IMG/VR virus record: IMGVR_UViG_3300014501_000051
Span: 1 to 33,314 of that record
Length of the DNA: 33,314 bases
Source: a virus
Direction: 5' to 3' (one strand)
The position numbers and the translations under genes are program-made. This document shows, in pieces, positions 1-33,314 of the stretch; position 1 is the stretch's first letter; each line of letters begins with the position of its first letter. The notes beneath the pieces are model-generated. The model saw only the letters and a program-made list of their open reading frames with translations. It searched no databases and was not told the DNA's origin.

Positions 1-287
1 AACCCCGATCAAGGCTAATCAACCCCCCGCCCCGGCGTGCCGGCAAATATCCAAATCCTAAATTCCCCCCCCATTTCATAAAACCCAAACTCCTCCCTCA
101 CCCCCCCTCGTCAGCAACCGCGCATTCAGCATCTTCCTGATCAACATCCTCTTCCCACCCATCCCCCGCAGCGCCTCTTGTTAGCATGCCCCATTAGGGC
201 TGTTCAATCGCGATTTCCCATTTGCGCCATATCGGTTCTATTTCGATTGTTGTGAGAGGCCGGACCCCGTAAATTCCCTCCCGTCCC
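1..287. other. Host flank, no gene recognised
   Basis: This stretch is rich in C runs and contains no convincing open reading frame. A short minus-strand frame with an ATG at 162 ends after roughly 28 codons and could be the tail of a host gene entering from outside, but nothing supports it. The last 41 bases form the promoter of the interrupted host tRNA gene. Confidence 0.5.
247..275 (+). promoter_or_regulatory. Promoter of the host tRNA-Val gene
   Basis: TTGTTG (247..252) and TAAATT (270..275) are separated by 17 bp and lie 12 bp before the tRNA 5' end at 288. The same architecture is found before the phage copy of the tRNA (TTGTGG, 17 bp, TAGATT at 764..736 on the minus strand), and this conservation supports the call. 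Confidence 0.55.
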
Positions 288-326
288 GGGCGGTTAGCTC
301 AGTGGTAGAGCGGCGCCTTTACACGG
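288..326 (+). pseudogene. 5' half of host tRNA-Val(UAC), cut by prophage (attL)
   Basis: The acceptor strand GGGCGGT, the D arm (GCTC ... GAGC) and the 5' side of the anticodon stem-loop (GCGCC, then TTTACAC) are present. The sequence then turns into phage DNA at 327, so no T arm or 3' acceptor strand follows. The matching 3' half is at 31540..31581. The anticodon is TAC (valine). The phage does not restore the missing half at this junction, so the host gene is disrupted. The core TTTACACGG at 318..326 is attL. Confidence 0.9.
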
Positions 327-651
327 GTTACGGTGTGTTTTTTCCCACTTTCACCCATTTATCCACAACTACGCAAGTTGCACAGCTACAAGGCATTCTA
401 GCGGGTTTTGGAAGAATCCATTTTACCCCAAGAATGCCCAAATTTTTTCGTCGGTATAGATTTTGGTATAGACAAATCGGTAGGGGTAGAGCTGGTCGCA
501 TTTGCTTTTAGGTTCCTGAAAGACGCGAAAATGGGGGCCAATTTTGGGCCGGGTGGTATAGACAAATCTCTTGAAAGAAGGCCGAGGGTTGAGCTGGTCG
601 CAGATGCTCATCCGCTCTAGCCGGGGGCGAGAAAAGCACGGGGACAGGGCG
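327..651. other. attL-proximal non-coding region with integrase arm-type repeats
   Basis: No convincing gene is present. The region carries repeats that also occur beside attR. GGTATAGA is found at 453..460, 465..472 and 555..562, each starting the longer unit GGTATAGAY. GAGCTGGTCGCA is found at 489..500 and 591..602, and a relative (GAGCAGGTCG) lies directly before the right core at 31530..31539. The arrangement resembles arm-type and core-type binding sites of a tyrosine integrase and its excisionase. Short open frames here read through the repeats and look non-coding. Confidence 0.6.
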
Positions 652-723
652 TGGGCGGTGAGGGATTTGAACCCCCGAGCAACAGAATGTAAATCTGCCG
701 CTCTACCACTGAGCTAACCGCCC
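652..723 (-). tRNA. Phage-borne tRNA-Val(UAC)
   Basis: A 72-nt cloverleaf is read on the minus strand. It has acceptor GGGCGGT/ACCGCCC with discriminator A, D stem GCTC/GAGC, anticodon stem GCAGA/TCTGT around loop TTTACAT (anticodon TAC, Val), and T arm GGGGG-TTCAAAT-CCCTC. CCA is not encoded. The first 26 or so bases are identical to the interrupted host tRNA-Val and the acceptor and T stems match it closely. The anticodon stem differs, so the attachment core TTTACACGG is not recreated. It carries the same anticodon as the tRNA destroyed by integration and is the likely functional replacement. Confidence 0.92.
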
Positions 724-735
724 GGAGCGGGAGGG

Positions 736-764
736 AATCTACGGGGTACCGTGGCCTCCCACAA
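736..764 (-). promoter_or_regulatory. Promoter of phage tRNA-Val
   Basis: On the minus strand TTGTGG (764..759) and TAGATT (741..736) are 17 bp apart, 12 bp before the tRNA 5' end at 723. Spacing and surrounding bases (GAGGCC ... ACCCCGTA ... TTCCCTCCCG) parallel the host tRNA promoter at 247..275, so the promoter appears to have been carried along with the tRNA. Confidence 0.6.
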
Positions 765-774
765 TCGCAAATTT

Positions 775-987
775 TCAGGGCTGCTGGCAGGCGGTTTTTC
801 TCACGTTCAGGGAGATTTCCCTGATTCTTTCGCTTATAACCACGTCGGCGAACGCTAGGAGCGCCAAGGCGTCAGTATGGCTTGTAAATCTCTCCACAAT
901 CCTCGGCGTGCCGCCCGGGTCTAATTTGAACGCGATGATGCTACCCACACCCTCACGTTTTTCCGTTTCTTGGCTTTCTTCTTTCAT
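775..987 (-). CDS. Small hypothetical protein coupled to the DUF5131 remnant
   Basis: A 70-residue protein of unknown function. The start is taken as the ATG at 987 because it overlaps the TAA stop of the preceding gene as TAATG, a typical coupling arrangement; an ATG at 1011 would add eight residues. The N-terminus is charged (KEESQETEKREG), followed by a compact segment (IIAFKLDPGGTPRIVERF) and a helical region with alternating hydrophobic residues. I see no catalytic motif or membrane segment. It is the last gene of the late transcript before the phage tRNA. Confidence 0.5.
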   Translation of the reverse strand: MKEESQETEKREGVGSIIAFKLDPGGTPRIVERFTSHTDALALLAFADVVISERIREISLNVRKTACQQP

Positions 988-1532
988 TATAATACGGGCA
1001 CGCCATTCCATTCCTTTCCATCTAACACCCTTCCCAGCTTATGAGGGTGCAAGGCGTTATACTGCTTGAAAAAGAATGGGACGCCCGCCTCTTGGCATTG
1101 CTCCCGTATATCTCTCACCCATTCTGGATTCATGGGACGCCATCCAGGGCCACTCTCACCGCCTACAATGATCCAGTTAATTTTATTTCGCCCAAGATAC
1201 TCCCTTAAATCCAACGGACCTAGCAACGGCTCGCACGATAGGAACCGCACGGCACAATCATTAGACAAAAGATGGGGGATTCTCTTCACCGCGTATTCTT
1301 GGCTCTCCACACTCGTTCCAAGCCATACATTAAACGGAATTTCACGGCCACGGTAGAAGCCCGCAATGTTTTCGGGGCGTTTGGTTAAGAGGAGCCAATT
1401 CAGGCGGACAGTCCGGCGGGAGCTACCCCGCATTGCAGAGAGCCTTGGGGTAAAAGAGGCGGACGAGGCAAGGGAGAAACTTGAGATAACCGCTAATAGT
1501 GTCTCGCCACTATTGCTACCCGGAGAGAGCAT
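987..1532 (-). pseudogene. Truncated DUF5131 (phage Gp37/Gp68) protein
   Basis: The C-terminal two thirds match the DUF5131 family (phage Gp37/Gp68) by pattern: LNWLLLTKRPENI, then WLGTSVESQEYAVKRIPHLL, RFLSCEPLLGPLDL, WIIVGGESGPGWRPMNPEWV and QCQEAGVPFFFKQ. Intact members begin with about 100 residues carrying a radical-SAM-like cysteine cluster (WNP..GC...C..CYA). That part is absent: recognisable homology begins at about residue 43 (near 1406), and the preceding 42 residues are low-complexity and look like antisense of another reading frame. The gene therefore seems to have lost its 5' part by recombination. Its stop is coupled to the next gene. The cysteine-cluster activity must be lost. 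Confidence 0.7.
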
Positions 1533-1566
1533 TGAGTTTGACCCGGACTTTGTTCCCGACGATTAG
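1408..1566 (+). pseudogene. Possible inverted C-terminal gene fragment
   Basis: Read on the plus strand, this segment gives a natural-looking, charged and amphipathic protein end (ELPRIAESLGVKEADEAR, then LLLPGESIEF and a final FVPDD) and a TAG at 1566. It begins almost exactly where DUF5131 homology on the other strand breaks off. It may be the 3' end of an unrelated gene that replaced the DUF5131 5' part in inverted orientation. No start or ribosome-binding site is seen and I do not recognise the family. Confidence 0.25.
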
Positions 1567-1572
1567 CCAAAC

Positions 1573-1905
1573 CTACTTACCCGCTACGCTATCCGGGCTT
1601 ACCGAGGTTTCCCCGCGCTCATCCTGCAATTTTTCCACGCGGTCTAACCGCTTTTGAATATCCTGTAAACGGGTTGTGTCTTGCGTCATTGAGGAGCCGA
1701 GTGAATCCAGCTTGGCGTTAATTTGACTTAGAACAACCGTGTTGCTGTCTTTGTAGGCGTTGAATTCGACACGTTGAACGAAATGAAAATCGGCGAAATG
1801 CAAGAAACTGTAGAAAATGAGAAAGCCGATGAGTCCCAAGAGCCACCGCGTTAACGCTCCCCAATCCCTCTCAAATGCTGCGAGTTTCCTAAGTCTTTCA
1901 ACCAT
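1573..1905 (-). CDS. Single-pass membrane protein with coiled coil, lysis region
   Basis: A 110-residue protein. Residues of about 20 to 42 (WLLGLIGFLIFYSFLHFADF) form one membrane segment. Residues of about 55 to 95 have heptad-like spacing (INAKLDSLGSSM ... RLQDIQKRLDRVEKLQ) and probably form a coiled coil. It starts 3 nt after the endolysin stop, so the two genes are co-translated. Position and architecture (N-terminal anchor, then helical external domain) resemble an inner-membrane spanin, but no sequence signature confirms this; a holin-accessory role is the alternative. Confidence 0.7.
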   Translation of the reverse strand: MVERLRKLAAFERDWGALTRWLLGLIGFLIFYSFLHFADFHFVQRVEFNAYKDSNTVVLSQINAKLDSLGSSMTQDTTRLQDIQKRLDRVEKLQDERGETSVSPDSVAGK

Positions 1906-1908
1906 AAG

Positions 1909-2373
1909 TTATAGTCTTAGGTACTCTCTCAAATCCTGAATCCTGTTTAACCATCCCACAAGGTAACGCGCATCCTTGGAAACCTCCTCAGCTAACCGCC
2001 TGTAGAATTGCTCCCGCGCATCTAGGAAGGCTTTCGCATCCTGCCCTGTCTGCGCCATAATCTTTCTAGCTCTTGAACTGCCAGCATTAACACAGCAATC
2101 GAAATAGCATTCACCAAATAGATTGTTGAAACCCTCAATGCCCTCCTTACTCCATTCATCAAAATAAATATTCTGGGCCTCGTCCTTCGTCAGGTGTTCA
2201 ACGTCAACGTTGGGGTGCGATGCCTTGTCTATTCCAAAGCGGGTTGTGCCGCCGCTGTCGTTTGGATCGTGCTCAGTTGCAACGTAATTCCAATCTCCAT
2301 AGTGCCCCTTTTTGAAAGCCGTTTCAGCGGAGAAAATAAATGGGATAAACTTTAAGAAACGCTCGCTACACAT
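1909..2373 (-). CDS. Endolysin, glycoside hydrolase family 108-like
   Basis: A 154-residue muramidase-type lysin that would cleave peptidoglycan at the end of the lytic cycle. The GH108 signature is visible: an early Glu in FSAETAF (about residue 17, candidate catalytic acid), then DPNDSGGTTRFGI at about 37 to 49, matching the family pattern NDP.D.GG.T..GIT, and a later helix bearing CYFDCCVNAG in place of the usual FD..VN.G. Length is typical for the family without a separate binding domain. No signal peptide is obvious, so release probably needs the neighbouring holin-like protein (2377..2739). Spacing to both neighbours is 3 nt. Confidence 0.82.
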   Translation of the reverse strand: MCSERFLKFIPFIFSAETAFKKGHYGDWNYVATEHDPNDSGGTTRFGIDKASHPNVDVEHLTKDEAQNIYFDEWSKEGIEGFNNLFGECYFDCCVNAGSSRARKIMAQTGQDAKAFLDAREQFYRRLAEEVSKDARYLVGWLNRIQDLREYLRL

Positions 2374-2376
2374 AGG

Positions 2377-2739
2377 TTAGTCGATTCCTAGGTTGCCGTA
2401 ATCTCTTGGCCTTGGTGTGCGCTCTACAAATTCACTTTGTTCTAAGGTAGGTGGTGTATTTCCCACAAAACTCTCTTCCTCATCTGAATGAACAATCTCG
2501 TTTGCCGTAGTGCTCTGGGTTTTCCAACTATTCATAACACTGGACGCGGACGCGCCGAGAATGAATGTAACCCCGATTGAGAGGAAAAACTGCAAGAACG
2601 GGGAAGGGTCTTTAAGAAAGCCGTAGGAGGTTGCCCCCATGATCAGCAAACCTATTGCCGTGAATACGCCGCACCAGATTTGTTTAGGCTCCTCTAAAAA
2701 CCGTGGCTCTGAAAGAGGATGTTTGCGCAACTTAGCCAC
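2377..2739 (-). CDS. Holin-like protein with two membrane segments
   Basis: A 120-residue protein starting at a GTG (2739) inside the end of the upstream lipoprotein gene; the purine-rich stretch GGGAAGGGGAA lies just before it. Two hydrophobic segments are evident: IWCGVFTAIGLLIMGA (about residues 21 to 42) and FFLSIGVTFILGASASS (about 50 to 68), followed by a polar acidic tail rich in Glu, Thr and Pro. Two segments and the place directly before the endolysin fit a class II holin. The long C-terminal tail is longer than usual, so the call rests mainly on context. Confidence 0.65.
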   Translation of the reverse strand: MAKLRKHPLSEPRFLEEPKQIWCGVFTAIGLLIMGATSYGFLKDPSPFLQFFLSIGVTFILGASASSVMNSWKTQSTTANEIVHSDEEESFVGNTPPTLEQSEFVERTPRPRDYGNLGID

Positions 2740-3394
2740 TTGGCGGATTCCCCTTCCCTTCCAGCTTGGCCTCTATTCCCTCAATCGTGGCGACAATAGA
2801 TTTGAGAAGCGATTTTAAAAGATGCAGGGCGAATCTAACCCCCGCGATTACAAATGGGATTGCGGGCGGGAAGAAGATGCAGAGGCACACCGCCCCGATG
2901 ATTAAGAGGAGCGGGGACAGCTTGAACACCCATCCCAGAATGCGCCGTATCCAGCTTGGCTTTTCTGCCTCGTATTTCGCCGCCTCCGCGTCTTTCGCCC
3001 GCAGAATGCCGTCCGTTGTACTGGTAAACTTCGCAACGCCCTCGCTTTCCGCCGCAATTTGGCTCTCTAGGGGCTTTGACGCTGCAATCGCTTGGTTGTA
3101 GCGGGAGTCGCCTTGGACGATTACAGGGGCATTTGAGACGGTTTGGGGCAGAACTGTAAAACTCTGGCCCTGGAACATGAAGGGTTTGACGGTAACGGGT
3201 GCCCTGGGTGGAGGAACGAGCCGGGTTAACTGCTCATCAAATTTCTCCGCTAGGTCAAAACGATTCGCCACGATTGCCGCGTGTTCCGCATAGATGCCCT
3301 TAGAGATTGCAATATTCTGCCGATGTTGAACCGACGCACACCCTGAAAACGAAAGAATTAGAATGACTGAGGCAAACCGTAGAAAGCGATCCAT
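2732..3394 (-). CDS. Lipoprotein with C-terminal membrane segment, lysis region
   Basis: A 220-residue protein with a lipoprotein signal peptide: MDRFLRF, a hydrophobic core, then the lipobox-like FSGC, with Cys at about residue 19. The middle is polar with a Pro-rich patch (PPPRAPVTVKP). Residues of about 155 to 195 form one or two membrane or amphipathic segments (LSPLLLIIGAVCLCIFF, then IPFVIAGVRFALHLL), and the tail is charged. It overlaps the holin-like gene by 8 nt. Being exported and lipid-anchored within the lysis region, it could serve as the outer-membrane partner of spanin-type lysis or as a surface-exclusion protein. TTGACA lies 14 nt before the ATG (3414..3409). Confidence 0.65.
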   Translation of the reverse strand: MDRFLRFASVILILSFSGCASVQHRQNIAISKGIYAEHAAIVANRFDLAEKFDEQLTRLVPPPRAPVTVKPFMFQGQSFTVLPQTVSNAPVIVQGDSRYNQAIAASKPLESQIAAESEGVAKFTSTTDGILRAKDAEAAKYEAEKPSWIRRILGWVFKLSPLLLIIGAVCLCIFFPPAIPFVIAGVRFALHLLKSLLKSIVATIEGIEAKLEGKGNPPSG

Positions 3395-3427
3395 AACCCT
3401 CGTCCTTCTGTCAACTCTACCCTTAGT

Positions 3428-3658
3428 CTAGTCTTGAGGCTGGTATGCGTAGCCCGAGAGCACAGCCTGAATGGTGGCGTAGTTGTCAGGTCCGAGGGCG
3501 TTAAATAAATTCCCCGAAGTAACGGCGGGGATGCTGCCCCTTGCCGGAATACCATTGTTAATAGCTCCCGAGATTTGATTAATTAAGCCGTTAAGCTGGT
3601 TTACCATTTGGGTTGCGCTGTTAGATGCCGCTAGAGATTCTGTTATTTGTAGTGCCAT
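3428..3658 (-). CDS. Small hypothetical protein between fibre and lysis genes
   Basis: A 76-residue protein. The start is set at the ATG at 3658 because AAAGGAA precedes it at good spacing; an ATG 45 bases upstream would overlap the fibre gene and lacks such a site. The sequence is Asn/Gln/Ala-rich and helical (SNSATQMVNQLNGLINQISG) with no membrane segment. TTGACA lies 17 nt upstream (3681..3676). It may be a small tail or chaperone protein; no family is recognised. Confidence 0.65.
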   Translation of the reverse strand: MALQITESLAASNSATQMVNQLNGLINQISGAINNGIPARGSIPAVTSGNLFNALGPDNYATIQAVLSGYAYQPQD

Positions 3659-3687
3659 ATATTTCCTTTGTTGAGTGTCAAAACGAG

Positions 3688-5472
3688 TTAAACCACGAGC
3701 CAATAACTACCATTCGACACAAGACGGGCAACTTGCCATTGTGAAGTGAGGGCGTAGTTATTTCCTGAATCTATAAATTGCGAACTGGTTCCCGTAATCG
3801 TTACATTACTTACCCCCGAGTTTATCCTTTTGATTGTGTAAAGTTTTCCCGCATTGTTCGTAGCGTTAGGAAGGGTTAGCATAATCGCTCCACTTGCCGA
3901 GATAATGCAATCATTAGCGGTCAAAGTATAATTGCCGGTCTTGGCTGCAAATGCAAAAGCTGCTCCATGTCCATTAAGGTTACCCGAGGGGTCCACCGTT
4001 AGACGGCCATTCGCAAAGTTAGCGGAACCGTCCCCTTTAATTTGGGCCTTATAAGATGCGAAGTTTGCGGAACCGTCGCTATTTATTCCGCATTTATCCT
4101 GTGCAAAGGTCGCGGAGCCGTCGCCGTTCAAGAAAATGAAATTATTGGCGAGTTGCGCTGAACCGTCGCTGTTTATTTGCGTCAGTCCATTCGCAAAGGA
4201 TGCCGTGCCATACACACTCATATTACCCGCCCCGTCATCGAGGGTATTGTATAGGGTAGTAACAGCATCTGAGACATTGCCAACAGAAAGAGATATTCCA
4301 TCTAATGTTTGTACCTGAAACGCAGGTTCCGATTGCTCATTAGCGTTTACAGTCATTCCACCATTAGTATTGATTTGGACACCGAACTGAGAATCACTGT
4401 ACGCGAATCCCGCAGAGCCGTCAGAATTTAAACGCGACATTCCACCGGGTAGAGAGCCGCCCTGAATGTTATTTATGATTAGGTTACCGTTCCCATCGTC
4501 CAGAGTATTGTTATAGGTATAAACCGAATCGTAACTGGTATTTACAGCCAATGCTGTTCCATCGGTTGTAGTTACCGTCAACGCATATCCGGGGTTACTA
4601 ATAGAGGCACCGTCATTGTTATTGCCGCACGTAATGCTCCCGTCATTATTCAGACCAATTACACCGCCATTTATTGAGAAATTACCTTGCCCGTCATCAA
4701 GAGTATTGAAAAGGGTAGTTACAGAATCATATTGACTCACGTTAAACACCTGCCCGTCAATCGTGCTGATTTGCAATGGAGCCGATGCAAAACCGTTCCG
4801 ATTCAAGATAAAGCTACCGTCCGCAAAAATCTCGCTGTTATAATCAGAGTAAACCGCACTGTAGCCAAACTCAAGAGAGCCATTACTATTGATTAGAGCG
4901 CTTCCTGTATTGATGTTAATACTTTTGAAATTAACATTGCTCGTGGTATTTACCGCTTGGTTGCCAGTGATAAAACCAGAAGGGTTAGACGAAGGGTAAA
5001 AGTTGCCCGTTGCACCCGAGTTAAGGAAACCAGAAGGATTGCCCACGAGTGGGTAGTATTCGGTTTGCGGGGACACTGAAAAGTTGTTAGAGATTCTTGT
5101 GGGAAGGCTCGCGAGGTTGTAGCCCACTCCGTTTCCCGAGAAGGATAAATTAGTCTCGGCCCACAAATCATTCTTACTGCCTATCGCATAATCCAAAAGT
5201 GGGGAGGCGCAATTGAAGGAAAAAATCCCAATATTACCGCTAAACGAGGAGATGCCCGCCACGGCAAAAGGGGTAGCTTCCCCGCCCGCCTGCGCCAGAT
5301 TAAATGTGAAACCACTAATAGAGCCCGAGAAGGGTACGCCCGCGTTGAGGAAAAGAGCATTGACGTTGTAAAGGTTGCCTTTCGCCAGGGTTAGGTAGCG
5401 CATCCCTATAAATGGGTCCGAGGGATAGGTAACGCGCGACGCTGAAAGTTCAAGGCAAATATCCAGATTCAT
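3688..5472 (-). CDS. Repeat-rich tail fibre protein
   Basis: A 594-residue protein built from repeats. Three copies of a unit containing NTLDDGxGN (about residues 257, 325 and 410) are each preceded by a TxDG strand and a D.V.T segment, so this unit is about 70 to 85 residues long. A run of short repeats of the type INSDGSAxFA / KGDGSANFA follows (about 430 to 495). The last 100 residues (starting NYTLTANDCIISASG) resemble the C-terminal domain of many phage fibres, rich in strands and ending in WLVV. The likely role is host recognition. It is preceded by TTGACA at 5498..5493, 20 nt before the ATG. Confidence 0.8.
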   Translation of the reverse strand: MNLDICLELSASRVTYPSDPFIGMRYLTLAKGNLYNVNALFLNAGVPFSGSISGFTFNLAQAGGEATPFAVAGISSFSGNIGIFSFNCASPLLDYAIGSKNDLWAETNLSFSGNGVGYNLASLPTRISNNFSVSPQTEYYPLVGNPSGFLNSGATGNFYPSSNPSGFITGNQAVNTTSNVNFKSININTGSALINSNGSLEFGYSAVYSDYNSEIFADGSFILNRNGFASAPLQISTIDGQVFNVSQYDSVTTLFNTLDDGQGNFSINGGVIGLNNDGSITCGNNNDGASISNPGYALTVTTTDGTALAVNTSYDSVYTYNNTLDDGNGNLIINNIQGGSLPGGMSRLNSDGSAGFAYSDSQFGVQINTNGGMTVNANEQSEPAFQVQTLDGISLSVGNVSDAVTTLYNTLDDGAGNMSVYGTASFANGLTQINSDGSAQLANNFIFLNGDGSATFAQDKCGINSDGSANFASYKAQIKGDGSANFANGRLTVDPSGNLNGHGAAFAFAAKTGNYTLTANDCIISASGAIMLTLPNATNNAGKLYTIKRINSGVSNVTITGTSSQFIDSGNNYALTSQWQVARLVSNGSYWLVV

Positions 5473-5507
5473 AGATTTAATTACTCAATGCCTGTCAAAC
5501 TGTCCTG

Positions 5508-6539
5508 CTATCCTGTAATTTCAACGAAAGGTTCCAATCTGTGCCGGATATGCCCCTTGCAATTGGCATCCGTCTCCTCGTGATAGGTAACGATTGTGGT
5601 ATAAGGGCTGATAACCTTGTCGCCGTCTTTGAATTCGTGCCTAACTACATGATGGCAGGGGGAATGAGGAACACACGCAATACGCAACCCGTTTGCCTTC
5701 CACTTCCAGAAACATAGATGGAGGTCTTGGGTGCCTCCGCCCCGCTCGTACCCGATGAAATCTGCCGCATGGAGAGCTTTTTTGTCCAAAAGTACATTCC
5801 CCGTTCCTATCCAATCTACCTGCCAAATCATACCGCGTGAAGATTGTGGCATGGCCTCTTGCCCCCAGCCCCTTCTTCTAAAACCCTTCGCCTGTTTCGC
5901 GAATACATTGCCAATGGGCGGGCATTTGTTGCTTTCGTCATCTAATCTTTTCATTTCCGCTATCCATGTTTCATCAGGTGCCTTGTCTTTGGGTTGCTTC
6001 TCCCGGTGCTCCTTTAGAGCCGTTGAAAGTTCCTCGGGTAAAATGCGCTCGTCCTCGTAGGTGTCTGGTAGAATCTGCCGGTTGTAGTCCCCGAAACCGC
6101 CCAGCAAGCCGCCCATGCCTTGTGAAATATACGGGGAGAACGCCACAGAATAGTAATCGTCAAAAGTCAGTGCGCCATAAAGAGAACGCAAATTGTTATG
6201 CCGGGGAAGAATGTCGCTCTCGATATTCCAGACGTAATCAGCATTTAAAGAAATCGCCTTGTTAAAGGCTTTGCTCATCATCCTTGCAATCATCACTTGG
6301 GCATCAGGTTTATAATTCGTTGTTTCCCTGTAGTCGCCTACTAGGTTAATAAACTCAACGTCCGGCATCAAATCCCTACCAAACTCCGCAACGTTTGGGT
6401 TGGGCTCGTCTGTCACATAGATATAAACAACTCTTTCGAACGGGTTAAAGGCCGCAAGGTTCTTTTGAATCTGTGCAAGCTGCGAGCGGATTGCGTAGCC
6501 GTAGGACTTTGTAAACGGGCAGGTTATAGCTAAAATCAC
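5508..6539 (-). CDS. Phage glycosyltransferase (GT-A type)
   Basis: The start is taken as the GTG at 6539: GAGGAA (6553..6548) lies 8 nt before it and the upstream stop is at 6543..6541; an ATG at 6578 would force a 38-bp overlap. The 343-residue product starts with the strand VILAITCPFTKSYGYAI. It has an acidic metal-site-like motif in YVWNIESDIL (about residues 102 to 111, D.D-type site ESD) and a late acceptor-side motif, WIGTGNVLLDKKAL, followed by GGTQDLHLCFW. These are typical of GT-A enzymes acting on sugar nucleotides. It could decorate fibres or modify the host surface to block superinfection. Substrate unknown. Confidence 0.72.
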   Translation of the reverse strand: MILAITCPFTKSYGYAIRSQLAQIQKNLAAFNPFERVVYIYVTDEPNPNVAEFGRDLMPDVEFINLVGDYRETTNYKPDAQVMIARMMSKAFNKAISLNADYVWNIESDILPRHNNLRSLYGALTFDDYYSVAFSPYISQGMGGLLGGFGDYNRQILPDTYEDERILPEELSTALKEHREKQPKDKAPDETWIAEMKRLDDESNKCPPIGNVFAKQAKGFRRRGWGQEAMPQSSRGMIWQVDWIGTGNVLLDKKALHAADFIGYERGGGTQDLHLCFWKWKANGLRIACVPHSPCHHVVRHEFKDGDKVISPYTTIVTYHEETDANCKGHIRHRLEPFVEITG

Positions 6540-6540
6540 G

Positions 6541-8418
6541 TTAGCCGTTCCTCGTGTAAGAGATATATGGGGAACCAAGACCTTGCGCCGTTGTTATCTG
6601 ATATGCCGCTGGCCCCTCAACCACCTGGACGTAGCCCACAGACGCGGAGGAGGTGAAGCACTCCGTATGCGTGGCAATGAAGGTGCTGCTTACTCCGCTC
6701 GGGCCATAAATGGTGCCCTCATACACATTCGCGGGAAAGCAACCCACTTGCGAAGCCGATGCCACGGGGCAGTAGCCCCCGAAAGGCTGGTACCCATTCG
6801 AGGCAAGAGGGGCACTTTGGAAATAAGAATTATTGCTATTACCTTCCGGGGCTATCGCCGAGACAAAGCTAGAGGTAGCCGCCGTGTTAGTGGTTTGCGA
6901 GGTATAGGATAAGCCCGCGCCGCTCCAACTGTAGCTCCATGATGTGACGCCCGCGCTTCCGCTGTTCGTGGCCGTTGTATTGAGTGGTACGGGTACCGTT
7001 ACATTTTCTACAACCGAGGACGTGAACGGATAATAGATGGCGGGGTTAATGCTGAGGTTTGTCCCCGCTGCATCGGTCTGCGCCATTGATGCCGGGCTTT
7101 TACAAGCGCCCATCAGGTTTACCTGTTCAAAGATATTTAGTGAGCCGTCCGTAATGAATTGGCCCCAATATGTATCAATGCAAGTGTTAACTACATTTGT
7201 CTGAGCGTAGAATATGGTACTTGACATACGGGAACGGTCGTTAGTTGCGCTAGATGAGAAAGATGCAAGGTAGCTGTTAGTGTAGAAATCGGTAAATGAA
7301 AGCGTTGTGGGTGCTAAAAGGGTAGTAGTAAATGAAATCGTTGTGTAATCAGAGTTTATTGGGAAAAGGACAATGGTTTCCTGAGTAACGGGAATGTTAG
7401 TTACCACTGAGTTTTCAAAGGTTATTGCGCTCGGGCACACAAAGGAATTGCCAAGGACGCCGCCAGAGATAACGGAAGTGCCTAAAGAATAATTCTGGTA
7501 GGTCGTCGTCATCGCCGCTCTTGAAATATAATCGCCGGATGTAATCGTGGCCGTTGAAGTCCCCGCTGGCACGAGCGTATTATAAGTAACGGTTGTATAA
7601 GAATCGGGGTTTGCATATGTGGAATTCCCCGTTGCCGTGTAGCTGCCAAAAGTTACGTCTTGGGTTGCGGTTCCCGGCCAAAAAGTCTGCAAGGTGAAGG
7701 AGTCGGCTATATCTGCAATTATATAAACGGCTGTATTAGCAAGGGGGGCAAAGGCGGTTTCCTCCGCCGTAATACTCCAAAGCCATTCATTCTCTGCGCT
7801 AACCACTGTGCCGAGTACATACGGTCCGGTAACATTAAAAGTATCCGTTGTAGTTACCGCGCTCGTGACGTTATCCGTTGAGGTAAACCCGGAGCTGGCC
7901 GTATAGATGCCGCCAAAGTCACTGTAAGTGTAGCTGTAGGACGAATTCGTTAGCGTGACGGTGCCCGTTGCCGTCGCGGAGGTCGCGGACGTGTAGGTGG
8001 CGTCTCCCGCCGTGAGGGTGGCGATGGAACTTGTATAAATGGGTACAGTCTCAGTAAAAGTAGAACTGGTGTTAAAGATGCCGGTTGCCGTCTGCGTGGT
8101 GCTAGTTGTTAGAGCTATCGTTTGCGGATAACCCTGCGTCATTGCTATACCCGTTGAAAAATATTCGTCCTCTCCATTTCCGAAATATGATTCCTGCGTA
8201 TAGGCTGTAATCCAATTGGTAGTTCCCACATTATTTTGGTAGATGGATGTTCCATTTGAATCGAACGTGGAGGTATAATAAAACGTGACGCTATCCCAAG
8301 TCCCCTTCCTTGTGCTCGTCCCATCTGCAATGACAGTTGTACCTTGGCTAGATGAGAAGTAAGTTTCTCCACCTTGCGGGAAGTCATTTTGATAGCTCCA
8401 TGTATTCCAAGTAAGCAT
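6541..8418 (-). CDS. Ser/Thr-rich distal tail or surface protein
   Basis: A 625-residue protein with very high Ser, Thr, Tyr and Asn content and almost no Lys, predicted to be all-beta. There is no clear repeat unit, no signal peptide and no enzymatic motif. It starts almost directly after the upstream gene (TAA then TATG) with no Shine-Dalgarno-like sequence, so translation is probably coupled. Its place among tail genes downstream of the tape measure suggests a baseplate-distal or host-contact protein. The downstream glycosyltransferase could in principle modify its many hydroxyl residues; this link is only contextual. Confidence 0.68.
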   Translation of the reverse strand: MLTWNTWSYQNDFPQGGETYFSSSQGTTVIADGTSTRKGTWDSVTFYYTSTFDSNGTSIYQNNVGTTNWITAYTQESYFGNGEDEYFSTGIAMTQGYPQTIALTTSTTQTATGIFNTSSTFTETVPIYTSSIATLTAGDATYTSATSATATGTVTLTNSSYSYTYSDFGGIYTASSGFTSTDNVTSAVTTTDTFNVTGPYVLGTVVSAENEWLWSITAEETAFAPLANTAVYIIADIADSFTLQTFWPGTATQDVTFGSYTATGNSTYANPDSYTTVTYNTLVPAGTSTATITSGDYISRAAMTTTYQNYSLGTSVISGGVLGNSFVCPSAITFENSVVTNIPVTQETIVLFPINSDYTTISFTTTLLAPTTLSFTDFYTNSYLASFSSSATNDRSRMSSTIFYAQTNVVNTCIDTYWGQFITDGSLNIFEQVNLMGACKSPASMAQTDAAGTNLSINPAIYYPFTSSVVENVTVPVPLNTTATNSGSAGVTSWSYSWSGAGLSYTSQTTNTAATSSFVSAIAPEGNSNNSYFQSAPLASNGYQPFGGYCPVASASQVGCFPANVYEGTIYGPSGVSSTFIATHTECFTSSASVGYVQVVEGPAAYQITTAQGLGSPYISYTRNG

Positions 8419-8419
8419 A

Positions 8420-9022
8420 TTAAGAGGAAGAAGGAATCCAGATGTAGTAGGGGATATAAGGAAGCGTTCCGGGGTTAGCTGGCGGGTTTTTGTCCACTTG
8501 GTAAAGCTCTTGGGAAACTAAATTAAAGCTGCCGCAAGGTGCTGTCCTATACCAAACCGCATTCACAATTACACCAACCGTCAAAGTAACGCTTGTAGGC
8601 ATGGAATTAGGAGTGGGAACTTGTTCCGCCGCGTTGTCTGTGTCCAGAGCTAGGGAGCAAGATGTAATTCCCGCCCCGTCCGTTAATGCCGTCACTTTCA
8701 CTTGTACAACGTCTGAATTGGACAACGTAAAGGAATCAAAGTTATTGCTCGGTAGGAATTGATTAACGGTTCCTGCCCGCACTGTCGCGGTGTATGTCCC
8801 CCCGGAGCTTGGCGTCGTAGTTACGTCAAAGGGGCAAAACATTGTTCCGGCGGTTGTGCCACCCATCGCTACCAGAGTTGTTCCCGCCGCATTCCTGCTA
8901 ACCCGGTAATTCAAGCCATTGTGGAGGGTAATCCGTTGTAGTAAATCAATGAGGCGATTGTATCTGGCGGGCGTTATTACGCCGTCATATACCTTGTAGT
9001 TGCCGAAAGAAATCTCAGACAT
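8420..9022 (-). CDS. Putative minor tail protein
   Basis: A 200-residue protein. The N-terminus (ISFGNYKVYDGVITPARYNRLIDLLQRI) has a helix that could mediate assembly. The rest is beta-rich with Thr/Ser/Asn content like the other distal tail proteins, plus three Cys. It forms a compact run with 6541..8418 and 9026..9670, with gaps of 1 to 3 nt. No homologous family is recognised; the tail assignment rests on context. Confidence 0.62.
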   Translation of the reverse strand: MSEISFGNYKVYDGVITPARYNRLIDLLQRITLHNGLNYRVSRNAAGTTLVAMGGTTAGTMFCPFDVTTTPSSGGTYTATVRAGTVNQFLPSNNFDSFTLSNSDVVQVKVTALTDGAGITSCSLALDTDNAAEQVPTPNSMPTSVTLTVGVIVNAVWYRTAPCGSFNLVSQELYQVDKNPPANPGTLPYIPYYIWIPSSS

Positions 9023-9025
9023 ATA

Positions 9026-9670
9026 CTAAGCAAGAGAATATATTCCTGTATTCCAGTTTCCATATTCGTAGTTTGTCTCGCGGGTCCAATTCGCGTTGTA
9101 CTGGCGGCGATTACTCGCGATAATCATCCAATTGACGGCTGTGCCGGGGTAGGAGCCGTCTGGCATTTCAAGCTGAGTTAAATTCGAAAAGCGGGAAGAG
9201 GGCTGTGAGTCAAAGTATTCCGTTTTTATTACGTTCGCAGAAGCTAGTCGAAACGAGGAGACGCCATAAAAAGGTGAGGTGCTTGTAAATACATTATTCG
9301 TGGAATCCCAGTAACCCGCACTAACCCACGTTGAAAAGGAGGGATGTTCCTGTATCGGGGCCTCTTGGATGCTCGCTTGCTCAACGTAGGTTGTAGATGG
9401 CAGGCTCTGGAAATGGTTAGTATAAGTTAGGTTCGCACGACAAATGCCGCCGGGAAGTTGTTCTGTTTCTAGTGTAGTGAGGATATACCCGGCAAGAGTC
9501 GGGTGACTAGCATTTATTGAGGGGAGCAGGCTTTGGTCATTATAATCCACCGTTTGTATTACTACCGCCGTCCCATTAAATTCGTAGTTATTTGAGACGG
9601 CAATACTTTGTTTGTTCTGATTAGTAACCGCCGCCGCCGTAATATCTGTACCGTATGAGGTTAAGCCCAT
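9026..9670 (-). CDS. Putative tail protein of unknown role
   Basis: A 214-residue protein, rich in Asn, Ser, Thr and aromatic residues with regular strand-like patterns, following the homing endonuclease gene after 4 nt. AAGGAAGG precedes its ATG at about 10 nt and probably serves as ribosome-binding site. No signal peptide or catalytic motif is seen. From its position just downstream of the tape measure it could be a distal tail or hub component, but the resemblance is only positional. Confidence 0.62.
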   Translation of the reverse strand: MGLTSYGTDITAAAVTNQNKQSIAVSNNYEFNGTAVVIQTVDYNDQSLLPSINASHPTLAGYILTTLETEQLPGGICRANLTYTNHFQSLPSTTYVEQASIQEAPIQEHPSFSTWVSAGYWDSTNNVFTSTSPFYGVSSFRLASANVIKTEYFDSQPSSRFSNLTQLEMPDGSYPGTAVNWMIIASNRRQYNANWTRETNYEYGNWNTGIYSLA

Positions 9671-9674
9671 ATTA

Positions 9675-10373
9675 TTATTTACCTTCCTTTTCTAATCGCT
9701 TCCAGCCGTAGCAAGAGTTTCTTGCGCCATTTAACACCTGACTAATGCTCACCGATTTCAGTCCTTTTTCTTTACAGAAAAGCCGGATATTTTTTCCACG
9801 GAATATTTCGCCCGTAGGACTAACAAGGCTAAATGAATGCGAACGCGCCATTGCCATTTTTAATTGTGTCTCTTTACTAATACCTACACGTTTCATCCGC
9901 TGTGAAGCGTTCTTTCTCTGCTCTTCGCTATGGATTCTACCTATTCCTGCTTCTGAAATCTTTCGCTTGGCTTCTTCCGAATGCTTCCGCCCTTTCATTG
10001 GCGCAGTAGCATCCTTTGCGATATTGAAACCACGCCCCTCGTCCGCGAATGGTCTTTCAGTATCTAAGTAGAACTGCTCGCGGGTGAATACGTCCTCGAT
10101 TGCGGTGGTCTCCAAGACGAAGAAAACCAGATTCTCTAATCCGTGCTTGTTATAGTAGTTTTGAAGCGGTTTGTTATGGTGCTCGTTGCATGTAAGCTGT
10201 GGAATATGTTCAAAAATAAGTCGATGTTTGAAATTAACTGTGCCACCATAATAGATTGGATGCTCAAAGGTATTACTGGGAATTAAGCCTGATATGAGGT
10301 ATGCACCCGCGCCGTTGAAGCCGTCTGCAAATGCGTTGTATGAACCGCTAATGAGAATTTGTGGTGAATTCAT
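9675..10373 (-). CDS. GIY-YIG homing endonuclease with NUMOD repeats (1)
   Basis: A 232-residue free-standing endonuclease. The GIY-YIG core is present in variant form: GAYLISGLI (about residues 22 to 30), then IYYGGTVNFKHRL (about 39 to 51), with a downstream catalytic-type Glu in TREQFYLDTERPF. NUMOD3-like DNA-binding repeats follow: MKGRKHSEEAKRKISEAG and RIHSEEQRKNAS. A C-terminal helix-turn-helix module (FCKEKGLKSVSISQVLNG, ending YGWKR) closes the protein. It is inserted between the tape-measure and a tail gene. The C-terminal module is shared with the second endonuclease at 25333..25917. Confidence 0.85.
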   Translation of the reverse strand: MNSPQILISGSYNAFADGFNGAGAYLISGLIPSNTFEHPIYYGGTVNFKHRLIFEHIPQLTCNEHHNKPLQNYYNKHGLENLVFFVLETTAIEDVFTREQFYLDTERPFADEGRGFNIAKDATAPMKGRKHSEEAKRKISEAGIGRIHSEEQRKNASQRMKRVGISKETQLKMAMARSHSFSLVSPTGEIFRGKNIRLFCKEKGLKSVSISQVLNGARNSCYGWKRLEKEGK

Positions 10374-10385
10374 AATTATTTCCCG

Positions 10386-11855
10386 TTATAAGGTGAAGGC
10401 CCCCGTATTATCGAAGTTCTTAGACTTATCCTCCAACCTCTTGACTACCTCTTTTAGTTGTTCAACGGTTTGCTTTTGCAGTTCAATACCTTTCCTAACC
10501 ATGTCTTCTTGCTTACCTATGCCCGCGTAGTTAGCACCGACAATGCCGCCGCCTTGTGCCCGCAATGAATCCACTGAGAATGAATGACTTTTCTCTAACT
10601 CAGAAAGGGTCTTTTCTGCTTTCTCTAGTTCCTCCTTTTTCGCATCAGCCGCAGACCTAGCCGTTTCTTTCGCGGCCCGGATATGTAACTCCTCTAACTC
10701 CTTAATTCTTCGTTTTGAATCCTCGTCTTGTTTTTTACCGTTCTCCTCTAGCTCCTTCTGTAAATCAATCTTCTTGCCCTCCAACTCCAAGGCACCTACT
10801 TGGTCATTCTCCAACTTTCTCAAATTAATATCGCGGTCTATTTGATACAATTCCTTCTTTAATTCAAGCTCCCGCTGAGTGAGGGAGAGAGATTCTAGGT
10901 GGGCTTGCTTCTGTTTATCCGCATTCTCCTGCTGTAAACGTGCAATCTCCTTTTCCTCGCTTTTACTCTCCTCTACCGCCTTCCCTTCCTCCTCGTTTCC
11001 CACCGTCTTTGGCGCAACGGTGTTAGCCTTCTCAGCTTCTTCCGCCCTTATCTCTTTGATTGCGTCCAAAGCTTCGTTTGCCGCCTCCTTTGCCGCTCTA
11101 AAACCATGAGGAAGATTTGAGACATACGCCCAAATAACCGCAGTGGCATTTCCCGCCCTTGTAGCCGCATCGGTAATTGCTGCCAGGGCATCCGCGCCAA
11201 ATACCTTTAATTTGTCGAAATCCTTGGTTAGCTCCTCGGTAGCCTCCGCAATCTTTTGTACGTCCTCGTTAGCTACAACGCTTGCGCTATCGAATTGATT
11301 CTGTAGAGCCGCAGAGCCTTGCGCCAAGAGGGGTATTAGGTCTAACGAGCCTCTGCCCAGAACCTTTTGCACCGCCGCCATCTTTTCGGCAGACCCTTGC
11401 GCTTTCTCGTAGCCCTCTGACAACTGCAATAGTTTTTCCTCAAGGGGTAATTCAGAGAATGACCTTGCGTTGATACCCAGTTCATCAAAGGCTTGCGCGA
11501 GCCCCTTATTGCCCTCCTCGGCCTGAACCGCAGAGGTATTCACCTTGCTCATCGCTTTTGCCACGGTTTCCAAATCTGTTCCATTCTGGTCCGCCGCTTG
11601 GCCGACCCTCTGGATGCTCTCCGCAGACTCGCCGAATCTGATAGCGAGCTTTTGCACCCGTTCCATTTGCTCGCCTATGCCCTTCAATGATTCAATTATT
11701 GCCCCGGCTGCGAACACTCCCGCAAAGTCTTTTCCCAAATCCTTGAAAGACTCACTCGCGGACTTCTTAAATTCATCTACAGAATTGCGGACGGCAGCAA
11801 GCCCCGCTGACACGCTAGAGTTGTCTACTCCTACTTTTACTGATACGTCCGCCAT
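10386..11855 (-). CDS. H: Tail tape measure protein
   Basis: A 489-residue, largely helical protein. The N-terminus (about 1 to 120) has the Ala/Ser/Val-rich pattern of tape-measure starts (VKVGVDNSSVSAGLAAVRNS), with a hydrophobic segment FAGVFAAGAIIESL. Residues of about 270 to 420 form long charged coiled coils rich in Glu, Lys and Leu. The length would set a rather short tail. The gene lies at the lambda H position, after the tail-tube and G-like genes. TTGACA lies 14 nt before the ATG (11875..11870), and GAAAAGGG provides a ribosome-binding site between them. Confidence 0.85.
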   Translation of the reverse strand: MADVSVKVGVDNSSVSAGLAAVRNSVDEFKKSASESFKDLGKDFAGVFAAGAIIESLKGIGEQMERVQKLAIRFGESAESIQRVGQAADQNGTDLETVAKAMSKVNTSAVQAEEGNKGLAQAFDELGINARSFSELPLEEKLLQLSEGYEKAQGSAEKMAAVQKVLGRGSLDLIPLLAQGSAALQNQFDSASVVANEDVQKIAEATEELTKDFDKLKVFGADALAAITDAATRAGNATAVIWAYVSNLPHGFRAAKEAANEALDAIKEIRAEEAEKANTVAPKTVGNEEEGKAVEESKSEEKEIARLQQENADKQKQAHLESLSLTQRELELKKELYQIDRDINLRKLENDQVGALELEGKKIDLQKELEENGKKQDEDSKRRIKELEELHIRAAKETARSAADAKKEELEKAEKTLSELEKSHSFSVDSLRAQGGGIVGANYAGIGKQEDMVRKGIELQKQTVEQLKEVVKRLEDKSKNFDNTGAFTL

Positions 11856-11857
11856 GA

Positions 11858-12424
11858 CTAACCCTTTTCTGTCAACGCCTTGATAAATTCCACCACCGCC
11901 GCCTCCTTGTCTGACTGCACATTACTTTTCCCAGTATCGAGATAGCTAAAGGTGGTATTGAACCAAACGCTTTCACCGACGGGTAATTCAAATACCTTTT
12001 GCTTATCCCACCCTGTATTTTTAATGAGGGAGGCCGCATGCATCAAAATCCAGGGGATTACCTCTTCCGTCTCTTGACTTATCTCATTAAAACGAGGGAG
12101 GGAACAATAGTCGTCAGTGTATTTGATAAAGCCTTGAAGGTGCTTTTTGAGCTTTCTAAACGCATTAATGTTGCGCCAGACTGACAACCTAATCTTGCCG
12201 TTCCTCTTAATCTTACTGAGAATTTCATCGCTTGTAGATGATGAGCAGATTAAAACCGCGAGTTCCAAATCCGGCAGCGTCGCTTGTCTGTCCGTGAGAA
12301 CTAAGGGACTCTCTATATGATAAAGAAAAAGTAGGTGGAGGAGGGATAGAGGCTTCAGCCTCCTACCTAAAACATGATGCGGAACATGAATGAATGCCTC
12401 GAAAAAGCGTTCGCTATTAGTCAT
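11858..12424 (-). CDS. Putative tail assembly chaperone (G position)
   Basis: A 188-residue soluble protein, without recognised family, between the tube and tape-measure genes, where lambda encodes gpG/gpGT. Helical and charged segments dominate (RNINAFRKLKKHLQGFIKY). No slippery heptamer or second overlapping frame was found, so there is no sign of the frameshifted GT product known from lambda. It ends 2 nt before the tape-measure start. TTGACA lies 13 nt before the ATG (12443..12438), with GGAAAGGG between. Confidence 0.6.
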   Translation of the reverse strand: MTNSERFFEAFIHVPHHVLGRRLKPLSLLHLLFLYHIESPLVLTDRQATLPDLELAVLICSSSTSDEILSKIKRNGKIRLSVWRNINAFRKLKKHLQGFIKYTDDYCSLPRFNEISQETEEVIPWILMHAASLIKNTGWDKQKVFELPVGESVWFNTTFSYLDTGKSNVQSDKEAAVVEFIKALTEKG

Positions 12425-12448
12425 GCCCTTTCCGGGCTGTCAAAGACC

Positions 12449-12787
12449 TTAGAGCGTCAGATATTGCGAGGACTGGCACTTGACCGTGACACGGGGAAAA
12501 TCCTTGTTCGAGGTCTTGTAGTCCACATTTAGAATCGCGTATAGAAGGGCGTTGTAGGTGAGAAGTTGCCCAGGTACTGGCGCGGAGCCGCTTGAAACAA
12601 TCATGTCTAGGGACAATTCGTTAGACTGGTCATCAAAACGCTGGGTGACGAGTTGCCCATTTTCATTCATAACCTGATTAAACACATTGCACTTAGTTGT
12701 AAGAGTAGTTGATTGCACCACAAACCCGGTTAGAGGGGTGACGCCGAAAGTTGCGAGGGTAGTTCCGTAAGTAGTGGGGTTAGCCAT
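12449..12787 (-). CDS. Putative tail tube protein (V position)
   Basis: A 112-residue beta-rich protein at the lambda V position. Features are an N-terminal PLTGFVVQSTTLTTK strand pair, a polar loop with QRFDDQSNELSLDMIVSSG, and a C-terminal strand ending SSQYLTL. It is much shorter than lambda gpV and lacks an Ig-like extension, but short tube proteins exist. TTGACA lies 14 nt before the ATG (12807..12802). Assignment rests on synteny and fold-like composition. Confidence 0.6.
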   Translation of the reverse strand: MANPTTYGTTLATFGVTPLTGFVVQSTTLTTKCNVFNQVMNENGQLVTQRFDDQSNELSLDMIVSSGSAPVPGQLLTYNALLYAILNVDYKTSNKDFPRVTVKCQSSQYLTL

Positions 12788-12810
12788 AACTTACACGCCC
12801 TTGTCAAAAA

Positions 12811-13236
12811 CTAGCTTACACCTAGGCTCTGGCAATTGACAACTAACTCGATTGAACCTTTAAAACTGCGCTCGCTTCTTTGGTTCTCAATGTATTCAAT
12901 GTAATATCCCCACATATTGAAGGTGGCACCCCCATTAAGGCCCGCCAAAGCCTCGTTTTGGGTAAGTAATGAATACATTTCCGTAAAGGTCTGGTCATGG
13001 GCATTGATGGCGTTTAAGGCGTCGTCGGCTTGCGTATAAATACAGACGGTTAGGTTGCCCCTGTAAACGTCCGTGCCGGGCTCTAACTGGGTTAGTTTGC
13101 CGCATTCCACGGTTATGCAGGGTTGGGATACTTCGTTTGTCGAGAAGGACGAATAGACATTATAAGCCCCGGAGTAATTCCCGGTGACGTACCCAAGGAA
13201 TTTGTTTTCAATGAGAAGCGGGAGAGAAGTCAGCAT
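12811..13236 (-). CDS. Putative tail terminator (U position)
   Basis: A 141-residue alpha/beta protein in the lambda U position, directly before the presumed tube gene. Its centre has a strand-rich core (ITVECGKLTQLEPG, RGNLTVCIYTQADD) followed by a helix (TFTEMYSLLTQNEAL), as expected for tail-completion proteins. No direct motif is diagnostic. TTGACA lies 15 nt before its ATG (13257..13252). Confidence 0.58.
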   Translation of the reverse strand: MLTSLPLLIENKFLGYVTGNYSGAYNVYSSFSTNEVSQPCITVECGKLTQLEPGTDVYRGNLTVCIYTQADDALNAINAHDQTFTEMYSLLTQNEALAGLNGGATFNMWGYYIEYIENQRSERSFKGSIELVVNCQSLGVS

Positions 13237-13267
13237 TGTTTATTCCCGCCCTGTCAAAGTTTCTAAA

Positions 13268-14002
13268 TTACCAGCCTGCGGCTTTTGCGGCCTCTTTCAT
13301 GGCCTTCTCTGCCGCAATTATCATAGTTTCCGCGCGGCCCACTAATGACCTTGCAACGATGTTCATTTTACTATTGAGGTTTGAGAAATACGAAACTTTG
13401 TTTGTAACGATTATGTAGGGATTCTCCTCCAAGGTGCTCTTGTCCTCTACGTTGCCCACGGGTTTATCCTGCCACCCTGGAATGCTTCCACCGAGCAACT
13501 TGAAACAATATGCCCACCCTGCCTTAGCTGTGCCCACTGCCTTTTGTACTAGCTTCGTATAGTCTGCAATTTGACTTTGCTGGGCTAGGGGAAAACTAAA
13601 GGGCGCGGGATAATTCACCCGGCCATCCCTTCGTGCCGCCCTGTGCTTCTCCGGGTCAAACGCCTCAATGTGAATCCTGTTTAGACGGGTGCTATTCTGA
13701 AATATAGGGAGTAGTGTAGCCTCGTCTTGTTCAAGAACGGCATCCTTAACCCTCTTGTCCAACTTCTGATTGCGGAAATTGAATTTCTCATTGAACCAAT
13801 CGGAACGGAGATATACCCGTCCAATATCAACGGCTACACCCTTCTTTCCCGAGGTTTGCTTGTACGGGGGTGTTAGTTGTGCGAGACGTTTTGCCAATAG
13901 CTTCGCCTGCTCCTGAACAACGGCCTTCCAACTCTTGCCCGACAATACTTTTAGTTGCTCTAGTTTCCTACTAAACTGTGAGGTATCTATCTCGGCATTC
14001 AT
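13268..14002 (-). CDS. Putative minor tail / tail completion protein (Z, HK97 gp10-like position)
   Basis: A 244-residue protein. The start is set at the ATG at 14002, which overlaps the TAA of the upstream gene (TAATG). The N-terminal half has the helix AVVQEQAKLLAKRLAQLTPP found in many gp10/Z-type proteins. A Lys/Arg-rich middle and a C-terminal Ala/Lys helix (AETMIIAAEKAMKEAAKAAG) follow. The order FII, Z, U, V matches lambda. It probably helps join or complete the tail at the head-proximal end. Confidence 0.62.
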   Translation of the reverse strand: MNAEIDTSQFSRKLEQLKVLSGKSWKAVVQEQAKLLAKRLAQLTPPYKQTSGKKGVAVDIGRVYLRSDWFNEKFNFRNQKLDKRVKDAVLEQDEATLLPIFQNSTRLNRIHIEAFDPEKHRAARRDGRVNYPAPFSFPLAQQSQIADYTKLVQKAVGTAKAGWAYCFKLLGGSIPGWQDKPVGNVEDKSTLEENPYIIVTNKVSYFSNLNSKMNIVARSLVGRAETMIIAAEKAMKEAAKAAGW

Positions 14003-14307
14003 TACCTTGTCGCCGTCTTGCAACCCAGGAAAAATGAAACCTCGTCGGCATCCACCGTAATAATCCTCATTTCCTGGCCGCCCGCATTAATTAGCTGGCC
14101 CGCAACCGGAGCCGTGGAGAAATCCCTTTTCGATACAATTATATTTGAATCGAGGGTTTCAAGAAAGCCGCCGTCTCCTAACTCATCAGATAGTTTTACA
14201 AACGAAACGATTCCCTGATAAGTATTCCCGTTGTAGATGATTGCCTCGCCCACGAAGCCCAGGGCCTCGCAAAGTGCATCTTGATGTAATTCTATAAACT
14301 CACTCAT
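14002..14307 (-). CDS. Putative head-tail joining protein (FII position)
   Basis: A 101-residue protein directly after the capsid gene and terminator, in the lambda FII position. The sequence is beta-rich (EAIIYNGNTYQGIVSFVKL, QEMRIITVDADEVSFFLG) with a short N-terminal helix, matching the small barrel proteins that join head and tail. ATGACA (14326..14321), a one-base variant of the recurrent leader motif, lies 13 nt before the ATG and directly after the capsid terminator; GGGAAGGG follows as ribosome-binding site. Confidence 0.62.
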   Translation of the reverse strand: MSEFIELHQDALCEALGFVGEAIIYNGNTYQGIVSFVKLSDELGDGGFLETLDSNIIVSKRDFSTAPVAGQLINAGGQEMRIITVDADEVSFFLGCKTATR

Positions 14308-14320
14308 GCCCTTCCCGTCT

Positions 14321-14326
14321 TGTCAT
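14321..14326 (-). promoter_or_regulatory. Leader motif variant (ATGACA) after capsid terminator
   Basis: This copy of the recurrent TTGACA-type motif lies between the capsid terminator and the FII-like start codon (13 nt spacer). Because RNA from the capsid unit should end just upstream, any element that restarts expression must lie here. No -10 box at normal spacing is visible. Confidence 0.4.
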
Positions 14327-14337
14327 AATAAGGGCAA

Positions 14338-14363
14338 GAAAAAAGCCACGGTTAAGTGGCTTT
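14338..14363 (-). terminator. Rho-independent terminator after the capsid gene
   Basis: On the minus strand an 8-bp perfect stem, AAAGCCAC / GTGGCTTT, with a 6-nt loop is followed by a run of six T. It begins about 30 nt after the major capsid stop codon (14394) and should end most capsid transcripts there. Confidence 0.85.
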
Positions 14364-14393
14364 CTCTTTTTGTGGTTAGGGTGAATCTTAGCT

Positions 14394-15293
14394 TTACTGA
14401 GTTGTCACGATTTGCAAACTCTTCGGGTTGCCAACTGCAACGCCATACATGAACGTATAAACTACATTTCGTTTGCCGAGTGAAAAGTCATACCAATCTC
14501 TCAACTGTATTGAGAGGTTAGAAACGGGGTCTGTGATTATGGTAATATTACCCATGAGTGGAAGACCTAGTGCGCCTGGGTCTTGCGGGAGCCGCGAGAC
14601 AAAGGCCATTGAATCGGGACTGCCGATGATGCCTTGCTGGTACTGGCCGGAGGGCAAAAGTGAATACTCAGTAAAAGGAATACCATTTATTACTGGCACA
14701 TTAGGACCAGCAACGCCGGGGCCTCCCGGAACGAACAAGGTACTAACGAGGCTCGAATCTTGCAGGAGTTGCCCGTAAGCATAGCTATTGAGAACGCCGA
14801 AGCGATTAGTCTTGGGGACATTCCGCGTATTTAGTTGAGTCTCCGCGTTAATTATTGTATTGCGATTGACGCCAGTGAGAGCCTGAGCCGTCACAGGATA
14901 AGTATAATTTCCAGTAGTCCAAAGAGCCGCTATGCCGGACATGACGCCCAAGCCAATCGAATCCGCGATTGATTCAGCGTATTGGTTGAACAGGATGGGA
15001 GAAATCTGGGTCTGTTCCTCGTCATTAATGGAAAACCCGTTGTAAACGTGCTGGTTTAGGGTAACGGTAACATCGGTGGAGTTAAGAGCAGAGGTGACGT
15101 AGCCCGCACTCGCAGAATAGGTCTGCATTGTTCCCACGGTAGGAATTTTCGTAATGATAGAAGCGCCGTAAGGAATTTGCTGGCTGGAAAAATCAGTAGC
15201 AATTTTAGTGATGACGGGATATTTCGCTACTAAGAGAGCCAAACCGCTTTGCGCGATGAGGGTTGGGGTAAGCGTTCCGATGTTATTAGCCAT
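14394..15293 (-). CDS. E: Major capsid protein
   Basis: A 299-residue protein with the composition of an HK97-fold coat subunit, starting MANNIGTLTPTLIAQSGLAL. Features are an N-terminal helix, then IPYGASIITKIP, a long strand-rich region and the segment QLRDWYDFSLGKRNVVYTF near the end. It is followed by a strong terminator and preceded by a scaffold-like gene, the order known for lambda Nu3 and E. The N-terminal start pattern resembles capsid proteins of P22-like families, but I could not test this. TTGACA lies 53 nt upstream (15352..15347), farther than in most other genes. Confidence 0.82.
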   Translation of the reverse strand: MANNIGTLTPTLIAQSGLALLVAKYPVITKIATDFSSQQIPYGASIITKIPTVGTMQTYSASAGYVTSALNSTDVTVTLNQHVYNGFSINDEEQTQISPILFNQYAESIADSIGLGVMSGIAALWTTGNYTYPVTAQALTGVNRNTIINAETQLNTRNVPKTNRFGVLNSYAYGQLLQDSSLVSTLFVPGGPGVAGPNVPVINGIPFTEYSLLPSGQYQQGIIGSPDSMAFVSRLPQDPGALGLPLMGNITIITDPVSNLSIQLRDWYDFSLGKRNVVYTFMYGVAVGNPKSLQIVTTQ

Positions 15294-15363
15294 AGTGTTT
15301 TTGGGGGTTAGTTAAAGTGAAGTCCTGCCGATGCCGTTGGTTCCGTTGTCAAAATGCTGCGCG

Positions 15364-15786
15364 TTATCTGCCGAGTATTTTCCCTAGGTTCTCAGCGAAG
15401 TATTTGCCTGCCTTAGTAGGATTCTCTTTTAGGAGCCGTGAGTATTCTGCCTTCGCATCTTCGGAATTGCCTTCGTTGACGGCTTTAACATCAACCTTGA
15501 CGGGGGCGATGCCGCGATTAGCGACAATCTCAATCGCCTTTTCGTCTGCTGTCTTTTGTGCCGCTGTTAGTTCCGCAACCTTTGCCTGTATGGCTTCAAG
15601 GGAAGTCTCTAACTCAGTTATTTTAGTTACCTTAGCCGCAAGTGCCTCATCCGCTGCTTTGAGCGTTTCGTCCTTAGTGGCCGCGCTTGCTTCAAGTTCT
15701 GTTAGTTTAACTTCAAGAGTCGCCTTTGCCTCGGTTGCTTTAGCGAAGTCCGCTTTGAGTGTAGAAAGTTGGTCAAGTATATCCAT
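15364..15786 (-). CDS. Putative capsid scaffold, coiled-coil protein
   Basis: A 140-residue, strongly charged, Ala/Glu/Lys/Thr-rich protein. Almost all of residues 5 to 90 form a long coiled coil (LSTLKADFAKATEAKATLEV and following heptads). A short C-terminal domain follows (YSRLLKENPTKAGKYFAENL) that could bind the coat protein. Placement between protease and major capsid genes equals the lambda Nu3 position. Decoration protein D has no separate gene here. TTGACA lies 35 nt before the ATG (15827..15822) and directly after the terminator of the preceding gene. Confidence 0.72.
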   Translation of the reverse strand: MDILDQLSTLKADFAKATEAKATLEVKLTELEASAATKDETLKAADEALAAKVTKITELETSLEAIQAKVAELTAAQKTADEKAIEIVANRGIAPVKVDVKAVNEGNSEDAKAEYSRLLKENPTKAGKYFAENLGKILGR

Positions 15787-15821
15787 AGGGTAAAAAGTTC
15801 TGCTGTTACCGCTGGTGCCTT

Positions 15822-15827
15822 TGTCAA
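15822..15827 (-). promoter_or_regulatory. Leader motif TTGACA after protease terminator
   Basis: This exact copy of the recurrent motif lies 8 nt downstream of the protease terminator and 35 nt before the scaffold start. Together with the variant at 14321..14326 it places the motif directly after both terminators of the module. Confidence 0.45.
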
Positions 15828-15835
15828 AAGGGCGT

Positions 15836-15862
15836 AAAAAAACCCGGAGGGTTAATCCGGGT
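15836..15862 (-). terminator. Rho-independent terminator after the protease gene
   Basis: On the minus strand ACCCGGA and TCCGGGT pair over a 7-nt loop and are followed by seven T. The hairpin starts about 28 nt after the protease stop codon (15891). Confidence 0.82.
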
Positions 15863-15890
15863 GTCCTGGGAAGGAGTCTGCTAGTAGGGC

Positions 15891-16700
15891 TTACGCATTT
15901 AGAAACTGGATTAATTCATCTAACTCGCTCAATTCCCCATCGATCAGGCCAAGGGAAACGGCATCGTCCGTGTCATAGGTAAGACCCTGCATTGTATCCG
16001 TGGAAACCTTTGGGCGCTTCGCGGTGATGTACGAAGTGAATTGTTGGTATGCTTTATCTACTGAGGCTTGCAGGATTTGCCGCTGGTCATCCGTCAAGCT
16101 GGTGCCGGGCAATCCCATCGCCTTGTTTGTGCCCGCCTTGAACAGCTCCACCTTAATGCCCTCATTCTGGAACATCGCGCTTGTGTCGAGTAGGGCCATG
16201 TAGATGCCTATCGATCCCACTTGCGCGGACTTGCTTGCGAAAATGCCATTAGCCTGGGACGCGAGCCAATAAGCGGCACTGGCAATAACGTCGTCAGTGA
16301 AGGCATAAACGGGTTTTATTGACGTTACCCGAGCGATTAAATCCGCCGTCTCTGGAACACCCGTGATTATTCCCCCGCCGCTGGAAATATTCAGGATTAT
16401 GTTTTCTATGTTGTCATCCGCCGCAACGGTCCTGAGGGTCTGGCGGAACGCCTGGCAAGAGAATGCGCCGCACATTGCTTCTAGGCCACTGCATTTGTTT
16501 AGAATGGTTCCCACTATCGGCACGATGGCCGTAGTGCCTGAAACTTCGTAGGCCGGGGTTTGCTCGTCCGGGTCTGTGAAATCTAAGAGGGATGCGCCAT
16601 TCAAATGCGCCTCAATCAATTGCTGGATTGCCCTGTGGTTCGCCGGGAGTATTGCCCAAGGCTGTGTATAAACTGCTTCAATGATTCGCTCTAGTCTCAT
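15891..16700 (-). CDS. C: Prohead protease, S49 (SppA/ClpP-fold) type
   Basis: A 269-residue protease of the lambda gpC type that would cleave scaffold and head proteins during maturation. The S49 pattern is visible: IVPIVGTILNK (about residues 60 to 70), NIILNISSGGG (about 99 to 109), then the nucleophile helix in DDVIASAAYWLASQ, with Ser near residue 140, followed by SAQVGSIGIYMALLD. The length matches the protease alone, with no fused scaffold tail; the scaffold seems to be encoded separately at 15364..15786. The stop of the portal gene lies 3 nt before the start. Confidence 0.85.
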   Translation of the reverse strand: MRLERIIEAVYTQPWAILPANHRAIQQLIEAHLNGASLLDFTDPDEQTPAYEVSGTTAIVPIVGTILNKCSGLEAMCGAFSCQAFRQTLRTVAADDNIENIILNISSGGGIITGVPETADLIARVTSIKPVYAFTDDVIASAAYWLASQANGIFASKSAQVGSIGIYMALLDTSAMFQNEGIKVELFKAGTNKAMGLPGTSLTDDQRQILQASVDKAYQQFTSYITAKRPKVSTDTMQGLTYDTDDAVSLGLIDGELSELDELIQFLNA

Positions 16701-16703
16701 GGG

Positions 16704-17564
16704 TTAGCCTGTCCCTTCCTTGTCCGTGTCCGCGCCGTCCGCGCCCTGCTCTTCCTCTTGTGCGGGTGTTTCGGTTACTGTTTCACGCACTCCGGGCAGT
16801 AGCGTTGTGCCAGCCGGTAGGGTTCTCAGCCGTGCAATATCGACTTTGTATTTCTTGGCAAGTTCATCAAGGAAAGCTTCTTCCGCCGCGTGCTGTTCTA
16901 CTTCCTTCCGCCAATCCTTGCCCCTGGCACTCCAAAAGCCTTCGTAGTTCCCCATGCTGTTGCCAAGTAGCGAAATCTCAGTATTGCTAATCCTTGTCGG
17001 ATCAATAGTGATTGATTGCGGTTTTGTGAACGAGACTGCCCAAGGTTCATCCCCTACAGGTGCGTCTAGCTTTTTCCCTTTAAGCAGTGACGCTGTAACC
17101 CATAAATAAATCCGGGTAATCGCCCCATCTATAATCATGTTTTGCAGGTGCCCAAAGAAGAAGGCCGCATCTGAGAGGACAAAGCGCACACCCACCCCTG
17201 TTAGCTTGTCCGCGTTTACGAGAAATTCATAAGGTAGGGAGATACTCTGGCATACGTCGCGCAAAAGCATTTCGAGAAATTTGAAGAATCCATCTGTAGA
17301 ACGATTAGAGGCAACCAGATTAACTTTTTCCCCTTGCTCCACGTAGGCAACATTCCCGCCAAATGCCCGTTCCAGGCCGCTATTGGTAGCAACTTTCCCC
17401 GATTGCTCTGGAAGAATAGGATTGCCCAAGCCATCAGAAGGAAAGACTCCGCCTAATATACCCGCGCCCGCCTCGCCTGATTTCTTCTCCACTACTGCCG
17501 CGAGCGATGAATGGACCTTCATGCAACGCTTTTCCAAAACCTGCATATCTTTGAAATCTCTCAT
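16704..17564 (-). pseudogene. B: Portal protein, C-terminal part (frame-broken)
   Basis: This 286-residue frame continues the portal started at 18280..17561. It begins MRDFKDMQVLEKRCMKVH, typical of the central helix of lambda gpB-like portals, and includes FLEMLLRDVCQSISLPYEFL and the wing/crown region, ending in an acidic tail. The same frame is open upstream of its ATG and reads RGIGSFASSLNS, which is the expected portal motif. One frame therefore passes from homologous N-terminal sequence (other frame) to homologous C-terminal sequence with a single base missing near 17595..17602. ATG and TGA overlap (ATGA), so independent translation of this half is possible. Confidence 0.8.
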
Positions 17565-18280
17565 TGAGTTGAGGCTGGATGCAAAAGAGCCAATGCCCCG
17601 GAGTTGCCCACGTTCTTATGCCGCATTAGGTGGATTACATTTGCAGCGTCAATTTTTTGATGAGTGCCACCAAAGTAAACCATGTAGGCAGTCACCTTGC
17701 CGAATGCGTCAACGAAAAGGCCGTCTATGGAATCGTCTCCCGCGTCACCTGAGTTTTTTACGTTCTCAGTCGAAACCAGCATCAATTGCGGGTAATTAGT
17801 AACAGGAGATTTGATTAGGATAATGAAAACTTCTCCCGCTATGACTAACTCCCGAGCGATTATTTTCTGTGCCTCGTAAAAGTTGTATTGGTTGTTTGCG
17901 AAACAAAAGACGTTGCTCGCCCAATTATCAAAAGCGGCTGTATTGGCATCGTTGAAAAGAGGGTCGCTAGTAACTGCATTGGCAATCAGGCCGGAGCCAA
18001 TCGCGTAGGTTTCTACTACTGTTAGAATGCGTTCAAAGAGCGGAGCGTTGTTTACGAGGTAACGTGTGAGACGCGCAATTTCGTTTCTGGTGTAGGCGTT
18101 TGGGTTAACGGTCCCCTCTTGGTCGGCCATCCAGATCAGGCTTCTATCCCGAGTCCATACTGGTGCCTCAAAACCTCCCAAGGACATTAGGGCTTTCTTT
18201 TCCAGGGGCGCGGCTTGCGTGCCGGCCTTGCCTAGCTCCTCATTGAAGAGGCTCCTGAATTTATTGAGAAACTTGGCCAT
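17561..18280 (-). pseudogene. B: Portal protein, N-terminal part (frame-broken)
   Basis: A 239-residue frame with the N-terminal half of a lambda gpB-type portal (dodecameric channel at the head vertex). Visible are TRNEIARLTRYLVNNAPLFE (about 64 to 83), AIGSGLIANAV, QKIIARELVIAGEVFIIL and ANVIHLMRHKNVG at about 213 to 225. After NS at about 227 the frame gives GALALLHPASTQ and stops, whereas the -1 frame gives the expected RGIGSFASSLNS. Combined, the two halves make about 525 residues, near the 533 of lambda. No classic slippery heptamer is seen. Confidence 0.82.
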
Positions 18281-18283
18281 CAG

Positions 18284-18553
18284 CTACACCCACTGCCAAT
18301 CAAACGTGGTATTTGTAATTATACCTTTGTTATAGAGCCGTATTGCCTGTGAGGATTGCGTGAAGAGAACATCAGAGGGCTTCGAGAGATTGTAGGAGTA
18401 TGTTTTCCCATTTAGGGAACTGCTAATCAGGGTTTTGACAACTCCACCGCCCGCTAACATTTTCTCCAATGCCTTGTTTCGAAGGGTTTCTAAAGTTACT
18501 GTGTTGCCTTCTTCATTGGCAATCTCTAGCAGTGCGTACACAAATGCGTCCAT
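18284..18553 (-). CDS. Putative head-tail connector (W position)
   Basis: An 89-residue protein between terminase large subunit and portal genes, in the lambda W position. It has an N-terminal helix pair (FVYALLEIANEEGNTV ... ETLRNKALEKMLAGGG) and a C-terminal strand region (YSYNLSKPSDVLF). Lambda gpW is somewhat shorter. It would stabilise packaged heads or form the attachment ring. TTGACA lies 13 nt before the ATG (18572..18567). The family is not proven by motif. Confidence 0.62.
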   Translation of the reverse strand: MDAFVYALLEIANEEGNTVTLETLRNKALEKMLAGGGVVKTLISSSLNGKTYSYNLSKPSDVLFTQSSQAIRLYNKGIITNTTFDWQWV

Positions 18554-18577
18554 AGCCCCGGCCTCGTGTCAATAGTG

Positions 18578-20431
18578 CTAATCCCAGCCCACGCCCTGAG
18601 AGTTATTGAGGTGGTATTCCCGTTTAGGTTGTTCTACTGCCGCCGCAGGGAGTTGCCTTGCCGCTTCCTCTGCCGCCATCGCCCGCGCCAATTGTGGGGC
18701 AACTAGGAATTTGAAGGCTTCCAGGTACTTCGCACAATCCCCCATGTGGTTCCGCCGGTTCGTGCATTGCCAGAACGTCTCTAACTTTCCGCTTTTCGTT
18801 TTTTTCTCTACAAGGTGTTCGCTGGTTAGCTGGATTTTAAGTTCATCATCCGTGTCTTGTGGCAGGTAGAGCCTGAGTGAACGCTCCCTGATTCCCGTCA
18901 GGTAGAGTTGGTCCTTGAAATACTTGTCACCAATGAGGATCAAAGGAATATTTGCGCCTTTGAAAAAGGTGGTTGTCTCTCTGACTGGCGCGAAAAGCCC
19001 TTGCCGCTCGTCTCGTCCCACGCATGGCAAAAACCTAAAACCCGTTTTCCTACAAAACTCGTACACTTGGGCCGTGCGGTTCCCACCGGCATCAATAAGA
19101 CTCCTGTAAACCCCTTGCAAATCGCTTGTCCCTCGAATGGGGTATTGCCGCTGGTAGGTCAAAAGCAAATCCTCGAAACTCGCAATTTCACCCCAGTCTA
19201 TTACGTGGCTAGAGCCGTCCCTGAATACCGCCTCCGTTACGAAATAGAATTTGTCCCCCTGCGTATCCGCCGCCATCAGAATTACCTGAGGTTTGGAAAG
19301 AAGCTCTCCTTTGTTGTACTTCGGGCTCTCCGCAATGAGTATATCAATGTTTGCGGTCTTTAGGGTTGTCGCCCGTTGCTGGAAGCACTCGCCTAAATAT
19401 GAGTTATAGAAGTTCCTCAGCTTTCCTACGTCGTCTTTTGAAAGCAGGAAGATTTTTGCCATCCCTCCCCAAGTGATGTTGAAAGAGTAGAGAGCGGAAA
19501 TGTGGTAGCTGCGGGTTTCCACCGGGAACGGGTTGGGGTTCGTGTCCCGCCAGATGCCATTGCGGACCATTCCCACCTTGTCTTGCTCCGTGAGGAGTGC
19601 CTGGCACCCTTCGCACTCATACCGCGTGCTCTGCTCCACCTTGTCTATGTCGTAGGTGCCGTTTTCTAGTTTAGCCGATTCCCATTTCAATTGCTCAAAG
19701 CGTAAAGTCTGCTCGTGCTGGCAATGGGGGCATTGTACGAAATACTTTGATTGGCTCCCCAAGAGGTACTGAGAGTGAACAACGCTCGTGTTCTCAGTGG
19801 TAGGGGTGGATAGGACGATTATCTTTTTGTCATTTGGAAAAGAGATTGTTCTATCCTCTGCCAATTCAAGGGCTGGAGCCTCCCCTATGCTCTCGAAATC
19901 AGATTGCTTGTCTGATTCATCTACGATTACTACCGCCGCCGGGTTGGAAGCTAGTTTTGAGGGACTCCCCGCGCCTATGCACCGCAAGATGCACGAGGAA
20001 AATAGCATCTCAGTCTTTTTGAGATCGTCTTGGTTGCCCGTTAGAAACTTCTTAACCTCCGCGCTGGCGTGTATTGACGGTGTTAGGCTTCTCTCGCAGA
20101 ACTGCTGTGCCGCCTCCTTCGACGGCATAATCATCAAAAGCGGAAAAGTGAAGTTGCAGACGTAGTAAAGGAGGAGGTTGTTTGCTAATTGTGTCGCGCC
20201 AATCTGTGCGGACTTTTTCAAGATGATTTTCCTAACGCGCGGATTCCCTACATCGTCGTAAATCTGTTTGAGGTAGGGCGTGTGCTTTAACCTATAGCGC
20301 CCCGCGAGGTTTGAAGTCTTAGCGTCTAGCCGGATGTACTTCTCAGACCAATCGCTAGGGGGAATTTCCTCTTTGGGCTTAAAGCAACGTGCGAGAATGC
20401 CCGCGATTACTGAAACAACCCTGCTATTCAC
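18578..20431 (-). CDS. A: Terminase large subunit, lambda gpA-like
   Basis: A 617-residue packaging ATPase and nuclease. The N-terminal ATPase has the adenine-binding type start SDWSEKYIRL (about 27), a Walker A-like KKSAQIGATQ (about 72 to 81) and a Walker B AVVIVDESDK (about 165 to 174). Next comes the zinc-ribbon-like pair CPHC / CEGC (about 234 and 275) common in GpA terminases. The nuclease half has LMAADTQGDKFYFV (about 383) and SLIDAGGNRT (about 447). The start is a GTG overlapping the small subunit gene by 8 nt. Lambda-type enzymes usually cut at cos sites. Confidence 0.92.
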   Translation of the reverse strand: MNSRVVSVIAGILARCFKPKEEIPPSDWSEKYIRLDAKTSNLAGRYRLKHTPYLKQIYDDVGNPRVRKIILKKSAQIGATQLANNLLLYYVCNFTFPLLMIMPSKEAAQQFCERSLTPSIHASAEVKKFLTGNQDDLKKTEMLFSSCILRCIGAGSPSKLASNPAAVVIVDESDKQSDFESIGEAPALELAEDRTISFPNDKKIIVLSTPTTENTSVVHSQYLLGSQSKYFVQCPHCQHEQTLRFEQLKWESAKLENGTYDIDKVEQSTRYECEGCQALLTEQDKVGMVRNGIWRDTNPNPFPVETRSYHISALYSFNITWGGMAKIFLLSKDDVGKLRNFYNSYLGECFQQRATTLKTANIDILIAESPKYNKGELLSKPQVILMAADTQGDKFYFVTEAVFRDGSSHVIDWGEIASFEDLLLTYQRQYPIRGTSDLQGVYRSLIDAGGNRTAQVYEFCRKTGFRFLPCVGRDERQGLFAPVRETTTFFKGANIPLILIGDKYFKDQLYLTGIRERSLRLYLPQDTDDELKIQLTSEHLVEKKTKSGKLETFWQCTNRRNHMGDCAKYLEAFKFLVAPQLARAMAAEEAARQLPAAAVEQPKREYHLNNSQGVGWD

Positions 20432-21029
20432 TCTGATAACCCGCCAAATATTTACAGTGGAATAGGGATGAGATTATTTCGTTAACTTCCCTTGTTAGGA
20501 TTTCCCTGATTGCCAGTTCATCCTTGCCCATCAGCTCTAACGCAACGCGCCTTGGTAGTGTGTCCAAATCCTGCCGCAACGTGTTGAATAAGTCGTTTAG
20601 AGTGTTCTGTAGGTCTGAGAGGGAGATTGATTGCTTGTTTGCCTCCGCAACCTCTGGGGCGGATTCCTCATTCTTGCGCAACTGTTCCGTGAGGATGGTC
20701 CATGATTTCAGTTTATTGGTGGCGAGGTTCGCGTCCCCGCTTTGAAGTGCTGCCGCGTATTCCGCGTGTGCCGCCGCCTCCTCTTCCTGTAGTCGCTGAA
20801 TGGATGCCGACAACCCAAGGGCCGCGTTTGCGTCGAGGCGCGGGCCGTCTGGGATAACCCCGAGATTGAGCGTTAGAGGTTTGCCCGTGCGCTGGTTCGC
20901 TATCCGGGTGCGCGTGCCTTCCTCATCGTCCAGGGGGAACCCGGCTTTTGCATAGCGGGCGATTGTGCGGACTGAAACGCCGTAGAGGGCCGCGTAGTAC
21001 TGATAGGGGTGCTTGTGGAGGGATGACAT
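20424..21029 (-). CDS. Terminase small subunit, Nu1-like
   Basis: A 201-residue protein. The N-terminus has a helix-turn-helix (YAALYGVSVRTIARYAKAG, about residues 12 to 30) like lambda Nu1, which binds DNA at the cos site. A helical middle (SIQRLQEEEAAAHAEYAAAL) and a C-terminal helix that would bind gpA follow. It overlaps the large subunit by 8 nt. TTGACA lies 15 nt before the ATG (21050..21045). Confidence 0.82.
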   Translation of the reverse strand: MSSLHKHPYQYYAALYGVSVRTIARYAKAGFPLDDEEGTRTRIANQRTGKPLTLNLGVIPDGPRLDANAALGLSASIQRLQEEEAAAHAEYAAALQSGDANLATNKLKSWTILTEQLRKNEESAPEVAEANKQSISLSDLQNTLNDLFNTLRQDLDTLPRRVALELMGKDELAIREILTREVNEIISSLFHCKYLAGYQSE

Positions 21030-21268
21030 TCCCCCGTGTCACCATGTCAACGCAAGATGCCACCAGACACGCGCCAGAACGCTCTAGGATGACCCAGGAG
21101 CGACTTTAAGGGCCGTCCCCGCGTCATCTGTCACCGGGAATGGCAGGGGCTACTCAGGGAACGTGACAACATGACGGCTCGATCTGAAAACCTGCGCGCA
21201 CAAAAAGACCGGGCTGTCTCGTGAACCTCGGCTTGTTTTGAACGCAAAAAGATTCCTTATATGCCATA
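21030..21268. other. Intergenic region before terminase; candidate packaging site
   Basis: No gene is seen. Several GTGACA/TGTCAC-type elements are present: TGTCAC at 21037..21042, TGTCAA at 21045..21050, TGTCAC in the segment near 21130, and GTGACA followed by ATGACG near 21165. This clustering next to the terminase small subunit gene is where cos sites and late promoters lie in lambdoid phages, so these repeats are candidate terminase-binding elements. No cohesive-end sequence can be identified by reading. Confidence 0.35.
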
Positions 21269-21297
21269 TTGACCGTTATCCGGCTGTTTGGTAGAAG
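21269..21297 (+). promoter_or_regulatory. Possible promoter of the SIR2 cassette
   Basis: TTGACC (21269..21274) and TAGAAG (21292..21297) are separated by 17 bp. The predicted start of transcription lies a few bases before the ATG at 21307, so the mRNA would have almost no leader. Confidence 0.4.
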
Positions 21298-21306
21298 CCT
21301 GTCCCT

Positions 21307-21663
21307 ATGGATTTTCCACAATATCTACTAATCGAAGGACGAGACGTTCCGCCTACTGAGCACGAGCCCGAATGGAAGTGCGTCGTAAAAGTCACGCCTT
21401 TAGCTATTGAGGGACAACTTCAATCCGTGAATATGAGACTCGACACGGTTAACCCTGTAGAGCTTAAAAATCAGGTTGCGAGTACCGCAATCAATGGGGC
21501 TCAAACCGCAATGTCCAACAAATATCCCGGACGTAAGTTTCATATCACACCTCTCTTTATGAGTGAAGATGCGGCATTTAATGTGATGAATGGGCAGTAT
21601 CCATTACTTTCGCTGTCAACCGGGCTCCAAGTGTGGGAGTTCCAATCAACGAATTTATTCTAG
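21307..21663 (+). CDS. Hypothetical protein upstream of SIR2-like gene
   Basis: A 118-residue protein of unknown family, MDFPQYLLIEGRDVPPTEHE at the start. It is soluble, mixed alpha/beta, and has no catalytic signature. It is transcribed in the same direction as the SIR2-like gene 65 nt downstream and opposite to the late genes, so the two may form one unit. No clear ribosome-binding site precedes the ATG, in keeping with a leaderless message. It could be an adaptor or inhibitor of the neighbouring NADase, but that is only context. Confidence 0.6.
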   Translation: MDFPQYLLIEGRDVPPTEHEPEWKCVVKVTPLAIEGQLQSVNMRLDTVNPVELKNQVASTAINGAQTAMSNKYPGRKFHITPLFMSEDAAFNVMNGQYPLLSLSTGLQVWEFQSTNLF

Positions 21664-21728
21664 CCTCACGAAACGGAACAGCCGGACCCTATATCCTCGC
21701 TCCGCGATGAAGCCCCGCTGGCAGTACG

Positions 21729-22655
21729 ATGATAACTCAAAAAACTGTTCTGATCCTAGGTGCTGGAGCTAGTATTCGTTTCGGTTTTCCGTCAGGCACG
21801 GAGTTAATGCGAGAGATTTTGCAGTACAAACCAGAGAGCGAGAACGTCGATTACTTAACTGCCTGCGGAATCTATCGAAGCGATATCCAGGCTTTTCAGC
21901 GTATTCTGCAAGGTTCGGGAATGCTTTCCATTGACGAATTCTTGGAAGGGAGACGGGACCTGATCCCGATGGGAAAAGCGCTGATTGCTTTAACACTTTC
22001 GAAGCACGAACAAATTGATCGTCTCTTCGATCCGGAAATAAAAGGAAAAAGTTGGTACGATTACCTGTTTACCAAGATGACGATTGGAACGAAGGATATT
22101 AAAGCAAACAGTATTTCGTTCATCACCTATAATTATGACCGCTCTCTTGAGGCATACTTTCACAGGGCTCTAATGAATAGGTTTTCACTCGATGGCCACA
22201 ATGCAGAAATGCAGGTGCGTAATCTTCCGCTAGTTCATATTCATGGCCAACTCGGCAGTATCTTCGATCAGAATACAATTAATTTCTACGCTCCGATAAG
22301 ATCCGGAGGTGACCTTAAGCGTGCGACAAACGGCATAAGTATTATTCACGAGGCTAAAGAGGATTCAAATTTGATTTATGCACGAAGGCTACTCGCAGAA
22401 GCGAAAGTTGTAGCGTTCCTAGGATTTGGATACAATCGATCTAACATGGAGCGCCTACAGCTTGAGAACTGTTCCAGCGCCTCAATCTACGGGACGACTT
22501 TCGGCATGAAAAAGGCGGAAGTTTCGGCTATTGATGACATGTTCGATCCAGTTCGGTTTAACGACCATCCCGGTGATATTCTCGACGCATTGAGGGATTG
22601 GGGAATATTGGAAACTCCTTTTTCCCGGCTGTTCCCGCCTAATCCGACTTCGTAG
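21729..22655 (+). CDS. SIR2-like (NADase-type) protein, candidate defence effector
   Basis: A 308-residue protein with a complete SIR2-type Rossmann core. It has VLILGAGASIRFGFPSG (GAGAS at residues 11 to 15, NAD binding), FITYNYDRSLE (Asn135, equivalent to TQNID of sirtuins) and HIHGQLG (His170/172, catalytic His-Gly motif), then KVVAFLGFGYNRSN near 235. The sirtuin zinc-binding cysteines are missing. Such SIR2 proteins act in bacterial antiviral systems as NAD-degrading effectors. No C-terminal sensor domain is obvious. It overlaps the convergent gene at its 3' end by 17 nt. Its location in a prophage suggests protection of the lysogen from other phages. Confidence 0.82.
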   Translation: MITQKTVLILGAGASIRFGFPSGTELMREILQYKPESENVDYLTACGIYRSDIQAFQRILQGSGMLSIDEFLEGRRDLIPMGKALIALTLSKHEQIDRLFDPEIKGKSWYDYLFTKMTIGTKDIKANSISFITYNYDRSLEAYFHRALMNRFSLDGHNAEMQVRNLPLVHIHGQLGSIFDQNTINFYAPIRSGGDLKRATNGISIIHEAKEDSNLIYARRLLAEAKVVAFLGFGYNRSNMERLQLENCSSASIYGTTFGMKKAEVSAIDDMFDPVRFNDHPGDILDALRDWGILETPFSRLFPPNPTS

Positions 22656-23583
22656 ATTCCTCTACTCCTAAGAGCTTTCTGACTTCGCTTTCCGCAAAAT
22701 GCAGGGAATCGCCAACACGCTTGTAGGCGTCATCTATCCTTTGCAGAAGGTTAGGGTCTTCGCATCCATCAACGGATCGTTCTTTTTTTAAATGACTCAA
22801 GAGAATAGCAGTTTCTGTTGCCGCTTTCCGAATCAAGGCAGCGGAGCCTTCACTAATGTAAACTTTATGCTTATCAAAATATTCGTAAAAATCCCGGATC
22901 TTTAGCCCGAAGTCCTTACTAGCCTCGTGAAATATGGTATTTGTCGAGGTAGTACGGATATTTCCGACGATCCCCACGAGGTCATGGAGCTTCACATTCG
23001 TCTGCTTTATAAATTCAAACCGGTCCCCATGTAATGGGCTCGCGCGTTCATGTGAACGAAAGTCACTCACGGGACTATCGTCTGGGTATTCCGCTTCTAT
23101 GATATATTCGAGTTTCCCGTGCATTTCCTTTTCGAAGAGATTAAAAACTTCTTCGCTTTTATGAGCTTGGGAAGTATAGTAATATTCAAAGCATTGATAG
23201 CTTTTCAGGTCACTCGGAAGAGCATTAAACTCTTGAGTTATGATGATTGTTCCATTTCGCAAAGCATGCCGAATGCCTAACTCATAATAAACATTTGGGC
23301 GACTTCCGGTCAGATCAGCAATCACAATTTCGCTTTGGTCAATATCCCGGACTATCTTCTTGATGAAATTCCCCGGATTGGCTCCGGAGCATTTGCAATC
23401 TATTTTAGCGCCCGAAAACGACTCGACGGCTTTCTTGATCCAGTTTTTGAAAATGAATTTCCATTCTTCTTTCGTAATTTTAACCTTTTTAGCCGCCCTC
23501 TTATGCTCCGTGTCCGAGAAGGGGAGAATCACGAAACACTTTAGGTTCGCCTTTGGCGATGGACTTGCGACGGGCTCACTCAT
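22639..23583 (-). CDS. Nucleoside deoxyribosyltransferase/TIR-like protein, candidate defence component
   Basis: A 314-residue protein. Residues of about 15 to 120 form a Rossmann-like domain: CFVILPFSDTEHKR at the start, then IVIADLTGSRPNVYYELGIRHAL (86 to 108) and GTIIITQEFN. The pattern N-V-Y-Y-E-L-G is shared by nucleoside 2-deoxyribosyltransferases and related TIR-like proteins of immune systems; Glu101 is the candidate nucleophile. Residues of about 180 to 310 are helical with no recognised motif and may sense or bind a partner. It runs opposite to the SIR2-like gene and overlaps it at the ends by 17 nt. Confidence 0.75.
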   Translation of the reverse strand: MSEPVASPSPKANLKCFVILPFSDTEHKRAAKKVKITKEEWKFIFKNWIKKAVESFSGAKIDCKCSGANPGNFIKKIVRDIDQSEIVIADLTGSRPNVYYELGIRHALRNGTIIITQEFNALPSDLKSYQCFEYYYTSQAHKSEEVFNLFEKEMHGKLEYIIEAEYPDDSPVSDFRSHERASPLHGDRFEFIKQTNVKLHDLVGIVGNIRTTSTNTIFHEASKDFGLKIRDFYEYFDKHKVYISEGSAALIRKAATETAILLSHLKKERSVDGCEDPNLLQRIDDAYKRVGDSLHFAESEVRKLLGVEESTKSD

Positions 23584-23592
23584 TTGACCGGA

Positions 23593-23620
23593 ATTATGCC
23601 GACATGCGGCTCAACCGCAA
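23593..23620 (-). promoter_or_regulatory. Possible promoter of the deoxyribosyltransferase-like gene
   Basis: On the minus strand TTGCGG (23620..23615) and CATAAT (23598..23593) are separated by 16 bp. The -10-like element lies only 9 bp before the ATG at 23583, so the transcript would be almost leaderless, as seems true for the opposing cassette. Confidence 0.4.
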
Positions 23621-23704
23621 GCCTCAAGCGTAGTAAGCATCCTCCAAATCCCTAAAACCATGATCTGGCCCACGCTCAAACGCCAGCAACCAGGATATTC
23701 ATCC

Positions 23705-24307
23705 TTATCCTATGTATTTCGCCGCCACTTCCACAATGTCTCCCAGATAGCTCTTGGCCGTCACGAGCCTTTCAACGGGCATCTTGGCGGGATCGAGATT
23801 CTCCAAGAACCGGATTATCGTTCCAAACGCATCAAGTAGAGTTAACCACTCAATATCTACGAAATGTTCAACTTTTTGGAGCGGGGGCCTAATCGAATCT
23901 GTGATATAGTCCTTCATTTCCTTCACGGATAAATTCTCCCTTTCTGCTTCTCCTAGGAATTTCAGGGCCAGGTTAACGTCTCGCTTGCAGAGCCCAATTG
24001 CTTCCTTGTGGTGTGAATAGCTGACGTTCTTTCTAAGTGAAGGCGGAAAATGTCGGCACACCTTCTTGGCATGATATAGTGTCTCCGGCTTGTAGTGCGT
24101 ACCCGCCAGGGCCTTCGCATATGCCTCGCTCTTTCTTAACTCCGTGAAATTCAGAAAGTCACCCAACAACCACAAGATTGAAGATTCTACTGTTTTCAAA
24201 GAAGTGAATACCTCGGCCAATTCCTCATCCGAGATTTCCTCCTTGAGTATCAAATAGTTCTTTCCAATCTCTAAATGCTCTGGGTCTATTGTTATTAGTT
24301 CATTCAT
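23705..24307 (-). CDS. Conserved phage early protein with helical DNA-binding-like domain
   Basis: A 200-residue protein. The ATG at 24307 is preferred: AAGGAA precedes it and it clears the upstream stop at 24336. The core reads ILWLLGDFLNFTELRKSEAY, then PETLYHAKKVCRHFPPSLR, VSYSHHKEAIGLC and ENLSVKEMKDYI. This order (LGD..., YAKAL.GTHY, SYSHH.E...) recurs in uncharacterised phage and actinobacterial proteins I have seen, and it looks like two helix-turn-helix units. It is probably a regulator or replication/partition accessory. It is the last gene of an early operon of four. Confidence 0.62.
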   Translation of the reverse strand: MNELITIDPEHLEIGKNYLILKEEISDEELAEVFTSLKTVESSILWLLGDFLNFTELRKSEAYAKALAGTHYKPETLYHAKKVCRHFPPSLRKNVSYSHHKEAIGLCKRDVNLALKFLGEAERENLSVKEMKDYITDSIRPPLQKVEHFVDIEWLTLLDAFGTIIRFLENLDPAKMPVERLVTAKSYLGDIVEVAAKYIG

Positions 24308-24335
24308 GTTTTCATTCCTTACTTTGAAGTCAGGT

Positions 24336-24839
24336 TTACAGATCATATTTTCGTTGATTGCCACGTCGATACTTGTCCTTCGCCTCTTCTGATTTGCACG
24401 CACGAGGGTTTTTAAGGTTTAGCTCTTTGATAACTTTCTGTACTCGGGCCGAGAAAACTTGCCGGGATACCCCACATAACTCTTCCGCGATATATCTATG
24501 GGACAGCCCTTCTCTGAGACTCGAAAGGTTAGCCGCCTGTATCAAGACCTCGATTTCTAGCTTTGGATTGGTTGAGTTGGCAATCAGGAGCAATATCTTG
24601 ATTAATACCTCGGAGAATATTTTACCTCGCTCCTCTTCCACCTGCTCCTCCAATAAATCCCGCAATATGTCATCAATGGGCTGATTCAGGGACAGGCGTT
24701 CGCGAATAATGTCCTCAAGCGAGTCCAGTTCCGCCGCCATATCCGGGGCCGGGCTCACAATATCAAAAGTTTCACTCTTGCCGTCGTAAACGATTTTTCT
24801 ATTAGTTGGTTCCGCTTTACCGTGTTCTGTGAATTGCAT
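24336..24839 (-). CDS. Early protein with C-terminal helix-turn-helix
   Basis: A 167-residue protein. The start is set at the ATG at 24839 because GGAGGG lies 5 nt before it; an in-frame ATG at 24875 lacks such a site. Residues of about 95 to 145 carry a helix-turn-helix with SSLREGLSHRYIAEELCGVS followed by RQVFSARVQKVIKELNLKN, comparable to region-4-like or MarR-like recognition helices. The N-terminal half is acidic and helical. Function unknown; a regulator of early transcription is plausible. Confidence 0.6.
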   Translation of the reverse strand: MQFTEHGKAEPTNRKIVYDGKSETFDIVSPAPDMAAELDSLEDIIRERLSLNQPIDDILRDLLEEQVEEERGKIFSEVLIKILLLIANSTNPKLEIEVLIQAANLSSLREGLSHRYIAEELCGVSRQVFSARVQKVIKELNLKNPRACKSEEAKDKYRRGNQRKYDL

Positions 24840-24963
24840 GGTGCCCTCCGTCCTCTTCTCCATCATCGCCGCCATTTCGTCTCTTAATAATCGCCATCAA
24901 ACAGCTCAGCTTTCGATTGATCTCAGTCAGCTCCAATATTATGTACAAATCTCCCGCACTCAT
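24817..24963 (-). CDS. Small early protein, 48 residues
   Basis: The reading frame starts with an ATG at 24963, one base after the TAA of the upstream gene, and stops at a TAA at 24819..24817. The product begins MSAGDLYIILELTEINRKLS and ends in a Gly/Asp/His-rich tail. The first 30 residues form a plausible amphipathic helix. It overlaps the 5' end of the next gene by 23 nt in another frame. Tight packing in a chain of small genes supports expression, but there is no independent ribosome-binding site. Confidence 0.4.
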   Translation of the reverse strand: MSAGDLYIILELTEINRKLSCLMAIIKRRNGGDDGEEDGGHHAIHRTR

Positions 24964-24964
24964 T

Positions 24965-25243
24965 TTATTCAGAATCCAGGTACATTTTAATCCGCTTCCC
25001 TATACTTGCATCGCGCCATTCGGGGTTTTCGCCTAACTTCCGATTTCTTTTAATAATGGATCGCAAGTAATCTATGGTCCAGTCACCGGGTAAATCATGT
25101 AGAACGTTGAAATCTTTGTCTGCACACCTTACGTTAGCGATGAAACCGTCCACCATCCAATCCGGGGGATTACCGCCGTCAAACGCTTCGTCCCAAATTT
25201 TCTGTTTTTCCTTCTTCGTCAGATTTTTCATTCTCATTGCCAC
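24965..25243 (-). CDS. Small hypothetical early protein
   Basis: A 92-residue protein starting at a GTG (25243), selected because GGAGGT lies about 5 nt before it; ATG codons two and four residues downstream are alternatives. It is charged and soluble with Trp-rich positions (IWDEAFDGGNPPDWMVDGF, GDWTIDYLRSII). The motif is not recognised. It is the first gene of the four-gene early operon that ends at 23705. Confidence 0.6.
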   Translation of the reverse strand: MAMRMKNLTKKEKQKIWDEAFDGGNPPDWMVDGFIANVRCADKDFNVLHDLPGDWTIDYLRSIIKRNRKLGENPEWRDASIGKRIKMYLDSE

Positions 25244-25332
25244 GCTTACCTCCGTTGTTAATTGTCCTTCATAGATTACTTACACTTAGAAAGTGCGAAA
25301 ATGAAGTTTCTAACGAGAATAGTTCATTTATT

Positions 25333-25917
25333 CTAAGCCTTAGTCCAACCCTTGTATGCGGACCGCTTACCATTCAGGACTTGGCACATGTTCCCATTGT
25401 TCAAGCCATTTTCCTTGCAGAATGCCGATAAGTCCTTTCCCTCAACAAGCTCCCCATCTGGGTTGTATAATTTGAAGGGTTTTTTGTGGGATGCGGACAT
25501 TTTGAACCTTGTGCTTTCAGTGAATGGCTTCCTTTTACGCCCCTTCTTCGCCCTAGACATTTTCGCCCTCGTTTCCGCAGTTGGCGAGCCACCGCTACCA
25601 CCGGGCTTTAAGTTATAACCGTTTGGAGCGAGTGTATTAATATCTTTGATATAATGTATCTCCTTTTCGTCCAATTCGACCCTTTCGCACACTTCCAGGC
25701 GAATGAATGTAAACTGATCCCCTCCGTAAAAATTCCACGCATTTTGTAAATATGAGTTAGGATGCGTGCCCTTTTCGAGTTGGTATAGGTGCTGGTTCCA
25801 CCTCGCGCCCAGATTCACGGATTGCCCTATATATGCGTGTTCTCCGTTATAGCCGCCAAGATATAGGCCGGAAATGGCGTAGATGCCACAAACCTGCTGT
25901 TGATATGGATTATACAT
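25333..25917 (-). CDS. GIY-YIG homing endonuclease (2)
   Basis: A 194-residue protein with a well-kept GIY-YIG nuclease domain: CGIYAISGLYLGGYNGEHAYIGQS (GIY at about 11 to 13, YIG at about 29 to 31), the Arg in NLGARWNQH, and Glu in ELDEKEIHYIK. The middle is NUMOD3-like, with Lys-rich residues (TRAKMSRAKKGRKRKPF). The C-terminal module (FCKENGLNNGNMCQVLNGKR, ending YKGW) is shared with the endonuclease at 9675..10373. It lies next to a deleted methyltransferase gene and an early operon. AAGG precedes the ATG. Confidence 0.88.
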   Translation of the reverse strand: MYNPYQQQVCGIYAISGLYLGGYNGEHAYIGQSVNLGARWNQHLYQLEKGTHPNSYLQNAWNFYGGDQFTFIRLEVCERVELDEKEIHYIKDINTLAPNGYNLKPGGSGGSPTAETRAKMSRAKKGRKRKPFTESTRFKMSASHKKPFKLYNPDGELVEGKDLSAFCKENGLNNGNMCQVLNGKRSAYKGWTKA

Positions 25918-26061
25918 TATATCTTACCTTTACACTTTTTTCCCGCGAAAGTGAAATTGCCGCCAAAATAAATTGCTTTTTCTTTTCGCTCCTTCGCAGA
26001 CGGATTCTAACCAAGGCAAATTTACCGCCGCAAGCTCTCCATAATTCCCGCCATGCCGTTT

Positions 26062-26317
26062 TTATTCCTCGTCCGGGTGAAGAGAAGCCCCCAGCCGTGC
26101 GTTGGTCATCTCGAAATATTCACGGGAGGAGTCAAAGCCGATGAAAAACCTGCCAGTATTTCGACACGCAACCGCCGTGGTTCCGCTCCCGATGCAATTA
26201 TCTAGGACCAGCTCTCCCTCGTTACTATAGGTCTTAATCAGGTATCAATAGTCCCATTATCAATCTCCCGCATGCCTTCCAGGCAATCTTGGTTGTATAT
26301 CGTATCTACGGGCAGCA
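26062..26317 (-). pseudogene. DNA methyltransferase remnant with internal deletion
   Basis: The 5' part, from a GTG at 26317, reads VDTIYNQDCLEGMREIDN and GTID: the usual N-terminus of an adenine- or cytosine-N4 DNA methyltransferase just before the catalytic (D/N)PP(Y/F) motif. It then stops (TGA). Twelve bases on, another frame reads YLIKTYSNEGELVLDNCIGS, then GTTAVACRNTGRFFIGFD and a C-terminal end, which is the AdoMet-binding motif I and beyond. About 150 residues including motif IV are missing between these parts. The enzyme cannot be active. TTGACA lies 16 nt before the GTG (26339..26334). Confidence 0.82.
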
Positions 26318-26436
26318 CTGGTTAGCCGCCCGTTGTCAAGGGACTAGATTAATCCACGCTGAAAACTAAATGATTTTGGGAAAAGTGTAGAGATTGGGGA
26401 CGGAGCAAACACCAAAAGAAAGCCAAGGAGAAAAAT
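26318..26436. other. Short intergenic region before the CA-repeat gene
   Basis: It carries the leader motif of the methyltransferase remnant (TTGACA, minus strand, 26339..26334) and, on the plus strand, a clear ribosome-binding site AAGGAG (26425..26430). I see no confident promoter in either direction. Confidence 0.4.
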
Positions 26437-26740
26437 ATGGAAAGCGTAGCAAATACCACACAAGCACACACACACACCGGAAAATGCGGATGATAGGTTA
26501 TATGAACAACTAATAGAGGCCGCGCAATTCTTAAAGAGGGCGCGGGAGGGCGTGTATGCGCTCTTTTATGCGGAAGAGGAGAAATATGCGGCCTACACGA
26601 AGCGGGAGAGGAATACTAAATATGGGCGCGAGCAAGGGGAAAAGGTGGAGGAACTTGATGCCCTCTTTAATGACCTAACTTTAGGGATGGGCAGGATTTA
26701 CGAGGCATTGGAGGAAAGATGGGGCATTGAGATGGAGTAG
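26437..26740 (+). pseudogene. Early gene frame-broken at a (CA)6 repeat
   Basis: AAGGAG (26425..26430) followed after 6 nt by an ATG makes a very good start, but the frame ends after 18 codons at TGA 26491..26493. At 26465..26476 lies (CA)6; one additional CA unit would place the ATG in frame with a long frame that continues to TAG at 26738..26740. The joined product would have about 101 residues, with an N-terminal MESVANTTQAHTHT, then ENADDRLYEQLIEAAQFLKR and a Glu/Lys-rich helical C-terminus. A GTG at 26552 could start the last 62 residues alone. Function unknown. Confidence 0.5.
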
Positions 26741-26937
26741 TATTAGGGTTTTGTTCCGCTTGCCGGAACATAAGTGGAGATTGGTATTTGAAGCGGGGGG
26801 ATTGTAGAAAGTATCTCAGGGGGCACGCCCGAGGGCCAGTAAAATGGAGGATGCCTGAATGCATTAGTAAGTTTTGGTGTATTCCATGCCATGAATAGGG
26901 CGCGGCCTGTCAATTAGGGGAACAAAACCCTAAACTA
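26739..26937. repeat. 199-bp unit bounded by inverted repeats
   Basis: TTAGGGTTTTGTTCC at 26743..26757 and its exact complement GGAACAAAACCCTAA at 26919..26933 enclose 161 bp. With one gap the match extends to TAGT at the outer ends. Inside lies a 49-codon minus-strand ORF and a TTGACA leader motif. The stem, if formed in RNA or single-stranded DNA, would be 15 perfect pairs. No target-site duplication is visible beside it. It could be a small cassette, a MITE-like element or a structured regulatory region upstream of the polymerase-like gene. Confidence 0.75.
26743..26892 (-). CDS. Small proline-rich ORF inside the inverted-repeat unit
   Basis: An ATG at 26892 opens 49 codons, with a product starting MAWNTPKLTNAFRHPPFYWP and ending YVPASGTKP, rich in Pro. 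The TAA falls at the outer end of the left inverted repeat, so the last codons are repeat sequence. TTGACA (26913..26908) lies 15 nt before the ATG, exactly as for many late genes of this phage. No other ribosome-binding site is seen. The motif match makes expression plausible, but length and composition leave real doubt. Confidence 0.4.
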   Translation of the reverse strand: MAWNTPKLTNAFRHPPFYWPSGVPPEILSTIPPLQIPISTYVPASGTKP

Positions 26938-27182
26938 CCCATATGCCAATGGGTTTTCCGGGGCCGCAGCTAAATTCTCCTTTAATCTGAATATTTAGGA
27001 AATAAATCAGTGATAGGGTCAAGAAATCCGCGCCCAGTACGGGTTTTAGGAAAAGAAAGGACAATGAATAGGTACAATAAGGTTAATATATATAACAATC
27101 AATACCCTCCCCCATCCCTATACCCTTTTATATGCTACTTTTTAGCCTGTTTTGGAGAAAAGTGTATAACTTAGAAACAACA
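26938..27182. other. Leader region of polymerase-like gene, possible origin
   Basis: It is AT-rich near 27070..27110 (GGTTAATATATATAAC), with no large gene. An AT-rich segment before a replication gene could be the replication origin. A 36-codon frame runs through 27064..27174. Confidence 0.35.
27064..27174 (+). CDS. Possible leader peptide of the polymerase-like gene
   Basis: An ATG at 27064, closely preceded by AAAGGA, opens 36 codons (MNRYNKVNIYNNQYPPPS and onward) and ends at TAG 27172..27174, eight bases before the next gene's ATG. The hydrophobic, Cys-containing end (FICYFLACFGEK) is unusual. It might couple translation to the polymerase-like gene, which lacks a good ribosome-binding site of its own. 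The call is tentative. Confidence 0.25.
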   Translation: MNRYNKVNIYNNQYPPPSLYPFICYFLACFGEKCIT

Positions 27183-28328
27183 ATGACTTATCAGAAACTT
27201 TACATACCTGAGAACTTAGATATGGCCCTACTTGATGGGATGAGGAAGGAATACAAATATAAAGTCCTCTTTTTTGTATCCAGCATTTACTTTTGCCGTG
27301 TGACTAACAAAAGGAATTGCGGGGAGTTCATACCGCTGTCCCAAGAATTTCTTCACAGATTTATTGACTGCCACTTTGTAAAGCGGGTGCGGGATGACCT
27401 TCTTAGGCTCGGGGTTATTGAGGTCGATTCGTCCGGCAAGCGCGGCACCAAGGGCAACGGCTGTCTTGGTTATAAATTCACGGAGAAATACGCGAACCAG
27501 CATTTTAAGACAGTCACAAACCCCTACCCAAAAAAGAAAGAACCCATTGAAATGAAAAACCCGGCGCACAAATACCTATTAGAGCAACTTAAACAAATAA
27601 CCATCCTGCCGGAAGCGGAGGATGAGATAGAAAACATAATCAACGAAGAACTAGACCTTTATAGGGACGCGGTACACGCTCGCAACTGTGCTTTGATTTC
27701 TACTCACTGGATTCAGGATGCCGACTGGTTTTTTAAAGTGGATAGAAAGACGGGAAGAGTTTTTCATAACGTCTGCAACTTGCATAAACGTGTGCGCCCA
27801 TTTCTCCGGTATAAGGGCATGCCCCTGGTAGAGGTTGATATTTCAAATTGCCAGCCCTTGCTTCTCTACTCGCTTTATCCAGACAAAGGCGCGGATGAGG
27901 CCCGCCGTTACCTTGAGCTAGTTGAAAGCGGAAAGTTCTATGAAGTCTTGCAGGTGCTTTGCGACGCGCCAGACAGGGAGAAATTCAAAAAGCAGTTCTA
28001 CAGCTACCTTTTTAGTCCTAACTACTGGCAAACGAAGGCGGGGGAGGTTTTTAAGAATCATTTTCCAGAGTTAGCGGCGGTAATCTACGAAATGAAAAAG
28101 GATGAATACAACGCCCTCGCCCTCGCCTTACAACAACTTGAGGCGGATTTGGTAATAACCGCCGTGGTCCCCATCCTTGCTCAAAAAGGAATTCCTATTG
28201 TTACCATTCACGATTCCATTGCTACTCTGCCGGAATGTGTTGAGGAGGTTAAAAAAGTCATTCAAACAGAATGTTTTAGGTTATATGGAATTGCACCCAG
28301 CATCAAAGAGAAGGCCGCGCCGAGATAA
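27183..28328 (+). CDS. Short family-A DNA polymerase-like replication protein
   Basis: A 381-residue protein, counted from the ATG at 27183 (an ATG at 27132 would add 17 residues). Residues of about 45 to 105 resemble a winged helix (FIPLSQEFLHRFI ... RDDLLRLGVIEVD). The palm follows: LVEVDISNCQPLLLY (motif A, Asp about 219), REKFKKQFYSYLFS (265 to 278, fits motif B with Lys), QQLEADLVI (317 to 325) and VTIHDSI (motif C, His-Asp at 343 to 344). No 3'-5' exonuclease or 5' nuclease domain fits in this length. It is the only replication-type gene seen and probably initiates or extends phage DNA synthesis. Confidence 0.72.
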   Translation: MTYQKLYIPENLDMALLDGMRKEYKYKVLFFVSSIYFCRVTNKRNCGEFIPLSQEFLHRFIDCHFVKRVRDDLLRLGVIEVDSSGKRGTKGNGCLGYKFTEKYANQHFKTVTNPYPKKKEPIEMKNPAHKYLLEQLKQITILPEAEDEIENIINEELDLYRDAVHARNCALISTHWIQDADWFFKVDRKTGRVFHNVCNLHKRVRPFLRYKGMPLVEVDISNCQPLLLYSLYPDKGADEARRYLELVESGKFYEVLQVLCDAPDREKFKKQFYSYLFSPNYWQTKAGEVFKNHFPELAAVIYEMKKDEYNALALALQQLEADLVITAVVPILAQKGIPIVTIHDSIATLPECVEEVKKVIQTECFRLYGIAPSIKEKAAPR

Positions 28329-28458
28329 AGACGGTCATCCAGAAGCCCAAAACCTCTCCACGCCAATCCTGGAGCGATCACGGGCCATTTCTGGCAGTGC
28401 CATCAATCCGGGATTATCACATTGACGAAGGATGCCAACGGGGGGTAGAGGGGTTGCG

Positions 28459-29634
28459 ATGCGTTCATTTCGAGAAGTGTTTTTGTTCCTATGGACCGTC
28501 CTCTGGAACTGGTCAAACCTTGCGACTGGAGGGGTGATTATGGCTGTCATCTGGTTTTACAACAGTGTTTTGGGACAGCCTATCTCTGGTTTGGAATGGG
28601 CTGGCTTGGCGGCATTATTTTTTCTTACGGCCACATTTTTTGCGTGGAGAGGTGAACATCGGGAAAGAGAGAACGCCAACAAACAACTTACCAACTGCGA
28701 GCCTGATCTCAGAATAAACGTCACCGAGTTCCAAAGCGGGATATTGGAAAACGGAGAGAGGTTTTTGTTTTTGATACTGGAGGTTACTAATTGCGGCGCA
28801 GATAGCATCGCAAAGGGGTGGCCGATGAAAATGAAAACGGAGAATGTTGAACGATCTATGGCCCCGGCAGATGTTCCAATGGGATTTACGGGAACATTCC
28901 AAAATGGCGTTTCGCGTCGATATGAAAGAACGGATGTGCTGTCAGAAAACTCTGCGACTATTATTGCCAAGGGCGGGGTATTGGCGGGTGTATTAACATA
29001 TATGTTACCGGAGGATATATCAGATCGCGAAATAGAGAAAGGTGATGTAGAATTAACGATTGAGTGTTCTGATTTCAAGAACAAGAAATCTTCTTATACA
29101 AATCTCGTAAAACAAATAAAGGAAGATTCCCGAAAAGAAAACTTCCATTCTCATAAAGTAGGACAAACACTAATCAAGCAGCTTTCGTCAACCTCTGACA
29201 CGGTAGCTTTGTCGAGTAATGCCTTTGACAAATGCCCCCTTATTGTCGAGATTGTTAATAATGATGTGGGAACCGGGGTGTGTCCTATAATGGCAAATAT
29301 TATTAACACGGACCTAGATCGTGACATCGCAATACTTTCGATTCGTTTAATAACTATTCGAGATGGCCGCGAGAAGATTTCAGAGCGAAAAGATTACGCT
29401 CCCTTATTGACCCTTGGAAGTACCAAATCCGATACGAAACTCCCCGCAGGAGAGCGATTGGAAATATTGTTTCAATCCTCCGAAATGAAGATTGGGATGG
29501 ATTCTGATTTCTATCTTGTCGAAGTTGAGACAATGGATAAAAGAATCGCCCGAAGTGAGATTGTTCCTATAAGCGTCAAACTTAGGCCGCCCGCTCAACC
29601 AACTCTGCCAACAGTAACTTCGTCGAGTACATAA
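28459..29634 (+). CDS. Membrane-anchored protein, possible lysogenic conversion gene
   Basis: A 391-residue protein. The ATG at 28459 follows GAGGGG at suitable spacing; an ATG at 28432 is in frame but less supported. Two membrane segments at the N-terminus, about 22 to 40 (TGGVIMAVIWFYNSVLG) and 45 to 65 (GLEWAGLAALFFLTATFFAW), are followed by about 320 soluble residues. These are beta-rich with no recognised family, ending in a Pro/Ser/Thr tail. It is transcribed alone between the replication gene and the repressor, the usual place for genes expressed from the prophage; a superinfection-exclusion or defence role is possible. Confidence 0.65.
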   Translation: MRSFREVFLFLWTVLWNWSNLATGGVIMAVIWFYNSVLGQPISGLEWAGLAALFFLTATFFAWRGEHRERENANKQLTNCEPDLRINVTEFQSGILENGERFLFLILEVTNCGADSIAKGWPMKMKTENVERSMAPADVPMGFTGTFQNGVSRRYERTDVLSENSATIIAKGGVLAGVLTYMLPEDISDREIEKGDVELTIECSDFKNKKSSYTNLVKQIKEDSRKENFHSHKVGQTLIKQLSSTSDTVALSSNAFDKCPLIVEIVNNDVGTGVCPIMANIINTDLDRDIAILSIRLITIRDGREKISERKDYAPLLTLGSTKSDTKLPAGERLEILFQSSEMKIGMDSDFYLVEVETMDKRIARSEIVPISVKLRPPAQPTLPTVTSSST

Positions 29635-29635
29635 T

Positions 29636-29651
29636 CCCGGATCAATCCGGG
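29636..29651. terminator. Hairpin between convergent genes
   Basis: CCCGGA and TCCGGG pair over a 4-nt loop between the stop codons of the membrane-protein gene and the repressor gene. No T run follows on either strand, so termination efficiency is unknown. Confidence 0.35.
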
Positions 29652-29860
29652 GAATACAAAAGTAGTTCCCCCGGCTCGCATTCCAACACGATGCAGAGCC
29701 GATTGAGGATTTTAAACGGAATCAGTTCTGTTTTTGCATTCTCCAAGAGATTTAGACGCGGGCGGGACAAGCCGATTGCATTCGCCAATTCAAATTGCGC
29801 CATTCCCCGTTCCTTCCTCACCGCCTTGATGTTGATTATAACCATTGGGGAAGGTAGCAC
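29642..29860 (-). CDS. XRE-family repressor (Cro/C1 type)
   Basis: A 72-residue protein, nearly only a helix-turn-helix domain: INIKAVRKERGMAQFELANA, then IGLSRPRLNLLENAKTE and LNRLCIVLECEPGELLLY, the standard five-helix XRE pattern. Two starts are possible, a GTG at 29860 or an ATG at 29845. The GTG has TTGACG 13 nt upstream (29879..29874), close to the recurrent leader motif. The gene is divergent from the excisionase-like gene and probably controls the lysis-lysogeny choice. It lacks a C-terminal cleavage domain, so induction by RecA-type cleavage is unlikely. Confidence 0.8.
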   Translation of the reverse strand: MLPSPMVIINIKAVRKERGMAQFELANAIGLSRPRLNLLENAKTELIPFKILNRLCIVLECEPGELLLYSPD

Positions 29861-30010
29861 GCTCGCCTTTTCCCGTCAAAGATTTGTTATGGGAAACGGA
29901 ACAGTAGGTAAGCGCCGGGATGATGAACTGTATATCTATCTATATCTATCCATTAAAACAAACTACTAACTATCCCTTGACGCATCTATAATTTTCGTAT
30001 GATTGTATAG
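29861..30010. promoter_or_regulatory. Divergent control region of repressor and excisionase-like genes
   Basis: 150 bp between divergent start codons. On the plus strand TTGACG (29977..29982) and TATGAT (29998..30003) are only 15 bp apart and close to the GTG at 30011; TATAAT is at 29987..29992. A short TATC repeat, TATCTATCTATATCTATC, lies around 29932..29949. No clear palindromic operator was found. Confidence 0.4.
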
Positions 30011-30367
30011 GTGAACAAGAGCCAAGAAAAGCGGGAGGTAACTTTAACGGAAGCAATGGAGGGGTTTGCGGTGCTGCCCACTGTCCTTTCATCCCTCCAA
30101 GAATTACAAAAGCAGATGAATGACATTCAGGCGGACCTTGCCGCGATCCACAAACAGAATGGAGGGGGAGATGCTCCCTTTACTTGGCAGAAAGCGAGGG
30201 GCAAGCAATTCGTCGGCATCAAGGAAGCGGCCTACCTATTGGATGTTTCAGGTAGCACCGTCAGGCGGCTTTTAGACCGTGGGCTTTTAAAATGCAGTAG
30301 TGCCACCCGTCACAAAAAAATAACCGTTGAGTCCTTAGAGGAATACAGCGGCAAGACAATTATTTAA
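30011..30367 (+). CDS. Excisionase-type HTH protein
   Basis: A 118-residue protein starting with GTG and no Shine-Dalgarno sequence. The N-terminus has a helical, probably coiled part (LSSLQELQKQMNDIQADLAA). Residues of about 67 to 113 have a MerR/HTH_17-type helix-turn-helix: FVGIKEAAYLLDVSGSTVRR, LLDRGLLKCSS and a wing (KKITVESLEEY). Such proteins serve as excisionases or DNA-bending regulators. It ends four bases into the convergent integrase gene, and the GGTATAGA arm repeats near both att sites are its possible targets. Confidence 0.75.
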   Translation: MNKSQEKREVTLTEAMEGFAVLPTVLSSLQELQKQMNDIQADLAAIHKQNGGGDAPFTWQKARGKQFVGIKEAAYLLDVSGSTVRRLLDRGLLKCSSATRHKKITVESLEEYSGKTII

Positions 30368-31479
30368 AGAACTACATCCTTCCTCGGCTCCCGCTTCCCA
30401 CTGAGTAATGCAATCTGTGTTTTCTCGTAGTTTTTCAGGTCATCATCCAGCACCCAGGAATAAGTGCGACGTATCAACACCCCGTTGTCCTTGTGGCCCT
30501 GCCAGCGTGCCAAAGTCTCCGGCTTAATGTCTCTCCGTAACATCCAAACTATCCGGGCCTTCCGTAAATCTCGCGGGCTATACTGTTTAAGGCCAAGCCG
30601 CTTGCATGCGTTCGATAGACCCTTTTTGATACTCCTAATCTTAAAGATTTTTTCCTCGGGATCGGGCTCGCCTTGGCGCACATAGAGGTTGAGCATAAAA
30701 TCTCTGAGGTCCGGGTAAAGCGGGACGGGGAAATAGGCCCCGGTTTTAATCCGCTTACACTGCATGAAACCATCTTCAAATTTTACATCGTTCCAAATGA
30801 GGAAGTCGGCTTCCGCCTCGCCCAATGCGGCAAGGTGGAGAAAGGAAACTTTGTCCGCGCTATCTTCCGCCGTGTCAGAAAACTCTTGCTCACGGATGCT
30901 ACGTGCAATTGCCTCGCATTGCTCAATGGTGGGGACTTCTGCGGGCTTATCCTTCAACCGCAACCGTTTCGTGGAGAGGCGGGTGTAGGGATTTTTTTCA
31001 ATCAACTCATCTTGTATTGCCAAATCGAACATCATCTTAATGAAGAGAGTGAGGGCATTGAAGGTGCGGGGCATCCATGATTTTTCCAGCTTCCCAAGCA
31101 TCTGCGCAAAGTCACTTGGCTTAATCTTATCAATGGGCATATCCATGATGGCCGGGGCCTCCGTCTCAATCGTTTTAAATCGGAAGGTGTAGCTCTTGTG
31201 GGTGGAGCCTGCTTTGCCTCCTTTAGCCTTCAAAAACATTTCATACAACTCCCTGAATGTGGGCATGTCTTTCGCTTCCGGTGCGTCCAGGGAATCAATC
31301 CAGTTGCGCAACGCAGCCTCAGCCAATTTGCGGTCTGTTATCTTGTCGCCGTTCCCCGTCCGCAGAGCCTTATTCAGAATCGTCCCCCTGTGCTTCTTCA
31401 CGCCATAGTAGTTCTTGTTCTGCTCGTGGCGATAGAGGCAGGGAACGCCCGTGGGTTTTAGCTGATTTCGTGTGCTCAT
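30364..31479 (-). CDS. int: Tyrosine integrase
   Basis: A 371-residue integrase. The ATG at 31479 is chosen because further upstream the frame runs through attR and the tRNA half. Catalytic parts: Lys in KRIKTGAYFPV, box II SPRDLRKARIVWMLRRDIK (Arg kept, the usual His is Arg), ARWQGHKDNG (His) and RRTYSWV (Tyr nucleophile). The box I Arg is missing: LAALGEAEADFLIWNDV has Gly where Arg is expected. The same LG.(A/Q)AE pattern is, as far as I recall, normal in a group of verrucomicrobial integrases. It sits 60 bp from the right core and directs integration into tRNA-Val. Confidence 0.92.
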   Translation of the reverse strand: MSTRNQLKPTGVPCLYRHEQNKNYYGVKKHRGTILNKALRTGNGDKITDRKLAEAALRNWIDSLDAPEAKDMPTFRELYEMFLKAKGGKAGSTHKSYTFRFKTIETEAPAIMDMPIDKIKPSDFAQMLGKLEKSWMPRTFNALTLFIKMMFDLAIQDELIEKNPYTRLSTKRLRLKDKPAEVPTIEQCEAIARSIREQEFSDTAEDSADKVSFLHLAALGEAEADFLIWNDVKFEDGFMQCKRIKTGAYFPVPLYPDLRDFMLNLYVRQGEPDPEEKIFKIRSIKKGLSNACKRLGLKQYSPRDLRKARIVWMLRRDIKPETLARWQGHKDNGVLIRRTYSWVLDDDLKNYEKTQIALLSGKREPRKDVVL

Positions 31480-31486
31480 GGCTACG

Positions 31487-31539
31487 GGTATAGACTGGCG
31501 GTATAGATTTTGCAAGTTTTCTCTCGCACGAGCAGGTCG
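31487..31539. promoter_or_regulatory. attR-side integrase arm-type repeats
   Basis: GGTATAGA occurs at 31487..31494 and 31500..31507, the second in the longer GGTATAGATTTTG that also occurs on the left at 453..465. GAGCAGGTCG (31530..31539) directly precedes the core and resembles GAGCTGGTCG on the left. These repeats are also the likely control region of the integrase gene, whose start codon is 8 bp away. Confidence 0.6.
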
Positions 31540-31581
31540 TTTACACGGCGTTGGTCGGGGGTTCGAATCCCTCACCGCCCA
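31540..31581 (+). pseudogene. 3' half of host tRNA-Val(UAC) (attR)
   Basis: It begins with the core TTTACACGG (31540..31548), followed by the 3' anticodon stem and variable loop, T arm GGGGG-TTCGAAT-CCCTC and acceptor ACCGCCC plus discriminator A. With bases 288..326 it makes a full tRNA-Val. CCA is not encoded. No 5' half precedes it inside the prophage, so it is not a functional gene here. Confidence 0.9.
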
Positions 31582-31703
31582 TGTCCTTATCCGGCCGGCT
31601 TTGGCAGGCCACAAATGAAAAAAGGGCGCCATCCCGCCGTTTCCGGGTTTTAACTTGAACCCGGCTCTGGCTGGGACAATTCTGGCCGCTCCCCCCTGTT
31701 CAT

Positions 31704-33026
31704 ATGCAAGCATCCCCTACCCTCCGGAATGTGGAATCGATCCATCGGGCTTTCAGGCGGCCGTGTTTGTTGGGCACTGCTTTAATCGCGGTGGCGTTGC
31801 AGTCGTGCTCCGCTACGGACCTTTCGATCGTAACGGCAGGAGCGGTGGGTGACGGCAAGACGCTCAATACAAAGGCGATTCAAGGGGCGATCAATCAACT
31901 GGAATCGCAGGGAGGGGGGACGCTCGTCATACCGTCGGGACAATTCCTGACGGGGGCGCTTTTCCTGAAGCCGAAGATTAATGTATCGATAGATGCGGAC
32001 GGAGTTTTGCTCGGGTCCACCAATATCCTCGATTACCCGGAGATGCCGACGCGGATCGAGGGGCACGAGACGGTCTGGATTCCGGCGCTGCTCAATGCTG
32101 CCTGGTGCGACAACCTGGAGATCACCGGGAGCGGGACGATCCAGGGCGGGGGACAGCCATACTGGGACGCGTTCTATAATGCGAGGAAGGTGAGCAGCGC
32201 CACGAAGAACCTGGATGTCAAACGTCCGCGAAACATCTTCATTTCGGATTCAAAGAACGTGCTGCTCAAAGGGATCAAGCTGCGCGGATCGGGTTTTTGG
32301 AATCTGCACCTCTACCGCGACCAGAACGTTACGGTCGAGAGCGTGGACATCCGGGAGCCGCACGCGCCGAGCACGGATGGGATAGATGTGGATAGCTGCC
32401 AGGATGTGACAATCCACGGATGCTATATCTCGGATAATGACGACAACATCGCGGTCAAGGGGAGCAAGGGACCGACGGCCGATACCGATACGACTTCACC
32501 GCCCGACGCCCATATTCATATCTCGGACTGCACGTTTGGCCATGGAAACGGTATCCTGACGCTCGGCAGCGAGGCGACTTATGTCCACGACGTGACGGTG
32601 GATAATTGCAAGATCGAGGGGACGGAAACGAACCACGTCCTGACCGTAAAACTGCGGCCCGATACGCCCCAGCACTACGAGGATATTCACGTCAGCAACA
32701 TCGTGGACAATGCGCCGGGGACGATGATCAACCTCGCGCCGTGGATCCAGTACTTTGACCTCGGCGGGCACGCGCCGCCAACTCAAACGGCGGAAAATAT
32801 CACGATCTCAAACGTGACCGGCAGCACAACCGGCTTTGGCCGGATCGCCGGGCCGGACAAGAGTGTGGTCCGGAATATTACCATCTCGAATGTCGACCTG
32901 AAGGTCAGCAAGCCGGGCGCCGATATTAAAAACGTCCAGGGCTTGAAGCTCGACAACGTGAAACTCAATGGTGTGGCGCTGACGGAGCCGGATCAGGGAG
33001 CGGCAGCGCCATCACCGGCGGATTAG
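31704..33026 (+). CDS. GH28 family glycosidase (polygalacturonase-like), host lipoprotein
   Basis: A 440-residue exported enzyme of the pectin-degrading GH28 type. It has an N-terminal lipoprotein signal (hydrophobic core and LQSC lipobox, Cys near residue 35) and the typical GAVGDGKTLNTKAIQGAI start. A right-handed beta-helix with the GH28 motifs follows: STDGIDVDSCQDV (Ser in place of Asn in NTD), NDDNIAVKG (catalytic Asp pair) and FGHGNGILTLGS (His). The last usual motif (RIK) appears only as KLRP. It is outside the prophage, higher in G+C, and marks the host as a probable plant-polysaccharide user. Confidence 0.85.
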   Translation: MQASPTLRNVESIHRAFRRPCLLGTALIAVALQSCSATDLSIVTAGAVGDGKTLNTKAIQGAINQLESQGGGTLVIPSGQFLTGALFLKPKINVSIDADGVLLGSTNILDYPEMPTRIEGHETVWIPALLNAAWCDNLEITGSGTIQGGGQPYWDAFYNARKVSSATKNLDVKRPRNIFISDSKNVLLKGIKLRGSGFWNLHLYRDQNVTVESVDIREPHAPSTDGIDVDSCQDVTIHGCYISDNDDNIAVKGSKGPTADTDTTSPPDAHIHISDCTFGHGNGILTLGSEATYVHDVTVDNCKIEGTETNHVLTVKLRPDTPQHYEDIHVSNIVDNAPGTMINLAPWIQYFDLGGHAPPTQTAENITISNVTGSTTGFGRIAGPDKSVVRNITISNVDLKVSKPGADIKNVQGLKLDNVKLNGVALTEPDQGAAAPSPAD

Positions 33027-33314
33027 ACACGGTTTCTGGTTAATCTGTCGAGGGATGGCGATCGAAAATCGCGGTGCTATTTCGATCGGGGCAAGCCGGC
33101 TGATAGCAGCGGAGTGCGGGATTGGCTCGAAGGCGGCAAGCTGAATTCGCTTTTGCAGGGCCGGCTCGCCAGAGAGATTGATGACAGGGGCTTTGCCCCT
33201 GACTCGAGTTTGGCCCTGACTAGTGAAGACAAGAGGGTATTGATTGCGCTTGTGTCTAGTCATGAGACTAGTTATACGTCGAGGGCATGGGTTACCTCAC
33301 CAAAGTCCAAACCA
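33027..33314. other. Host flank downstream of the GH28 gene, no gene recognised
   Basis: No convincing open reading frame is seen. A hairpin CAGGGGC-TTTG-CCCCTG-type structure lies near 33183..33201 and could end the GH28 transcript, but no T run follows. The remaining sequence holds ACTAGT-related short inverted repeats and nothing else I can name. Confidence 0.4.

Follow-up and report, generated by a model that had tools for sequence, protein, structure and literature searches.

tRNA-dependent lysogeny was described in 2024 in viruses of Mycobacterium and its relatives (Guerrero-Bustamante & Hatfull, PMC10865867), where it is defined by a tyrosine integrase acting on a short core, by the lack of reconstruction of the host tRNA gene, and by a phage tRNA of the same isotype that keeps the lysogens alive (PMC10865867). 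The authors asked how widespread this mode of lysogeny is beyond actinobacteriophages (PMC10865867). The DNA analysed here, referred to as the window, is a whole IMG/VR entry of 33,314 bp, and the prophage it contains is very probably a temperate tailed phage using tRNA-dependent lysogeny. Like the phages Fionnbharth (K4), LeBron (L1), Gaia (X), and BrutonGaster (CQ2), it combines a tyrosine integrase and a short core within a tRNA gene (8–17 bp in those phages) with no reconstruction at either junction, a phage tRNA of the isotype of the broken gene, and an attP flanked by arm-type sites, which in the prophage are putative (PMC10865867). In contrast, the isotypes of the actinobacteriophages are Lys-TTT, Ile2-CAT, and Leu-CAA, whereas that of the prophage is Val-UAC (PMC10865867), and their hosts are actinobacteria, which the host of the prophage probably is not. 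Likewise, the Fionnbharth tRNA is not closely related to that of its host (PMC10865867), while the prophage tRNA still matches the host gene over the leader and most of the tRNA body. Among cases that are proven or predicted, the tRNA-Lys of BrutonGaster lies approximately 0.3 kb from the integrase start, an arrangement like that in the prophage, and the tRNA-Leu of Gaia adjoins the integrase gene. In other hosts, and from sequence evidence only, an unreconstructed tRNA together with a carried cognate tRNA is reported for prophage Lj965 of Lactobacillus johnsonii, and the replacement of host tRNA genes by phage-related sequences for Sinorhizobium meliloti, whose prophages carry tRNAs (cited in PMC10865867; PMC11476347).

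The prophage has a size of approximately 31.2 kb and is bounded by two copies of TTTACACGG (318–326 and 31540–31548); the features considered are listed in Table 1. Its GC content is 48.0%, compared to 57.1% in the left flank and 57.6% in the right flank, and both flanks, amounting to approximately 2 kb, look like host DNA because they are similar to each other and unlike the prophage in GC content. The structural genes identified with Pfam and PHROG encode the terminase, portal, capsid, and tape measure proteins, and the GpA-type terminase large subunit identifies the element as a tailed phage. The portal protein, a single ORF in the Verrucomicrobia phage P8625, is encoded by two frames in the prophage (16704–18280, minus strand, with a 4-base overlap at 17561–17564) that correspond to consecutive parts of one portal family. 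A frameshift, a sequencing error, or a true fission are possible explanations, and the prophage may be partly decayed, given this gene in two pieces. Additionally, a cargo region contains weak matches to a SIR2-like defence effector (21729–22655, plus strand, 1.2e-6) and to a TIR effector model (22639–23583, minus strand, 3.9e-11). The tRNA module is adjoined by a gene encoding a DUF5131 protein (987–1532, minus strand), which matches the C-terminal part of the family only (98–243 of 243) and is possibly truncated.

Table 1. Coordinates of the features of the prophage and its host flanks in the window.
Feature	Position	Strand	Evidence or relation
Leader/putative promoter of host tRNA-Val, TTGTTG-17-TAAATT	241..287	+	47 bp homologous to phage tRNA leader
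Host tRNA-Val(UAC) 5' half (attL), ends in anticodon arm	288..326	+	Joins to 31549-31581 as intact 72-nt tRNA
attL core TTTACACGG	318..326	+	Exact repeat of 31540-31548
Two putative arm-type integrase sites GGTATAGA	453-460, 465-472	+	Repeat count vs shuffles
Third left-side putative arm-type site GGTATAGA	555..562	+	Repeat count vs shuffles
Complete phage tRNA-Val(UAC), replacement copy	652..723	-	ARAGORN; Rfam RF00005 71.1 bits
Leader/putative promoter of phage tRNA, TTGTGG-17-TAGATT	724..772	-	Homologous to 241-287
Major capsid protein	14394..15293	-	Matches Verrucomicrobia phage P8625 only (two records) in 50,697 phage records
Terminase large subunit, GpA type	18578..20431	-	PHROG 15 8.6e-127; Pfam GpA_ATPase 6.5e-59
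Cro/C1-type HTH protein, repressor candidate	29642..29860	-	Pfam HTH_26 4.7e-14
HTH_17 protein, candidate excisionase (function inferred)	30011..30367	+	Pfam HTH_17 2.4e-6, barely over cut-off
Tyrosine integrase, 371 aa	30364..31479	-	PHROG 1 integrase 2.6e-24; Pfam Phage_int_M over cut-off
Two putative arm-type integrase sites GGTATAGA	31487-31494, 31500-31507	+	Repeat count vs shuffles
attR core TTTACACGG	31540..31548	+	Exact repeat of 318-326
Host tRNA-Val(UAC) 3' half, core included (attR)	31540..31581	+	Flank-joining test
GH28 (glycoside hydrolase family 28) gene, host flank	31704..33026	+	Pfam GH28 2.9e-30

When considering the junctions, the initial annotation had proposed that a host tRNA-Val(UAC) gene is split and restored at neither end of the element, and the analysis bears this out. 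The flanks 288–326 and 31549–31581 joined together form a perfect 72-nt tRNA-Val(tac), so that attB overlaps a host tRNA gene, while ARAGORN detected no tRNA at attL alone and none at attR alone; the intact tRNA that canonical integration with reconstruction leaves at one junction is thus missing from both. The cut falls in a region made up of the anticodon loop and the two opening bases of the 3' stem, and the 9-bp sequence TTTACACGG occurs twice in the whole window, exactly at the two junctions. Identity of the phage ends to the tRNA stops abruptly at this core, and the phage therefore brings neither half of the tRNA.

A pattern scan for 5' halves revealed approximately 20 IMG/VR contigs in which the 5' half of a tRNA-Val(UAC) stops at the same anticodon loop (loci L007, L081, L082, L084, L085, L086, L089, L090, L095, L097, L101, L105, L111, L114, L115, L119, L121, L123, L124, L127, and L128). 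For example, the half in L007 is situated beside an ORF that, by eye, reads like a tyrosine integrase. One record, G293 (IMGVR_UViG_3300006353_000002; L081/L107), has an intact tRNA-Val at one end, and the opposite end has only a 5' half. At least this record is, judged from its sequence, a mirror form of the usual strategy, with the gene restored from the 5' side; the break is at the same loop position as in the prophage, but the gene is restored, whereas the prophage restores neither side. None of the other 5'-half records contained a second tRNA-Val. Because of this and of the intact copy in G293, the lone 5' halves were rejected as further cases of tRNA-dependent lysogeny; they suggest phages that restore tRNA-Val(UAC) from the 5' side, and that the anticodon loop of this tRNA is a recurrent phage target. 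Two observations speak for an element that normally restores its tRNA from one end and whose broken state arose by secondary decay: reconstruction is what most phages integrating into tRNA genes do (PMC10865867), and of these contigs with a 5' half at the same loop, the only one in which both ends are visible, G293, retains an intact copy at one of them. The attP–tRNA identity nevertheless ends after 9 bp and no degenerate half-tRNA adjoins either junction, and we regard secondary decay as very improbable compared to a phage that depends on its own tRNA.

The complete tRNA-Val(UAC) that the initial annotation had placed in inverse orientation within the phage was recovered by both ARAGORN and Rfam; it is the only tRNA that either program found in the whole window and lies approximately 326 bp inside attL. 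Its anticodon is identical to that of the broken gene, and 63 of the 72 positions agree between the phage and host copies. Seven of the nine differences fall in the anticodon arm, a stretch of 17 nt (Fisher p = 3.6e-4), where they comprise three compensatory stem pairs and C38T, giving the phage-specific arm GCAGATTTACATTCTGT. Since the three changes are compensatory pairs, the structure of the anticodon stem is kept. The leaders align from −47 to −1, with none of 10,000 shuffles reaching an equally good alignment, and no similarity between host and phage was found at −107 to −48 or at +1 to +40 past the tRNA, which makes the previously noted match of the leaders real and sharply bounded. The two leaders differ by two 3-nt indels, and the putative promoter hexamers remain 17 bp apart in both copies; these hexamers are weak and were picked by eye, and a strict consensus scan of the leaders called no promoter. 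Both the replacement and its leader derive from a host-type tRNA-Val gene, as had been suggested, and because the homology stops sharply at −47 and at the 3' end of the tRNA, a host tRNA transcription unit appears to have been captured with little else.

Two other explanations of this second tRNA have to be weighed. If the host had further tRNA-Val(UAC) genes, the split would be harmless and the phage copy dispensable. Many fast-growing bacteria carry several copies of this gene, and the record holds only approximately 2 kb of host sequence. All 25 of the 25 genomes with a tRNA-Val(UAC)-type pattern were nevertheless single-copy, in a sample that is distant and probably of another phylum than the host, and the compensatory stem differences suggest that the phage copy has been kept functional; we give this explanation a small chance of being correct. 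Alternatively, the phage tRNA could serve lytic translation by supplementing GUA decoding, its match to the broken tRNA being coincidental. GUA accounts for 26% of the valine codons in the prophage (15.2 per 1000 codons) compared to 9% in the single host gene of the window from which host codon use was taken, and the GC content of the prophage is lower (48% against 57%). However, this is the sole tRNA carried, it has the exact anticodon of the broken gene, is located beside attP, and possesses its own host-like leader rather than lying in a phage tRNA cluster. Coincidence therefore has a low probability, even though a function in lytic translation and one in replacement could coexist.

The core itself is gone from the anticodon arm of the replacement, as the initial annotation had noticed: TTTACACGG has become TTTACATTC, and the six loop positions TTTACA, including the anticodon, are kept. 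The replacement might have been selected to lose the core through the compensatory stem changes, which would leave the lysogen without an intact attB at either copy and exclude both its own integrase and other phages targeting the tRNA-Val(UAC) loop; we regard this only as a tentative and rather unlikely idea. An anticodon stem that differs more than the rest of the tRNA could also result from drift or from acquisition of the tRNA from a related species. The attP core was compared to the phage tRNA in six known phages. The tRNAs of LeBron, Malthus, and BrutonGaster keep only the unavoidable 7-nt loop CTTTTAA of the core, and those of Whirlwind, Clautastrophe, and Faith1 largely keep it, with nine bases. 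Given the latter three, a general rule of core loss was rejected, and such loss is thus common but not required.

Regarding the integrase, the gene abuts attR, and the ORF as called from 31713 reads through attR into host DNA, so the phage start is likely the internal ATG at 31479, 61 bp from the core. Its family is assigned as tyrosine integrase, with a Pfam catalytic-domain score of 24.5, under the cut-off of 27.1, and with two deviating catalytic positions. According to an alignment to one relative, the Javan85 integrase (24% identity), the first catalytic Arg has been substituted, with LGEAE in place of MRIGE (the box reading LGEAEAD), and the His of HxxR is an Arg (RDLR), while GHK and the Tyr region are retained. 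These deviations could stem from a sequencing error, from membership of a divergent subfamily, or from early decay; with an inactive integrase, the replacement would become permanent. Five exact copies of GGTATAGA were found in the window compared to 0.52 expected, and none of 100 shuffles reached five. All of them are located on the phage side of the junctions in the same direction, including two pairs spaced 12–13 bp apart, a layout that resembles the arm-type sites of lambda-like integrases. The attP arm additionally contains an imperfect direct duplication of approximately 50 bp (466–507 and 556–609), with one GGTATAGACAAATC site per copy.

Five of the seven defining features of tRNA-dependent lysogeny could be scored, and all five were found: the attB within a tRNA gene, the tyrosine-family integrase with the deviations mentioned above, the 9-bp core, the absence of a functional tRNA at attL or attR, and the phage tRNA of the same isotype. 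The sequence shows the split gene, its core, the repeats of arm type, and an intact second tRNA. These are consistent with a mechanism in which the integrase would recombine attP with the host tRNA-Val(UAC) gene at the 9-bp core of its anticodon loop. With neither tRNA half present in attP, integration would destroy the host gene at both ends. The phage tRNA, located approximately 0.33 kb from the core behind its own host-derived promoter region, would be expected to keep the lysogen alive, the host gene being presumably essential or single-copy and the phage copy presumably expressed, charged, and required, as the two further defining features would have it. If the prophage were excised precisely, the host gene would be whole again.

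The identity of the host was addressed through comparisons to known phages and genomes. The capsid protein showed 26% identity over 98% of its length to that of P8625, its sole match among 50,697 phage records, and the gene order of the two phages agrees in outline, making a Verrucomicrobiota host an unproven but better guess than Armatimonadota. Among the sequences searched, the tRNA body was closest to Armatimonadota genes; an Armatimonadota host is unsupported, the best matches in 291 genomes covering the tRNA and not the leader. At a threshold of E 1e-15, the integrase had no match in these 291 genomes, and the exact 72-nt host tRNA did not occur in genome_contigs, where a looser pattern of the tRNA matched two Chthonomonas genomes only. 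In viral_contigs, searches with the integrase, the terminase (as single sequence and two-sequence profile), GH28, and the leader pattern retrieved no close relatives.

What is new compared to the described cases is an isotype of valine, a host that is probably not an actinobacterium, and a compact attP–tRNA module with a recognisably captured leader. Judged by sequence, the prophage is a clear case with an isotype new to this kind of lysogeny and with a host that probably belongs to another phylum, and it bears on the question of how far tRNA-dependent lysogeny has spread outside actinobacteriophages. It also points to a likely origin of the replacement, the capture of a host tRNA and its leader as one unit, and gives a testable function for the single tRNA genes carried by temperate phages.
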